64,000 bases of DNA from Burkholderia cepacia GG4 (lineage in GTDB: Bacteria > Pseudomonadota > Gammaproteobacteria > Burkholderiales > Burkholderiaceae): positions 2,666,001-2,730,000 of the forward strand of contig NC_018513.1 of the NCBI RefSeq assembly GCF_000292915.1, written 5' to 3'. The notes beneath the pieces are model-generated. The model worked only from the letters and a program-made list of their open reading frames with translations, did no database searches and was not told the DNA's origin. Of the stretch, positions 1-64,000 are shown piece after piece. Position 1 is the first letter of the stretch. Each line of letters starts with the position of its first letter. The translations under genes were made by a program, and so were the position numbers.

Positions 1-2
1 GC

Positions 3-677
3 CTGAGCCGCATCGGCGCACTGCTCTCCGATCCGGGGCGCGCGGCGATGCTGTGGGTGCTGATGGACGGCAGCGCACGGCCGGCCGGCGAGCTCACGAT
101 GATCGCGGGGCTGTCGCCGTCCGCGGCAAGCGCGCACCTCGCACGCCTGACCGAAGGCGGCCTGCTCGCGCTCGACGTGCGCGGCCGGCACCGCTATTAC
201 CGGCTCGCGTCGGCCGACATCGCGGCATCGCTCGAGGCGCTCGCGAACGTGGCCCGCGCGGCCGCCCCGCACCGCGCGGTGCCGCCGCCGTCGCGCGCGG
301 TGCCGGCCGAACTGCGCTACGCACGCACCTGCTACGACCACATGGCCGGCGAACTCGCGGTCCGCATCTTCGACGGGCTCACCACACGCGGCTGGCTGCA
401 CGCGGATGGCGACGCGATCGAGACTACCGAGCTCGGCACGCAGGCGCTCGCACGCTGGGGCATCGACGTCGCTCAGCAGCGCGCCCGCCGACGCCGCTTC
501 GCATGCGGCTGCCTCGACTGGAGCGAGCGCCGGGCGCATCTCGGCGGCGCGCTCGGCGCGGCCCTGCTCGACAGCTTCTGCGCGCACGACTGGATCGAGC
601 GCACCGCACGGCCTCGCGTGCTGCGCGTCACCGTGCCCGGACGGCAGGTTTTCGACGATTGGCTTACGTCCGCTTGA
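3..677 (+). CDS. ArsR-type winged-helix regulator (5' end outside window)
   Basis: The frame is open from the first bases of the window and runs into an internal ATG at 48, so the real start lies upstream and this entry is partial. The visible part begins LSRIGALLSDPGRAAM, typical of the first helix of ArsR-like repressors. It continues with a winged helix (AGLSPSAASAHLARLTEGGL as recognition helix, then RGRHRYYRLAS as the wing). After about residue 95 comes a second region with CGCLDWSERRAHLGGALG, often seen in the longer ArsR proteins. The CGC pair could be a metal or redox sensor, but no canonical ArsR metal box (ELCVCDL type) is visible. The target is unknown. Confidence 0.72.
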   Translation: MSRIGALLSDPGRAAMLWVLMDGSARPAGELTMIAGLSPSAASAHLARLTEGGLLALDVRGRHRYYRLASADIAASLEALANVARAAAPHRAVPPPSRAVPAELRYARTCYDHMAGELAVRIFDGLTTRGWLHADGDAIETTELGTQALARWGIDVAQQRARRRRFACGCLDWSERRAHLGGALGAALLDSFCAHDWIERTARPRVLRVTVPGRQVFDDWLTSA

Positions 678-839
678 CGCGCGCATTGCGACCAGGCAAC
701 AACGGCGCGCGATGGACAGGTTTTGTTACATCGCGTGCCATCCGACTTACAAAACACCGAGCACTGAAACAGGTCGAGCGGATATTGTGAAATGGACGGC
801 ACGAATCGACGCGCCGCGATAACGACCAAGACGCTCATC

Positions 840-3410
840 ATGGCCTCCCTGTTCACGCTCAAGCGAACCGCCCGCTGCACCCTGCTCACGTTCGCCGCAC
901 TGGCAACCCTGCCCCCCGCATTCGCCCAATCGACAGCGGCTCCGCCCTATGCGGCCGCCGCACGACAGCCGGGCGGCGATCCGCCGAGCCGCGTCGCCCG
1001 GCTCAACTACTTGTCGGGTGCCGTGACGACCGAGCCGGCCGGCTCCGATACGTGGTCGTACGCCGCCGTGAACCGGCCGCTGACGACCGGCGACCAGTTG
1101 TGGAACGATGCCGGCGCGCGCTCGGAGCTGCACATCGGCTCGACCGCGGTGCGGCTCGGCGATTCGACGAGCCTGTCGGTGCTGAACCTCGACGACACGA
1201 CGACGCAGCTGAAGGTCGGACTCGGCACCGTATCGACGCACGTGCGCGCTCTGCCACCCGGCGGGTCGTACGAGATCGACACACCGAATCTGGCGCTCGG
1301 CATCGCGGGCCCCGGCGACTATCGCGTCGATGTGGCGCCGAACGGCGAGAGCACGACGGTCACCGTGCGCAGCGGCAGCGCGACCGTCTACGGCAGCAAC
1401 GGGCAGTATCCGCTGTCGCCCGGACAGCAGGTCGTGTTCACCGGCACCGACCTGCAGGTCGCGCAGCAATCGGCCGCGCCGGACCCCGATGCGCTCGACC
1501 AGTGGGCCGGCAGCCGCGATGCGGCCGAGCAACGCTCGGTATCGGCCCGCTATGTGTCGCGCGACATTCCCGGCTACCAGGATCTCGACGCGAACGGCAC
1601 GTGGCGCGAAACCCCGAATTACGGCTCGGTATGGGTACCGAACGACACGCCGGCCGACTGGGCGCCGTACCACGACGGTCACTGGATCTGGCAGGCACCG
1701 TGGGGCTGGACGTGGGTCGACGATGCGCCGTGGGGCTTCGCGCCGTATCACTACGGCCGCTGGGCTTACGTGGACGACAGCTGGGCGTGGGTGCCCGGCC
1801 CGATGGTCGTCAGCCAGCCACCCGTCTATGCACCGGCGCTCGTCGCGTTCGTGGGCGGCGGCGGCGGTCCGGACTGGAGCGTCGCGCTGACGGTCGGCGG
1901 TGTCGCCGCGGCCGGCTGCGCATGGTTCGCGCTCGGCCCGGGCGAAGCGTGGCATCCCGGCTGGGGCGGCTGGAGCCCGCATTACTACGATCGCGTGAAC
2001 CGGAACATCGTGGTGAACAACGTCAGGGTGAACAACACCGTGAACGTGACGAACATCACCAACATCACCAACATCAACAAGACGTACGTGAACTTCCGCG
2101 CGCCGCACGCGATCACGGCCGTGCCGGCGTCCGCATTCGTGCACGGCCAGCCGGTCGCGCACTTCTCGCAGCACGTCGATCCGCAGCAATGGCGCAACGC
2201 ACACGTGATGCCGGGTACGCCGGGCATTGCGCCGGTGCGCCAGAGCTTTACCGGTGCACTGCGCACAGCCAGCTACCGCCCGCCGGCGGCGCTCGGACAG
2301 CACTCGTTCGTCGCAACGCGCAATCCGGCCGTGCCGGCTGCGTATCGCGACCAGGCGGCCGCGCATCTCGCACGGCAAGGCGGCCAGGTTCCGGGCGCGG
2401 GCGCGCCTGTCGTAAAGACGAATGTACCGGCCGACTACAGGGCTCGCCCGGTCCGCGTTCCGGGCAATCCGAACGGCGGTGCCTGGGCGATGCGCAACGT
2501 GCAGCTGGTCAATCCGCACGGCCCCGTCGTGCAACCGGCGCGCGCGCCGCGCGAAGGCGAGCCGGCCCCGGCGCAGACCGCACGGCCGGGTGCGCCGATG
2601 CCGGCCGTGCCGAATATCGCGCGGCCGATGAACGGCCAGGCACCCGACGCATCGCGCTTCGCCAACGGCGCCGCACCGCAGGTGCCGCCGCCGGGCACGC
2701 AGGCTCCGCATGCGGCATTGAGTCCCGGAAATGGCGTTCCGCACCCGCCGATGGCCGGCAACGAGCCGCCCGCGCACGACAACCCGCACGCTGCCGCGGC
2801 GCCAGCGCCAGCCTGGATGCAGCCGCACACGCCGATGGACCGTCAGCACCCGACGCCGCCGTCCGCGCTGCACGCTGCAGGACAGAACGCGCTGCCGCCC
2901 GTGCGCAGCGCGGCGCTGGCCCCGCATCAGGAGGGCGCGCCGGGTACGCCACCCGACGGGCGGCAGGAAACGCCGCGCGCGTTGCCGCAACCGCGACTCG
3001 ACACGACCGCGCAGATTCCGCAGCCGCGGCCGCGCCCGGATTTGCCGACACCGGCCCAGCAGGCACAACCGCGGCCGGACCGGACAGCCCCGGCGCCGCA
3101 ACCGCGCCCCGAATTCGCGCAACCGGCACCGCGCCGCGAAGTCGCGCCGCCGCGCGCGAACGAGTACCACCCGCCTGCGCCCGCCGTACATGAAATGCCG
3201 CGACCGCAGCCGCCGGCGCCGCGTATGGAGCCGCGGCCGTCGATGCCCGCGCCGCACATGGAACCGCGGCCACAACCGGCACCGCACGTGGAACAGCGGC
3301 CGCAACCGGCACCGCATATGGAGCCGCGCCCGCAACCGGCACCGCACGTGGAAGCGCCGCACCCGAGCAACCCGCCGCCCGGCGGCCACGACGAGCGGCG
3401 CCACCAGTAA
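840..3410 (+). CDS. Exported FecR-domain, Trp-rich (DUF6600-like), Asn-rich and Pro-rich repeat protein
   Basis: About 856 residues with a clear signal peptide (n-region KRTAR, hydrophobic core, cleavage near PPAFA). An in-frame ATG at 792 would add 16 residues that use rare codons and push the signal peptide inward, so 840 is preferred. Domains in order: a FecR-like beta domain (about 1000-1450, LNYLSGAVTTEP onward); a Trp/Tyr-rich segment (about 1655-1800) with repeated WxW and APY motifs, as in DUF6600 proteins; a short glycine-rich hydrophobic stretch; an Asn/Val/Thr repeat (about 1995-2096); then roughly 400 residues rich in Pro, Ala, Gln and His, ending in 10-residue tandem repeats (3225-3350). 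It has no FecI/FecA neighbours, so the FecR domain is probably structural. Function is unknown; a cell-envelope or extracellular role is inferred. Confidence 0.8.
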   Translation: MASLFTLKRTARCTLLTFAALATLPPAFAQSTAAPPYAAAARQPGGDPPSRVARLNYLSGAVTTEPAGSDTWSYAAVNRPLTTGDQLWNDAGARSELHIGSTAVRLGDSTSLSVLNLDDTTTQLKVGLGTVSTHVRALPPGGSYEIDTPNLALGIAGPGDYRVDVAPNGESTTVTVRSGSATVYGSNGQYPLSPGQQVVFTGTDLQVAQQSAAPDPDALDQWAGSRDAAEQRSVSARYVSRDIPGYQDLDANGTWRETPNYGSVWVPNDTPADWAPYHDGHWIWQAPWGWTWVDDAPWGFAPYHYGRWAYVDDSWAWVPGPMVVSQPPVYAPALVAFVGGGGGPDWSVALTVGGVAAAGCAWFALGPGEAWHPGWGGWSPHYYDRVNRNIVVNNVRVNNTVNVTNITNITNINKTYVNFRAPHAITAVPASAFVHGQPVAHFSQHVDPQQWRNAHVMPGTPGIAPVRQSFTGALRTASYRPPAALGQHSFVATRNPAVPAAYRDQAAAHLARQGGQVPGAGAPVVKTNVPADYRARPVRVPGNPNGGAWAMRNVQLVNPHGPVVQPARAPREGEPAPAQTARPGAPMPAVPNIARPMNGQAPDASRFANGAAPQVPPPGTQAPHAALSPGNGVPHPPMAGNEPPAHDNPHAAAAPAPAWMQPHTPMDRQHPTPPSALHAAGQNALPPVRSAALAPHQEGAPGTPPDGRQETPRALPQPRLDTTAQIPQPRPRPDLPTPAQQAQPRPDRTAPAPQPRPEFAQPAPRREVAPPRANEYHPPAPAVHEMPRPQPPAPRMEPRPSMPAPHMEPRPQPAPHVEQRPQPAPHMEPRPQPAPHVEAPHPSNPPPGGHDERRHQ
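3225..3350 (+). repeat. Tandem 30-33 bp coding repeats
   Basis: One 33-bp unit followed by three 30-bp units starting at 3225, 3258, 3288 and 3318, encoding MEPRPQPAPH-type decapeptides (M/V alternates at position 1). They lie at the extreme C-terminus of the FecR-domain protein and are a likely site of length variation between strains. Confidence 0.85.
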
Positions 3411-3430
3411 CCGTCGCCCGCCGCAACAGA

Positions 3431-3463
3431 AAGGCCCGACCGGCTTGTGCCGGTCGGGCCTTC
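3431..3463. terminator. Bidirectional intrinsic terminator
   Basis: Inverted repeat AAGGCCCGACCGG / CCGGTCGGGCCTT with a 6-nt loop, between the convergent FecR-domain gene and thyA. The T-tract is short on the plus side. Confidence 0.8.
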
Positions 3464-3512
3464 TTCATTACGCAGCGTGCGGTTCGCGTGCCGCGCAGCC
3501 GGAACCTGATGC

Positions 3513-4484
3513 TCAGACCGCCATCGGCGCGGTCAGCGGCTCATGGTGCCGGTAGCCGACGAGCGAAAAATCGGACGGCTCGATCTGCTCGAGCCATTCG
3601 GGCGCATAAACGCCCGTCTTCGCGTAGTCTGGCACGCGCTCGGCGATCTCGAGCCGCGGGCTTTCGTACGGCTCGCGCGTGAGCTGTTGCTGCAGCATGT
3701 CGAGCTGGTTCTCGTAGATGTGCGCGTCGCCGATGAAATACGTGAACCAGCGCGGCGTATAGCCTGTCAGCCGGCCGACGAGCGACAGCAGCGCAGCGCC
3801 TTCCGTCAGGTTGAACGGCGTGCCGAGCCCGACGTCGTTGCTGCGGATGTACAGGCACAACGAAATCTCGCGCTTCGTGACGTTCGGCAGGAACTGGTAC
3901 AGCAGATGGCACGCGGGCAGCGCGATCTGGTCGAGTACGGCCGGATTCCACGCGTGAAACAGGATGCGGCGGTCGGCAGGGTTCTCCATGATCGTGTCCA
4001 GACACTGGCGCAGCTGGTCGATCGCCTTGTACAGCAGGACCTTCGGTGCACCGTCCTCGTCGAAGCGCGTGACGATCCGGAAACCGCGGCGCGTCGCGTC
4101 GGCGATCTGCGCGTCGGCGCCCGCGTCGAGCACCTTGTAGCCGGGCCACTGGCGCCATTGCACGCCGTACACGTCGCCCAGGTCGTCGACGCCCTGGCGG
4201 TACGGGTTCGCGAGCCACTGCGCGTTGTCGTTCGCGTTCGCGTCCCACACCTTGCAGCCGAGCGCGCGGAAATCGGCCGCGCTGCGCGACGCGCGCAGGA
4301 AACCGACCAGTTCGCCGATCGCGGACTTGAACGCGAGCTTCTTGGTCGTCACGGCCGGGAAACCTTGCTGCAGGTCGAACCGCAGCATCGCGCCGGGCAT
4401 GCTGATGGTGCGAATGCCCGTGCGGTTCTCCTGCCAGGTGCCGGTGTCGAGGATGGTGCGAACGAGGTCGAGGTACTGTTTCAT
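3513..4484 (-). CDS. thyA: Thymidylate synthase
   Basis: Converts dUMP and 5,10-methylene-tetrahydrofolate to dTMP and dihydrofolate in the cytoplasm; folA, which recycles the dihydrofolate, lies 2.5 kb away. The product is 323 residues, starting [12 protein letters not shown] at an ATG with an AAGGAA Shine-Dalgarno. The catalytic cysteine is C192 in [10 protein letters not shown], and the folate/dUMP motifs [12 protein letters not shown] and the C-terminal region are intact. It is about 60 residues longer than the E. coli enzyme; most of the excess is an insert after the VQWRQWPGY motif (about residues 115-160). The upstream sigma-54 activator is on the same strand, ending 41 bp before the start. 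Confidence 0.97.
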
Positions 4485-4525
4485 GCGGGTTCCTTCGGCC
4501 GCGAGGGCGGCCGTACCCGCCAATT

Positions 4526-5923
4526 TTAGCAAGCGTGGTGCGGAACCTCCGGCAACGACGCCGAAAACCCTGCCAGCGTGTCGCCGCGGTCACGCATGCC
4601 GTGCGCGCACATCAGCCGGTAGAGCGTGACGCGCGACACGCCGAGCTCGCGCGCGGCATCGGCAAAACGGCCGCGATGACGCAGCAGCGCCTGCTCGATC
4701 GCCTGCCGTTCGGCCGCTTCCCGCGCCTCCGTGAGCGACACGGGCGCCAGTATCGCGAATTCGTTCAGTTCGAGATCGGCCGCGGTGATCATCCGGCCCT
4801 CCGACATCACAATCGCCCGGCGCACGCGATTGATCAACTCGCGTACGTTGCCCGGCCACGAATAGCCGTACAGCGCGGCGATCGCGTCCGGTGAGAAGCC
4901 GCGCAGGCGGCGATGCGCATCGCCCTTGAAACGCTCGAGCATGTGGCGCGCCAGCACCTCGATGTCCTTGCCGCGCGCGCGCAGCGGCGGCTCCTCGATC
5001 TTCAGCACGCACAGGCGATGGAACAGATCCTCGCGGAAGCGCCCTTCGCGCAGCGCCGCCTCCATGTCGACATGGGTCGCGCAGATCACGCGCACGTCGA
5101 CCGGCACCGACACATGCGCGCCTAGCCGCTCGATCTTGCCTTCCTGCAGGAAGCGCAGCAGGCTCGCCTGGCTCTCGAGCGGCAGGTCGCCGATCTCGTC
5201 GAGAAACAGCGTGCCGCCGCTCGCCGCTTCGACGCGGCCGATCTTGCGCTGGTTCGCACCGGTGAACGCGCCGCGCTCATAGCCAAACAGTTCGGCCTGC
5301 AGCAGCGTCGACGGAATTGCGCCGCAATTGATCGCGATGAACGACGCGTGCGCACGCGACGAGCGCTCGTGAATCGCGACGGCCGTCAGTTCCTTGCCGG
5401 TGCCCGATTCGCCGGAGATGAATACCGGCGCATCGGTCATCGCGACCCGCCGGATCGTCCTGAAGAGGCCGAGCATCGCGTCGCAGGTGCCGACCATCTC
5501 GCCTTCGGCGCGCCCGGCGCCGACAGGTGCCGCCACGGAGTCGGTCAGCGCGACCATGCCGTGCGCATGGCCGATGGTCTCGACGATGCGCGACGTCTCG
5601 TACGGCATCGTCATGTAGTCAAAACAGTAGTCGCGAATCAGATGGCGCAGCGTGGCATCCTGCAACTGGCCACGCCGGGTCGCCGCGATCCAGCCGATGT
5701 GCTGGATGCTCAGACACGCCTCGAGTTCACGCAAGTCCGCGGGCCTGAAGCCCGGCGAGAAATCGAGCAGGCCGGCGGTTGCAAGGCCGTGCTGCACGAC
5801 ACGCCGCACGTCGCGTACGCTTTCCGCGAGCTCGACATGCCACCCGCATTCATCGAAATGCCCGCGCAACGCGTCGTTCGGCTCGCGCGAAAAATAGATC
5901 ACATGCCGCTGCTCGGCTCCCAT
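4526..5923 (-). CDS. Sigma-54-dependent transcriptional activator with VpsR-type N-terminus
   Basis: 465 residues. The N-terminal 130 residues look like a receiver-derived VpsR-family domain rather than a canonical phospho-acceptor receiver. The central AAA+ domain is complete: Walker A GESGTGKE at 171-178, the sigma-54 contact loop GAFTGA at 218-223 and Walker B TLFLDE at 238-243. A Fis-type helix-turn-helix follows at about 405-442. It should therefore bind upstream sites and drive open-complex formation by RpoN holoenzyme. VpsR-type activators control exopolysaccharide and biofilm genes and some respond to cyclic di-GMP; BerB of B. cenocepacia is of this class, but I cannot confirm identity. 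It is divergent from a small exported protein gene preceded by a sigma-54-like promoter. The ATG at 5923 follows a GGGGTGGGT purine run. Confidence 0.93.
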
Positions 5924-5984
5924 ATACCCACCCCGTTCATCAACCGTCTAACGATTGCCGCGCACGCCAGATGACGCGCGAAAA

Positions 5985-6004
5985 GGATCGAATCGGATCG
6001 AATC
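5985..6004. repeat. Tandem 10-bp direct repeat
   Basis: Two perfect adjacent copies of GGATCGAATC, followed by a partial third (GGGTC). A related inverted element (TTCGATTCG) sits about 20 bp further on. Located about 60-80 bp upstream of the sigma-54 activator start, so a possible regulator binding site. Confidence 0.5.
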
Positions 6005-6180
6005 GGGTCAGCCGAAGCCGTTCGATTCGCCATGCCGATGGGCGGCAACGACAAGCCATCGCATGATGGCGCTTATCTCGCGTCCAGTAATTTTTTTTTG
6101 GTCAAGACAGCTTAGTTATAGGCGCCGAATACGACAAACCGATTGCAGCGCGAATGGGCGAGCGGCCGAATCGCTCAGCG

Positions 6181-6240
6181 GTCGATGCATATCAATCATC
6201 TGCACATAGCGCACGCGCGGCGACACGCACATGCATCGAC
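6181..6240. promoter_or_regulatory. Candidate upstream activator sites (spaced inverted repeat)
   Basis: GTCGATGCAT at 6181-6190 is repeated as its exact reverse complement ATGCATCGAC at 6231-6240; each arm contains the palindrome ATGCAT. They lie about 150-215 bp upstream of the sigma-54-like promoter, a usual distance for enhancer sites of NtrC-class activators. Assignment to the adjacent activator is inference. Confidence 0.35.
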
Positions 6241-6393
6241 ACACGCACCGATTCTGATCCTTGGAGCGTATTGATTGAATCCGCAGTACTCCCAAGCCCT
6301 ATCGTTACATATCTGAAACATTTCCCGGCCTTTTCGACCGCGATTCACAACGCGTGCGTGCGCATCGTAGACCTGACAACGCTCTTCGCCAGA

Positions 6394-6409
6394 TGGCATG
6401 CATTTCGCT
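6394..6409 (+). promoter_or_regulatory. Candidate sigma-54 (-24/-12) promoter
   Basis: TGGCATGCATTTCGCT fits the consensus TGGCACG-N4-TTGCW with the invariant GG and GC pairs at the right spacing and two mismatches. A transcript would start near 6420, about 19 nt before the ATG at 6439, which has a GGAGAAGG ribosome site. Confidence 0.5.
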
Positions 6410-6438
6410 GAATGCGTAACTGAGCGGAGAAGGCGACC

Positions 6439-6765
6439 ATGCGAACACTTTTTTCACTGTCATTCGGGCAGATGGCGATTGCGTTCGCGCTTGCGTGCCC
6501 GTTCATGCCGGCACGTGCGGACGACAGCGCGAGACCCGAACGCTCGATCCTGCTTGCCGATAATGCGCCGAGCCTGCAACAGGACAACCGGTTCGTCATC
6601 GTGCCCGTCGCGGTGCCGAAACCGCGTTCGTCCGACAAGACATTGGTGACGCTGTGGGACGAGATCACCCCGCCTGCTCCAGTGCCGATGCCGATCCCTG
6701 CACCGCATCCCGGCGACGCGCAGCACGCCATGGAAGGAAACGCAGGGAACCACGCGCATCAATGA
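6439..6765 (+). CDS. Small exported Pro-rich protein, unknown function
   Basis: 108 residues with a signal peptide (MRTLFSLSFGQMAIAFALAC, cleavage near MPARA). The mature part of about 82 residues carries a short hydrophobic strand (RFVIVPVAVP), then a Pro/Met/His-rich tail (PPAPVPMPIPAP) ending in HAHQ. No family is recognised. It has a good ribosome site, a sigma-54-like promoter just upstream and a terminator downstream, so it looks like a monocistronic unit. The divergent neighbour is a sigma-54 activator, suggesting it is that activator's target. Periplasmic or secreted location is inferred. Confidence 0.72.
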   Translation: MRTLFSLSFGQMAIAFALACPFMPARADDSARPERSILLADNAPSLQQDNRFVIVPVAVPKPRSSDKTLVTLWDEITPPAPVPMPIPAPHPGDAQHAMEGNAGNHAHQ

Positions 6766-6880
6766 TGCGCACGCGGTGGGACACGCAGCCACCTTGATAA
6801 GGATTGCAGATTGATTTGATGCAAAGTGAACCACCCAGGTCACGCCCCGCCCCGTCGATGTCGCGACGCAAACCGTTTTC

Positions 6881-6909
6881 GTGCCCGTCCCCCGGCGGGC
6901 ACTCTTTTT
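6881..6909 (+). terminator. Intrinsic terminator downstream of the small exported protein
   Basis: GTGCCCG / CGGGCAC hairpin followed by TCTTTTTA, in the gap before folA. Confidence 0.6.
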
Positions 6910-7007
6910 ATTCAGCGCGTCGCAACGTGCAGGCCGCACCGACTCAGGCACGCGCCGCCATTCCGGTAGAATCGGCACCATTCCGGCTTTCCCCTTCTCC
7001 GACCTTC

Positions 7008-7508
7008 ATGACGACGTTGACCCTGATCGTCGCGCGTGCCCGCAACGGCATCATCGGCCGCGACAACCAGTTGCCCTGGAAACTTCCCGAGGACCTCGCG
7101 TTCTTCAAGCGCACGACGATGGGCGCGCCGATCGTGATGGGCCGCAAGACCCACGAGTCGATCGGCCGGCCGCTGCCGGGCCGCCGCAACATCGTCGTCA
7201 CCCGCGACGCAGCGCGCCGCTTCGACGGCTGCGACACCGTCACGTCGCTCGCCGACGCGCTCGCGCTCGCCGCGCGCGACGGGGTGGCCGAGGCATTCCT
7301 GATCGGCGGCGCGCAGCTCTATGCGGAAGGCCTCGTGCTCGCCGACAAGCTGGTCGTCACCGAGATCGACGCTGACTTCGACGGCGATGCGTCATTCCCG
7401 GCCCCCGATCCCGCGCACTGGCACGAAGTGTCGCGCGACCCGCACCAGGCCGCCGCGCCGAACACGTTCGGCTATGCGTTCGTCGTCTACGAGCGCAAGC
7501 GCGGCTGA
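7008..7508 (+). CDS. folA: Dihydrofolate reductase
   Basis: Reduces dihydrofolate to tetrahydrofolate with NADPH, closing the thymidylate cycle with thyA. The product is 166 residues, close to the usual 160-170. The N-terminal strand [13 protein letters not shown], the substrate-binding [14 protein letters not shown] (acid at about D29), the NADPH motif [16 protein letters not shown] and the later [10 protein letters not shown] are all present. An upstream in-frame extension from 6804 lacks family similarity, so the ATG at 7008 is used. A -10-like TAGAAT lies at 6967-6972, 36 bp upstream. Confidence 0.97.
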
Positions 7509-7523
7509 CACGCGGCGCGCGAA

Positions 7524-7559
7524 AAAAAGCCCGACCGGCGCGAGCCGGTCGGGCTTTTT
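7524..7559. terminator. Bidirectional intrinsic terminator
   Basis: Stem AAGCCCGACCGGC / GCCGGTCGGGCTT flanked by A and T runs, serving the convergent folA and pmbA genes. Its core matches the terminator at 3431. Confidence 0.9.
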
Positions 7560-7586
7560 GTTTGCTGGCGGCAGGCGCCGCGCCGC

Positions 7587-8957
7587 TTACTGGCCGGCGA
7601 TCGTCATCTGTTCGATCAGCACCGAGCCCGTTTCCTTCGTGCCGCGCACGATCGAATCCGCGCCGATCGCGACGATATGCCGGAACATCTCCTGCAGCGT
7701 GCTCGCGACGGTGATTTCCTCGACCGGATACTGGATCACGCCGTTCTCGACCCAGAAGCCGGCCGCGCCGCGCGAATAGTCGCCGGTCACGTAGTTCACG
7801 CCCTGCCCCATCAGTTCGGTCAGCAGCAGGCCCGTGCCGAGCTTCTTCAGCATCGCGTCGAAATCGTCGCCCGGCTGCGTGTTCGAGCTGCGCAGCGCGA
7901 GGTTGTGCGAGCCGCCCGCGTTGCCGGTCGTCTGCGTGCCGAGCTTGCGCGCCGAGTAGGTCGACAGAAAGTAGCCTTCAACCACACCATCGTTGACGAC
8001 GCTGCGCGCGCGCGTGCGCACGCCTTCCTCGTCGAACGGCGCGCTGCCCATCGCGCGCGGCACGTGCGGATCCTCGACGACCTGGACATGCGGCGCGAAC
8101 ACCGGCTTGCCGAGGCTGTCGACGAGGAACGACGTCTTGCGATACAGCGCGCCGCCGCTCACGGCCTGCACGAACGCGCCGAGCAGGCCGGCCGCGAGCG
8201 GCGCCTCGAACAGCACCGGCACCTTGCGGGTGTCGAGGCGGCGTGCGCCCATCCGCGCGAGCGCACGCTCGGCCGCGTAGCGCCCCACGGCTTCCGGGGC
8301 CGCGAGATCGACCGCGCTGCGCTTCGACGAATACCAGTCGTCGCGCTGCATGTGGCGGCCGCTGCCCGCGATCGGTGCGCACGCGATGTAGTGGCGCGAG
8401 TACGGGTAGCCGGCGAGGAAGCCGCGCGACGTCGCGAGCACGAACTGCGAATGCTGCGCCGACACGCTCGCGCCTTCCGAGTTGCGAATCTGCGGGCTGA
8501 CCGCGAACGCGGCATCTTCCGCGCGGCGGGCGAGCTCGACGGCCTCGTCGGCCGTCAGCGCCCACGGGTGATAGAGGTCGAGGTCGCGCGGGTCGGTTTC
8601 GAGCAGTTCGGCCTCGGCGAGGCCGGCCGCGTCGTCCTCGGCCGTGAAGCGCGCGATGTTGTACGCGGCGGCGACGGTATCCTTGATCGCGGCCGGCGAG
8701 AAATCCGACGTGCTCGCGTTGCCGCGCTTCTTGCCGATGAACACCGTGACGCCGACCATCTTGTCGCGGTTGTGCTCGATCGTCTCGACCTCGCCGCGGC
8801 GCACCGACACCGACAGGCCGTCGCCTTCGGAGATTTCGGTCGCGGCGTCCGACGCGCCGAGTGCCTTCGCATGGCGAAGGATGTCCGAGGCGATTTCTTT
8901 GAGCTGGTCCTGCGTGTGCGGGAAATAGCGCGCTTGTACGTCGAGATTGGCTGCCAT
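7587..8957 (-). CDS. pmbA: Metalloprotease subunit PmbA/TldE
   Basis: 456 residues, homologous to PmbA (TldE), the partner of the TldD protease that matures modified peptides and degrades antitoxins. Family features include SVRRGEVETIEHNRDK near the N-terminus, SASTSDFSPAAIKDTV-like sequence around 90, and the C-terminal glycine-rich region NTQPGDDFDAML...LLLTELMGQG with the final EITVASTLQEMFRHI. PmbA lacks the HExxxH zinc site found in TldD, consistent with this sequence. The first in-frame codon at 9092 is rejected because residues before MAANLDVQARYF do not fit the family. tldD is not in this window. Confidence 0.95.
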   Translation of the reverse strand: MAANLDVQARYFPHTQDQLKEIASDILRHAKALGASDAATEISEGDGLSVSVRRGEVETIEHNRDKMVGVTVFIGKKRGNASTSDFSPAAIKDTVAAAYNIARFTAEDDAAGLAEAELLETDPRDLDLYHPWALTADEAVELARRAEDAAFAVSPQIRNSEGASVSAQHSQFVLATSRGFLAGYPYSRHYIACAPIAGSGRHMQRDDWYSSKRSAVDLAAPEAVGRYAAERALARMGARRLDTRKVPVLFEAPLAAGLLGAFVQAVSGGALYRKTSFLVDSLGKPVFAPHVQVVEDPHVPRAMGSAPFDEEGVRTRARSVVNDGVVEGYFLSTYSARKLGTQTTGNAGGSHNLALRSSNTQPGDDFDAMLKKLGTGLLLTELMGQGVNYVTGDYSRGAAGFWVENGVIQYPVEEITVASTLQEMFRHIVAIGADSIVRGTKETGSVLIEQMTIAGQ

Positions 8958-9085
8958 CGTCGTGATATCCGGTGGCGGGCGAGCCGCCCGCATGTTCAAA
9001 ATGTTGCGTATCCCGCGATCATAGCAAGGTCCGGGGCCACATACCGACAAGCTTGGGGTGTCCGGGCCGCGATACAATGCCGCCC

Positions 9086-9691
9086 ATGACACGCAAAACC
9101 CGAATCCAGCCGATCGAGCATGCCGTCGAAGAAGACGACAACGGCTACGATCGCCCCAGCAAATCCCAGTTGAAGCGCGAGATGCACGAGCTGCAGGTGC
9201 TCGGCCAGGCGCTCGTCGAGTTGCCGAAAGACGCGCTCAAGCGCATGCCGATGCCCGAAGCCCTCGCGGACGCCGTGCGCGAGGCGCGCCGGATCACCGA
9301 TCACGAAGGCAAGCGCCGCCAGCTCCAGTACGTCGGCCGCGTGATGCGCTCGCTGACCGACGACGAAACGACCGCGCTGCGCACCGCGCTCGACGCCCAG
9401 CGTGGCGTGAACCGGGCCGCGACGGCCCGCCTGCACTGGATCGAGCGCACGCGCGAACAGTTGCTCGCGAACGACGACGCGCTGACCGAATTCCTCCGCC
9501 AGCACCCCGAAGCCGACATCCAGGAAGGCCGCACGCTGATCCGCAACGCGCGCAAGGAAGCGCAGCAAGGCAAGCCGCCGCGCTACTTCCGCGAGCTGTT
9601 CCAGTGGATCAAGACCGCAGGCGGCACGGGCGAGGCGGACGGAGACGAAGCGCCGGACGACGCCGGGGACGACCATGACGACGAAGCGTAA
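9086..9691 (+). CDS. yjgA: Ribosome-associated protein YjgA (DUF615, DarP)
   Basis: 201 residues, highly charged and helical; matches the DUF615 family that associates with late 50S assembly intermediates. Recognisable segments are [21 protein letters not shown] and [13 protein letters not shown]. The tail is acidic ([16 protein letters not shown]). Two ATGs compete, 9077 (MPPMTRK) and 9086 (MTRKTR). A -10-like TACAAT sits at 9073-9078, which would put the transcript start at or next to 9086, so 9086 is chosen. The gene overlaps mog by 17 bp; the two probably share a transcript. Confidence 0.9.
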
Positions 9692-10283
9692 CCACCCGGA
9701 CGAGCTCGTGGTCGGCCTCGTGTCGATCAGCGACCGCGCCAGCACGGGCGTCTACGAGGACAAGGGCATTCCGGCGCTGCAGGAATGGCTTGCCGGCGCG
9801 CTGAGCTCGCCGTGGCGCGCCGAAACCCGGCTGATCCAGGACGATGCGCCGACGATCTCCGCGACGCTGGCCGAACTCGTCGACGTCGCCGGCTGCGATC
9901 TGGTGCTGACGACGGGCGGCACCGGCCCCGCGCGCCGTGACGTGACGCCGGAGGCCACGCTGGCCGTGGCGACGAAGGAAATGCCGGGATTCGGCGAACA
10001 GATGCGGCAGATCAGCCTGAATTTCGTGCCGACCGCGATCCTGTCGCGGCAGGTCGCGGTGATCCGCGAGACGGCCGACCACGCGGCGCTGATCATCAAC
10101 CTGCCCGGCCAGCCGAAGTCGATCCGGGAAACCCTCGAAGGGCTGCGCGACGCCGACGGCAAGTCGACCGTGCCCGGCATCTTTGCCGCGGTGCCCTATT
10201 GCGTCGACCTGATCGGCGGCCCGTACATCGAGACCAACGCCGCAGTGGTCGCGGCGTTCCGGCCGAAAAGCGCGCGGCGCTGA
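9675..10283 (+). CDS. mog: Molybdopterin adenylyltransferase
   Basis: Adenylates molybdopterin before molybdenum insertion. 202 residues with the MoaB/Mog fold: [19 protein letters not shown] at the N-terminus, the substrate loop [18 protein letters not shown] around 75-92, and [12 protein letters not shown] near 140. The extension relative to MoaB favours Mog. Its product supports the molybdenum cofactor of the formate dehydrogenase encoded at 54.7-60 kb, although the two loci are far apart. The start codon lies inside the end of yjgA. Confidence 0.93.
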
Positions 10284-10317
10284 GCGTGTACCGTGCGCCG
10301 AGCGCGTGCCGGCCCGC

Positions 10318-10938
10318 TCAGGCGGCCGGCGCGGACTCGCCTGCCGGCGCCGGCGCAGCCGGAATCAGGAAATGCTCACGGTAGTACGTCAGTTCGTCGA
10401 TCGACTCGTGGATGTCCGCGAGCGCGGTGTGCATCGCGCGCTTCTGGAAACCCTTGTAGATCGCCGGCTGCCAGCGGCGGCACAGCTCTTTCAGCGTGCT
10501 GACGTCGAGGTTGCGGTAGTGGAAGAACCGCTCGAATTCCGGCATCCAGCGCGCCATGAAGCGGCGATCCTGGCAGATCGAGTTGCCGCACATCGGCGAC
10601 TTGCCCGGCGACACGTACTGCGCAAGGAACGCCTGCAGCTGCGCGGCGGCGGCCTCTTCGGTCACGGTCGACGCGCGCACGCGGTCGATCAGGCCCGAAC
10701 GGCCGTGTGTCGACTTGTTCCAGTCGTCCATCTTCGCGAGCGTTTCGTCGCTCTGGTGGATCGCGAACACGGGGCCTTCCACGGCGATGTCCAGCGTGGA
10801 ATTGGTCACGACGACCGCGATTTCGATGATGCGGTCGTTATCCGGGTCGAGGCCCGTCATCTCCATGTCGAGCCAGACGAGGTTCAACTCGTTGCGCACG
10901 AGCGCGGGCTGGCTGGCGGAAGCGGCGGTATCGGTCAT
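10318..10938 (-). CDS. orn: Oligoribonuclease
   Basis: 3'-5' exonuclease that degrades 2-5 nt RNAs and pGpG, the breakdown product of cyclic di-GMP. 206 residues, DEDDh superfamily: [18 protein letters not shown] supplies D24 and E26, and the C-terminal [14 protein letters not shown] supplies the catalytic His and last Asp. The first 15 and last 15 residues are family-atypical Ala-rich tails. It is divergent from the M48 protease gene. Confidence 0.97.
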
Positions 10939-11055
10939 GAGTCATCCTAGAAAATGGCGGACGGCGCGCGGCGCCGCCCGGGCGGCCGGCATCGCGTGAG
11001 CGGGCCGGGTCCGCAAGAACATATAATTCTCGCATAGAACCCTTTGGCGCCTTCG

Positions 11056-12315
11056 ATGTCACCCTTTTCGTTCACCCTGCTGTTCGCGATCGCCGTGCTC
11101 GCGATGGTCGTCACCAAGCTGTGGCTTGCATCGCGGCAGATCCGCTTCGTCGCCGCTCATCGTAACGGCGTGCCCGCGCAGTTCAGCGCCACCATTCCGC
11201 TGTCCGCCCACCAGCGCGCGGCCGACTACACGGTCGAGCGTACACGGCTGGCGATGCTCGAGATCGTCGTCAGCGCGGCCGTGCTGGTCGGCCTCACGCT
11301 GCTCGGCGGCGTAGGCGCGCTCGACACGCTGCTGACGGGCTGGCTCGGCCGCGGCTACGGGCAGCAGGTCGCGCTCGTCGCCGCCGTCCTCGCGATCACG
11401 GGCGTGATCGACGTGCCGTTCGAGTACTACCGCCAGTTCGGGATCGAGCAGCGTTTCGGCTTCAACCGGATGACCAAGCGCCTGTTCTTCACCGACATGC
11501 TGAAAAACACATTGCTCGGCGCCGTGCTCGGCCTGCCGCTGCTGTTCGTCGTGCTGTGGCTGATGAACCAGGCCGGCAGCCTGTGGTGGCTGTGGACCTG
11601 GATCGTCTGGGTCGCGTTCCAGATGCTGGTGCTGCTGATCTACCCGACCTTCATCGCGCCGATCTTCAACAAGTTCGAACCGCTGAAGGACGACGCGCTG
11701 CGCACGCGCATCGAGTCGCTGATGAAGCGTTGCGGCTTCGCAGCGAAGGGCCTGTTCGTGATGGACGGCAGCCGCCGGTCCGCGCACGGCAACGCATACT
11801 TCACGGGCTTCGGCGCATCGAAGCGAATCGTGTTCTTCGACACGCTGCTCGCGCGGCTGACCGGCCAGGAAATCGAAGCCGTGCTCGCGCACGAACTCGG
11901 CCACTTCAAGCGCCGCCACGTGATGAAGCGGATGCTCGTGTCGTTCGTGCTGAGCCTCGTGCTGCTCGCGCTGCTCGGCTGGCTCGCGCAGCGCACCTGG
12001 TTCTATACGGGGCTCGGCGTCACGCCGTCGCTCGACACGAGCAACGCGGGCGCCGCGCTCGTGCTGTTCTTCCTCGCGATCCCCGTGTTCCTGTTCTTCG
12101 CCACGCCGGTCAGCAGCCTCACGTCGCGTAAGCATGAATTCGAGGCCGACGCGTTCGCGGCCAGCCAGACCGACGCACAGGATCTCGTCAGCGCGCTCGT
12201 GAAGCTTTACGAGGACAACGCGTCGACGCTCACGCCGGACCCCGTCTACACGGCCTTCTACTACTCGCATCCGCCCGCCTCGCAGCGGATCGACCGCCTG
12301 ATGCAGCACGCATGA
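11056..12315 (+). CDS. M48 family (Ste24-like) membrane metallopeptidase
   Basis: 419 residues, a membrane zinc protease of the CAAX-protease/Ste24 type. An N-terminal membrane anchor is followed by the M48 N-terminal domain with several helices, then HELGH (H279, E280, H283) after IEAVLA. Two further transmembrane helices follow, and the third zinc ligand lies in [18 protein letters not shown] at 11022-11027 is a likely -10 element. The ATG at 11056 is the first sensible start. The stop overlaps the rsgA start (ATGA), so the genes are translationally coupled; a role in membrane protein quality control is inferred from the family. Confidence 0.93.
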
Positions 12316-13253
12316 GCCGGCCGACCTCCCGCAAGCCGGCCCCGCGCGCGTCGGGCGCGCCGCGTGTCGAAGGCCGCGTGATCGCGGCGCACGGTCGCCA
12401 CTACATCGTCGCGCCCGACGACGGCGGCCCGATGCTGCAGTGCTTCCCGCGCGGCAAGAAGAGCGACATCGCGGTCGGCGACCGCGTCGTGTACGAACAC
12501 GCATCGGCCGATCAGGGCGTGATCGTCGAGATCGGCGAGCGGCGCAACCTGCTGTACCGTTCCGATCAGTTCAAGTCGAAGCTGTTCGCAGCCAACCTCG
12601 ACCAGTTGCTGATCGTGCTGGCGACCGAGCCCTATTTCAGCGAAGACCTGCTCGGCCGCGCGCTGATCGCGGCCGACGCGAACGAACTGAAGCCGCTGGT
12701 CGTGCTGAACAAGATCGACGTCGAGGCCGCGCTGCCGGTCGCCCGCGAGCGCCTCGCGCCCTACCGCGCGCTCGGTTACGACGTGCTCGAACTGTCGGTG
12801 AAAGGTTCGCCCGACGATGCGCGTGCGCAGCTGATGCCGCACCTTGCCGGCCATTCGACGATCCTGCTCGGCCAGTCCGGGATGGGCAAGTCGACGCTCG
12901 TGAACCTGCTCGTGCCCGATGCCGAGGCCGCGACCCGCGAAATCTCGGCCGCGCTCAACAGCGGCCGCCACACGACGACGTTCACGCGCCTCTATCCGCT
13001 GGAAGGCGGTGGCGCGCTGATCGATTCGCCCGGTTTCCAGGAATTCGGCCTCTATCACCTGACGGAAGGCCGTCTCGAGCGCGCGTTCCCCGAGTTCCGG
13101 CCACTGCTCGCGGACTGCCGTTTCTATAATTGCCATCATCTGCACGAACCCGGCTGCGCGATTCTCGAAGCCGTTGCCGACGGCCGTATTGCGCCGTCGC
13201 GGCATGCGCTTTACGCCCAGCTCGTGCACGAGGCAAGCCAGATCGTCCGCTGA
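12312..13253 (+). CDS. rsgA: Small ribosomal subunit biogenesis GTPase RsgA
   Basis: 313 residues. OB-fold N-terminus, then a circularly permuted GTPase in which G4 (NKID, 133-136) precedes G1 (GQSGMGKST, 187-195) and G3 (DSPG, 238-241). A C-terminal zinc knuckle carries C269, C274, H276 and C282. The enzyme acts late in 30S maturation and is stimulated by the ribosome. Coupled by a 4-bp overlap to the M48 protease gene. Confidence 0.97.
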
Positions 13254-13315
13254 CCACGCGGCGGACGGCAGGCGGCCGGGCCGGATCGGTCCGGCCTTCA
13301 CCGACAGGAGCCGCG

Positions 13316-13633
13316 ATGCGTTTCAAGGCACCCGATCTCGCGACCGCGCAGCATTGGGCCAATGTCCTGCAGGTGGCCGGCATCGGTTGCGAGCTGCATA
13401 ACTGCTACGCGACCGGCGCGCTGGGCGGCCTGCCCGCCGACGCGTGTACCCCCGAGTTGTGGCTCGACGACGAGCGCGACGATGCGCTCGCGCGGCGGCT
13501 CCTCGATGCCGCGTCACACGGCCCGTCGACCGGCGCCGCGCCGTGGCGCTGCCGCCAGTGCGGCGAGGCGCTCGAGGCCCAGTTCACCGCCTGCTGGCAA
13601 TGCGGCGCCGTGCGCGATCCGCTCGACGACTGA
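13316..13633 (+). CDS. DUF2007-type protein with C-terminal zinc ribbon
   Basis: 105 residues. The N-terminal half (MRFKAPDLATAQHWANVLQ) matches the DUF2007 putative signal-transducing fold, which resembles a PII-like or regulatory alpha/beta domain. The C-terminus has two CxxC pairs (CRQCG and CWQCG) forming a rubredoxin-like zinc ribbon. It is 62 bp downstream of rsgA with a GACAGGAG ribosome site and may be co-transcribed. Function is unknown. Confidence 0.82.
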   Translation: MRFKAPDLATAQHWANVLQVAGIGCELHNCYATGALGGLPADACTPELWLDDERDDALARRLLDAASHGPSTGAAPWRCRQCGEALEAQFTACWQCGAVRDPLDD

Positions 13634-13656
13634 ACGGACTGACCTGACCCACAGCG

Positions 13657-13683
13657 AAAAGGCCGGCATCGAGCCGGCCTTTT
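13657..13683. terminator. Bidirectional intrinsic terminator
   Basis: AAAAGGCCGGC / GCCGGCCTTTT with a 5-nt loop, between convergent genes. Confidence 0.9.
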
Positions 13684-13710
13684 CATTTCATCGGGCGCTG
13701 CGTTGCCGCG

Positions 13711-14649
13711 TCACGATACCCAAACGGCCAGCGTCAGCATCAGCAGCAGGATCATCCACAGGATCACGGCGCGCCAGACCAGCCCGACCGCCGACTGCAG
13801 CGTGCGCGGCGTGCAATCGTCACCGACCGTCAACGGGCCGCTGTCGCCAACCGCCAGCGCGTCGAGGCTCGACGGCTCCGCGAGCGGCCCCGCGAGACGC
13901 GCACCGAGCGCGCCGCTACCGGCCGCCAGCAGCACGCCGTCGTTCGGGTCGGGCCACTGGCGCGTGTGATTGCGCCACGCGTAGATCGCGTCCTCGAAGT
14001 TGCCGACGATCGCGAAGCCGAGCGCGGTCAGTCGCGACGGAATCCAGTCGATCACGAAGAACGCGCGCTGCGCGAACGTCGAGAATGCGGCGGTGCGATC
14101 GTCGCCCGGCGTCGACCAGCTGCGCGCGAGATATTCGGAGATGCGATACAGCACGGCGCCAGCCGGACCGATCGGCAGCACGTACCAGAAGAACACGCCG
14201 AACACATGGCGATGCGAAGCGACCACCGCATGAATCAGCGTATGACGGACGATTTCGCCGACCGGCATGTCGACCGTGTCGAGGCCCGTCCACTCGTGCA
14301 GGATTTCGCGCGCGCGCGGCACGTCATCGTTGTTGAGCGCGAGATGAATGTCGGTGAAATAGTGGCTGAACTGGCGGAAGCCGAGCGTGAAATACACGAC
14401 GGCGACGTTCCAGAGGAACGCGAGCACGAAGCTCACCTTGTACAGCAGGAAATAGATCAGCGCGACAATCAGCACCCACGGCAGCACGACCGCGAGCCAT
14501 GCGAGCACGCCGTGCTTCTGCTTGCCGGCGTCGAGACCATGCGCGACGGTTTCCGCGTGAAACTGGAACAGCGCAAACACCGGATTGCTCGGCGACAACG
14601 CGCGGACCTGTTCAATGATGAGAGCGAGGAGAACCGAAAAGAAAGTCAT
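13711..14649 (-). CDS. CobD/CbiB (AmpE-like) family inner-membrane protein
   Basis: 312 residues with several hydrophobic helices: the N-terminal MTFFSVLLALIIEQVR, a pair around 50-85, one near 165-185 and a C-terminal anchor (LWMILLLMLTLAVWVS). The layout, and motifs such as RQFSHYFTDIHLAL and FVIDWIPSRLTALGFAIVGN, fit the CobD/CbiB superfamily, particularly the AmpE branch. No other cobalamin genes are nearby, so adenosylcobinamide synthesis is doubtful. An AmpE-like role in envelope sensing is possible but unproven. Confidence 0.8.
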   Translation of the reverse strand: MTFFSVLLALIIEQVRALSPSNPVFALFQFHAETVAHGLDAGKQKHGVLAWLAVVLPWVLIVALIYFLLYKVSFVLAFLWNVAVVYFTLGFRQFSHYFTDIHLALNNDDVPRAREILHEWTGLDTVDMPVGEIVRHTLIHAVVASHRHVFGVFFWYVLPIGPAGAVLYRISEYLARSWSTPGDDRTAAFSTFAQRAFFVIDWIPSRLTALGFAIVGNFEDAIYAWRNHTRQWPDPNDGVLLAAGSGALGARLAGPLAEPSSLDALAVGDSGPLTVGDDCTPRTLQSAVGLVWRAVILWMILLLMLTLAVWVS

Positions 14650-14769
14650 GCGTGGCGCCGTCTTCGGAGTTATGTCATTTTTTGCATAACGATAGCACAG
14701 CGTAAGCGGCGCATGGCTGACGACGCGCCCGCCCGCCGCCCGGCCGCGTGCGAGGGACGACGCGGGATG

Positions 14770-15456
14770 TTATCCGGCTGCCAAGAAGCGGTACAGATTG
14801 CGCAACATGCCGGCAGTTGCGCCCCAGATGAAGTAATGCCCGGCCGATTCGCCATTCGGATAGGGCATCGCAAAAAAACGACGCTCGCCGCCTTCCCAGC
14901 GGAACACGCGGACCTGGTGATTCGCGGGGCTCATCAGGAACGCGAGCGGCACCTCGAAAATCTCGGCGACTTCGAACGTATCGGCCTGTACGGTAAACGG
15001 CGGATGCACGAGCCCCACGACCGGCGCCACGCAGAAGCCGGTGCCCGTCAGGTAGTCGGGCAGCGCACCTAGGATTTCGACCCGCTCCGCGGCCAGCCCG
15101 ATTTCTTCCTTCGCCTCGCGCAACGCGGTGGCCGTCGTGTCGCGATCGAACGGCTCGCGACGACCGCCGGGGAAGCTGATCTGCCCGGCATGGTCGTTCA
15201 GGTGATCCGCGCGCTGGGTCAGCAGCACGGTGAGGCCGGATTCGCGAACGACGACCGGCACGAGAACGGCAGCGCTGCGCGGATCGACACCCTCCTGCAG
15301 CCGTACCTCGTCGGGTTCGACACTCCACTCGAGCGTGCGCGCGAAACGTTCGCGCAACCCCGACGGCGTCATCAGGCGCGCATCGATGGATGGCAGGCCG
15401 GCGCCGGTGCCTTCGACCGGCAGCACTTCGGGATCAATGATGGGGCGGCGATTCAA
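14770..15456 (-). CDS. NUDIX hydrolase, CoA pyrophosphatase type
   Basis: 228 residues. The Nudix box spans about 97-119 (GGRREPFD through REAKEEIG). It is preceded by LLTQRADHLNDHAGQISFPG, the UPF0035 signature of coenzyme A and acyl-CoA diphosphatases (NudL/YeaB type). The enzyme would hydrolyse CoA to phosphopantetheine and 3',5'-ADP. It follows the rpsP-rplS operon on the same strand but is separated by a terminator. Confidence 0.9.
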   Translation of the reverse strand: MNRRPIIDPEVLPVEGTGAGLPSIDARLMTPSGLRERFARTLEWSVEPDEVRLQEGVDPRSAAVLVPVVVRESGLTVLLTQRADHLNDHAGQISFPGGRREPFDRDTTATALREAKEEIGLAAERVEILGALPDYLTGTGFCVAPVVGLVHPPFTVQADTFEVAEIFEVPLAFLMSPANHQVRVFRWEGGERRFFAMPYPNGESAGHYFIWGATAGMLRNLYRFLAAG

Positions 15457-15506
15457 TGGGACTCTCGGGTTCGTGTCGTATCGAGCATATTGTCGCGCCA
15501 GAATGA

Positions 15507-15532
15507 AAAAAGCACCCGGGAGGGTGCTTTTT
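15507..15532 (-). terminator. Intrinsic terminator of the rpsP-rimM-trmD-rplS operon
   Basis: Stem AAAAAGCACCC / GGGTGCTTTTT with a GGGA loop, just past the rplS stop codon; T-rich tail on the minus strand. Confidence 0.9.
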
Positions 15533-15543
15533 CCTTACAGCTC

Positions 15544-15936
15544 TTACTCTTGGGAAGCTGCTGCGGTGCGATCCTTCGACACCAGCTTTTCCTTGATTCG
15601 AGCCGACTTGCCCGAACGCTCGCGCAGGTAGTACAGCTTCGCGCGACGCACATCACCGCGACGCTTCACGACGATGCTCGCCAGCAGCGGCGAGTAGGTC
15701 TGGAACGTACGCTCGACGCCTTCGCCCGACGAGATCTTGCGGACGATGAAGTTCGAGTTCAGGCCACGGTTGCGAATCGCGATCACGACGCCTTCGTAAG
15801 CCTGAACGCGCTTGCGGGTACCTTCAACCACGTTCACGTTCACGATCACCGTGTCGCCCGGGGCGAATTCGGGGATCGTCTTGCCGGCGAGCGCGCGCTC
15901 GATCTCTTCCTGCTCAAGTTTTGCGATCAGATTCAT
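15544..15936 (-). CDS. rplS: 50S ribosomal protein L19
   Basis: 130 residues, last gene of the operon. [16 protein letters not shown] start with an AAGGAGT ribosome site. Family motifs [28 protein letters not shown] and [11 protein letters not shown] are complete. The C-terminal tail ([18 protein letters not shown]) is longer than in E. coli. L19 sits at the 30S-50S interface. About 130 bp separate it from trmD. Confidence 0.98.
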
Positions 15937-16069
15937 TACTGACTCCTTATGCCATCGTGTCGGCGTTGGCACCCGCCTGCTTCCAGGCCTGGCCCCGATA
16001 GAGGATGGATTCACATCAGGCACCGCGCACGCATGCACGGCACCGCCATATCCCGCCCGCGACGCCGCC

Positions 16070-16864
16070 TCAGGAGGCGTTCTTCGCTTCGCGTGCGAGG
16101 TTCGCAAGCCATGCCTCGTCGGCACGGCTCAACAACTTCTCGCGGCGCGCCCGGACGATCAGGTCCGGCCGCTTCCGCAACGTATTCTTCAATGCTTCCT
16201 GGCGCCGCCACCGCTCGATCTCGGCATGATGCCCGCCGAGCAGCACGTCCGGCACGCGCATCCCCTCGTACTCCTCGGGGCGCGTGTAATGCGGACAATC
16301 GAGCAGCCCGTCGACGAAGCTGTCCTGCACGGCCGACTGCGCATCGTTCAGCACGCCGGGCAGCAGGCGCACGACGGCATCCATCATCGCCATCGCCGGC
16401 AGTTCGCCCCCGGACAGAACGAAATCGCCGAGGCTGATTTCCTCGTCGACGCAACGGTCGAGCAGGCGCTGGTCGATCGCCTCGTAGCGACCGCACAGCA
16501 AGACGACGCCCGGCTCCTGCGCCATCCGCATCGCACGTTCGTGCGTGAACGGCGCCCCCTGCGGCGACATCATCACCACGCGCGTGGTCGCAACGCCCTG
16601 CTCCGCCTGCGCCGCCTTCGCAGCATCGATCGCAGCCTCGAGCGGCCTGGCCAGCATCACCATGCCCGGACCACCGCCGTACGGACGATCATCGACCGTG
16701 CGGTAGTTGTCCGTCGTGAAATCACGCGGATTCCAAGTGCGCAGCCCGAAGCGCCCCTGCTTCACCGCCCGACTGGTGATGCCCCAGTCGGTCAGTGCAC
16801 GGAACATTTCGGGAAAGAGCGTGACAACGTCGAACTGCACCGCGCTCTGCGTAACCTGGTTCAT
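16070..16864 (-). CDS. trmD: tRNA (guanine-N1)-methyltransferase
   Basis: Methylates G37 next to the anticodon using SAM, preventing frameshifting. 264 residues. SPOUT trefoil-knot motifs are present: [14 protein letters not shown] around 58-71, [13 protein letters not shown], then [16 protein letters not shown]. The start codon abuts the rimM stop with no gap, so the two are probably coupled. Confidence 0.97.
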
Positions 16865-17542
16865 TTAGTAATCGGCTTCCCAGTCGACGACAATGCGACG
16901 TGCCGCCTGATCCACCGTTTTGACGTAGACGCCCACGAACGGAATCAGCCGTTCAGCCGTGGCCGGCTGACCGTCCTTGCCGACTGTCGGATACTCGACG
17001 CGCATGATCGAATGCGCGCTGTTGTCGATCATCCCGCTCACCTTCCCGAGCGCCACCGATTGCTCGTTGACGACCTCGAGACCGATCAGGTCGACCCAAT
17101 AGAATTCGTCCGCGGCCAATGCCGGGAAATCTTCCCGGCGCACGAACACGCGAAAACCGCGCAAAGCGAGCGCGGCATCGCGGTCGTTGACACCCGCGGA
17201 TTGCGCGACGACCGTGTCGCCGTGCGTCTTCGACTGCAGGATGCGGGCGGATAACCGCTCCCCACCCCTTTCAAGCCACCAGCGGCGAGCCTTGAGCAAC
17301 GCATCGCCGCCGCGACCTGCGTCGGCGTGCGTGGCCACCTTGACCCAGCCCTTCAGGCCATAGGCATCGACCACCGCCCCGACCTCGACAGCATCATCGG
17401 GCCAGGCTTGCACAGCTTCGAGGCCGCCCTGTTCGGCAGCCGTACCGGCGCTCGCGACAACGTCGCGCTCGACCGGCTTGCGGACGAAAGCGCCAAACGA
17501 CGCTCGCCCGCGCCTTGCGTTACCGGAATCGTGACCGGACAT
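16865..17542 (-). CDS. rimM: Ribosome maturation factor RimM
   Basis: 225 residues. A 40-residue non-conserved N-terminal tail precedes the RimM N-domain ([23 protein letters not shown]) and the PRC-barrel C-domain ([15 protein letters not shown]). RimM binds S19 during 30S assembly. The start at 17542 has AAGGAGC upstream; an in-frame start at 17575 is rejected for lack of one. Located between rpsP and trmD. Confidence 0.96.
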
Positions 17543-17584
17543 CAATGCTCCTTGCAGCCGGCACGACCGGCACACCGCGCCATG

Positions 17585-17839
17585 TTAGGCAGCCGGCTGC
17601 GCCTTTTGCGCTTCCTTCACGAGACGCTGGACGGTCGGCGACAGTTGCGCGCCAACACCTTGCCAGTACGTCAGGCGGTCCTGAGCGATACGCAGGGCTT
17701 CGCCCTTCGTAGCAACCGGGTTGTAGAAGCCGACGCGCTCGATGAAGCGGCCGTCACGACGGTTGCGCGAATCGGTAGCAACGATGTTGTAGAACGGGCG
17801 CTTCTTCGAGCCGCCGCGAGCCAGACGGATGATAACCAT
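17585..17839 (-). CDS. rpsP: 30S ribosomal protein S16
   Basis: 84 residues, full-length: [20 protein letters not shown] through [10 protein letters not shown]. First gene of the operon, with GAAGGATTTC upstream of the ATG and a strong promoter at 17886-17914. Confidence 0.98.
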
Positions 17840-17885
17840 ATGAAATCCTTCGGGAAAACCGGGTTCGAAACTACTGAAACGTGCG

Positions 17886-17914
17886 ATTATAGCCGGAAAC
17901 CAAAGCTACAACAA
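17886..17914 (-). promoter_or_regulatory. Sigma-70 promoter of the rpsP operon
   Basis: On the minus strand TTGTTG, 17 bp, then a perfect TATAAT, giving a start about 40 bp upstream of rpsP. It is among the strongest sigma-70 matches in the window, fitting a ribosomal-protein operon. Confidence 0.8.
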
Positions 17915-17992
17915 ACACTTACGCGCAAAAATTCCACGGATGCCCTGCGCACCGGGCATACAATCGTCGTGTTCACGACACTCCCCGCCGCC

Positions 17993-19132
17993 ATGCCGCT
18001 ACTTCGCGTCGCCTCGGCGCACCGCGTGCAGCACCGCCTCGCGGGCGGGCTGGCCGGCCTCGTCACCTGCCTCGCAGCCGCCGCGGCTGGCGCCGCACCG
18101 CCGGTGGACGAACTCGTCGTGCCGCCCGGCTTCCATGTGGACGTACTGACCGACGCCGTGCCGGCCGCCCGTGAAATGGCATGGTCGCCGCGCGGGATCC
18201 TGTATGTCGGCACCCGGGAAGGCCGCGTGCATGCGTTCGTGATGCACGAGGGACGGATCAGTGCCCGCTACGTGATCGCGGCCGGGCTCGACATGCCCGT
18301 CGGCGTTGCCTATCGCGACGGCGCGCTCTATGTATCCGCGGTGTCGCGCATCCTGCGCCTCGACCACATCGACGACCGGCTCGCGAAGCCGCCGGAGCCG
18401 GTGGTCGTGACCGACGCACTGCCGACCGAGCACCACCACGGCTGGAAATTCATCGCGTTCGGCCCCGACGGCAAGCTTTACGTTCCGACCGGCGCGCCAT
18501 GCAACGTATGCCTCGCCGATCGCAGCCGCTACGCGATCATCGCACGTATGAACGCGGACGGCAGCGGGCGCGAGGTATTCGCCCGCGGCGTGCGCAATAC
18601 CGTCGGCTTTGCATGGCACCCCGACTCGGGCGAGCTGTGGTTCACCGACAACGGACGCGACTTGATGGGCGACGACGTGCCCGACGACAAGCTGAACCGC
18701 GCCCCGCGCGCGAGCCTCGACTTCGGTTTTCCATACTGCCATGGTGGCGACACGCCCGACCCCGAATTCGGCAGCCCCGACGTGTGCCGCCGCTATGTGC
18801 CGCCCGTGCTGAAACTCGGCGCGCACGTCGCGGCACTCGGCATGCGCTTCTATACGGGGCCGATGTTTCCGGCGTCGTATCGCAACAACGTATTCATTGC
18901 CGAGCACGGCTCGTGGAACCGCAGCACGAAAGTCGGCTATCGCGTGATGCGCGCCGTCGTGTCGGCCGACGGCAGCCACGCACGCGAGACGCCGTTCATC
19001 ACGGGCTGGCTGCGCGCGAACGGCAGCGTATGGGGCCGCCCCGCCGACGTGCTGCCGCTGCCGGACGGCTCGCTGCTCGTCAGCGACGACTACGCCGGCG
19101 CCATCTACCGCATCACCTATGCGGCACCTTGA
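17993..19132 (+). CDS. Exported sorbosone dehydrogenase-like (PQQ-type beta-propeller) protein
   Basis: 379 residues with a signal-like N-terminus (LAGGLAGLVTCLAAAAAGAA). The rest is a six-bladed propeller of the PQQ-dependent sugar/sorbosone dehydrogenase family: FGPDGKLYVPTGAPCNVC, RNTVGFAWHPDSGELWFTDNGRD, LDFGFPYCHGGDTPDPEFG, AEHGSWNRS and LLVSDDYAGAIYRI. Many such proteins bind PQQ, but true substrates are rarely known. Cysteine pairs (CNVC, and YC/VC further on) could form disulfides; there is no CxxCH heme site. A -10-like TACAAT at 17959-17964 lies 29 bp upstream of the ATG, divergent from the rpsP promoter. Confidence 0.85.
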   Translation: MPLLRVASAHRVQHRLAGGLAGLVTCLAAAAAGAAPPVDELVVPPGFHVDVLTDAVPAAREMAWSPRGILYVGTREGRVHAFVMHEGRISARYVIAAGLDMPVGVAYRDGALYVSAVSRILRLDHIDDRLAKPPEPVVVTDALPTEHHHGWKFIAFGPDGKLYVPTGAPCNVCLADRSRYAIIARMNADGSGREVFARGVRNTVGFAWHPDSGELWFTDNGRDLMGDDVPDDKLNRAPRASLDFGFPYCHGGDTPDPEFGSPDVCRRYVPPVLKLGAHVAALGMRFYTGPMFPASYRNNVFIAEHGSWNRSTKVGYRVMRAVVSADGSHARETPFITGWLRANGSVWGRPADVLPLPDGSLLVSDDYAGAIYRITYAAP

Positions 19133-19239
19133 CGCAGACGAGGCGTGACCGGGCCCGACCGGGCATCGTAGAATGCGTGCCGGGCCGAGCGCCCGCCGGC
19201 CTGCCGGCCGCCCATGCCAACGACAATCCGCCGCCACCC

Positions 19240-19707
19240 ATGTCCAGCAGCACCGCACCGTCCCGCCGCTTTCGCTCCAAGACGCTCACCGCCGCCTTCG
19301 CGTTCCTGTTCGGGTCGCTCGGCGCGCACCGCTTCTACCTGTACGGCTTTCGCGACGTGTACGGCTGGGCACACCTGCTCGCGACGATCGTCGGTATCCC
19401 GGGTTTCCTGCTGCTCGCCGCGACCCAGCGCAGTGCCAGCCTCGGCTGGTGGCTCGCCGTGCCCGGTGCGATCTCGCTGCTGGCCGCCTTCCTCGCCGCG
19501 CTCGTCTACGGGTTGCGCCCCGACGAGAAATGGGACGCGCAATTCAATGCCGACACGGGCAAGCACAGCCGGTCCGGCTGGACGGTGATCTTCATCGTGA
19601 TCTTCTCGCTGCTGATCGGCGCGTTCCTGCTGATGACCGCGCTTGCACTGTCGTTCCAGACGTATTTCGAATCGCAAGTGGAAGCGGCAAAGCAGATTTC
19701 GCAGTAA
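19240..19707 (+). CDS. TM2 domain membrane protein
   Basis: 155 residues. The TM2 signature FLFGSLGAHRFYLYGF near the N-terminus is followed by hydrophobic helices (LLATIVGIPGFLLLAA; WWLAVPGAISLLAAFLAALVYG), then a polar loop and a final helix (VIFIVIFSLLIGAFLLMTALAL). Function of bacterial TM2 proteins is unknown. It lies about 100 bp after the sorbosone-dehydrogenase-like gene on the same strand. Confidence 0.85.
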   Translation: MSSSTAPSRRFRSKTLTAAFAFLFGSLGAHRFYLYGFRDVYGWAHLLATIVGIPGFLLLAATQRSASLGWWLAVPGAISLLAAFLAALVYGLRPDEKWDAQFNADTGKHSRSGWTVIFIVIFSLLIGAFLLMTALALSFQTYFESQVEAAKQISQ

Positions 19708-19724
19708 GCGCCGGCGCGCGTCGT

Positions 19725-20903
19725 TCAGAACAGGCTCAACTGCATGTCGTCACGCGACTTCGCGCCGGTTGCGCCCGCCGCGCTGCGCTGCGTTGCCGGC
19801 CCGGGCGCCGGCGCGCCGCGAAACTGCGACAGATCGAGAATGCCGTTCGTGCGCTCGTTCAACCCGAGCCGCTTCACGGCCTGGCGGAAACGTTGCCGCA
19901 ACAGGTCGGCCCAGATCCCCTCCCCCTTCATCCGCTTCGAGAAATCCGAGTCGTAGTCCTTCCCGCCGCGCATGTCGCGCACACGGTTCATCACGCGCTC
20001 CGCGCGATCGGGAAAATGGGCGGAGAGCCAGTTCTTGAACAGCGGCGCCACCTCCCACGGCAGCCGCAGGATGATGTAGCTCGCATGCGTCGCGCCGGCG
20101 TCCGCACAGGCTTCCAGCACGCGCTCCATGTCGGGCTCGGTGACGAATGGGATCATCGGTGCAATGCTCACGCCAACCGGCACGCCTGCGTCGCGCAGCG
20201 CGCGAATCGTACGCAGACGGCGCGCCGGCGTCGCCGCCCGCGGCTCGAGCGTGCGCGCGAGATCGGCGTCGAGGGTCGTGATCGTGACCGCGGCCATCAC
20301 CTGCCCGCGCTCGGCCATCGGGGCAAGCAGGTCGAGATCGCGCTCGATCAGCGACGATTTCGTGATCGCGGCAAACGGCAGCCCGTGGTCGTGCATGACC
20401 TGGATCACGCTGCGCGTGATGCGCAGATCGCGCTCGACCGGCTGGTATGCGTCGGTGTTGACGCCGAGCGCGATCGGTTCCGGCACGTAACGCTTCCGCG
20501 AGATCTCGCGCTCGAGGAGTTCGGCCGCATTGACCTTCGCATAAATGCGGCTCTCGAAATCGAGCCCGGGCGACAGCCCGAGATAACTGTGGGTCGGTCG
20601 CGCAAAGCAATAGATGCAGCCATGCTCGCAGCCGCGATACGGATTGAGCGACACGCTGAACGGAATGTCCGGCGACTGGTTGTGCGTCAGGATGCTCTTT
20701 GCGCGCTCCTCGAACACCTGAGTGCGCAGCGGAGCGGGTAGCTCGGCATCGTTGGATTCGTGCGTCCAGCCATCGTCGACCGCCTCGCGCAGCGCCGTTT
20801 CATACCGCCCCTGCAGGTTGTCGACCGCGCCGCGCCCCTTGCGGGGCGCGGGCGGCGCTATCGGAAATTCGTTGTCGGACCGACCATCCATGCGCTCACC
20901 CAT
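19725..20903 (-). CDS. PA0069-family radical SAM protein (SPL-like)
   Basis: 392 residues. The radical SAM cluster motif is CEHGCIYC with C92, C96 and C99, i.e. CX3CX2C, after SLNPYRG. The family belongs with spore-photoproduct-lyase-like radical SAM enzymes; a DNA-related role is plausible but its reaction is not established to my knowledge. ATGs at 20903 and 20891 are both possible; the first is listed. The promoter overlaps a consensus LexA box (20918-20937), which would make the gene SOS-inducible and supports a DNA-damage role. Convergent with the TM2 gene 17 bp away. Confidence 0.9.
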   Translation of the reverse strand: MGERMDGRSDNEFPIAPPAPRKGRGAVDNLQGRYETALREAVDDGWTHESNDAELPAPLRTQVFEERAKSILTHNQSPDIPFSVSLNPYRGCEHGCIYCFARPTHSYLGLSPGLDFESRIYAKVNAAELLEREISRKRYVPEPIALGVNTDAYQPVERDLRITRSVIQVMHDHGLPFAAITKSSLIERDLDLLAPMAERGQVMAAVTITTLDADLARTLEPRAATPARRLRTIRALRDAGVPVGVSIAPMIPFVTEPDMERVLEACADAGATHASYIILRLPWEVAPLFKNWLSAHFPDRAERVMNRVRDMRGGKDYDSDFSKRMKGEGIWADLLRQRFRQAVKRLGLNERTNGILDLSQFRGAPAPGPATQRSAAGATGAKSRDDMQLSLF

Positions 20904-20908
20904 TCGCC

Positions 20909-20955
20909 TGCACCCAATACTGTATATTTATACAGTATTGGGTGCAGCGTGCCAA
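20909..20955 (-). promoter_or_regulatory. LexA (SOS) box over a sigma-70 promoter
   Basis: A perfect 18-bp inverted repeat (20909-20926 and 20929-20946, 2-bp spacer) contains TACTGTATATTTATACAGTA at 20918-20937, matching the CTGT-N8-ACAG LexA consensus and nearly identical to the E. coli optimum. On the minus strand TTGGCA (20950-20955), exactly 17 bp, then TATAAA (20927-20932) forms a promoter whose -10 lies inside the box, so LexA binding would block it. It serves the radical SAM gene starting at 20903. Confidence 0.85.
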
Positions 20956-21006
20956 GGGCGAGATGAGGGGACCGACAAGCGGCCCGGCAGCGGGCCGCCG
21001 CGGCGG

Positions 21007-21495
21007 TCATTCGCCGACCGAAATCGTCAGCGTCTCCTTGATTTCCTCCATCACGACATAGCTCTTCGACTGCACCGCGCCGGGCAGTTGCAACAGGATG
21101 TCGCCGAGCAGCTTGCGGTAGTCGGCCATCTCGCCGATCCGCGCCTTGATCAGGTAGTCGAAGTCCCCCGACACGAGATGGCATTCGAGCACCTCGTCGA
21201 TCTTCATCACTTCGCGCCGGAACTGCTCGAACATGTTGCCGCCCTTGTGGCCGAGCGTGATCTCGACGAACACCAGCAGCGCCGCGCCGAGCTGGCTCGG
21301 GTCGACGCGCGCGTGATAGCCGGTGATGACGCCGTCCCGCTCCATGCGCCGCACGCGTTCGATGCACGGCGTCACGGTCAGCCCGACCTGTTCCGCCAGG
21401 TCCTTCATCGCCATCCGGCCGTCGTCCTGGAGCAGTTTGAGGATGCGGCGGTCGAGCTTGTCGAGCGAGCGTACTGGCTGGCGTTGCGTTCTCAT
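21007..21495 (-). CDS. Lrp/AsnC family regulator, likely controller of dadA
   Basis: 162 residues. Helix-turn-helix (LDKLDRRILKLLQDDGRMAM, then LAEQVGLTVTPCIERVRRME) followed by an effector-binding RAM domain (ALLVFVEITLGHKG). MRTQRQPVRS at 21495 is taken as the start; an earlier frame position at 21531 precedes it. It is divergent from dadA across about 145 bp, the arrangement in which Lrp-type DadR proteins activate D-amino acid catabolism in response to alanine. Confidence 0.93.
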   Translation of the reverse strand: MRTQRQPVRSLDKLDRRILKLLQDDGRMAMKDLAEQVGLTVTPCIERVRRMERDGVITGYHARVDPSQLGAALLVFVEITLGHKGGNMFEQFRREVMKIDEVLECHLVSGDFDYLIKARIGEMADYRKLLGDILLQLPGAVQSKSYVVMEEIKETLTISVGE

Positions 21496-21640
21496 TTGTT
21501 TATTCTGAAAACCTGAAAAATACGATAACAAAACCTACACATTCGACAATACCATAGCGCAAAAAACTAGATCAGCTAGAGGTTACACGGAGACGCAGGT
21601 GCGCCCGGCCTCGATCTGGTCCCTTCCATCTGGAGCAGCT

Positions 21641-22927
21641 ATGCGAGTCGTCATTCTGGGCAGCGGTGTGGTGGGCGTGGCAAGCGCGTATTACCTCGCG
21701 CGCGCCGGTCATGAAGTCACGGTGATCGACCGGGAAGCCGGGCCGGCACTCGAGACGAGCTTCGCAAACGCGGGCCAGATCTCGCCCGGCTATGCTGCGC
21801 CGTGGGCCGCGCCGGGCGTGCCGCTGAAGGCTGTCAAGTGGATGTTCGAAAAGCACGCGCCGCTCGCGATCCGCCTCGACGGCACGCGCTTCCAGCTCCA
21901 GTGGATGTGGCAGATGCTGCGCAACTGCACGGCGGAACGCTATGCAGTCAACAAGGGCCGCATGGTCCGCCTCGCCGAATACAGCCGCGATTGCCTGCAG
22001 GCGCTGCGCGCCGACACCGGCATCCAGTACGAAGGGCGCACGGGCGGCACGCTGCAGCTGTTCCGCACGCAACAGCAACTCGACGGCGCGGCGAAGGACA
22101 TCGCGGTGCTGCAGGAAGCGAATGTGCCGTTCGAACTGCTGTCGCCGGCCGAGCTGAAGCATGCCGAACCCGCGCTCGCGGCCGTATCGCACAAGCTGAC
22201 GGGCGGCCTGCGCCTGCCGGGCGACGAAACGGGCGACTGCCAACTGTTCACGACGCGCCTCGCGGCGCTCGCCGAATCGCTCGGCGTGAAGTTCCGTTAC
22301 AACACGCCGATCGACGCGCTCGCGATCGCGGGCGGCAAGATCGCCGGCGTGCAGTGCGGCAGCGAGACGGTACGCGCGGATGCGTACGTCGTTGCGCTCG
22401 GCTCGTATTCGACGAGCTTCATCTCGAACCTGATGAAGATCCCCGTCTATCCGCTGAAGGGCTATTCGATCACCGCACCGATCGTCAACCAGGCGGCTGC
22501 CCCGGTGTCGACGGTGCTCGACGAAACCTACAAGATCGCGATCACGCGCTTCGACGATCGCATCCGCGTCGGCGGCATGGCGGAGATCGTCGGCTTCGAC
22601 AAGAACCTGCGCGCGGCACGCCGTGAAACGCTCGAAATGTGCGTGAACGACCTGTTCCCGGGCGGCGGCGATACGTCCAAGGCGACGTTCTGGACGGGCC
22701 TGCGCCCGATGACGCCGGACGGCACGCCGATCGTCGGTCGCACACCGGTCTCGAACCTGTTCCTGAACACCGGACACGGCACGCTCGGCTGGACGATGTC
22801 GTGCGGCTCGGGCCAACTGCTCGCCGATCTGATCTCGGGGAAGAAGCCGGCGATCCAGGCCGACGACCTGTCGGTCCACCGCTATCTGAAGGACGTGGCA
22901 GGCCAGACGCGCCCGGCATACGCATAA
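21641..22927 (+). CDS. dadA: D-amino acid dehydrogenase
   Basis: Oxidises D-alanine and other D-amino acids to keto acids, passing electrons to the respiratory chain; membrane-associated flavoprotein. 428 residues. FAD-binding [20 protein letters not shown] at the N-terminus, [22 protein letters not shown], and the C-terminal [17 protein letters not shown]. The ATG at 21641 follows TGGAGCA; an upstream extension to 21599 is rejected. Electrons ultimately share the quinone pool with ETF, encoded next door. Confidence 0.96.
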
Positions 22928-22933
22928 GTCGCG

Positions 22934-22996
22934 CCGGCCCGCAGCGGTGCGGGCCGGTCGGCATCAAAAGGAAAGGCGCCCCGTGGGGCGCCTTTC
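22934..22996 (+). terminator. Double hairpin terminator after dadA
   Basis: First hairpin CCGGCCCGCA / TGCGGGCCGG (22934-22957), then GAAAGGCGCCCC / GGGGCGCCTTTC (22971-22996) followed by TTCG. The second has the stronger terminator form. Confidence 0.75.
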
Positions 22997-23175
22997 TTCG
23001 TTTCAGCGAAGGCATCGCTGAATCAGCGCCGCGGGTCCATCGACGCGAGCACGCTCCCGCTGCCCTGCGTCGACGATCGACGCTTCATCGACTGCCTGCA
23101 CGACAACATGTTCCGCATCGCATCGCGCATTCGCGATCTTCACGTCGAAACACGCCCTCCCTCTTCTGCTCATGG

Positions 23176-23203
23176 CAAAAAAAGGGGCGCTCGTCGCGCC
23201 CCT
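23176..23203 (-). terminator. Intrinsic terminator of etfBA
   Basis: AGGGGCGC / GCGCCCCT with a 5-nt loop and an eight-base T run on the minus strand. Confidence 0.9.
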
Positions 23204-23239
23204 CGTCTAGCGTGCTTACCGCTGAAGCGGCACGCCGCG

Positions 23240-24175
23240 TCAGCCGAGCTCGCTCACGAGCTCCGGCACGAGCGCGAACAGATCACCGACGAGACCGTAG
23301 TCGGCCACGCTGAAGATCGGCGCTTCCGGATCCTTGTTGATCGCGACGATCACCTTCGAATCCTTCATGCCGGCCAGATGCTGGATCGCACCCGAGATAC
23401 CGACCGCGATGTACAGCTGCGGTGCGACGATCTTGCCGGTCTGCCCGACCTGGTAGTCGTTCGGCACGTAGCCGGCGTCGACTGCCGCGCGCGACGCGCC
23501 GAGCGCTGCCGACAGCTTGTCCGCCAGCGGCTCCAGCACCTTCGTGTAGTTCTCGCCGCTGCCCAGACCGCGGCCGCCCGACACGATGATCTTCGCGCTG
23601 GTGAGTTCCGGACGGTCCAGCTTCGTCACTTCACGGCTCACGAATTGCGACTTGCCCGCATCGGCCGCCGCTTCGATCTTCTCGACCGCCGCACTGCCGC
23701 CTTCGGCCGCTACCGGGTCGAAGCCCGTCGCGCGCACCGTGATGACCTTGATCGGGTCGCTCGACTGCACCGTCGCGATCGCGTTGCCTGCGTAGATCGG
23801 GCGCTCGAACGTATCGGCAGAATCGACTGCCGTGATGTCCGAGATCTGCGCGACGTCCAGCTTCGCGGCGATACGCGGTGCGATGTTCTTGCCGTATGCC
23901 GTCGCCGGCGCGAGGATGTGCGAATAGTCCTTCGCGATGTTCAGCGCGGTCGCTTCGACGTTTTCCGCCAGGCCTGCGGCCAGTTGCGGCGCGTCGGCCA
24001 GCAGCACCTTCGAAACACCTGCGATCTTCGCCGCTGCGTCGGCCGCCGCTTGCGCGTTGTGGCCCGCGACCAGCACGTGAATGTCACCGCCGATCTTCGC
24101 CGCCGCTGCCACCGTGTTCAGCGTCGCGGCCTTGATCGACGCGTTGTCGTGTTCTGCAATCACCAGAATCGTCAT
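23240..24175 (-). CDS. etfA: Electron transfer flavoprotein alpha subunit
   Basis: 311 residues. Binds FAD and with EtfB moves electrons from acyl-CoA and other dehydrogenases to ETF-ubiquinone oxidoreductase. The C-terminal FAD domain is clear: [51 protein letters not shown] and [21 protein letters not shown]. The N-terminal half is an Ala-rich nucleotide-binding-like domain. The start is 16 bp after etfB. Confidence 0.98.
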
Positions 24176-24191
24176 TTCTTTCCGCTCCCTC

Positions 24192-24941
24192 TTACAGCAC
24201 CTTGGCTTCGGTCTTCAGCTTCTCGACCAGCGTCTTCACGTCCGGCACCTTCACGCCGGCTGCGCGCTTCGGCGGCTCGACCACCTTCAGCGTCTTCAGA
24301 CGCGGCGCGACGTCCACGCCCAGGTCTTCCGGCTTCACCGTTTCCAGCGGCTTCTTCTTCGCCTTCATGATGTTCGGCAGCGTTACGTAGCGCGGCTCGT
24401 TCAGGCGCAGGTCGGTCGTGACCACTGCCGGCAGCGTCAGCGACAGCGTTTCCGCGCCACCGTCGACTTCACGTGCGACGGTTGCCTTGCCGTCGGCGAT
24501 CGTCACCTTCGACGCGAACGTCGCTTGCGGCAGCCCTGCCAGCGCAGCCAGCATCTGGCCCGTCTGGTTCGAATCGTCGTCGATCGCCTGCTTGCCGAGG
24601 ATCACCAGTTGCGGCTGCTCCTTGTCGACCAGCGCTTTCAGGATCTTCGCGACGGCCAGCGGCTCGACGCTGTCGTTCGACTCGACGAGGATCGCGCGAT
24701 CCGCGCCGATCGCCAGCGCCGTACGCAGCGTTTCCTGCGCCTGCGTCACACCCACCGACACCGCGATCACTTCGGTCGCGACGCCCGCTTCCTTCAGGCG
24801 CACCGCTTCTTCCACCGCGATTTCGTCGAACGGGTTCATCGACATCTTCACGTTCGCGATGTCGACGCCCGTGTTGTCCGACTTCACGCGGACCTTCACG
24901 TTGTAATCGACCACTCTTTTCACTGGCACCAGGATTTTCAT
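24192..24941 (-). CDS. etfB: Electron transfer flavoprotein beta subunit
   Basis: 249 residues, [19 protein letters not shown] start. Adenine-nucleotide-binding fold with [17 protein letters not shown] and the family signature in [20 protein letters not shown]. First gene of the etfBA pair; a TATAAA on the minus strand about 40 bp upstream of the start could be the -10. Confidence 0.98.
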
Positions 24942-25097
24942 GCACACGCTCCAAAGTTACGAATACGACCAGAGGCCATTTTATAGCGAGGCCTCGTGAC
25001 TGCGCGGCCAAGCGGACCAATCTATGCGGCTATCGAGCATAGCGCGCCTCCTCGGCGCACCGGCAATAGCGAACGGTCGTTCTATTTTAAAAGAGAA

Positions 25098-25124
25098 AAA
25101 ACCCGGACGCAAAGCCCGGGTTTT
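25098..25124 (-). terminator. Intrinsic terminator of metNIQ
   Basis: AAAACCCGG / CCGGGTTTT with an ACGCAAAGC loop and a T-rich minus-strand tail. Confidence 0.85.
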
Positions 25125-25169
25125 CGATCATCGACTCTAATCGTCACCGGGCGCGCCCAGTACCACGTG

Positions 25170-25964
25170 TTACCAGGCGGCGATGACCGCGCCGCCGAAC
25201 TTCTGCTCGATGAACTGCTTCACTTCCGCGGAATGGTAGGCCGCGACCAGCTTCGCGACCCACGGCTTGTTCCGGTCGGCCTCGCGAATCGCCAGGATGT
25301 TCGCGTACGGGCCGTTCGGGCCCTCGATCGCGATCGCGTCCTGTTTCGGTTTCAACCCCGCTTCCATCGCGTAGTTGGTGTTGATCGCCGCCGCGTCGAC
25401 GTCGCCGAGCGAACGCGGAATCTGCGCCGCATCGAGCTCGACGATCTTCAGCTTCCTCGGATTGTCGACGATGTCGAGCGGCGTCGCCTTCAGCCCCGCG
25501 TCCGCACGCAGCTTCAGCAAGCCCTGCTTCTGCAGCAACAGCAGCGCGCGGCCGCCGTTGGTCGGATCGTTCGGCACCGCGACACGCGCACCGGGCTTCA
25601 GCTCGGCCAGCGACTTCACCCGCTTCGAATAGATGCCCATCGGGAACGTGACGGTATCCGCGACCTTGATCAGCTTGTAGCCGCGATCCTTCACCTGCGC
25701 CTGCAGATACGGATCGTGCTGGTAGCTGTTCGCGTCGAGATCGCCCGACGCGAGCGCGGCGTTCGGCTGTACGTAATCGGAGAATTCGACGATGCGGATG
25801 TCGAGACCGCTCTTGGCCGCGACCTTCTTCACCACTTCCATGATCTGCGCGTGCGGGCCGCCCGTCACGCCCACCTTGATGGCGTCGGCCTGCGCGTGCG
25901 CGCTCGCGAACAGCGCGGCCGCGCCGAATGCGGCCGCGAACTTCAGCATGAAGCGTCGTTGCAT
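25170..25964 (-). CDS. metQ: Methionine ABC transporter substrate-binding protein (MetQ/NlpA)
   Basis: 264 residues. Signal peptide MQRRFMLKFAAAFGAAALFASAHA, then IKVGVTGGPHAQIMEVVKKVA, FSDYVQPNAALASGDLDANSYQH and the periplasmic binding fold typical of MetQ. GGGGGAG precedes the ATG at 25964. There is no lipobox cysteine, so unlike E. coli MetQ it should be a soluble periplasmic protein. Last gene of metNIQ. It carries D- or L-methionine to MetNI. Confidence 0.94.
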   Translation of the reverse strand: MQRRFMLKFAAAFGAAALFASAHAQADAIKVGVTGGPHAQIMEVVKKVAAKSGLDIRIVEFSDYVQPNAALASGDLDANSYQHDPYLQAQVKDRGYKLIKVADTVTFPMGIYSKRVKSLAELKPGARVAVPNDPTNGGRALLLLQKQGLLKLRADAGLKATPLDIVDNPRKLKIVELDAAQIPRSLGDVDAAAINTNYAMEAGLKPKQDAIAIEGPNGPYANILAIREADRNKPWVAKLVAAYHSAEVKQFIEQKFGGAVIAAW

Positions 25965-25992
25965 CGTCTCCCCCAACGGATGAATGTCGTTT

Positions 25993-26646
25993 TTACTTGT
26001 GACTCAGCCGGCGCACGAGCCAGTCGCCGAACGACTGCACGATCTGCACGAACACGATCAGGATCGCGACGACCGTCCACATCACTTCCGGCAGGTAGCG
26101 CTGGTAGCCGTAGCGGATCCCGAGATCGCCGAGCCCGCCGCCGCCGATCGCACCGGCCATCGCCGAATAGCCGACGAGCGACACGAACGTGATCGTCAGG
26201 CCGGCGACGATGCCCGGCAGCGATTCGGGCAGCAGCACTTTGAACACGATCTGCGACGTCGTCGCGCCCATCGACTGCGCGGCCTCGATCAGCCCGCGGT
26301 CGACCTCGCGCAGCGCGGTCTCGACCAGCCGCGCGACGAACGGCGCGGCCGCGAGCGTCAGCGGCACGACCGCAGCAGCCGTGCCGATCGACGAGCCCGT
26401 GACGAGCCGCGTAAGCGGAATGACCGCGACCAGCAGGATGATGAACGGCGTCGAGCGCACCGCATTCACGATGCCGCCGAGCACGCGGTTCACACCGAGA
26501 TTCTGCAGCACGCCCTGGCGGTCGGTCAGGTAGAGCAGCACGCCGAGCGGCAGCCCGACGAGCGCGCCGACCGCCCCCGAGATGCCGACCATGATCAGCG
26601 TCTCCCAGAACGACTGCACGAACATATCGAACATCTCACTCAACAT
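25993..26646 (-). CDS. metI: Methionine ABC transporter permease
   Basis: 217 residues, about five transmembrane helices, with the ABC-permease coupling motif in [23 protein letters not shown], and [21 protein letters not shown] near the N-terminus. It overlaps the end of metN by 11 bp; GGAG lies at the right distance from the ATG at 26646. Confidence 0.96.
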
Positions 26647-27670
26647 ACGAAAGCTCCTCTACCACCACGCCTTGCTCGCGCAGGAACGCGAGCGCCTGCC
26701 CGACCTTGCCCGGTTCGCCGCCCGCGAGCACCGCGAGCGACCCGAACGCCTGCCCCTGGATCTCGTCGATCTGGCCGTGCAGGATATTGAAATCGAGTTC
26801 GTACCGGCGGATCGTCTCCGACAGGATCGGCTGGTCGACGCCGGAGCCGGTGAACGCGAGCCGCAGCAAATGCCCGCTGCCGGTCTTCAGCCGCTCGGCC
26901 ACGCGTGCCTTCAGCGCCGGCGGCAGTTCCTGCGCGATCACGTCGCCGATCAGCGCGCGCGTCACTTCGTGATGCGGCTGCAGGAACACGTCGATCACGC
27001 GGCCTTCCTCGACCACGCGGCCCGCGTCGAGCACCGCCACGCGATCGCATACCTGCTTGATCACTTCCATCTGGTGGGTGATCAGGACGATCGTCAGGCC
27101 GAGTTCGCGGTTGATGCGCTTCAGCAGGTCGAGGATCGAGCGCGTGGTCTCGGGGTCGAGCGCCGACGTCGCTTCATCCGACAGCAGCACCTTCGGCTTG
27201 CTCGCGAGCGCGCGGGCGATGCCGACGCGCTGCTTCTGGCCGCCGCTGATCTGCGCCGGATAGCGATCCTTCTGCGCGGACAGCCCGACGAGATCGAGCA
27301 GCGGCAACACGGCCGCCTCGATATCGGCACGGCTTGCGCCGGCCAACTCGAGCGGCAGCGCGACGTTGTCGAACACCGTGCGCGACGACAGCAGGTTGAA
27401 GTGCTGGAAAATCATGCCGATTTCGCGGCGCGCTTCGCGCAGCGCGCCGGCCGGCAGCATCATGAGATCGCGCCCGCCGACGACGACGTTGCCTTCGGTC
27501 GGCCGCGTGAGCAGGTTGATGGTGCGCACGAGCGTGCTCTTGCCGGCGCCGCTTCGGCCGATGATGCCGAACACCTCGCCTTGCGGGATCGTCAGATTGA
27601 CGTTGTGCAATGCGTCGACCCAGCCGGTCGGCCCGGGGAAACGCTGCGACAGATTGCGTAATTCGATCAT
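26636..27670 (-). CDS. metN: Methionine ABC transporter ATPase
   Basis: 344 residues. Walker [10 protein letters not shown] (38-46), signature ISGGQKQR, Walker [14 protein letters not shown], and the C-terminal NIL regulatory domain (about 255-340) that senses cytoplasmic methionine. Start [11 protein letters not shown] at 27670; a longer frame to 27790 has no family match. No riboswitch was recognised in the 215 bp upstream; a TAAAAT on the minus strand at 27739-27744 could be a -10. Confidence 0.96.
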
Positions 27671-27885
27671 GTAAACAAAACGGCGGCCGGCAGGCGAGGC
27701 CCGCCAGTCGGCCGCCGATGCATCTGGAATAGCCGGCGATTTTACCGCAAACGCCTCATTCCCCTTAATAATCGATTTCGATCTTTTCATAACCAGACGA
27801 AATTAGAGGGGCGCTGCTGGACCGCCACGCGAGTGCCGCGACTATGATCCCGAACACCGATGCCAACGAACAGGGGACACGCCAG

Positions 27886-28806
27886 ATGACCGCCACCACC
27901 ACGCCGGCCGCCGCATCCGCCACCGCAGCACCGGGCCCGGTGTCGCCGCCCGCGCCGCGGATGGGCCGGCTGCGTACCGCGGACGGGCTCGAACTGGCGT
28001 CGTACCGCTGGCCGGCCCGCGACGGCACGGCGCCGCCGCGCGCGACGATCGCGCTCGTGCACGGCCTCGCCGAGCATGCGGGCCGCTACGCGGCGCTTGC
28101 GGCCAGACTGAACGCAGCCGGCATCGACGTGCTGGCGATCGATCTGCGCGGGCACGGCCAGTCGCCCGGCAAACGCGCGTGGGTCGAACGCTTCGACGGC
28201 TACCTGAACGATGCGGATGCGCTCGTTGCCGAAGCCGTCCGCAGCGCTACGCCGCTCTTCCTGATGGGACACAGCATGGGCGGCGCCGTCGCGGCGCTGT
28301 ATGCGATCGAACGCGTGCCGGCCCGCGGCCACGCGCTGGCGGGACTCGTGCTGTCGAGCCCGGCGCTTGCGCCGGGACGCGACGTGCCGCGCTGGATGCT
28401 CGCGATGAGCCGCTTCATCAGCCGTGCCTGGCCGACCTTCCCTGCCATCAGGATCGATGCGGCACTGCTGTCGCGCGATCCGGCCATCGTCGCAGCCAAT
28501 CGCGCCGATCCGCTCGTGCACCACGGCGCGGTGCCGGCGCGCACTGGCGCGGAAATCCTCGACGCGATGGCGCGCATCGAGCGCGGTCGCGGCGCACTGC
28601 GCATGCCGGTGCTCGTCTATCACGGCACCGACGACAAGCTGACCGAGCCCGACGGAAGCCGCGCGTTCGGTGCCCGCGTCGGTTCGGCCGATCGCACACT
28701 GACGCTATACGAAGGCGGGTTCCACGAAACGATGAACGATCTCGAGCGCGACCGCGTGATCGATACGCTGATCGCGTGGATCCACGCGCGCGTGCCGGCG
28801 CGCTGA
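27886..28806 (+). CDS. Alpha/beta hydrolase, monoacylglycerol lipase/lysophospholipase type
   Basis: 306 residues from the ATG at 27886, or 320 from 27844; the later start follows AGGGGACACG and is preferred. Nucleophile S130 in GHSMGG, acid in YHGTDDKLT and His in GGFHETMND complete the triad. IALVHGLAEHAGRYAALA and AIDLRGHGQSPGKRAWV match the serine aminopeptidase S33/lysophospholipase family. A Pro/Ala-rich N-terminal stretch precedes the domain. The substrate is unknown. Convergent with the HDAC-like gene. Confidence 0.88.
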   Translation: MTATTTPAAASATAAPGPVSPPAPRMGRLRTADGLELASYRWPARDGTAPPRATIALVHGLAEHAGRYAALAARLNAAGIDVLAIDLRGHGQSPGKRAWVERFDGYLNDADALVAEAVRSATPLFLMGHSMGGAVAALYAIERVPARGHALAGLVLSSPALAPGRDVPRWMLAMSRFISRAWPTFPAIRIDAALLSRDPAIVAANRADPLVHHGAVPARTGAEILDAMARIERGRGALRMPVLVYHGTDDKLTEPDGSRAFGARVGSADRTLTLYEGGFHETMNDLERDRVIDTLIAWIHARVPAR

Positions 28807-28812
28807 GCCCGC

Positions 28813-28834
28813 GCGGCCCGGCCACCCGGGCCGC
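28813..28834. terminator. Possible terminator hairpin between convergent genes
   Basis: GCGGCCCGG / CCGGGCCGC with a 4-nt loop fills the 31-bp gap between the hydrolase and the HDAC-like gene. No T-tract, so the assignment is weak. Confidence 0.35.
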
Positions 28835-28837
28835 CGG

Positions 28838-29761
28838 TCAGATGCCGGCGAGCACGCGCAGGTGGGCGACGACGCTGCGCCCTAGCGCGGACAGGTTGTA
28901 GCCGCCCTCGAGACAGCTCACGATGCGGCCCTGCGCGTGCCGGCGCGCAACATCGACGATCTGCGCGGTCAGCCATTCGAAATCGGCCTCGACGAGGCCA
29001 AGGTTACCGATGTCGTCCTCGCGATGCGCGTCGAAGCCGGCCGACACGAACAGCATTTGCGGCTTGAACGCGTCGAGACGCGGCAGCCAGAACATGTCGA
29101 CGGCTTCGCGGATCGCCATCCCGTTGCTGCGCGCGGGCATCGGCAGGTTGACCATGTTCGGCGCCTGGTGCTCGGCACCCGAGAACGGGTACAGCGGATG
29201 CTGGAAGAAGCTGCACATCAGCACGCGCTCGTCGTTCGCGAACGCGGCCTCGGTGCCGTTGCCGTGGTGCACGTCGAAATCGATGATCGCGACACGCTCG
29301 ATGCCGTGGACGTCGAGCGCATGTCTCGCGGCGATCGCGACGTTGTTGAAGAAACAGAAGCCCATCGCGCGCGCAGGTTCGGCATGATGGCCGGGCGGGC
29401 GAACGCTGCAGAACGCATTCGCGTAGCGGCCTTCGATCACTGCGTCGGTCGCCGCGATCGCGGCGCCTGCCGCACGCAGCGCGGCGCGCCACGTGTCGCG
29501 GTTCATCAGCGTGTCGGGATCGATCTCGACGTAGCCGTCGACGGGCGTCATGCTGCGGATGTAGTCGATGTGCGCCTGCGTATGCACGCGGCCGAGCGCC
29601 ACCTCGCTCGCGAACGGCGCAGTTTCATGCACGATCAAGTCGTCGATACGGCTCGCGATCAGCTGATCCTGGATCGCCGACAGTCGGGCCGGGCATTCAG
29701 GATGCCATTCCCCCATCTCGTGCAGCATGCAGTCGGGGTGCGTATAGAAGGCGGTTGCCAT
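28838..29761 (-). CDS. Histone deacetylase family protein (acetylpolyamine amidohydrolase-like)
   Basis: 307 residues, zinc-dependent deacetylase fold. Catalytic motifs RPPGHHAEPARAMGFCFFNN and IIDFDVHHGNGTEAAF supply the His pair and Asp/His zinc ligands; FVSAGFDAHREDDIGNL provides the second Asp, and the glycine loop is LEGGYNL. Bacterial members deacetylate polyamines, acetoin-related or small acyl substrates; the real one here is unknown. Confidence 0.92.
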   Translation of the reverse strand: MATAFYTHPDCMLHEMGEWHPECPARLSAIQDQLIASRIDDLIVHETAPFASEVALGRVHTQAHIDYIRSMTPVDGYVEIDPDTLMNRDTWRAALRAAGAAIAATDAVIEGRYANAFCSVRPPGHHAEPARAMGFCFFNNVAIAARHALDVHGIERVAIIDFDVHHGNGTEAAFANDERVLMCSFFQHPLYPFSGAEHQAPNMVNLPMPARSNGMAIREAVDMFWLPRLDAFKPQMLFVSAGFDAHREDDIGNLGLVEADFEWLTAQIVDVARRHAQGRIVSCLEGGYNLSALGRSVVAHLRVLAGI

Positions 29762-29929
29762 AAGCTGTCATCCGCGGCGCCGGGTGCGCCGCAGGTCTCC
29801 ATCAATGATGTCCATCGTCTGCCGCGAATTCGCCGCTAACTTACCACAACGGTGCGCTGCATCGCCCCGGCACGTCGGATGCGCGGGTATACTGCGCCGA
29901 ACCCCATCGCCCTGTCCGCCCGCTTCGAC

Positions 29930-31153
29930 ATGAATTCCAGCAAGCCTGCCGCCCTTCTCTCCGCGCTGTTCCGTGTTCGCGCTCCGCTCGTTGTCGCTGC
30001 CGTCGCCGCTACGCTGGCCGTCCCGCCCGCCGTCGCGCAGACGCAGCCCGCGAAGCCGTCCCGCACGCTCGTCGCGCAGGCACAGCCGCAGCAGCCGGCA
30101 CCGCAAGGCCAGACCTTCGAAGAGGAAATCGTCCCGCAGCGCTACGCGAACAACGCGAAGGTCGATGCGTTCATCGACGAGATGGTGAGCCGCAACGGCT
30201 TCGATTCCGCGAGCCTGCATGCGCTGTTCTCGCGCATCAGCTACTCGGCCACCGCCGTCAAGCTCGTGAAGCCCGCGCCGACGCCTTCGGTGAAGAACTG
30301 GCGCGTCTATCGTTCGCGCTTCATCGAGCCGATCCGCATCAATGCGGGCGTGAAATTCTGGAAGGCGAACCAGGCGACGCTGCAGCGCGCATCCGCGGAA
30401 TTCGGCGTGCCGCCCGAGGTGATCGTCGGCATCATCGGCGTCGAAACGATCTACGGCCGCTACATGGGCAACTTCCGCGTGCTCGACACGCTGACGACGC
30501 TCACGTTCGACTATCCGGACACGCCGAATCGCGACAGCCGCCAGGCAACCTTCCGCAAGAACCTCGAGGATTTCCTGGTCTGGACGCGCGACAACCAGCT
30601 CGACCCGACCACCGTGCTCGGCTCGTACACCGGCGCGGTCGGCATCCCGCAGTTCCTGCCGAGCAGCATCCGCGAGTATGCGGTCGACTACGATGGCGGC
30701 GGCCACGTCGATCTGCGCAGCAGTCCTGCCGATGCAATCGGCAGCGTCGCGAACTACCTGAAGCAGCACGGCTGGGAAACCGATCGCCCGGTGGTCTGGC
30801 AGATCACGCCCGACACCGGCAGCCTCGGCATTGCCCAGGCCGCCGCCGACGGCCAGCCCGAACCGCACTGGGCACTGTCGCAACTGCTGCGCGCAGGCAT
30901 GACGCTCAACGAGCCGATGGTCAACATCACCACTGAAGCCGGCACGCCGGTCACCGTGGTCGACCTGCCGTCGCCGGGGCGCGCGACCGAATACATGCTC
31001 GGCCTCAAGAACTTCTACGTGCTGACGCGCTACAACCGCAGTTTCTTCTATGCGCTCACCGTGTACCAGCTCGGCGAAGCCGTGAAGGCGGAGATGGAAG
31101 CGAGCGGCACGCTCCCGCTGCCCGCGGCGGACACGCAGGCGCCGGTGCAGTAA
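29930..31153 (+). CDS. mltB: Membrane-associated lytic murein transglycosylase B
   Basis: 407 residues. Exported (VVAAVAATLAVPPAVA), then a Pro/Gln linker, then the SLT2 domain. Catalytic E172 lies in VGIIGVETIYGRYMGN. Further family motifs are LGSYTGAVGIPQFLPSS and NRSFFYALTVYQLG. Cleaves peptidoglycan to 1,6-anhydro-muropeptides. No lipobox cysteine was found, so it may be periplasmic rather than lipid-anchored. TATACT at 29888-29893 is a likely -10. Start at 29930; the extension to 29852 is rejected because it precedes the signal peptide and overlaps the promoter. Confidence 0.93.
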   Translation: MNSSKPAALLSALFRVRAPLVVAAVAATLAVPPAVAQTQPAKPSRTLVAQAQPQQPAPQGQTFEEEIVPQRYANNAKVDAFIDEMVSRNGFDSASLHALFSRISYSATAVKLVKPAPTPSVKNWRVYRSRFIEPIRINAGVKFWKANQATLQRASAEFGVPPEVIVGIIGVETIYGRYMGNFRVLDTLTTLTFDYPDTPNRDSRQATFRKNLEDFLVWTRDNQLDPTTVLGSYTGAVGIPQFLPSSIREYAVDYDGGGHVDLRSSPADAIGSVANYLKQHGWETDRPVVWQITPDTGSLGIAQAAADGQPEPHWALSQLLRAGMTLNEPMVNITTEAGTPVTVVDLPSPGRATEYMLGLKNFYVLTRYNRSFFYALTVYQLGEAVKAEMEASGTLPLPAADTQAPVQ

Positions 31154-31173
31154 GCACGGCGGCCCGCACAAAG

Positions 31174-31203
31174 AAAAAGCGCCGCTCATGCGGCGCTTTT
31201 TTT
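31174..31203. terminator. Bidirectional intrinsic terminator
   Basis: AAAAAGCGCCGC / GCGGCGCTTTTT with a TCAT loop, between convergent mltB and cysM. Confidence 0.92.
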
Positions 31204-31234
31204 ATCGCGGGTGCCCCGTGGATGCCGTTCGGGC

Positions 31235-32137
31235 TCAGGCAGGAAACACGCCGGTCGACAGGTAGCGGTCGCCGCGATCGCAGATGATGAACACGATCGT
31301 CGCGTTCTCGACCTGGCGCGCGATGCGCATTGCGACTTCGCATGCGCCGCCCGACGAGATGCCGGCGAAAATACCTTCGACGGTCGCGAGCCGGCGCACC
31401 ATCGTTTCCGCCGCGGCCTGGCTCACGTTCTCGACGCGATCGACGCGGCTGCGATCGAAGATCGTCGGCATATAGGCTTCCGGCCATTTGCGGATGCCCG
31501 GAATGCGCGACCCCTCTTCCGGCTGTGCACCGACGATCTCGATCGCCGAATTCTGTTCCTTCAGATAACGCGACGTGCCCATGATCGTGCCGGTCGTGCC
31601 CATCGCCGACACGAAGTGCGTGATGCGCCCTTCGGTGTCGCGCCAGATCTCCGGACCCGTGCCTTCATAGTGCGCGATCGGATTGTCGGGGTTGCCAAAC
31701 TGATCGAGGATCACGCCCTTGCCTTCGCGCTGCATCTGCTCCGCGAGATCGCGCGCCAGTTCCATCCCGCCCTTCACGGGCGTCAGGATGATCTCGGCGC
31801 CGTAAGCGGCCATGCTCTGGCGACGCTCGACCGACAGGTCCTCCGGCATGATCAGCACCATCCTGTAGCCGCGGATCGCCGCGGCCATCGCGAGCGCGAT
31901 GCCCGTGTTGCCGCTCGTCGCCTCGATCAGCGTATCGCCCGGCTTGATGCGGCCACGCGCTTCGGCCTTGCTGATCATCGACAGCGCCGGGCGATCCTTC
32001 ACGGAACCGGCCGGATTGTTGCCTTCGAGCTTCGCGAGCACCACGTTGTTGCGTGCGCGAATCTCGTCGTCCGGCAGGCGGACCAGTTGCACGAGCGGCG
32101 TGTTGCCGATCGTGTCTTCGATAGTTTTGTAAGCCAT
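31235..32137 (-). CDS. cysM: Cysteine synthase B
   Basis: 300 residues, PLP enzyme making cysteine from O-acetylserine and sulfide or thiosulfate. The Schiff-base lysine K47 lies in NPAGSVKDR, and the phosphate/substrate loop is TSGNTG at 74-79. GISSGGA near the C-terminus binds the PLP phosphate. Motifs MPEDLSVERRQSM and the short length favour CysM over CysK. Start MAYKTIEDTIGNTPL at 32137; the longer frame to 32212 is rejected. Confidence 0.95.
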   Translation of the reverse strand: MAYKTIEDTIGNTPLVQLVRLPDDEIRARNNVVLAKLEGNNPAGSVKDRPALSMISKAEARGRIKPGDTLIEATSGNTGIALAMAAAIRGYRMVLIMPEDLSVERRQSMAAYGAEIILTPVKGGMELARDLAEQMQREGKGVILDQFGNPDNPIAHYEGTGPEIWRDTEGRITHFVSAMGTTGTIMGTSRYLKEQNSAIEIVGAQPEEGSRIPGIRKWPEAYMPTIFDRSRVDRVENVSQAAAETMVRRLATVEGIFAGISSGGACEVAMRIARQVENATIVFIICDRGDRYLSTGVFPA

Positions 32138-32271
32138 GGAGATACCGTGAGTGCGAGGCCGATCAATCGATCGATTGTAAACCAGCGCAGAGGCTCGCGC
32201 CGGCAACCCCATTACAACGATGGAATAGGCATGCCGGACGATTCACGATCGTGCACACACAGCATGCACGC

Positions 32272-32295
32272 AAAAAACCCGCGGCATGCCGCGGG
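32272..32295 (-). terminator. Intrinsic terminator of the ComEA-like gene
   Basis: Perfect 18-bp palindrome CCCGCGGCATGCCGCGGG followed on the minus strand by a six-base T run. Confidence 0.85.
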
Positions 32296-32356
32296 AAGCC
32301 GTCGCAACGACGGCGACTGAAGGAGCCTTTCGTCTCGTGCGCGTGACTGCTACGCG

Positions 32357-32701
32357 CTACTTCTGTGCAGTGCGGGCAGGCGCCGCGGCAGGTTTCGCCG
32401 CTGCCGGCTTGCCCGCGGCAGGCACCATCGCAGCCGAACCGGTTGCGCCGATCGTCAACCCCTCCTGCTGCAGGCGCTCGACCGTATGGCCGCCCATGCC
32501 TTTCACGCGCGACGCGAGATCGTCTGCATTCCTGAACGGGCCGCGTGCACCGCGCTCGTCAAGAATCGCCTTTGCCCGCGCGGGACCGATGCCCTTGATG
32601 CCGACGAGCGCATCCTCGTTCGCGGTGTTGACGTCGACGGCCGCCCAGGCCGACGCGATCGCGCCGAGCATCGCGGCTGCGGCAAACCATTTCCTGATCA
32701 T
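32357..32701 (-). CDS. ComEA-like helix-hairpin-helix exported protein
   Basis: 114 residues. Signal peptide (MIRKWFAAAAMLGAIASAWA), then the ComEA repeat: VDVNTANEDALVGIKGIGPARA, an HhH unit that binds DNA without sequence specificity, continuing to about residue 82. The tail is Ala/Pro/Lys-rich. In competent species such proteins bind incoming DNA in the periplasm; no other competence gene is in the window. It is transcribed alone from a short upstream gap beside hldD. Confidence 0.9.
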   Translation of the reverse strand: MIRKWFAAAAMLGAIASAWAAVDVNTANEDALVGIKGIGPARAKAILDERGARGPFRNADDLASRVKGMGGHTVERLQQEGLTIGATGSAAMVPAAGKPAAAKPAAAPARTAQK

Positions 32702-32774
32702 GTGCTGGATCTCCGATGAAAACGGTCGGCGGCTGCCGACCGTGAGACCCAGTCTATCGATGCAACGCTTGCGT

Positions 32775-33767
32775 TTAAACCTGGCCGGACAGCCAACGCA
32801 CGTAGCGGTCGACACCTTCCTGTACGGTCAGGAACGACGCGTCGTAGCCGGCCGCGCGCAGCTTCGTCTGGTCGGCCTGCGTGAAGCACTGGTACTTGCC
32901 GCGCAGCGCATCGGGGAACGGCACGTACTCGATCAGACCTTGCTCGACCTGCTGCGCAAGCGTCAGCGGCGGCTGGTTGTCGAGCGCGCGCAGCGTGTTC
33001 ACGACCGACGACGCGATGTCGTTGAACGGTTGTGCACGGCCGGTGCCGAGATTGAAGATGCCCGACTTCTCCGGATGATCGAAGAAGAACAGGTTGACCT
33101 TGGCGACGTCCTCGACCGACACGAAGTCGCGCGTCTGCTCGCCCGGCGCATAACCGTTGTACTCGCCGAACAGCTTGACCTTGCCTTCCGCGCGGAACTG
33201 GTTGAAGTTGTGGAACGCGACCGACGCCATGCGACCCTTGTGCGTCTCGCGCGGGCCGTACACGTTGAAGTAGCGGAACCCGGCGATCTGGCTCTTCGCG
33301 CTCGGCAACACGCGGCGGATCACCTGGTCGAACAGGAACTTCGAATAGCCGTAGACGTTCAGCGGCGCCTCGACTTCACGCTCCTCGACGAAACGCGTCG
33401 AGCCGCCGTAGATCGCAGCCGACGACGCGTACAGGAACTGCGCGCCCTGCGCGAGGCACGCATCGAGCACCGCGCGGCTGTAGCGGAAGTTGTTGTCCAT
33501 CATGTAGCGGCCGTCGGTTTCCATCGTGTCCGAACAGGCGCCTTCGTGGAACACCGCGCGTACCTTGCCGAATTCGCCGCGCGTGAAGCGTTCGACGAAT
33601 TCCGTCTTGTCGAGATAGTCGTCGATCTCGCAATCGACGAGGTTGCGGAACTTGTCCGCGCGCGTCAGATTGTCGACCGCGATGATGCGCGTTTCGCCGC
33701 GCTCGTTGAGCGCCTTGACGATGTTCGCGCCGATAAAACCGGCCGCGCCGGTGACGATGATGGTCAT
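32775..33767 (-). CDS. hldD: ADP-L-glycero-D-manno-heptose 6-epimerase
   Basis: 330 residues, Rossmann SDR enzyme: GAAGFIG binds NADP near the N-terminus and Y139xxxK143 (YGYSK) is catalytic. Motifs [18 protein letters not shown] and [11 protein letters not shown] are typical. Makes the L-heptose donor for LPS inner core, downstream of hldA. Start at 33767 ([11 protein letters not shown]). Confidence 0.97.
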
Positions 33768-33831
33768 GGTCGTTCTGCCTGAAAAATGACGAGACACTCG
33801 TGCGGCGCGCTCGTCGCGCCGCCGAGTGCGC

Positions 33832-34782
33832 TCAGTGAAACAGTTCGTCGTAGTCTACCGTGGCCGTACCGAGCTTGCCGACCACGATGCCCGCCGCGCG
33901 GTTCGCGAGCACGACGGCATCGACGAGCGGCACGCCTGCGCCAAGCATCGTCGCGACCGTCGCGATCACGGTATCGCCCGCGCCGGACACGTCATACACC
34001 TCGCGCGCGAGCGCCGGCGCGTGCAGCTCGCCCGTTGCGGAAAAGAGCGTCATCCCCTCTTCCGAACGCGTGAGCAGCAACGCATCGAGATCGAGTTCCG
34101 CGCGCAGCTTCGCGACACGCGCACGCAGGTCGTCTTCCGATTGCCATTGACCGACGACCTCGCGCAGCTCCGCGCGATTCGGCGTGATCAGCGATGCGCC
34201 GCGATAGCGCTCCCAGTCGCCGCCCTTCGGATCGACGAGCACCGGCTTGCCGGCCGCGCGTGCCTTCTCGATCATCGTCGTCACATGCGTGAGGCCGCCT
34301 TTCGCGTAATCCGACATCAGCACGACGTCGTGCTGCGGCAGCAGCGCATCGAAACGCGCGAGCCCCGCCAGCAGCACCTCGTGCGTCGGCATCGCCTCGA
34401 AGTCGACGCGCAACAGCTGTTGCTGGCGCGCGAGCACGCGCAGCTTGATCGTCGTCGGCAGCGACGCATCGCGCTCCAGATGAGGCGTCACGCCGCTGCT
34501 GTCGAGCAGCTCGACGATCCGCTCGCCGGGCTCGTCGCAGCCGACCACGCACAAGAGCCCGGCCTGACCGCCGAGCGTGACGGCGTTGCGCGCGACGTTG
34601 GCCGCGCCGCCGAGCCGCTCTTCCTGACGCTGCACGTGCACGACGGGTACCGGTGCTTCCGGCGAAATGCGGTCGACGTTGCCGAACCAGTAGCGGTCGA
34701 GCATCACGTCACCGACGACGAGCACACGCGACCGCGCGAGCTGCGCGCGCGGTACCGGCATCACTTCGCGAAGGGTAGTCAT
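33832..34782 (-). CDS. hldA: D-glycero-beta-D-manno-heptose-7-phosphate kinase
   Basis: 316 residues, PfkB-family kinase domain only (RfaE domain I), so the adenylyltransferase HldC must be elsewhere. Motifs [14 protein letters not shown], the GGAANVARN substrate region and [13 protein letters not shown] with the catalytic Asp. Starts at 34839 and 34821 would overlap the end of ugd; 34782 leaves 7 bp and fits family length. Second step of ADP-heptose synthesis. Confidence 0.94.
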
Positions 34783-34789
34783 CGTGCGC

Positions 34790-36190
34790 TCATCCACGAG
34801 GAAGGGACTGGGGACCGACATGCGGGCGTCCGATCGCATGGTAGTCGATGCCGAGTTCGGCCATCGCGTCGGGCTCGTACAGGTTGCGCCCGTCGAAGAT
34901 GACCGGCGCCTTCAGCTCCGCCTTCAGGCGCGTGAAGTCCGGGCTCCTGAATTCCTTCCACTCGGTGACGATCACGAGCGCATCCGCAGCCGTCACGGCC
35001 GCGTCCTGCGTATCGACGAAGTGCAGGCGCGCCAGCGCCTCGGAGCCTTCGCCGAGATCGAGCGCGAACACGCGGCGCGCCTCGTCGATCGCGACCGGGT
35101 CGTACGCGCGCACGGTCGCGCCGCGCCCAAGCAGCGCCGCGATCAGACGACGGCTCGGCGCCTCGCGCATGTCGTCCGTGTTCGGCTTGAATGCGAGCCC
35201 CCAGACCGCGAATTCGCGGCCGGTCAGGTCCGTGCCGAAGCGCTGTTCGATCTTGCCGATCAGCACATCCTTCTGCGCGTAGTTGGCCGCCTCGACGGCC
35301 TCCAGGATGCGCAGCGGCTGGCCGTTCTCGCTGGCGGTGCGGATCAGCGCCTGCACATCCTTCGGGAAGCACGAGCCGCCGTAACCGACGCCCGCGTACA
35401 GGAAGTGATAACCGATGCGCGGATCGGAGCCGATGCCGCGGCGCACGGCCTCGATGTCGGCGCCGACCTTGTCGGCGAGATTCGACATCTCGTTCATGAA
35501 CGAGATACGCGTCGCGAGCATCGCGTTCGCCGCGTATTTCGCGAATTCCGCCGAACGCACGTCCATGTAGATCGTGCGTTCGTGATTGCGGTTGAACGGT
35601 GCGTAAAGCTTCTTCATCTTCTCGCGCGCAACCGTGCCCGTCTCGTCGTCGTCGACGCCGATGATAATCCGATCCGGGCGCATGAAGTCCTCGACGGCCG
35701 CCCCCTCCTTCAGGAACTCGGGATTCGACACGACCGAGAAGCGATGCGCGACGCTGCCCGCGAGCCCGCGCGCACCCAGCGCCTCGTCGACCACGCCGCG
35801 CACGCGCTGCGCAGTGCCGACCGGCACCGTCGACTTGTCGACGATCACCTTGAAGCCTGTCATGTGACGGCCGATGTTGCGCGCGGCCTCGAGCACGTAT
35901 TGCAGATCGGCCGAGCCGTCCTCGTCGGGCGGCGTGCCGACCGCGATGAACTGGATCTCGCCGTGCGCGACACTCGCCTCGATGTCGGTCGAGAAGCGCA
36001 GGCGCCCTGCCGCGCGGTTGCGCGCAATGATGTCCAGCAGCCCCGGTTCGTGAATCGGCATGCCGCCGTTGTTCAGGATGTCGATCTTGCGCTGATCGAC
36101 ATCCAGGCAGAAGACGTCGTGACCGATCTCGGCGAGACAGGAACCCGTGACAAGACCGACATAGCCGGTGCCGATGATGGTGATTTTCAT
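34790..36190 (-). CDS. ugd: UDP-glucose 6-dehydrogenase
   Basis: 466 residues. Two-step NAD-dependent oxidation of UDP-glucose to UDP-glucuronate. NAD motif [12 protein letters not shown] at 7-18, catalytic C274 in [11 protein letters not shown]-terminal UDP-binding domain with [18 protein letters not shown]-GlcA feeds L-Ara4N modification of lipid A and exopolysaccharide in Burkholderia. Between lapB and hldA on the same strand. Confidence 0.96.
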
Positions 36191-36280
36191 AGATGTTCCG
36201 GTACTTCCCGGTAATTGACTAACTTGGCCGCCGGGCCGGACCCGGCGGCAACCGCAGCACGTCGGCGCCGCACGCCGCGA

Positions 36281-37453
36281 TCAGCCCGGCATTGCCGGTT
36301 CGACGCGGCGCGGCGCATAGGTTTCCCATCCGCTGCATCCAGGGCACTGCCAGTAGAAGAGCCGTGCCCGGAAACCGCAATTCTGGCACGTATAGCGTGG
36401 CAGATTTTTGGTGCGCTGCCTGATCAGCGTGCGCATCATTTCAAGTTCCTTACGACGCAGCTCGTCGGCGGCCGCGATCTGCGCGTCGAGCAGGTGCAGC
36501 ATTCCCGACAGGTTCGGCGACTTCTCCATCTGCGTGCGCGCAAGCGTATGCGCCGCGTCCTGGCCACGCAACCCGGCGATGTGCTGGTACGCGATATCGA
36601 GCAGGTCGTTCGACGGATAGCGGTCGACGTAGCTCATCAGCAGTTCAGCGCCCTCGACCGTCTTGCCGAGCGCGACGTAGGCCTTCATCAGCTTGTCGGC
36701 GACGAGCGGCAAATAGGCCGGATTCTGCGCTTCCACGCGCTTCCAGTGCTCGATCGCCGCAGCGGGATTGCCCGCCGCTGCCGCGGCATCGCCGGACAGG
36801 ATCGTCGCACGGACGTTCTGCGGGTTCGCGGCAAGCGCGAGCTTCAACTGCTCGGCCGCTGCCGCGGCGTCCTTGCGCTGCAGCGCGTCCTGCGCGAGTT
36901 CGCAGTGGAACTGCGCGATTTCGGTGCCGAGCGGCTTGTCGCTCATCGACTCGATGCGCTTCGCGGTATCGATCGACTTGTTCCAGTCCTTCTCGATCTC
37001 GTAGATCGTCAGCAGCGCCCGCTGCGCACCCAGCGCGTAATCGCCGTCGGCGAGCCGGTGGAACGCCTCCTCTGCGCGATCGAGCAGGCCGGCCTTCAGG
37101 AAATCCTGACCGAGTTCGTACAGCGCGTGATCGCGCTCGTTGACCGGCAGGTCCGTGCGGCTCAGCAGGTTCTGGTGCACGCGGATCGCGCGGTCCGTTT
37201 CGCCGCGGCGGCGAAACAGGTTGCCGAGCGCGAAGTGCAGCTCGACCGTTTCGGGGTCGAGCTTCGCGACCTCGATGAACGCGTCGATCGCCTTGTCCGG
37301 TTGTTCGTTCAACAGAAAGTTCAGGCCGCGGAAATACGACCGCGGCAGGTTGGCGCTCTCCGACAGGAGATTCTTCAGGTCATAGCGTGACGCCGCCCAG
37401 CCGAGCGCGAACGCCACCGGAATCGCGAGCAACCACCAGAAATCCAGATCCAT
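36281..37453 (-). CDS. lapB: Lipopolysaccharide assembly protein B
   Basis: 390 residues, inner-membrane anchored (MDLDFWWLLAIPVAFALGWA), with a cytoplasmic TPR array (about 35-350) and a C-terminal rubredoxin-type zinc module (CQNCG and CPGC). In E. coli LapB (YciM) regulates LpxC turnover by FtsH and so balances LPS with phospholipid. It follows lapA on the same strand, 53 bp downstream. Confidence 0.96.
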   Translation of the reverse strand: MDLDFWWLLAIPVAFALGWAASRYDLKNLLSESANLPRSYFRGLNFLLNEQPDKAIDAFIEVAKLDPETVELHFALGNLFRRRGETDRAIRVHQNLLSRTDLPVNERDHALYELGQDFLKAGLLDRAEEAFHRLADGDYALGAQRALLTIYEIEKDWNKSIDTAKRIESMSDKPLGTEIAQFHCELAQDALQRKDAAAAAEQLKLALAANPQNVRATILSGDAAAAAGNPAAAIEHWKRVEAQNPAYLPLVADKLMKAYVALGKTVEGAELLMSYVDRYPSNDLLDIAYQHIAGLRGQDAAHTLARTQMEKSPNLSGMLHLLDAQIAAADELRRKELEMMRTLIRQRTKNLPRYTCQNCGFRARLFYWQCPGCSGWETYAPRRVEPAMPG

Positions 37454-37506
37454 GCGAAATATCGAAGCAGAGACGAAAACCGCGCGATGGTCGCGCGGCA
37501 TCCGTG

Positions 37507-37800
37507 TTAAATGACGGGCGGCATCGGCGGCTGGTCGACGATGGCCGGGGTTTCACGTGCCGCGCGCAGATCGCGCTTCAGGCGCCCGTTCTCGAGACGC
37601 AGGCGGAAGATCGCGGGCAGCGCGGACAGCAGGCCAGCCAGCAGCCCCACGACGAAGAACGCGAGGCCGATCAGGATCAGCGGCGCTTGCCATGTATAGC
37701 CGGCCAGGAAATTCAGCGTCGCGGTTTGCGTATTGGCCAGCGCGAGCACCAGCAGCAGCACGAACACCAATACCCGGATCAGCCAGACGATAAACTTCAT
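37507..37800 (-). CDS. lapA: LapA domain membrane protein
   Basis: 97 residues. Two transmembrane helices (IVWLIRVLVFVLLLVLALAN and LILIGLAFFVVGLLAGLLS) then a basic cytoplasmic coiled tail, the DUF1049/LapA layout. Partner of LapB. AAAGAGAGGG ribosome site; a -10-like TACAAT on the minus strand at 37868-37873 suggests its own promoter after the ihfB terminator. Confidence 0.92.
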   Translation of the reverse strand: MKFIVWLIRVLVFVLLLVLALANTQTATLNFLAGYTWQAPLILIGLAFFVVGLLAGLLSALPAIFRLRLENGRLKRDLRAARETPAIVDQPPMPPVI

Positions 37801-37937
37801 GAAGCCCTCTCTTTGTTGAGGTGTGCCGTGACGCGCGACTCCCCTTCGCGGCGCCGAATCGACCCGTATTGTAAAGGAAGCGTTCCGCGTCACCGCACAT
37901 CCTGCGCGCGGGCGTTGCGGCACGGCCGCCGGAAATG

Positions 37938-37966
37938 AAAAAAGCGCCCGCAAGGGGCGCTTTTTT
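37938..37966 (-). terminator. Intrinsic terminator after ihfB
   Basis: AAAAAAGCGCCC / GGGCGCTTTTTT with a GCAAG loop; ends the rpsA-ihfB transcript before lapA. Confidence 0.9.
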
Positions 37967-38010
37967 CTTTCAGCCTTCGCCGGACAGGTTCCGGGCAAAC
38001 CGAACGACGC

Positions 38011-38334
38011 TCAACGCTCGTCGTCCGGATCATCAGCTTTCAGCGGTTCACCCGCGCGGCCGTCGACGCGTTCACGCAGTTCCTTGCCGGGCTTGAAGTG
38101 AGGCACGAACTTCTCGGGCACCTGCACTTTCTCCCCCGACTTCGGGTTGCGTCCGACGCGCGCCGGGCGACGGTTGAGGCCGAAGCTGCCGAAACCCCGA
38201 ATTTCGATACGATGCCCTTTCGACAAGGCGTCGGACATCGCATCGAGCATCGTTTTCACTGCGAAATCCGCATCCTTGAGGACAAGTTGCGGAAATCGCA
38301 ATGCCAGCTGCGCGACCAACTCGGATTTGGTCAT
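38011..38334 (-). CDS. ihfB: Integration host factor beta subunit
   Basis: 107 residues, DNABII family. [15 protein letters not shown] start, helical dimer body, then the DNA-bending arm with [16 protein letters not shown]. Its C-terminal tail ([18 protein letters not shown]) is longer and more acidic than in E. coli. Follows rpsA by 22 bp, the usual arrangement. IHF could also help loop DNA at the sigma-54 promoter at 6.4 kb. Confidence 0.97.
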
Positions 38335-38356
38335 ACTTCAGCAGACCTCGTGAGGC

Positions 38357-40069
38357 TTACTGGTTCTGGCCGTCGAGCTTCGCCTTCAGCAGCGCGCCGA
38401 GGTTGGTCGTACCGGTCGCAGCAGCGCTGGAGTCCGACTGCAGGCCGCGGATCGCTTCCTGTTGTTCAGCCGAGTCCTTCGCCTTGATCGACAGGTTGAT
38501 GCCGCGCGACTTGCGATCGATGTTGATCACCATCGCGTTGACCTTGTCGCCTTCCTTCAGCACGTTGCGTGCATCTTCGACGCGATCCTGCGAGATTTCC
38601 GACGCACGCAGGTAGCCTTCGATGTCGCCCGTCAGCGTGACGACCGCACCCTTCGCATCGACCGTCTTCACGACGCCGTCGACGATCGAGCCCTTGTCGT
38701 TCATTGCAACGTAGTTGCTGAACGGGTCGCCTTCGAGCTGCTTGATGCCGAGCGAAATACGCTCCTTCTCGACGTCGATACCGAGCACGATTGCTTCGAC
38801 TTCGTCGCCCTTCTTGTACTTGCGAACGGCTTCTTCGCCGGCTTCGCTCCACGACAGGTCCGACAGGTGGACCAGGCCGTCGATGCCGCCCGGCAGACCG
38901 ATGAACACGCCGAAGTCGGTGATCGACTTGATTGCGCCCGTGATCTTGTCGCCCTTCTTGAAGTTGCGGCTGAAGTCATCCCACGGATTCGGCTTGCACT
39001 GCTTCATGCCGAGGCTGATACGACGACGGTCTTCGTCGATCTCGAGGACCATGACTTCGACTTCGTCGCCCAACTGGACAACCTTCGACGGAGCAACGTT
39101 CTTGTTGGTCCAGTCCATTTCCGACACGTGGACGAGGCCTTCGATGCCCGATTCCACTTCGACGAATGCGCCGTAGTCGGTGATGTTCGTGACCTTGCCG
39201 AACAGGCGCGTGCCCGACGGGTAACGGCGCGAGATGCCTTCCCACGGATCGTCGCCCAGTTGCTTGATGCCCAGCGAGACGCGGTTCTTCTCTTGGTCGA
39301 ACTTGAGGATCTTCGCGGTGACTTCCTGGCCAACCGACAGGACTTCGCTCGGGTGACGCACGCGACGCCATGCGATGTCGGTGATGTGCAGCAGGCCGTC
39401 GATGCCGCCGAGGTCGACGAACGCGCCGTAGTCGGTGATGTTCTTGACCACGCCGTTGACGATCGCGCCTTCCTTCAGCGTCTCGAGCAGCTTCGCGCGC
39501 TCTTCGCCTTGGGTCGCTTCGATCACTGCACGACGCGACAGCACGACGTTGTTACGCTTGCGATCGAGCTTGATCACGCGGAACTCGAGCGTCTTGCCTT
39601 CGTACGGGGTCGTGTCCTTGACCGGACGCGTGTCGACCAGCGAACCCGGCAGGAACGCGCGGATGCCGTTGACCATCACGGTCATGCCGCCCTTCACCTT
39701 GCCGGTGATCGTGCCGGTGACGAGTTCGTTGTTGTCGAGGGCCTTTTCCAGCGACAGCCACGATGCAAGGCGCTTCGCCTTGTCGCGCGACAGGATCGTG
39801 TCGCCGTAGCCGTTTTCGAGTGCGTCGATCGCGACGGACACGAAATCGCCCGACTGCACCTCAACCTCGCCCTGATCGTTCAGGAATTCCTCGATCGGAA
39901 TGTAAGCCTCGGACTTCAGGCCTGCATTGACGACCACGAAGTTGTGGTCGACGCGCACGACTTCGGCGGAAATCACTTCGCCGGCGCGCATGTCTTGACG
40001 GGTCAGCGACTCTTCGAACAGAGCCGCAAAGGATTCGGTATTCGGGGTGGAGGTTTGCAGGTCGGACAT
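38357..40069 (-). CDS. rpsA: 30S ribosomal protein S1
   Basis: 570 residues with six S1 RNA-binding repeats, each marked by a G-x-F/V-V-x-V/I opening and a VHLSDLSW or VHVSEMDW-type segment. Binds mRNA leaders and also works with tmRNA. The ATG at 40069 ([10 protein letters not shown]) has no clear Shine-Dalgarno, as in other rpsA genes where S1 recognises its own leader. Upstream in-frame extension to 40168 is rejected. Confidence 0.98.
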
Positions 40070-40211
40070 AAAAATCTGATTGTGCATGGATCGCTGTGCC
40101 ACGCCGGCCGGAATGGCGGGCTGAAAGGGCCAGATCGAAGTCCACACGGGGTTAAGGGTTCGAAACACGCTCCACGCTTACGGCGCGGAGCACCTACTGC
40201 TGCCCGCTTTC

Positions 40212-40898
40212 TCAGGCGGGCTGGCCGAGCACCCGGTACCACTGCAGCACCTGGTCGACTGCTTCATCGACCGAAAGCGCCGACGTATCGAGCAGCTTGG
40301 CATCTGCTGCGGGCTTCAGCGGCGCGGCTGCGCGATTGCTGTCGCGCGCGTCACGTTCACGTAGATCCCGGAGCAAGTCATCTATATTAGCAGAAAAACC
40401 TTTTTGCATCAATTGCTTATGCCGCCTGGTCGCGCGCGCCTCGGCGCTGGCCGTCAGGAACACCTTCAGCACGGCATCCGGGAAGATCACGGTGCCCATG
40501 TCACGGCCGTCGGCAACGAGGCCCGGCGTCTTGCGGAACGCACGCTGGCGCGCGACGAGCGCGGTACGCACCGGCCCGTGCACGGCGATCGCCGACGCGC
40601 GGTTGCCGACCGCTTCCGCACGGATGTCATTCGACACGTCGACACCGTCGAGCTGCGCGCAACCTTCGCGGAACGTGATGTGAAGATCATCGATCAGCTT
40701 CACGAGCGCGTCGATGTCCTCCGCCGCGATGCCGTAGCGCACGCTCGCGAGCGCCGCGAGACGGTAAAGCGCGCCGCTGTCGAGCAGGTGGAAGCCGAGA
40801 TGCGCGGCGACGAGCGCCGCGACGGTGCCCTTGCCGGAAGCAGTCGGGCCGTCAATCGTGATGACAGGGGTCGGGTGAAAGGGTCGGGTCGATTTCAT
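40212..40898 (-). CDS. cmk: Cytidylate kinase
   Basis: 228 residues. Phosphorylates CMP and dCMP. P-loop GPTASGKGT at 17-25, CMP-binding [14 protein letters not shown], and [14 protein letters not shown]. The tail beyond the family core is short. Between aroA and rpsA, the widespread order. Start at [13 protein letters not shown], 13 bp after aroA. Confidence 0.97.
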
Positions 40899-40911
40899 CG
40901 GAACAGTCGGG

Positions 40912-42216
40912 TCAGGCTTTGGCGAGCGCGGCGAAGCGGTCGAAATAGTCGGGGAACGTCTTGCCGACGCACTTCGGATCGTTGATCCGCACGGGCACGC
41001 CGCCCAGGCTGACGAGCGAGAAGCACATCGCCATCCGGTGATCGTCGTACGTGTCGATCGCCGCGTTCGGCGTGAGCTTTTGCGGCGGCGTGACGACGAG
41101 ATAGTCGGGGCCTTCCTCGACGATCGCGCCGACCTTGCGCAATTCGGTCGCCATCGCGGCAATGCGGTCGGTCTCCTTCACACGCCAGCTCGCGATGTTG
41201 CGCAGCGTGCTGGTACCGCTCGCGAACAGCGCCGCGACCGCAATGGTCATCGCCGCGTCGGGAATCAGGTTGAAATCCATGTCGATCGGCTCGAGCCGGC
41301 CGTGGTCGTGACCGACGCCGCGCACCTCGATCCAGTCGTCGCCCATCGACACGTTCGCGCCCATCTGCATCAGCGCGTTCGCGAAGCCGACGTCGCCCTG
41401 GATGCTCGCGCGCCCCACGCCCTCGACGCGCAGCGGGCCGCCGCCGAGCGCGCCGGCCGCCAGGAAATACGATGCCGACGACGCGTCGCCCTCGACCATG
41501 ATGCGCCCCGGCGAACGATAGCGAACGCCGGCCGGCACGAAGAAGCGCTGCCAGCCGTCGCGCTCGACGGTGACGCCGAAGCGCTCCATCAGCCGGATCG
41601 TGATGTCGATGTACGGCTTCGAGATCAGTTCGCCGTCGACTTCGACGACGATCTTTCCATCCTGCGCCTTCACCAGCGGCAGCGTCATCAGCAGCGCCGT
41701 GAGGAACTGGCTCGACACGTCGCCGCGCACGCGGATCGGCGCGTCGACCGTGATCGCCGCAGGCTTGATCCGCAGCGGCGGAAAGCCTTCGTTCTGTTCG
41801 TAGTCGATCTGCGCGCCGATCTGCCGCAAGCCGTCGACGAGGTCGCCGATCGGCCGCTCGTGCATGCGCGGCACGCCGTGCACGCGATAGTCGCCGCCGT
41901 TCACCGCGAGTGCCGCCGTCAACGGCCGCACCGCCGTGCCCGCATTGCCGAGGAACAGGTCGGCGGTCTTCGCGGTGAATGCGCCGCGTGTGCCGGTGAC
42001 GACACAGGTGTCGCCATCGCGCGCGAGCTTCACGCCGAGCTTGCCGAGCGCGTCGAGCATCACGCGCGTGTCGTCGGAATCCAGCAGGTTGGTGATCGTC
42101 GTGTCGCCTTCGGCAAGCGCCGCGAGCAGCAGCACGCGGTTCGAGATGCTCTTCGAGCCAGGCAGGCGCACGGTGCCCGATGCGCTGGAATAGGGGCCGA
42201 GATCGAGATAGTCCAT
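40912..42216 (-). CDS. aroA: 3-phosphoshikimate 1-carboxyvinyltransferase (EPSP synthase)
   Basis: 434 residues, sixth step of the shikimate pathway. Motifs [20 protein letters not shown] with K22, [14 protein letters not shown] (89-102) and DDHRMAM near the C-terminus place it in the glyphosate-sensitive class I. Follows tyrA by 13 bp and precedes cmk. Confidence 0.97.
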
Positions 42217-42229
42217 GGGAATCGTCCTG

Positions 42230-43156
42230 TTATTTCTTGACCGGTTCGGCAGCGGGCTGGGCGCCGCGCTCCTGCCATGCCTTGCGTGCGGCGCGCGAGC
42301 GCGTGAATACGGCTTCGAGCGCCACGCCGTCGCCGGCGTCGATCGCCGCCCGCAACCGTGCGAGCACGCGCGTGTAGCCGTCGAGTTCGTCGAGCAGCGC
42401 CGCGCGATTTGCGACGCACACGTCGCGCCACATTTCCGGGCTCGACGCCGCGATCCGCGTGAAGTCGCGGAAGCCGCCCGCCGCGTACGAGAATTTCAGT
42501 TCGGCGTCCGCCTCGCCGAGGATCTGCTCGACGAGCGCGAACGACAGCACGTGCGGCAGATGGCTGATCGACGCGAACACGCGATCGTGCTGCTCCGTAC
42601 TCATCGTGCGCACGTCGGCGCCGGTCGCCCGCCACATCGCGTCGATCCGCGCGACCGATGCGGGCGCGTTCTCCGGCAGCGGGCACAGCACGACGTTGCG
42701 GCCGACGTACAGATCCGGCAGCGCGGCCTCGACGCCGCTCGACTCGCGCCCGGCGATCGGGTGCCCCGGTACGAATTGCGCGATCCGCGCACCAAGCGCC
42801 GCGCGTGCGGCCGCGACGACATCGGACTTGGTGCTGCCTGCGTCGGTGACGATCGTCGCGTCGTCGAGCCACGGCGCGATGCGCCCGAGCAACGGGCCGG
42901 TTTGCGCGACTGGCGCGGCCAGCAGCACGAGATCGGCGCCGGCAAGCGCGTCGCGCAATTGCACGTCGTCGTCGAGCGCCGCCGCGCGGTCGATCACGCC
43001 GAGCGCGAGCGCGCGCTCGACCGATGCACGCGAACGGCCGACGCCGACGACTTCGCCCGCGCCGCCCGGCGCGCGCTCGCGCAGGGCACGCGCCAGCGAT
43101 CCGCCGATCAGGCCGACGCCGAAGATGACCAGTTTGTTGAATGCAAAGCCTGACAC
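42230..43156 (-). CDS. tyrA: Prephenate dehydrogenase
   Basis: 308 residues from a GTG at 43156. NAD-binding [13 protein letters not shown], then [10 protein letters not shown] and [15 protein letters not shown] with the catalytic region, and [20 protein letters not shown]. No chorismate mutase domain is fused. A longer GTG frame to 43246 precedes it but adds residues that do not fit. The 187 bp between it and pheA carry two strong hairpins and no gene. Confidence 0.94.
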
Positions 43157-43226
43157 GACAAGAGCCAAGTAACGCGCGCGGAACGACGCCCCGCGCACGG
43201 AAGTCCAGATCCCGGGCAACGGGCCC

Positions 43227-43331
43227 GTATCCGGTGCGACCTGCACCGGATACCGCCCGAACCCGCCTTGGGCAGCGCCGCCCGGCCTGCCCTGCCCGCT
43301 TCGCCGCGCCGCCTGCGCGTTGCAGGCGGCG
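43227..43331 (-). other. Two strong hairpins in the pheA-tyrA gap
   Basis: 11-bp perfect stem GTATCCGGTGC / GCACCGGATAC (43227-43253) and 10-bp stem CGCCGCCTGC / GCAGGCGGCG (43307-43331). Neither has a T-tract, so they look like processing or pausing elements rather than terminators. Confidence 0.55.
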
Positions 43332-43343
43332 GGCCGCTGCGCG

Positions 43344-44426
43344 TCAGCGCGCGCGCGGATACGAACCGAGTATCTTCAGGAACGCGGCCTTCTGGCCGAG
43401 CTCCGCGAGCGCGGCGGCCACGGCTGGCTCGTCCCGGTGCCCTTCGATGTCGATGTAGAAGTAATACTCCCACGTGCCGACCCGCGCCGGGCGCGACTCG
43501 AAACGCGTCATCGACACACCGTGCCGCGCGAGCGGTTCGAGCAGCTTGAACACCGCGCCCGGCTCGTTCTTCACCGACACGATCAGCGAGGTCTGGTCGT
43601 GACCGCTCTGGCCAGCCGGCTGCTTGCCGATGATCACGAAGCGCGTGCGGTTGTGCGGATCGTCCTGAATCAGTGAGAACGCAACCTGCAGCCCGTAGTG
43701 AGCGGCCGCGCGGTCGCCCGCGATCGCCGCGACGCTCGGGTCGGCCGCCGCGAGACGCGCGGCCTCCGCGTTGCTCGACACGGCTTGCCGCGCGAGCTGC
43801 GGCGCGTTCGCTGCGAGCCACTGCTGGCATTGCGCAAGCGCCTGCGCATGCGCGCAGACGCGCGTCACGCCGTCGAGCGTGCCGCTCTGCGTGAGCAGGT
43901 TGTGATGGATCGGCAGCGCGAGCTCGCCGCTGATCAGCAACTGCGTCTGCAGCAGCAGGTCGAGCGTGCGCGACACCGCGCCTTCGGTCGAATTCTCGAC
44001 CGGCGCGACGCCGAATGCGGACGCGCCCGCCTCGACCGAGCGGAACACCTCGTCGACCGACGGGCACGGCAGCCCTTCGATCGACTGGCCGAAGTACTCG
44101 AACATCGCCTGTTCGGTGTACGTGCCGACCGGTCCGAGGAACGCGACGTGGATCGTCTGTTCGAGCGCGCGGCTCGCGGCCATGATCTCGCGCCAGATGG
44201 CGCTGATGTGCTCGCTCGCGAGCGGCCCCGCACTCATGTCCTGCAGGCGCGCGATCACCTGCAGTTCGCGCTCCGGCCGGAACACCGGCGCGTTGAAATG
44301 CTTCTTGACCTCGCCCACTTCCAGCGCCACTGCGGCGCGCTGGTTCAGGAGCGAGATCAGTTGCGCGTCGATCGCGTCGATGCGATCGCGCAGCGGTTTC
44401 AGGCGGGAATTCAGTTCGTCGTCCAT
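43344..44426 (-). CDS. pheA: Bifunctional chorismate mutase/prephenate dehydratase
   Basis: 360 residues. AroQ-type mutase (about 1-90, DELNSRLKPLRDRIDAIDAQL), dehydratase (about 95-280, with VAFLGPVGTYTEQAMFEYFG), and a C-terminal ACT domain (about 285-360) carrying the phenylalanine-binding FESRPARVGTWEY motif, so Phe feedback inhibition is expected. 34 bp after serC. Confidence 0.97.
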   Translation of the reverse strand: MDDELNSRLKPLRDRIDAIDAQLISLLNQRAAVALEVGEVKKHFNAPVFRPERELQVIARLQDMSAGPLASEHISAIWREIMAASRALEQTIHVAFLGPVGTYTEQAMFEYFGQSIEGLPCPSVDEVFRSVEAGASAFGVAPVENSTEGAVSRTLDLLLQTQLLISGELALPIHHNLLTQSGTLDGVTRVCAHAQALAQCQQWLAANAPQLARQAVSSNAEAARLAAADPSVAAIAGDRAAAHYGLQVAFSLIQDDPHNRTRFVIIGKQPAGQSGHDQTSLIVSVKNEPGAVFKLLEPLARHGVSMTRFESRPARVGTWEYYFYIDIEGHRDEPAVAAALAELGQKAAFLKILGSYPRAR

Positions 44427-44460
44427 GCGTAGTTGCCGTGCTGTTTGAACAGCGCCGCCA

Positions 44461-45543
44461 TCAGGCGCCGCGCTGCTCGAAGTCCTTCATGTACTCGACG
44501 AGCGCTTTCACGCCCTCGAGCGGCACCGCGTTGTAGATCGACGCCCGCATGCCGCCGACGGACTTGTGGCCCTTCAGCTGCAGCAGCCCGCGCGCCTTTG
44601 CGCCGGCAAGGAAGTCTTCATTGCGCGTTTCGTCGGCCAGGAAAAAGGGCACGTTCATCCGCGAACGCACCGCCGGCTCGACCTTGTTCAGATAGAAGCT
44701 GCTCGCATCGATCGTGTCGTAGAGCAGCTTCGCCTTCTCGATATTGCGGGCCTCGATCACCTCGAGGCCGCCCTGCCGCTTCAGCCACTGGAACACGAGG
44801 CCCGCGATATAGATCGCGTAGGTGGGCGGCGTGTTGTACAGCGAGTTGTTCGCGGCGACGGTTTTCCAATCGAATGCGGACGGGCAGATCGACAGCGCGC
44901 GATCGAGCAGATCCTCGCGAACGATCACGACCGTCACGCCGGCCATCCCGATGTTCTTCTGCGCGCCGCCGAACAGCACGCCGTACTTCGCGACGTCCAT
45001 CGGACGCGACAGGATATGCGACGACACATCCGCGACGAGCGGCACGTTGCCGAGGTCGGGAATCTCGAACGTCTCGACACCGTCGATCGTCTCGTTCGTA
45101 CACAGATGCACGTAGGCCGGATCGTCCGACAGCTGCCATTCGGCGCGGGCGGGCGCGCGCGTGAAGCCGTCGGCCGTCTTGCCGGACGCGGCCAGATGCG
45201 GTGTGCCGTATTTCTTCGCTTCGTCGAACGACTTCTGCGACCACGAGCCCGTCACGACGAAATCGGCCGTCTTGCGCGAGCCGAGCAGGTTCATCGGCAC
45301 GATCGCGTTCTCGGCGATGCCGCCGCCCTGCAGGAACAGGACCCGGTGGCTGGCCGGCACGTCGAGCAGCTCGCGCAGGTCAGTCAGCGCCGCCTCGTGG
45401 ATCGACATGAACTCTTTGCCGCGATGGCTCATCTCCATCACGCTCATGCCGCTGCCGTGCCAGTCGAGCATTTCGTCGGCGGCCTGCCGCAGCACTTCCT
45501 CGGGGAGCGCCGCAGGGCCGGCGGAGAAATTAAAGACGCGCAT
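44461..45543 (-). CDS. serC: Phosphoserine aminotransferase
   Basis: 360 residues, PLP enzyme of serine and pyridoxine synthesis. [18 protein letters not shown] start, the PLP lysine K196 in FGGAQKN, and [10 protein letters not shown] near the C-terminus. First gene of the aromatic block on this strand; gyrA lies upstream with one gene between. Confidence 0.97.
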
Positions 45544-45607
45544 CGTGAAAACCTCGGGAGGGACGCGACCGGCTTGCCGCCGGCAGAAAGAACCGCGCCA
45601 GAAAAGA

Positions 45608-45641
45608 AATGGCCGCTTGCGCTCGCGCGCAAACGGCCATT
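45608..45641 (-). terminator. Intrinsic terminator of the DUF2059 gene
   Basis: 15-bp stem AATGGCCGCTTGCGC / GCGCAAACGGCCATT with one mismatch; T-rich on the minus strand. Confidence 0.75.
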
Positions 45642-45703
45642 ATCGCACTGTCATCAGGCTCCCGCCAAACCCGGCCGAACGGCCGGTGGCGTGCCCGGAC
45701 GGC

Positions 45704-46303
45704 TTACTTGCCCGGCTTGACTGCCGCGACTTCCTTGTCAGCCTGCGCGCGCGTCGCCTGGATCGCTTGCGGCATGTACTTCTGCATCAGGCCGTTGACC
45801 ACATCGCGGCCGACCTGATCCTGAACCTGGATGAACTTGCGGCCCGTCGGGCTCTTGTAGAACGTCGTCAGATCCTTGATCTCCGACGTGCTGTAGTACT
45901 TCGCGTAGGCGTCGTACTGAGCCGACATCGCGTCGTTCTGGAACTGCTGCGTGCCGAACACCTTGCCCGCGCCGTCAACCAGCTTCGGCACCGCGTTCTT
46001 CTGGAGCGTCGGCACGGCAGCCTGCTTCTGCTTGTCGTTCAGCGACTTGTTTTCCGACAGCGCGTCCGACAGGATCGCCGGCACGAGCTGCTTTGCCTGC
46101 ATCTCGGCGCTGTTGCCGATAGCCGACACGAGCTTCGGCGCGTCGATCGCGTCGAGCAGATCCTTGATCGCTGCCTTCTTGTCGGCGTCGATCGGCGCAG
46201 CTGCTGCGGTTGCAGCCGGTGCGGAATTCGACAGCGCTTGCGCCATCGCGAACGTCGGCACCAGTGCAGCCAGCAGAACCAGTTGCTTGAATTGCTTTTG
46301 CAT
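45704..46303 (-). CDS. Exported DUF2059 protein
   Basis: 199 residues from the ATG at 46303, chosen because GGGAG lies 5 bp before it (another ATG lies one codon earlier). Signal peptide QLVLLAALVPTFAMA. The mature helical domain includes DLTTFYKSPTGRKFIQVQDQV, the conserved core of DUF2059. Function unknown; periplasmic. Between gyrA and serC on the same strand. Confidence 0.85.
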   Translation of the reverse strand: MQKQFKQLVLLAALVPTFAMAQALSNSAPAATAAAAPIDADKKAAIKDLLDAIDAPKLVSAIGNSAEMQAKQLVPAILSDALSENKSLNDKQKQAAVPTLQKNAVPKLVDGAGKVFGTQQFQNDAMSAQYDAYAKYYSTSEIKDLTTFYKSPTGRKFIQVQDQVGRDVVNGLMQKYMPQAIQATRAQADKEVAAVKPGK

Positions 46304-46386
46304 CATCACTCCCTTTTGGAAATATGAATGGTTGCTCGCCGACCGCGGCGCGTGGCGCCCGCGGCGGCTCGAGTCTCATCCGTTCT

Positions 46387-48990
<2,604 letters not shown>

Positions 48991-49528
48991 GTATCCGTAT
49001 CGTTTCGGAGCGAAGACGGCGAACGCCTTTCGCGTGGGCGCTGCATGCGCAACGCAACGCGAGATTCTAACATGCGCCCATCAGCCGCCAATTCGCGCCC
49101 CCCTCTATATGTAAACAGCAAAAATCGCGGTGAAGCCGATGACACCCCGAATCGACCGCGATCGCGCCCCTTCAGGCGGCTGCGGGGTTCCCGCAAATCC
49201 ATTTCATGCACGCGAGTAAACACTCGCGGCCGTCCACGCAATTTTGCGGACGCACCCTTGACAATCTCTAAAAGTTACGGCAGGCCGGTGTTGCGCATGC
49301 ACCACAAACGTTGAGGCGATCTTGGGGTGGGGAGGATTTTTTTTCGTAGGAAGGGAACGATATGGCAAAATGCCAACGCACTGAAAGTTAGACGCTGCTC
49401 GAAGTCTACACAGAGCGGTGCCGCGTTTTTTGTGCCGCACCAATGTTATACTTCGAGCAATGTATGACTTGTCACCGTCAACAGGCTCGCAGTAAACCTG
49501 CGGTAATCTCAATTTCGAGAGGAGAAAT
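48991..49528. other. 538-bp divergent gap between gyrA and the OmpA-domain gene
   Basis: No gene seen. It holds the gyrA promoter (49064-49091), a small palindrome TGGCA-AAA-TGCCA (49373-49385), a TATACT (49447-49452) that could be the -10 of the OmpA-domain gene and a short hairpin CGCAG / CTGCG in its leader. Confidence 0.6.
49064..49091 (-). promoter_or_regulatory. Candidate gyrA promoter
   Basis: Minus strand TTGGCG, 16 bp, TAGAAT; start would be roughly 65 bp upstream of gyrA. Confidence 0.45.
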
Positions 49529-50203
49529 ATGAATAAACTTTCAAAGCTCGCGTTCATTGCAGCTACCGCAGTTATGGCTGCATCCGCTTCGGCACAATCC
49601 GTGCCGGCGTCGCGTCAAGCCGTCAACGACAACTGGGTGAACGGCACGGGCGAATGGGTGTGGATGAACGGCACGAACGAGCTCTGCTGGCGTGACGCAT
49701 TCTGGACGCCGGCCACCGCCAACGCAAAGTGCGATGGCGCACTGGTCGCCCAGGCACCGCAGCCGCCGGTCGCTCCGGTTGCCCCCGCTCCGGCCATCAC
49801 GAGCCAGAAGATCACGTACCAGGCCGACGCACTGTTCGACTTCGACAAGGCAACGCTCAAGCCGGCAGGCAAGCAGAAGCTGGACGAGCTGGGCTCGAAG
49901 ATCCAGGGCATGAACACGGAAGTGGTCGTCGCAACGGGCTACACGGACCGCATCGGTTCGGACAAGTACAACGACCGTCTGTCGCTGCGCCGTGCGCAAG
50001 CAGTCAAGTCGTACCTGGTCAGCAAGGGTGTCCCGGCCAACAAGATCTACACGGAAGGCAAGGGCAAGCGCAACCCGGTCACGACGGGCTGCAACCAGAA
50101 GAACCGCAAGCAACTGATCTCCTGCCTCGCACCGGACCGCCGCGTGGAAGTGGAAGTGGTCGGTACGCAAGAAGTTCAGAAGACGACCGTTCCGGCACAG
50201 TAA
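49529..50203 (+). CDS. Small OmpA-domain envelope protein
   Basis: 224 residues. Signal peptide (MNKLSKLAFIAATAVMAASA, cut after ASA). A short Trp-rich segment (WVNGTGEWVW and NELCWRDAFW) with C53 and C68 likely forming a disulfide, a Pro/Ala linker (75-90), then the OmpA/MotB peptidoglycan-binding domain (about 95-215) with LFDFDKATLKPAG and NDRLSLRRAQAVKSYL. There is no beta-barrel, so it should be periplasmic or outer-membrane-associated. AGAGGAGA ribosome site. Confidence 0.93.
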   Translation: MNKLSKLAFIAATAVMAASASAQSVPASRQAVNDNWVNGTGEWVWMNGTNELCWRDAFWTPATANAKCDGALVAQAPQPPVAPVAPAPAITSQKITYQADALFDFDKATLKPAGKQKLDELGSKIQGMNTEVVVATGYTDRIGSDKYNDRLSLRRAQAVKSYLVSKGVPANKIYTEGKGKRNPVTTGCNQKNRKQLISCLAPDRRVEVEVVGTQEVQKTTVPAQ

Positions 50204-50224
50204 GCCGCGGTTTTCGACTGCTTC

Positions 50225-50250
50225 AAAGCCCCGCTCCGGCGGGGCTTTTT
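50225..50250 (+). terminator. Intrinsic terminator of the OmpA-domain gene
   Basis: AAAGCCCCGC / GCGGGGCTTT with a TCCG loop and T5 tail. Confidence 0.93.
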
Positions 50251-50355
50251 CGTTGACGCCCGCCCAGGCGCTCGCTGGCCTCGTCGTCCGCCCGCTTATA
50301 TACTCGGGGCTGACGTACCGACGCACCGCCCTCCTTCCGTAGCCCGTTTGCCGAC

Positions 50356-51054
50356 ATGACCAACGCCGATCCGCACGAACTCCAGAAATTCAGCGACCTC
50401 GCCCATCGGTGGTGGGATCCCAACGCCGAATTCAAGCCTTTGCACGACCTGAACCCGGTCCGGCTCGGCTGGATCGACGCACATGCGCACCTCGCGGGCA
50501 AGCGCGCGCTCGATATCGGCTGCGGCGGCGGCATCCTGTCCGAATCGATGGCCGGGCTCGGCGCACAGGTAAAGGGCATCGACCTGTCGACCGAGGCGCT
50601 CGGCGTCGCCGACCTGCACAGCCTCGAAAGCGGCATCACGGTCGACTACGAGGCGATCGCCGCCGAAGCGATTGCCGAACGCGAGCCGGGCACCTATGAC
50701 GTCGTCACGTGCATGGAGATGCTCGAGCACGTGCCGTCGCCGGCAGGCGTGGTCGCCGCGTGCGCGACGCTCGTGAAACCGGGCGGCTGGGTGTTCTTCT
50801 CGACGCTGAACCGCAACCTGAAGTCCTACCTGTTCGCGGTGATCGGCGCGGAGTACATCGCGCAGATGCTGCCGAAGGGCACCCACGACTACGCGCGCTT
50901 CATCCGCCCTTCCGAGTTGGCCGGGTTCGTGCGCGGGACGGATCTGCACATCGTGGAGATCAAGGGCATCACGTATCACCCGATCGGCAAGCGCTTCGCG
51001 CTGTCGAACGACACCGACATCAACTACCTCGTCGCGTGCCGTCGCGGCGCATGA
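50356..51054 (+). CDS. ubiG: Ubiquinone biosynthesis O-methyltransferase
   Basis: 232 residues, performs both O-methylations of ubiquinone synthesis with SAM. Motif [17 protein letters not shown], post-motif [12 protein letters not shown], and [21 protein letters not shown] at 50299-50304 is a likely -10. The gph gene follows after 13 bp. Confidence 0.96.
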
Positions 51055-51067
51055 CCTTCCAACCGGC

Positions 51068-51784
51068 ATGACGACTCCCCTTCCGACCGACCGGGCCGCG
51101 CTCGACGAGCCGCGCCTGCTGCACTGCGATGCCGTGCTGTTCGACCTCGACGGCACGCTTGCCGACACGGCACCCGACCTCGCCGCTGCCGTCAACAAGA
51201 TGCAGCGCGTGCGCGACCTGCCCGAGACATCGCTCGACGTGCTGCGGCCGCTGGCGTCGGCCGGCGCGCGCGGCCTGCTCGGCGGCGCGTTCGGCATCGA
51301 CCCGCACACGCCCGGCTACGAAGCGATGCGCGACGAGTTCCTGACCAATTACGCGACGGATCTCTGCGTGCACACGACGCTGTTCCCCGGCATCGGCGAC
51401 GTGCTCGACGAACTCGATGCGCGCGGCGTGCGCTGGGGCATCGTCACGAACAAGGCGATGCGCCTCACCGCGCCGCTCGTCGAATTGCTCGGCCTCGCGC
51501 CGCGTGCAGCCTGCATCGTCGGCGGCGACACGACACCGCACCCGAAGCCGCATCCGGCCCCGCTGCTGCATGCGGCCGAGCGGCTGACGCTCGCCCCCGA
51601 GCGCATCGTCTATGTCGGCGACGATCTTCGCGACATCCAGGCGGGCAGCGCAGCCGGCATGGCGACCATCGCGGCCGCGTATGGCTACTGCGGCGACGGT
51701 GCCGCGCCGGCTGACTGGCAGGCACAACATCTCGTCGGCACGACGCAGCAACTGCGCGAACTGCTGCGCGATGTTGGGCTATAA
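51068..51784 (+). CDS. gph: Phosphoglycolate phosphatase
   Basis: 238 residues, HAD family: nucleophile motif DLDGTLADTAPD, motif II TNK, and DDLRDIQAG carrying the Mg acids. Removes phosphate from 2-phosphoglycolate; MupP-like activity on MurNAc-6-P is an alternative for some relatives. Its stop codon overlaps the -10 of ssrA. Confidence 0.9.
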   Translation: MTTPLPTDRAALDEPRLLHCDAVLFDLDGTLADTAPDLAAAVNKMQRVRDLPETSLDVLRPLASAGARGLLGGAFGIDPHTPGYEAMRDEFLTNYATDLCVHTTLFPGIGDVLDELDARGVRWGIVTNKAMRLTAPLVELLGLAPRAACIVGGDTTPHPKPHPAPLLHAAERLTLAPERIVYVGDDLRDIQAGSAAGMATIAAAYGYCGDGAAPADWQAQHLVGTTQQLRELLRDVGL

Positions 51785-51785
51785 T
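51780..51785 (+). promoter_or_regulatory. ssrA -10 element overlapping the gph stop
   Basis: TATAAT includes the TAA stop of gph and lies 16 bp before the mature tmRNA 5' end. No good -35 was found at 16-18 bp. Confidence 0.5.
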
Positions 51786-51801
51786 GGTTGATCTTATCCG
51801 C

Positions 51802-52171
51802 GGGGGCGACCTGGTTTCGACAGGGGTTGTGAAGCGGCTAGGGCATGTCGAGGACCCGTCACCTCGTTAATCAATGGGAAAATCGTAACTGCAAACGACG
51901 ATACGTTCGCACTGGCAGCCTAACGGCCGCCGTCCTCTGCCTAGTTCACTGACGGGCTAGTGTCGCAAGACCGGTAGCAATACCGCCAGAGGTCATTTAC
52001 GTCAGTTAAGCCCTGTCGGCGTCGCGACGCCAGGGTCGAAAACCTAGCGAATCGCCGTAGTGCAGCGTGTTCGTCCGCGTCGCTGCGGTTAAATCAAATG
52101 ACTGAACTAAACATGTAGAACTAGTCGTGGAGCGCTTCTGGACGCGGGTTCGATTCCCGCCGCCTCCACCA
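51802..52171 (+). ncRNA. ssrA: Transfer-messenger RNA
   Basis: 370 nt ending in encoded CCA. The acceptor stem pairs GGGGGCG (51802-51808) with CGCCTCC before ACCA, with one G-U pair. T arm GGGTTCGATTCCC is canonical. The resume codon GCA at 51891 begins a tag reading ANDDTFALAA with stop TAA at 51921-51923, ending in the LAA-type degron used by ClpXP. Works with SmpB and S1 to release stalled ribosomes. Confidence 0.97.
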
Positions 52172-52191
52172 AATTCCGCGCTTGACGCACG

Positions 52192-52224
52192 AACCCCGCA
52201 TGACGCGAGTCTGCGGGGTTTTTT
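52192..52224 (+). terminator. Intrinsic terminator of ssrA
   Basis: AACCCCGCA / TGCGGGGTT followed by a T run to 52224. Confidence 0.92.
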
Positions 52225-52442
52225 GCTGCCGCTGAAACCATGCGCCCCCCGCCTTCCGAAAAAGCGCCCGGCCCCGGACGGGACGGGCGGAATGCCGCCG
52301 GTGTTCCGGCGGCAGGAGGTGAAGGATGTTCGGTGTGGCCCGCGCGGTTGTCGACCGCGCCGAGCTGCACCCCGCCCGGCACCGCGTCAGGGAGCGACGT
52401 GTCGTCGCACCCGGCACGCGGCCTCATCGGGCAACGCGCAGC

Positions 52443-52796
52443 TTAGCTGCCGCGATACAGCGACTTCATTTCTTCGGCGCTGGCCGGACGCACGCCGATT
52501 GCACGCGAGCCCGATGCCGAGGCGCCCTGCGCCTGTGCGCCGTAGCCGCTGGCGTCGACGCCTTGGGCCTGCGCGAACGCGCTGCGCTGCTGCTCAGCGA
52601 CACGGGCCGTCGCGGCCTGGATCGATTCCGGATAATGCGGATCTTCGCCGCGGGCGGTGTTGTAACCGGCTTGCTGCAGCTGAACCAGTTCGGCGCGAAC
52701 CTGTGCGCGGGTGAGTGCCGAGCCGGACTGCGCGAACGACACGACCGGGGCAACGAGAGCGGCAGCAACGACAACGGCTTGAACGAGCGACTTCAT
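52443..52796 (-). CDS. Exported DUF4148 protein
   Basis: 117 residues: signal peptide MKSLVQAVVVAAALVAPVVS, then LTRAQVRAELVQLQQAGY and the DPHYPESIQAA segment that mark DUF4148, a family abundant in Burkholderia. The C-terminal part is Gly/Ala/Ser-rich. GGAGGTAGG ribosome site. Function unknown. Confidence 0.9.
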   Translation of the reverse strand: MKSLVQAVVVAAALVAPVVSFAQSGSALTRAQVRAELVQLQQAGYNTARGEDPHYPESIQAATARVAEQQRSAFAQAQGVDASGYGAQAQGASASGSRAIGVRPASAEEMKSLYRGS

Positions 52797-53096
52797 GATG
52801 ACCTACCTCCAGATTTGTCTGATTTCGCGGTGAACACCCGTTCATCGCTGACAAACTGAAGTTTATGTAGGCGCGTGCTTAAGAATAAGGCAGGTTTCTG
52901 GAAGACATACTTCCTTGATTGAGGGTTAACCCTAAATCAACGCTCACCTCCTCCGTCGCGGCATGGCAAGGCCACGCGCCACAAAACACGAGCCCCGCGA
53001 AGCAGCAAGCTTCGCGGGGCTCGAAGATGACCGCGCGGCCCCGTGCGGTCATCAGTCAGGCGCGTGCCGGTAACGACGCAGCGCACCTGAGCGTGT
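52797..53096. other. 300-bp gap upstream of the DUF4148 gene
   Basis: Contains the leader of the DUF4148 gene and the terminator hairpin at 52989-53023 of the next gene. No further gene seen. Confidence 0.55.
52989..53023 (-). terminator. Long hairpin terminator of the small exported gene
   Basis: 15-bp perfect stem CGAGCCCCGCGAAGC / GCTTCGCGGGGCTCG with a 5-nt loop; minus-strand tail TGTTTTGT is T-rich. Confidence 0.8.
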
Positions 53097-53366
53097 TTAC
53101 TGGGTGTCCATCGGGCACTTCAGGTTGCAACCGTTCGGATCACCCAGGTCGCCCTTGCGACGTAACGCCGACTTCTTGCCGCTCTGGAACTTCTGCGACG
53201 GCGTCGACGCCGCGAACGGCATCTGCGGATGCTCGTTCAGGCGGAACTGATCGTTCAGGATCCCGCCGGGCACGCCCGGGGAATTCTGCGCAAGCGCGAA
53301 CGGCGAGACAGCAACTAGAAGCCCCGCGGTCAACGCTGCCGCGGAGAGGGGAACGGAAAGTTTCAT
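53097..53366 (-). CDS. Small exported protein with C-terminal cysteine pair
   Basis: 89 residues. Signal peptide (MKLSVPLSAAALTAGLLVAV, cut near FALA). The mature protein is short, with GGILNDQFRLNEHPQMPFA in the middle, a basic stretch and GDPNGCNLKCPMDTQ at the end; C80 and C84 (CX3C) could bind metal or form a disulfide. No family recognised. It lies between the DUF4148 gene and the formate regulator and has its own terminator. Confidence 0.7.
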   Translation of the reverse strand: MKLSVPLSAAALTAGLLVAVSPFALAQNSPGVPGGILNDQFRLNEHPQMPFAASTPSQKFQSGKKSALRRKGDLGDPNGCNLKCPMDTQ

Positions 53367-53467
53367 GGCGGGATGACACCTGAACGGCGTGCTTGTTGGA
53401 ACGTTGATCAAACACCGAGCGTAGCGCAAATCCCCTGCTGCTGCAGCGCGGTTCGCTCGCGCTCCCG

Positions 53468-54574
53468 TTACCGTGCATTGCCGTCCGGTGCGGTCGCGCC
53501 GTCGTCGCCGGCCAGCCCCGCCGCGATGCCGGTCAGCGTCCCGCACGCGGCCGGATCGTAGCCGTCGAGATGGGCGACGCGCTCGATGAAGCGCGCGTCA
53601 CGCAGCAATGCCAGCACGCCGGCGAGCGGCCGCGAGTCGAGTCGCGCGCGTTCGCAGGCGAAGTAATAGTCCTCGTCGACGACCGGGATGAAGTCGAGCC
53701 CGAAGTGATGGGCGGCCGGCTCGACGCCAAAACCGAGATCGGCCATCCCGCTCGCGACGAACGCCGCGATCGCCGAGTGCGTAAGCTCGGCCGACGCGTA
53801 GCCGTCGATGCGTTCGGGATCGATGCCGATTGCGCGCAACGCGAGATCGAGCAGCATGCGGGTGCCCGATCCCGGCTGCCGGTTGACGAAGCGGATGTCG
53901 TTGCGGGCGAGATCGGCGAGCCCGCGCACCTGCTTCGGGTTGCCGCGCGGCACGAACAGCCCCTGCTGGCGACGCGTCAGATGAATCAGCACATGACGCG
54001 TATCGTCCAGCCACGGCCGATAAATCTGCGCGCACTGCTCACGGAATGAGCCGCGCGGCAGGTGAAAGCCGGCCAGCTCGCATTCGCCGCGCGCGAGCGC
54101 CTGCACGGCCTCGACGCTCTCGCGGTACTTGATGTCGACCGCCGCCTGCGCATCGACGAGCGCGGAGACGAGCGTCGCGACCGCATAGCCGTGCGACGCA
54201 TGGATACGCACGGCGCCGTCGCGCTGCGCGAGCCGCCGGTTCAGGTCGCTCGCGACTTCGGCGGCCAGCGCGCGCAGGTTCCCGTCGAGCCGGCTGCGCG
54301 CGAGGCGCTGCGCGTCGACGACCGCCTGCCCCAACTCCGACAGCGTCGATCCCTTGCCGCGCGCAGTCTCGATCAACTCTCCGCCGACGCACGCTTCGAG
54401 CGCGCGCAGCAGGCCCCATGCGTGTCGATACGACAGCCCTTTCGCCTGCGCAGCCTGCGCGATGCTGCCCGTGTCGGCCACAAGCTCCAGCAACGGCGCG
54501 ACATCAGAAAGGCTGGCGGTGCGTCCCTCCGTGTCGCGGACGGTCAGATACGCGTCGCATTCGATTCGAATCAA
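53468..54574 (-). CDS. One-component regulator: ModE/LysR-like wHTH with periplasmic-binding-like domain
   Basis: 368 residues. N-terminal winged helix (about 15-105) in which GSIAQAAQAKGLSYRHAWGL resembles ModE, fused to a substrate-binding-protein-like domain (about 130-355) with RFVNRQPGSGTRMLLDLAL, the usual oxyanion-binding loop. The ligand may be molybdate, formate or another oxyanion. Start is TTG at 54574; an in-frame TAA lies directly upstream and a GGAG lies 8 bp before. Divergent from fdsGBAD, hence probably its regulator, like FdsR of Cupriavidus, but identity is not proven. Confidence 0.82.
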   Translation of the reverse strand: MIRIECDAYLTVRDTEGRTASLSDVAPLLELVADTGSIAQAAQAKGLSYRHAWGLLRALEACVGGELIETARGKGSTLSELGQAVVDAQRLARSRLDGNLRALAAEVASDLNRRLAQRDGAVRIHASHGYAVATLVSALVDAQAAVDIKYRESVEAVQALARGECELAGFHLPRGSFREQCAQIYRPWLDDTRHVLIHLTRRQQGLFVPRGNPKQVRGLADLARNDIRFVNRQPGSGTRMLLDLALRAIGIDPERIDGYASAELTHSAIAAFVASGMADLGFGVEPAAHHFGLDFIPVVDEDYYFACERARLDSRPLAGVLALLRDARFIERVAHLDGYDPAACGTLTGIAAGLAGDDGATAPDGNAR

Positions 54575-54652
54575 TTATGCACTCCGATTTCCTATTGCGA
54601 CCGCGAAATCTTCCGCTTATCGTTGGCGAAAATCAATCAGTACGAAGCCACG

Positions 54653-54680
54653 ATGCGCACTATATGAATTCAGAGCGCAT
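54653..54680. promoter_or_regulatory. Candidate operator in the fds intergenic region
   Basis: ATGCGC and GCGCAT arms separated by 16 bp around a TGAATTCA palindrome (54665-54672), 26 bp before the fdsG start. A plausible site for the divergent regulator. Confidence 0.3.
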
Positions 54681-54705
54681 ATGAGACTTTGGAGGAGCAT
54701 AACCG

Positions 54706-55206
54706 ATGTCCCCGAATTCCCCTGCGCCCGACGCGCTCGTCGAGCGCCATGCGCGCGCCGGCCGCTCGCTCGTCGCGATCCTGCACGCGATCCAGGACGA
54801 CGCCGGCTACGTGCCGGCGGGCTGCGTCGCGCCGCTCGCGAAGGCGCTGAACCTGTCGCGCGCGGAAGTGCACGGCGTGCTCACCTACTATCATCACTTC
54901 CGCACCGCGCCGCCCGCGCGCGTGACGATCCAGATGTGCCGCGCCGAGGCGTGCCGCAGCATGGGTTGCGAAACGCTGGCCACACACGCGGAAGCGCGCA
55001 CGGGTTGCCGGTTCGACGCGGCGCACGACGCTGGCGTCGATGCGCATGCGCCGGGCGCGGTCGCGCTCGAATCGGTCTACTGCCTCGGGCTGTGCGCGCA
55101 ATCGCCGTCGATGACGGTCAACGGCGTGCTGCACGCAAAAGTCACGCCGGAGAAATTCGACGCACTCCTCGCCGAAGCTGCCGCCCACACCCCGGAGGCC
55201 GCATGA
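54706..55206 (+). CDS. fdsG: NAD-dependent formate dehydrogenase gamma subunit
   Basis: 166 residues, NuoE-like 2Fe-2S subunit: C78, C83, C126 and C130 are the cluster ligands (MCRAEACRSMG; YCLGLCAQSPS). Shuttles electrons between FdsB centres. GGAGGAG ribosome site. Its stop overlaps the fdsB start by 4 bp (ATGA). Confidence 0.94.
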   Translation: MSPNSPAPDALVERHARAGRSLVAILHAIQDDAGYVPAGCVAPLAKALNLSRAEVHGVLTYYHHFRTAPPARVTIQMCRAEACRSMGCETLATHAEARTGCRFDAAHDAGVDAHAPGAVALESVYCLGLCAQSPSMTVNGVLHAKVTPEKFDALLAEAAAHTPEAA

Positions 55207-56780
55207 CGACCCGTATCTACGTTCCGCGCGATTCGTCCGCGCTGGCGCTCGGTGCCGACGCCCTCGCCGCCGCGATCGTCGCGGAAGCCGAACGGCGCGG
55301 CGTCGCGATCGAGCTGGTGCGCAACGGCTCGCGCGGGTTGCTGTGGCTCGAGCCGCTCGTCGAGGTCGGCACGGCCGCCGGGCGCGTCGGCTACGCGAAC
55401 CTGTCGGCCGCCGACGTGCCCGCGCTGTTCGACGCGAGCTGGCTCGACGGCGGCACGCATCCGAGCGGCGTCGGACTCGTCGACGCCCTGCCCTATCTCG
55501 CTCGCCAGCAGCGTCTGACGTTCGCCCGGATCGGCCTGACCGACCCGCTGTCGATCGATGACTACCTGACGCACGACGGCCTTGCCGGCCTGAAGAACGC
55601 GCTTGCGCTCGACGGCGACGCCGCGTGCGAAACGCTGATCGAATCGGGGCTGCGCGGCCGCGGCGGCGCGGCCTTTCCGGCGGGCATCAAGTGGCGCACC
55701 GTCCGGCACGCAAGCGCCACGCAAAAGTACATCGTCTGCAATGCGGACGAAGGCGATTCGGGCACGTTCTCCGATCGTCTGATCATGGAAAGCGACCCGT
55801 ACTGCCTGATCGAAGGGATGATCATCGCGGGCATCGCGACGGGCGCGACGCTCGGTTACATCTATGTGCGCAGCGAGTACCCGCACGCGATCGCGGCGCT
55901 CGAAACCGCGATCGTGCGCGCCCGCGAAGCGGGCTGGCTCGGCGAACGCGTGCTCGGCTCCGCGCATGCGTTCGACCTGCACGTCGCGAAGGGCGCGGGC
56001 TCCTATGTATGCGGCGAGGAAACGGCGCTGCTCGAATCGCTCGAAGGCAAGCGCGGCGTCGTGCGCGCCAAGCCGCCGCTGCCCGCGCTCGCCGGGCTGT
56101 ACGGCCAGCCGACCGTGATCAACAACGTGATCACGCTCGCGACCGCGCCGGTGATCTTCGCGCGCGGCGCCGCGTTCTATCGCGACTACGGGATGGGCCG
56201 CTCGCGTGGCACGCTGCCGTTCCAGCTCGCGGGCAACATCCGCCACGGCGGGCTCGTCGAGCTCGCGTTCGGCGTCACGTTGCGCGAGCTGCTGTTCGAC
56301 TACGGCGGCGGCACGGCAAGCGGCCGGCCAGCGCGCGCCGCGCAGGTGGGCGGCCCGCTCGGCACCTACCTGCCCGAACACCAGTGGGACGTACCGCTCG
56401 ACTACGAGGCGTATGCGGCAGTCGGCGCGGTCGTCGGTCACGGCGGCATCGTGCTGCACGACGACACGTCGAATCTCGCGGAACTCGCCGAATACGCGAT
56501 GAAGTTCTGCGCGATCGAATCGTGCGGCAAGTGCACGCCATGCCGGATCGGATCGACGCGCGGCGTCGAGACGATCGCACGCATTCGCCACGGCGATACG
56601 TCGGAGCGACAGGTCACGCTGCTGCGCGACCTGTGCGACACGATGCTCGCCGGCTCGCTGTGCGCGATGGGCGGGATGACACCGTACCCGGTGCTGTCCG
56701 CGCTCGACCATTTCCCCGAAGATTTCGGGCTCGCCGACGGCAAGCAAGCCGCGTCGGGTCCGGTCACGGCTGCGGCCTGA
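55203..56780 (+). CDS. fdsB: NAD-dependent formate dehydrogenase beta subunit
   Basis: 525 residues, NuoF-like. N-terminal thioredoxin-like part, then FMN/NAD motifs GRGGAAFPAGIKWRTV and CNADEGDSGTFSDR, and the 4Fe-4S ligands in SCGKCTPCRIG. Site of NAD reduction. It could form a diaphorase pair with FdsG. Confidence 0.95.
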   Translation: MTTRIYVPRDSSALALGADALAAAIVAEAERRGVAIELVRNGSRGLLWLEPLVEVGTAAGRVGYANLSAADVPALFDASWLDGGTHPSGVGLVDALPYLARQQRLTFARIGLTDPLSIDDYLTHDGLAGLKNALALDGDAACETLIESGLRGRGGAAFPAGIKWRTVRHASATQKYIVCNADEGDSGTFSDRLIMESDPYCLIEGMIIAGIATGATLGYIYVRSEYPHAIAALETAIVRAREAGWLGERVLGSAHAFDLHVAKGAGSYVCGEETALLESLEGKRGVVRAKPPLPALAGLYGQPTVINNVITLATAPVIFARGAAFYRDYGMGRSRGTLPFQLAGNIRHGGLVELAFGVTLRELLFDYGGGTASGRPARAAQVGGPLGTYLPEHQWDVPLDYEAYAAVGAVVGHGGIVLHDDTSNLAELAEYAMKFCAIESCGKCTPCRIGSTRGVETIARIRHGDTSERQVTLLRDLCDTMLAGSLCAMGGMTPYPVLSALDHFPEDFGLADGKQAASGPVTAAA

Positions 56781-56797
56781 CCCAGAAGGAGCCCTGC

Positions 56798-59749
56798 ATG
56801 TCCCTCGACACGAACAACGTCCGCCAAGGCGGCTGCGGCTCGGGCCAATGCGCGTGCAAGAGCGCCGCACAGGCGCGCGCACGCGATCCGTTCGACGAAA
56901 CCGACTACGGCACGCCGCAACGGCATGCCGATACCGACGTCACGCTCGAAATCGACGGCCAGCCGGTGACGGTACCGGCCGGCACGTCGGTGATGCGCGC
57001 CGCGATCGAAGCCGGCGTCAATGTCCCGAAGCTCTGCGCGACCGATTCGCTCGAGCCGTTCGGCTCGTGCCGCCTGTGCCTCGTCGAAATCGAAGGCCGG
57101 CGCGGTTATCCGGCATCGTGCACGACACCCGCCGAAGCAGGCATGAAGGTGCGCACGCAGTCGGACCGGCTGCAGTCGCTGCGCCGCAACGTGATGGAGC
57201 TGTACATCTCCGACCACCCGCTCGACTGCCTCACCTGCCCCGCCAACGGCGACTGCGAGCTGCAGGACATGGCGGGCGTCGTCGGGCTGCGCGAAGTGCG
57301 CTACGGCTTTGACGGCGCGAATCACCTGCGCGAGCAGAAGGACGAATCGAACCCGTACTTCACGTACGATCCGTCGAAGTGCATCGTCTGCAACCGCTGC
57401 GTGCGCGCCTGCGAGGAAACGCAGGGCACGTTCGCGCTGACGATCGCCGCGCGCGGTTTCGAATCGCGCGTCGCCGCCGGCGAAAGCGAATCGTTCATGG
57501 CATCGGAATGCGTATCGTGTGGCGCCTGCGTCGCCGCATGCCCGACCGCCACGTTGCAGGAAAAATCCGTCGTCCAGCTCGGCCAGGCCGAGCACTCGGT
57601 CGTCACGACCTGCGCGTACTGCGGCGTCGGCTGCTCGTTCAAGGCCGAGATGAAGGGCACGCAGGTCGTGCGCATGACGCCGCACAAGAACGGCCTCGCG
57701 AACGAAGGCCACGCGTGCGTGAAGGGCCGCTTCGCGTGGGGCTACGCGACGCACAAGGACCGCATCACGAAGCCGATGATCCGCGAGAAGATCACCGACC
57801 CGTGGCGCGAAGTCAGCTGGGAAGAGGCGCTCACCTACGCGGCGACGCAGTTCCGCAAGCTGCAGCAGAAGTACGGCCGCGATTCGATCGGCGGCATCAC
57901 GTCGTCGCGCTGCACGAACGAGGAAACCTATCTCGTGCAGAAGCTGGTGCGCGCCGCGTTCGGCAACAACAACGTCGACACCTGCGCACGCGTGTGCCAC
58001 TCGCCGACCGGCTATGGCCTGAAGACGACGCTCGGCGAATCGGCCGGCACGCAGACCTTCGCGTCGGTCAGCCAGTCCGACGTAATCATCGTGATGGGCG
58101 CGAACCCGACCGACGGCCACCCGGTGTTCGGCTCGCGCCTGAAGCGGCGCATTCGCGAAGGCGCGAAGCTGATCGTGATCGACCCGCGCCGCATCGACGT
58201 GGTCGACGGCCCGCACGTGAAGGCCACGCATCACCTGCAGCTGCGCCCCGGCACCAACGTCGCGATGGTCAATGCGCTCGCGCACGTGATCGTCACCGAA
58301 GGGCTGGTCGCCGACGCATTCGTCGCCGAACGCTGCGAGACGCGCGCGTTCGAGCAATGGCGCGACTTCGTGTCGCGCGCCGAGAACTCGCCCGAAGCGA
58401 CTGCGGACGTGACGGGCGTGCCCGCCGAGCGGGTGCGCGAAGCTGCGCGCCTCTATGCGACCGGCGGCAACGCCGCGATCTACTACGGCCTCGGCGTGAC
58501 GGAACACGCACAAGGCTCGACGACGGTGATGGGCATCGCGAACCTCGCGATGGCGACCGGCAACATCGGCCGCGAAGGCGTCGGCGTCAATCCGCTGCGC
58601 GGCCAGAACAACGTTCAGGGCTCGTGCGACATGGGTTCGTTCCCGCACGAACTGCCCGGCTACCGGCACATCAGCGACGCAAGCGTGCGTGCGCAGTTCG
58701 AAGCCGCATGGTCGGCCACACTGCAACCGGAACCCGGGCTGCGCATCCCGAACATGTTCGACGCGGCGCTCGACGGCAGCTTCAAGGGGCTCTACTGCCA
58801 GGGCGAGGACATCGTCCAGTCGGACCCGAACACGCAGCATGTCGCGGCCGCGCTGTCGTCGATGGAATGCATCGTCGTGCAGGACATCTTCCTGAACGAG
58901 ACCGCGAAATACGCGCACGTGCTGCTGCCGGGCTCGACGTTCCTCGAGAAGGACGGCACGTTCACGAACGCGGAGCGCCGCATCTCGCGCGTGCGCAAGG
59001 TGATGCCGCCGCTCGCGGGCTACGCGGACTGGGAAGTCACGCTGCTGCTGTCGCAGGCGCTCGGCTACGACATGCACTACACGCACCCGTCGGAAATCAT
59101 GGACGAGATCGCGCGTCTCACGCCGACCTTCTCTGGCGTGTCGTACGCAAAGCTCGACGCGCTCGGCAGCATCCAGTGGCCGTGCAACGACCAGGCGCCG
59201 GAAGGTACGCCAACGATGCACATCGACGCATTCGTGCGCGGCAAGGGCCGGTTCGTGATCACGCAGTTCATTCCCACGCCGGAAAAGGTCACGCAGCGCT
59301 ATCCGCTGATCCTGACCACGGGCCGCATCCTGTCGCAATACAACGTCGGCGCGCAGACGCGCCGGACCGAGAACGTCCAGTGGCACGAAGAGGACCGGCT
59401 CGAGATCCATCCGCACGACGCGGAGGATCGCGGGATCCGGACCGGCGACTGGGTCGGCATCGAATCGCGGGCCGGTCAGACGGTGCTGCGAGCGCTCGTG
59501 TCCGACCGCATGCAGCCGGGCGTGGTGTACACGACGTTCCACTTCCCCGAATCGGGCGCGAACGTGATCACGACGGACAGCTCCGACTGGGCGACGAACT
59601 GCCCGGAATACAAGGTGACGGCCGTGCAGGTGATGCCGGTTGCGCAGCCGTCCGACTGGCAGCGCGCGTACGCGCGCTTCAACTCGGAACAGCTCGACCT
59701 GCTCGAGCGCCGCGCAGCCGCACCGGCCGCCGTGACGATGGGCAAGTGA
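56798..59749 (+). CDS. fdsA: NAD-dependent formate dehydrogenase alpha (catalytic) subunit
   Basis: 983 residues. Order: an extra N-terminal cysteine cluster (C13, C18, C20); 2Fe-2S ferredoxin domain (about 45-125); NuoG-like HPLDCLTCPANGDC cluster; two 4Fe-4S ferredoxin motifs (CIVCNRCVRAC and CVSCGACVAAC); a fourth cluster in CAYCGVGC; then the bis-MGD molybdenum domain. C400, in ARVCHSPTG, is the molybdenum ligand in place of selenocysteine. Oxidises formate to CO2. AAGGAG ribosome site. Confidence 0.96.
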   Translation: MSLDTNNVRQGGCGSGQCACKSAAQARARDPFDETDYGTPQRHADTDVTLEIDGQPVTVPAGTSVMRAAIEAGVNVPKLCATDSLEPFGSCRLCLVEIEGRRGYPASCTTPAEAGMKVRTQSDRLQSLRRNVMELYISDHPLDCLTCPANGDCELQDMAGVVGLREVRYGFDGANHLREQKDESNPYFTYDPSKCIVCNRCVRACEETQGTFALTIAARGFESRVAAGESESFMASECVSCGACVAACPTATLQEKSVVQLGQAEHSVVTTCAYCGVGCSFKAEMKGTQVVRMTPHKNGLANEGHACVKGRFAWGYATHKDRITKPMIREKITDPWREVSWEEALTYAATQFRKLQQKYGRDSIGGITSSRCTNEETYLVQKLVRAAFGNNNVDTCARVCHSPTGYGLKTTLGESAGTQTFASVSQSDVIIVMGANPTDGHPVFGSRLKRRIREGAKLIVIDPRRIDVVDGPHVKATHHLQLRPGTNVAMVNALAHVIVTEGLVADAFVAERCETRAFEQWRDFVSRAENSPEATADVTGVPAERVREAARLYATGGNAAIYYGLGVTEHAQGSTTVMGIANLAMATGNIGREGVGVNPLRGQNNVQGSCDMGSFPHELPGYRHISDASVRAQFEAAWSATLQPEPGLRIPNMFDAALDGSFKGLYCQGEDIVQSDPNTQHVAAALSSMECIVVQDIFLNETAKYAHVLLPGSTFLEKDGTFTNAERRISRVRKVMPPLAGYADWEVTLLLSQALGYDMHYTHPSEIMDEIARLTPTFSGVSYAKLDALGSIQWPCNDQAPEGTPTMHIDAFVRGKGRFVITQFIPTPEKVTQRYPLILTTGRILSQYNVGAQTRRTENVQWHEEDRLEIHPHDAEDRGIRTGDWVGIESRAGQTVLRALVSDRMQPGVVYTTFHFPESGANVITTDSSDWATNCPEYKVTAVQVMPVAQPSDWQRAYARFNSEQLDLLERRAAAPAAVTMGK

Positions 59750-59756
59750 GGACGCG

Positions 59757-60008
59757 ATGGACAACGGACACCTGATCGACATGGCCAACCAGATCGGCGC
59801 TTTCTTCGAATCGATGCCCGATCGCGAAGAAGCGCTGAACGGGATCGCCGAGCATATCCGGCGCTTCTGGGAACCGCGGATGCGGCGCGCGTTGCTCGCC
59901 GCGCTCGACGATCCGTCGAGCGCGGCCGCCCAGCGTGCGTCACCGATCGTGCTTGCGGCAATCGCGGCGCACGGCGCGTCACTCGTACCGGCCACGGCTG
60001 CCGCCTGA
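59757..60008 (+). CDS. fdsD: Formate dehydrogenase delta subunit
   Basis: 83 residues, MDNGHLIDMANQIGAFFESM start, with the conserved IAEHIRRFWEPRMR segment of FdsD, needed for activity or assembly. Seven bases after fdsA; no fdsC lies between them as in Cupriavidus. A small GCCCGC / GCGGGC hairpin straddles its end and that of the convergent monooxygenase gene. Confidence 0.93.
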   Translation: MDNGHLIDMANQIGAFFESMPDREEALNGIAEHIRRFWEPRMRRALLAALDDPSSAAAQRASPIVLAAIAAHGASLVPATAAA

Positions 60009-60015
60009 GCGCCCG

Positions 60016-61671
60016 CTACGCGGGCAGCGACATGCCCGCGAACCAGCTTTCGCAGTGCCGCAGCAGCGCGTTCGCGTCGGTTGCGGTGCGGCCGCGCGCC
60101 GCGATGTAACCATCGGGCCGCAGCAGATAGAACGACGGCCTTGAACGGCCGTATGCCTGTGCAAGCCCTTCCGCACCGTCGCTTTCGGCATCGGCAACGC
60201 GCCACGCACGCACGGCGCCCGGCATGACCCGCTCCAGCCCCTGCACGAGCACCCGCGCATCCGCGGGCATCGGCGGCACACTGCCCGTGTCGCCCGCGTC
60301 AGGACTTGCCGGCTCTTCGAGCAGCAGCAGCGTGAAGCTCGCCGGATCGTGCAGGTCGTATAGCCGCGCGGTTCCGGGAGCCCGACCGAGCGGCCCGTCG
60401 ACCACATGCACGAGCGCGTCGGGCGCGCGTTCGCCTGCGCGCGGCCCGCCATCGAGCACGCGTTCAAGCGTGAGTGGACTCTTCCGGTACTGCACACCGA
60501 GCTCGCTGACGGTGCGCCGCACCGCGTCGCGCATCGGTCCGAACGACGCCAGCAACGGCACGACGTGATCGCGCACCAGCTTCATCGCGCCGTGGTCGGC
60601 TTCGACGATCTGCGTCACGAGGCTCGTCTGCCGCAACACGTCACGCTCGATCGGATGGCGTTCCGCGTGATAGGTCTCGAGCAGCCGCTCCGGCGTGCCC
60701 GCGCCGAGCACGCGCGCAAGCTTCCAGCCGAGATTGAACGCTTCCTGGATGCCCGTGTTCATGCCCTGTGCGCCGGCCGGACTGTGCACGTGCGCGGCAT
60801 CGCCGGCGAAAAACACGCGCCCGTGACGCAGCCGGTCGACCATCCGGCTGTGCAAGCGAAAATACGACGACCACGCGAGATCGCTCGGCGCGATCGACGC
60901 ACCGACCCGGGCGCGCACGATCGCCTCGCATTCCGCGAGCGACGGGGTCGGCGCATCGGGCGATGCGTCGCCGCCGGGCGGCCGGTCGGCGACGAGCCGG
61001 TAGCGGCCGCCGCCCATCGGGAACAGCCCCGCGATGCCGTCGGGCGTCGTGAACAGGTGGATCTCCTCGTCCGGCCAGTCGGGTATCGCCGCGAAATCGG
61101 CGAGCAGGAAAGTCTGCTCGAACGCCTGCCCGGCGAAGCCGAGGCCAAGCAGATGGCGTACCGTGCTATGCGCGCCGTCGGCGGCAATCAGGTACGACGG
61201 CGCGAACGCTTGTTCGCGACCGTCGTTATCGCGGATCGTCACGTCGAGCGACGTGCCGCCCGTGGCGCACGCGGTGAGCGTGACGCCGCGTTCGACCGTC
61301 ACGCCGAGCCCGGCCAGGTGCTCGACGAGCAGCCGCTCGGTGATGCTCTGGTCGAGAAACAGCAGATACGGATAGCGCGTTTGCAGCGGATCGAAATCGA
61401 GCCGCGCGATCACGCGGCCGTCCGCGTGCAGCGCGGCCGCATGCGCGCGATGGCCCAGCGCAAGAAACGGTTCGACCGCGCGATGCTGCTCCAGCAATTC
61501 GAGCGTGCGCGCCTGGATGCCGATCGCGCGCGAATGCGGCGCGGGCGCGACGAGCCGGTCGATGATTCGCACCGGCACGCGGGCACGCGCGAGACTCATC
61601 GCAGCGGCAAGGCCGGTCGGACCTGCGCCGACGATCAGCACGGGCGGGATATCGAGCAGTGTGTCAGCCAT
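60016..61671 (-). CDS. FAD-dependent aromatic monooxygenase-like protein
   Basis: 551 residues. FAD-binding GAGPTGLAAAMSLARARVPV near the N-terminus, DG motif IAADGAHSTVRHLLGL, and GD motif FAGDAAHVHSPAGAQGMNTG. The C-terminal thioredoxin-like domain (about 400-550) fits the PheA/TfdB and MhpA group. The substrate is unknown. Start at MADTLLDIPP (61671); an extension to 61803 is rejected. Convergent with fdsD, divergent from the TPR gene. Confidence 0.9.
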   Translation of the reverse strand: MADTLLDIPPVLIVGAGPTGLAAAMSLARARVPVRIIDRLVAPAPHSRAIGIQARTLELLEQHRAVEPFLALGHRAHAAALHADGRVIARLDFDPLQTRYPYLLFLDQSITERLLVEHLAGLGVTVERGVTLTACATGGTSLDVTIRDNDGREQAFAPSYLIAADGAHSTVRHLLGLGFAGQAFEQTFLLADFAAIPDWPDEEIHLFTTPDGIAGLFPMGGGRYRLVADRPPGGDASPDAPTPSLAECEAIVRARVGASIAPSDLAWSSYFRLHSRMVDRLRHGRVFFAGDAAHVHSPAGAQGMNTGIQEAFNLGWKLARVLGAGTPERLLETYHAERHPIERDVLRQTSLVTQIVEADHGAMKLVRDHVVPLLASFGPMRDAVRRTVSELGVQYRKSPLTLERVLDGGPRAGERAPDALVHVVDGPLGRAPGTARLYDLHDPASFTLLLLEEPASPDAGDTGSVPPMPADARVLVQGLERVMPGAVRAWRVADAESDGAEGLAQAYGRSRPSFYLLRPDGYIAARGRTATDANALLRHCESWFAGMSLPA

Positions 61672-61801
61672 GAGAACCTCGATGACACGCGATCTTGCAA
61701 GTCTACGCCCCTCCGCGTGACGGGGCCATATGCCGACCGGCCGATCCGGGGTGCCCGCGCGCAGTGTGGGAAAATACGCACTTTCCGTCAGTTTTCGCGT
61801 C

Positions 61802-63640
61802 ATGGATTCCGCATTCGACCGAGCGTACGCGGCACACCGCGCGGGCCACCTCGCCGAGGCCGAGCACGGCTATCGCGCCGCGCTCGCCACCAATCCCGCC
61901 GACGCCGACGCGCTGCATCTGTTCGGCGTGCTGCGGCATCAGCAGGGCCAGCATGCCGAAGCGGCCGACCTCGTCGGGCGCGCGGTCGAGCTGCGCCCGG
62001 GCGATGCCGCACTGCAGCTCAATCTCGGCAATGCGCTGAAGGCGCTCGGCCGGCTCGACGAAGCGATCGACCGCTTTCGCAACGCGCTGACGCTCGCGCC
62101 CGAATTTCCGCTCGCGCACTACAACCTCGGCAATGCGTATGCGGCGCTGCAGCGCCACGAGGATGCCGTCGATGCGTTCGGCCGCGCGCTGCGGCTCACG
62201 CCCGACGACGCATCGATCCACAACAACCTCGGCAACGCGCTGAATGCGCTCGGCCGCCACGACGACGCGCTCGCCGCGTTCCACCGCGCACTCGAGCTGC
62301 GCCCCGGACATGCCGGCGCGCACAACAATCTCGCGATGGCGCTGAGCGCAATGGGCCGGGCCGACGAAGCGATCGCGCACTTCCAGGCCGCGATCGCCGC
62401 GCAGCCGCGCTTCGTCGCCGCACATTTCAATCTCGGCAACACGCTGGAAGCGGTCGGCCGTCACGTCGAAGCGGCCGCCGCGTTCGAAGCCGCGCTCGCA
62501 CTGCACCCGCCGTTTCCGCTCGCGCTCTTCGGGCTCGCGAACGCGTTGTGCGCGCAGGCGCGCCAGCGCGACGCGCTGCCCTACTACGAACGCGCGGTCG
62601 GTCTCGATCCGTCGTTCAGTCTCGCGTGGCTGAACCTCGGCAATGCGCATCACGCGCTCGGGTCACACGAAATGGCGCTGCGCGCGTTCGACCAGGCGCT
62701 GCGTGTCGCCCCCGACCTGAAGCTCGCGCAGCTGCACCGCGCCGTCACGCTGCTGACGCTGGGCGACTTCACGCGCGGCCTGCCCGCGTACGAGGCACGC
62801 CACGATACGCCGGGGGCGACGCCGCTCGGCACGCTGCCGCGCTGGCAAGGCGAGCCGATTGCGTCGCGCACGCTGCTGATCCGCGCGGAACAGGGCTTCG
62901 GCGACACGCTGCAGTTCGTCCGCTTCGTGCCGCTGGCCCGCGCGCGCTGCGCGCGTGTCGTGCTCGAGGTGCAGCCGGAACTCGTGTCGCTGCTCGCACC
63001 GGCTGCAACGCGCTGGCACGTGACGCTTGTCGCGCAAGGCGCGGCGAAACCGCCGGCGGCGGACGTCGCGTGCACGCTGATGAGCCTGCCGTTCCTGCTC
63101 GGGCTGCAACCGGCCGACGTGGTCGCGAGCACGCGCTATCTCGATGCGCCGGACAGCGCGCGCCGCAGCTTTCGCGGCTCGCTCGGCGGCCAGTCGAAAC
63201 GCAAGTTCGGCCTCGCGTGGTCGGGGCGCCAGCAGGCGCAGGAAAACCGCTCGATGCCGTTCGACGCGCTCGCGCCGCTGCTCGCGCTGCCGGACATCGA
63301 CTGGGTCGTGCTGCAGCCGGCACTCGACGACGATGAACGGGCGCGCGTCGATGCGCATCCGCGCGTGCATCGCCTCGACGGCCGGCTCAACGACTTCGCC
63401 GACACGGCCGCGCTGATCGAGCGGCTCGACGGAGTCGTCACGATCGACACGGCGGTCGCGCACGTCGCGGGCGCGCTCGGCAAGCCGCTGTGGATCATGC
63501 TGCCGTTCGCGGCCGACTGGCGCTGGTTCACCGGCGACGACTGTCCGTGGTATCCGCACGCCAGCATTGCCCGCCAGCCCGCACCGGGACAATGGCTCGA
63601 CGCGGCGGCGGCGGTCGCTGGCGCGCTGCGCGACGCCTGA
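61802..63640 (+). CDS. TPR-repeat glycosyltransferase-like protein
   Basis: 612 residues. About ten tandem TPRs (1-340), with repeated LNLGNALKALGR and NLGNA-type helices, followed by a glycosyltransferase-like domain (365-610): LLIRAEQGFGDTLQFVRFVP, GLAWSGRQQAQENRSMPF, and DGVVTIDTAVAHVAGALGKP. This layout is common in Burkholderia and Xanthomonas and resembles OGT- or heptosyltransferase-like enzymes. It may modify proteins or glycans. No signal peptide is seen. Confidence 0.87.
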   Translation: MDSAFDRAYAAHRAGHLAEAEHGYRAALATNPADADALHLFGVLRHQQGQHAEAADLVGRAVELRPGDAALQLNLGNALKALGRLDEAIDRFRNALTLAPEFPLAHYNLGNAYAALQRHEDAVDAFGRALRLTPDDASIHNNLGNALNALGRHDDALAAFHRALELRPGHAGAHNNLAMALSAMGRADEAIAHFQAAIAAQPRFVAAHFNLGNTLEAVGRHVEAAAAFEAALALHPPFPLALFGLANALCAQARQRDALPYYERAVGLDPSFSLAWLNLGNAHHALGSHEMALRAFDQALRVAPDLKLAQLHRAVTLLTLGDFTRGLPAYEARHDTPGATPLGTLPRWQGEPIASRTLLIRAEQGFGDTLQFVRFVPLARARCARVVLEVQPELVSLLAPAATRWHVTLVAQGAAKPPAADVACTLMSLPFLLGLQPADVVASTRYLDAPDSARRSFRGSLGGQSKRKFGLAWSGRQQAQENRSMPFDALAPLLALPDIDWVVLQPALDDDERARVDAHPRVHRLDGRLNDFADTAALIERLDGVVTIDTAVAHVAGALGKPLWIMLPFAADWRWFTGDDCPWYPHASIARQPAPGQWLDAAAAVAGALRDA

Positions 63641-63668
63641 ATGCGTGCAGGCCTCACCTCATACGAAC

Positions 63669-63696
63669 AAGGGAGCGCGACGCGCTCCCTTTTTTT
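63669..63696. terminator. Intrinsic terminator
   Basis: AAGGGAGCGC / GCGCTCCCTT with a GAC loop and a T7 tail, between the TPR gene and the convergent MFS gene. Confidence 0.92.
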
Positions 63697-63723
63697 ATCT
63701 GACGTGATGCACCGCAGATGGCG

Positions 63724-64000
63724 TCAGGCTGACTTGTACTGGTTGCGCGCCTCGGATGTGCGATACAGCACGAGCGTCGCGATCAGCCCGCAAATCGCGG
63801 CGACGCTGAGCCATAGCCCCGGTGCCGCCTTGTTGCCCGTCTGGTGGATCAGCAACGTCGAGATCGCGGGCGTGAAGCCGCCGATCGTGGTCGCGAGGCT
63901 GTATGCGAGCGAGAATCCGGCCGTGCGCACGTCGGCCGGCATCACTTCGGTCAGCGCGACGACCATCGCGCCGTTGTACGAACCGTACAGGAACGACAGC
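63724..64000 (-). CDS. MFS transporter, C-terminal part (MHS/citrate-type)
   Basis: The frame continues past the window edge, so only about 92 C-terminal residues are visible. [25 protein letters not shown] and [20 protein letters not shown] are typical of metabolite:H+ symporters such as citrate and tricarballylate carriers. Two hydrophobic helices are present, then a hydrophilic tail ([13 protein letters not shown]). The substrate cannot be told from this part. Confidence 0.82.

What the first reader, a model, noticed from the sequence alone, without database searches (positions are those of the whole stretch)
20909..20955. LexA box exactly over the promoter of a PA0069-type radical SAM gene
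TACTGTATATTTATACAGTA is an almost ideal SOS box, inside a perfect 18-bp inverted repeat. TTGGCA-N17-TATAAA on the minus strand places the -10 within it. The gene should therefore be repressed by LexA and induced by DNA damage. Its product belongs with spore-photoproduct-lyase-like radical SAM enzymes, so an uncharacterised DNA-repair reaction is plausible. I recall the Pseudomonas PA0069 gene being listed in the LexA regulon, but this should be verified.
Basis: partly seen in the sequence, partly recalled or inferred. Interest (0 to 1): 0.7.

Follow-up and report, generated by a model that had tools for sequence, protein, structure and literature searches.

The report
SOS operator in a self-copying palindrome
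A DNA-repair-like gene in Burkholderia is probably switched by the SOS repressor LexA, as others had already predicted, but its control site sits in a 40-base mirror-image sequence whose two arms keep changing together in related species, which suggests that bacteria copy one arm onto the other.

Summary
TACTGTATATTTATACAGTA lies at 20918-20937, inside a perfect palindrome with 19-bp arms (20908-20947), over a TTGGCA-N17-TATAAA promoter of a PA0069-family radical SAM gene (NF033668, 469 bits, cut-off 360). Induction was not testable.

What my searches did not find in print is the palindrome's outer part. The 10 bases on each side of the box pair in at least 7 positions in 55 of 59 Burkholderia orthologues (all ten in 43), while their sequence turns over; on a tree 44 pairs changed on both sides at once. 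Paraburkholderia repeats this with unrelated arms. Of 81 other LexA-box-like places in the family, 77 lack such arms; the other four precede UDG or radical-SAM repair genes. G·U and A·C mismatches are about equal in the arms, which argues, though only moderately, against an RNA hairpin. Arms change about as often as their surroundings. Template switching between arms during replication explains this best (about 0.55); selection for a DNA hairpin or cruciform is the main rival.

The parts
20918..20937 (.). LexA (SOS) box TACTGTATATTTATACAGTA
   Evidence: 0 of 100 shuffles; a box of at least 15 of 18 consensus letters precedes the orthologue in 59 of 59 Burkholderia loci (L012 and L013, divergent second copies, left out)
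20908..20947 (.). perfect palindrome, arms 20908-20926 and 20929-20947, 2-nt centre
   Evidence: DNA fold of 20900-20957 -21.7 kcal/mol, z -8.0
20908..20917 (.). outer arm, downstream side (early transcribed region of the gene); covaries with 20938-20947
20938..20947 (.). outer arm, upstream side (within the -35/-10 spacer); covaries with 20908-20917
20950..20955 (-). -35 element TTGGCA
   Evidence: conserved in 55 of 59
20927..20932 (-). -10 element TATAAA, inside the LexA box
   Evidence: conserved in 57 of 59
19725..20891 (-). PA0069-family radical SAM gene (388 aa from the likely start; the longest frame begins at 20903)
   Evidence: NF033668 469 bits, cut-off 360; Radical_SAM PF04055
21007..21531 (-). 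Lrp/AsnC-type regulator gene (named by eye), co-directional neighbour upstream; longest frame, the start may be 21495
   Evidence: adjacent and co-directional in 59 of 59 orthologous loci, 31-93 nt from the box

Best explanation
This is a LexA operator laid over the promoter of a PA0069-family radical SAM gene. LexA bound there blocks RNA polymerase; RecA-driven LexA cleavage after DNA damage frees it. The operator is also the fixed core of a longer palindrome. LexA and the -10 element hold the inner 20 bp nearly constant, so the site can always fold into a short hairpin when single-stranded. I propose that during replication or repair the growing strand occasionally switches template inside this hairpin and copies one arm from the other. 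A point mutation in an outer arm is then either erased or copied into the partner. The arms therefore drift at about the neutral rate but stay complementary, until a lineage loses enough pairing to fall below a threshold. Shown: the box, its conservation, the arms and their concerted change. Inferred: LexA repression and induction, and template switching as the copying step. The enzyme's reaction is unknown; a DNA repair or damage-response role is inferred from its regulation and superfamily.
For: Arms: at least 7 of 10 outer pairs in 55 of 59 orthologues, 10 of 10 in 43. Covariation score 0.478 against 0.169 in shuffles (0 of 500 reach it) and at most 0.135 when slid (42 distinct rows). Among the 55 paired rows, 21 further Watson-Crick pair types over 10 positions, each needing changes on both sides even if haplotypes recombine. 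On a tree 44 double changes against 33 that break a pair; 38 same-branch coincidences, 8.9 expected if arms were independent, at most 16 with slid partners. 20 of the 44 are transversions that cannot pass through a wobble. Mismatches in paired arms: G·U 6 and A·C 4 in Burkholderia, 6 and 9 in Paraburkholderia, together 12 to 13; two terminators of the same genomes give 19 to 4, Fisher p 0.017. Arm columns change 7.6 and 6.2 times on average, the four columns outside the right arm 8.0, PA0069 third codon positions 5.4: no slowing. Paraburkholderia: 86 of 128 distinct rows score 8 or more in gapped arm pairing, 0.15 expected. Arms recur at UDG and radical-SAM repair genes in two other genera. 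Precedent for the copying mechanism: PMC8794818 (abstract and section 8).
Against: No copying event was caught in the act; one genome per species is held. Recombination of whole promoters between species may inflate the 44. Four of 59 Burkholderia have lost the arms (L014, L016, L019, L020), and 90 of 137 Paraburkholderia rows pair fewer than 7 of 10 without gaps. Outside these two genera arms are rare: 4 of 61 PA0069 boxes score 8 or more, though 0.13 are expected. Boxes with equally symmetric cores at other genes have no extended arms, so a symmetric core alone does not start the process. The wobble contrast rests on the etf terminator (14 to 1); the dadA terminator alone (5 to 3) does not differ from the arms (p 0.69). 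Arms at two kinds of radical-SAM repair locus hint at selection.
Confidence: 0.55

Rival explanations
1. The arms are kept by selection for a DNA structure (hairpin in single-stranded DNA or cruciform under supercoiling) that tunes the operator, for instance by competing with LexA or RNA polymerase, so that potentially harmful repair enzymes stay tightly off.
For: Near equality of G·U and A·C mismatches in paired arms; arms at PA0069 in several genera and at UDG and radical-SAM repair genes, but at most 4 of 10 pairs at the ten other box-like loci fetched from this genome, among them lexA, recA, dinB and imuA; very stable DNA hairpin.
Against: Arms change about as often as their surroundings, whereas selection for pairing should slow them; whole lineages do without the arms.
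Confidence: 0.25
2. The arms form an RNA hairpin in read-through transcripts from the upstream lrp gene, acting as terminator, processing site or translation block, while the SOS transcript starts inside the hairpin and escapes it.
For: lrp is adjacent and co-directional in 59 of 59 loci; the -10 lies inside the palindrome, so the SOS transcript should carry one arm only; inside the box a sense U·G is the commonest departure from a Watson-Crick pair.
Against: No clear G·U excess in paired arms (12 to 13), unlike two terminators taken together (19 to 4; p 0.017), though the dadA terminator alone does not differ; no terminator-like site found; distance from box to start codon varies from 25 to 48 nt; in L306 the likely upstream gene is divergent; no Rfam match over its gathering score.
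Confidence: 0.12
3. The apparent covariation is only exchange of whole promoter haplotypes among species, with few real double changes.
For: Burkholderia species recombine (recalled), and a tree of two neighbouring genes was used.
Against: 21 further Watson-Crick pair types over ten positions among paired Burkholderia rows and 26 in Paraburkholderia (counted) each need changes on both sides; slid controls are far lower.
Confidence: 0.07

Closest known systems
LexA (SOS) operators, CTGT-N8-ACAG
   Same: consensus, position over the promoter, box-like sites at lexA, recA, dinB and imuA in the same genome (genes named by eye from their translated starts)
   Different: the ten other box-like loci fetched from this genome have at most 4 of 10 paired outer positions
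SOS-regulated splB (COG1533) of alpha- and beta-Proteobacteria (PMC3323433) and Bacteroidetes (PMC8565304)
   Same: same superfamily, same regulator, Burkholderia included in the 2012 prediction; ten of the 80 named loci carry an alpha-type GTTC-N7-GTTC box instead
   Different: the text I read (passages and section 8 of the first; passages only of the second) does not give the locus, so identity of that splB with this gene is likely but unproved; those passages do not mention the extended palindrome
Template-switch-maintained hairpins and quasipalindrome correction (PMC8794818, abstract and section 8; PMC7202029, listing only)
   Same: stems stay paired through simultaneous double changes; four-nucleotide loop in the predicted fold
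   Different: PMC8794818 treats RNA genes; here the stem core is a repressor operator and promoter, with no clear sign of RNA-level selection
Spore photoproduct lyase (SplB)
   Same: radical SAM superfamily, CxxxCxxC motif
   Different: no conserved fourth cysteine in 20 PA0069-family members; a sequence search of the PDB gave only pentatricopeptide-repeat chains, which I take as spurious

Membership tests
LexA operator | CTGT-N8-ACAG palindrome | tested here: met
LexA operator | overlaps the promoter of the regulated gene | tested here: met
   by sequence; no transcription start is mapped
LexA operator | a cognate LexA is encoded in the genome and its gene carries the same motif | tested here: met
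   L003; named lexA by eye from its translated start, not by a family search
LexA operator | bound by LexA and induced by DNA damage | not testable with these tools
   no expression or binding data available
NF033668 PA0069 family radical SAM protein | score above the curated cut-off | tested here: met
   469.1 bits, cut-off 360
Spore photoproduct lyase | CxxxCxxC cluster motif | tested here: met
   C88, C92 and C95 invariant in 20 sequences
Spore photoproduct lyase | conserved fourth, hydrogen-donor cysteine (recalled) | tested here: not met
   no other invariant or nearly invariant cysteine
Spore photoproduct lyase | repair of 5-thyminyl-5,6-dihydrothymine | not testable with these tools
   needs an enzyme assay
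Template-switch-maintained palindrome | pairs change on both sides together | tested here: met
Template-switch-maintained palindrome | single mutational event that copies one arm into the other | tested here: inconclusive
   double changes on branches as short as 0.002, but recombination is not excluded
Conserved RNA hairpin | G·U favoured over A·C on the sense strand | tested here: inconclusive
   12 to 13 in paired arms against 19 to 4 in two terminators (p 0.017), but 5 to 3 in the dadA terminator alone
Intrinsic terminator of lrp | T-rich tail after the stem | tested here: not met
   no terminator-like site in 20800-21100

The most novel reading that the evidence does not exclude
SOS operators of radical-SAM repair genes carry an extra, shape-only regulatory element: a DNA hairpin or cruciform around the LexA box, conserved purely as complementarity while the bases of its outer arms turn over, and kept in part by the cell's own template switching. 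Damage that stalls forks would then act on the operator twice, through LexA cleavage and through the fold.
Probability: 0.25. Interest if true: 0.78.

Novelty: new variant of a known kind. Interest (0 to 1): 0.55.

Why it matters
Operators are usually read as fixed words. Here a repressor site appears as the anchored core of a palindrome that seems to copy itself, so compensatory change, usually taken as proof of a functional RNA stem, arises at a DNA control site without a clear sign of RNA selection. If template switching is the cause, these loci are natural records of it, and covariation in non-coding DNA must be read with more care. If selection is the cause, SOS control has a structural layer that my searches did not find described.

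Tried and rejected
RNA hairpin between lrp and the radical SAM gene: judged unlikely, not excluded (no clear G·U excess, no terminator-like tail, divergent neighbour in L306). Extended LexA recognition: rejected, because the arms are not conserved in sequence. Generic property of SOS boxes: rejected, 77 of 81 other box-like places in the family sample have fewer than 7 of 10 paired positions. In the same list 8 of 22 PA0069 places have at least 8 of 10, five of them from Burkholderia itself. PA0069 relatives in the PDB by sequence: pentatricopeptide repeats only. Rfam: three sub-threshold microRNA matches. Literature on PA0069 plus LexA: none in the library; three papers hold the string PA0069, and the one opened uses it as a chromosomal insertion site. 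Rv2578c: two papers listed, not opened. PMC12700426 holds none of the splB terms tried. PMC9380542 lists one radical SAM protein in its Streptomyces LexA table (passage). PMC3765255 and PMC7739468 link SplB-like or radical SAM proteins to the SOS response (passages).

Errors of mine, corrected: one search read the wrong side of loci with minus-strand matches (redone). One search had L042 and L065 in the wrong orientation; their outer arms are fully paired, so its outer-arm counts stand (one search gives the same totals). Both were left out of the alignment, which holds 57 of 59. One search's terminator count mixed two terminators; redone per gene. The raw 19 to 4 still includes a few short mis-hits.

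Rows dropped: L012 and L013 (second, divergent gene copies) from the Burkholderia counts, places without the CTCGACA-type context and matches that the output did not list, the second strand of each place. The named loci are the best 80 of 596 hits of a capped scan.

Full report
Observation. The 20-bp LexA box is at 20918-20937, inside a palindrome with two perfect 19-bp arms, the longest arms among 48 perfect palindromes in 464 kb of this genome. The box covers the -10 of a promoter, TTGGCA-N17-TATAAA, with the -35 kept in 55 and the -10 in 57 of 59 Burkholderia orthologues. Downstream is a PA0069-family radical SAM gene, upstream the co-directional lrp. The same genome has LexA-type boxes at genes I read by eye as lexA, recA, dinB and imuA.

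SOS control. The family is found in 61 of 61 Burkholderia genomes searched. A box precedes the gene in 59 of 59 loci read. Beyond the genus it is less general: 20 of 30 loci of a family-level sample and 2 of 30 of a class-level sample reach 14 of 18 consensus letters. Among the best 80 named loci of a capped scan, 48 have a box of this type, 10 an alpha-type GTTC-N7-GTTC box and 22 neither. Two unrelated LexA motifs over the same gene argue for a real regulon member, the argument made for splB in PMC3323433 (section 8 read). A passage of PMC8565304 also calls SplB SOS-regulated in several species. The regulation claim is therefore well supported and already published as a prediction. Induction remains untested here.

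The outer arms. Ten bases on each side of the box pair in at least 7 of 10 positions in 55 of 59 Burkholderia loci, in all ten in 43; L014, L016, L019 and L020 do not. Each of the ten pairs has at least one change on both sides; the covariation score is 0.478, against 0.169 in shuffles and at most 0.135 when slid. Among the 55 paired rows there are 21 further Watson-Crick pair types. On a tree of lrp plus PA0069 DNA, 44 pair changes are double and 33 break a pair. Same-branch coincidences are 38, against 8.9 expected from branch lengths and at most 16 with slid partners.

Paraburkholderia. In 144 genomes of the genus that holds P. heleia (G112), 140 match the operator pattern within 3 mismatches. 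Of the 137 rows I used, 47 pair in at least 7 of 10 ungapped positions and 34 in all ten, with very different sequences; 90 do not, many of them with small offsets. Allowing gaps, 86 of 128 distinct rows score 8 or more where shuffling the right arm expects 0.15. That these rows precede PA0069 was checked by coordinates for only four genomes (G079, G098, G112, G121); for the others it rests on the shared -35 context. In 61 PA0069 boxes from other genera, 4 score 8 or more and 13 score 6 or more, against 0.13 and 2.25 expected. So arms are frequent in two genera and scattered elsewhere.

Specificity. Of 81 other LexA-box-like places in a 70-genome family sample (within one mismatch of the pattern), four have 10 of 10 paired arm positions and the rest at most 6. 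Two precede a gene for a TIGR03915/UDG protein (L304 by profile, with TIGR03915 over and TIGR03914 under its cut-off; L305 by likeness). Two precede a TIGR03916 radical SAM gene (L306 by profile; L307 by likeness). TIGR03916's own name links it to UDG.

RNA or DNA. If an RNA stem were selected, G·U should outnumber A·C on the sense strand. In paired arms they are 6 and 4 in Burkholderia and 6 and 9 in Paraburkholderia. In the dadA and etf terminators of the same genomes, each read in its own sense, they are 5 to 3 and 14 to 1. The pooled contrast has p 0.017, but dadA alone does not differ from the arms (p 0.69), and cells are not independent. This is moderate evidence only. Inside the box, a U·G pair on the sense strand is common, where the -10 fixes the partner base. 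At the most variable outer pair, A-T and G-C are almost equally common (24 and 27 rows), with no G·U, one U·G and one A·C. Twenty of the 44 double changes are transversions. The arms change about as often as the four columns beside them and somewhat more than third codon positions, which fits copying better than selection through broken intermediates.

Mechanism. Template switching that makes and repairs stems, with simultaneous double changes and an excess of four-base loops, is described for RNA genes in PMC8794818 (abstract and section 8 read). The folded operator has a four-base loop. LexA and the -10 fix the core, and the -35 limits the upstream arm. I put 0.55 on template switching, 0.25 on selection for a DNA fold, 0.12 on an RNA hairpin and 0.07 on haplotype exchange alone. 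Why arms occur at two kinds of repair locus is not explained.

Protein. Only three cysteines are invariant in 20 family members, so true spore-photoproduct-lyase chemistry should not be assumed.

Novelty. Searches for template switching with inverted repeats and for LexA with palindromes and cruciforms listed no paper whose title or abstract start concerns LexA operators in covarying palindromes; apart from the papers named as read, I judged from listings. The library is open-access only.

Noticed in passing
L308 about 2560-2890 and L311 2109-2474 (G051 and G014); far ends in L012 and L013: In two Burkholderia genomes the native PA0069 gene is interrupted at the same codon, inside the CxxxCxxC motif. 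Phage-integrase-family genes lie about 200 bp from the break in G014 and about 5 kb from it in G051, where the same stretch also carries type I restriction-modification genes. In G051 the C-terminal remainder (90% identical to the window's protein) begins at the next residue, beside a full-length divergent PA0069 gene (50% identical) with its own LexA box; G014 shows the same layout by family match. It looks like an element that targets an SOS gene and brings its own copy.
   Followed up: partly
L304, L305, L306, L307: LexA-type boxes at UDG or radical-SAM repair genes in two other Burkholderiaceae genera also lie in palindromes, with arms of 10-12 bp beyond the box that differ in sequence between genomes of one genus.
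   Followed up: partly
G018:C4:479989-480822 and G024:C2:3209941-3210774 (L072, L073): A second, distant PA0069-like match with one in-frame stop in two Burkholderia genomes; no LexA box was found in the fetched stretch beside it (best 10 of 18).
   Followed up: no
L306 1555-1769: In this genus the TIGR03916 radical SAM gene and a catalase-like gene (named by eye) diverge from the palindromic box, so LexA might control both.
   Followed up: no
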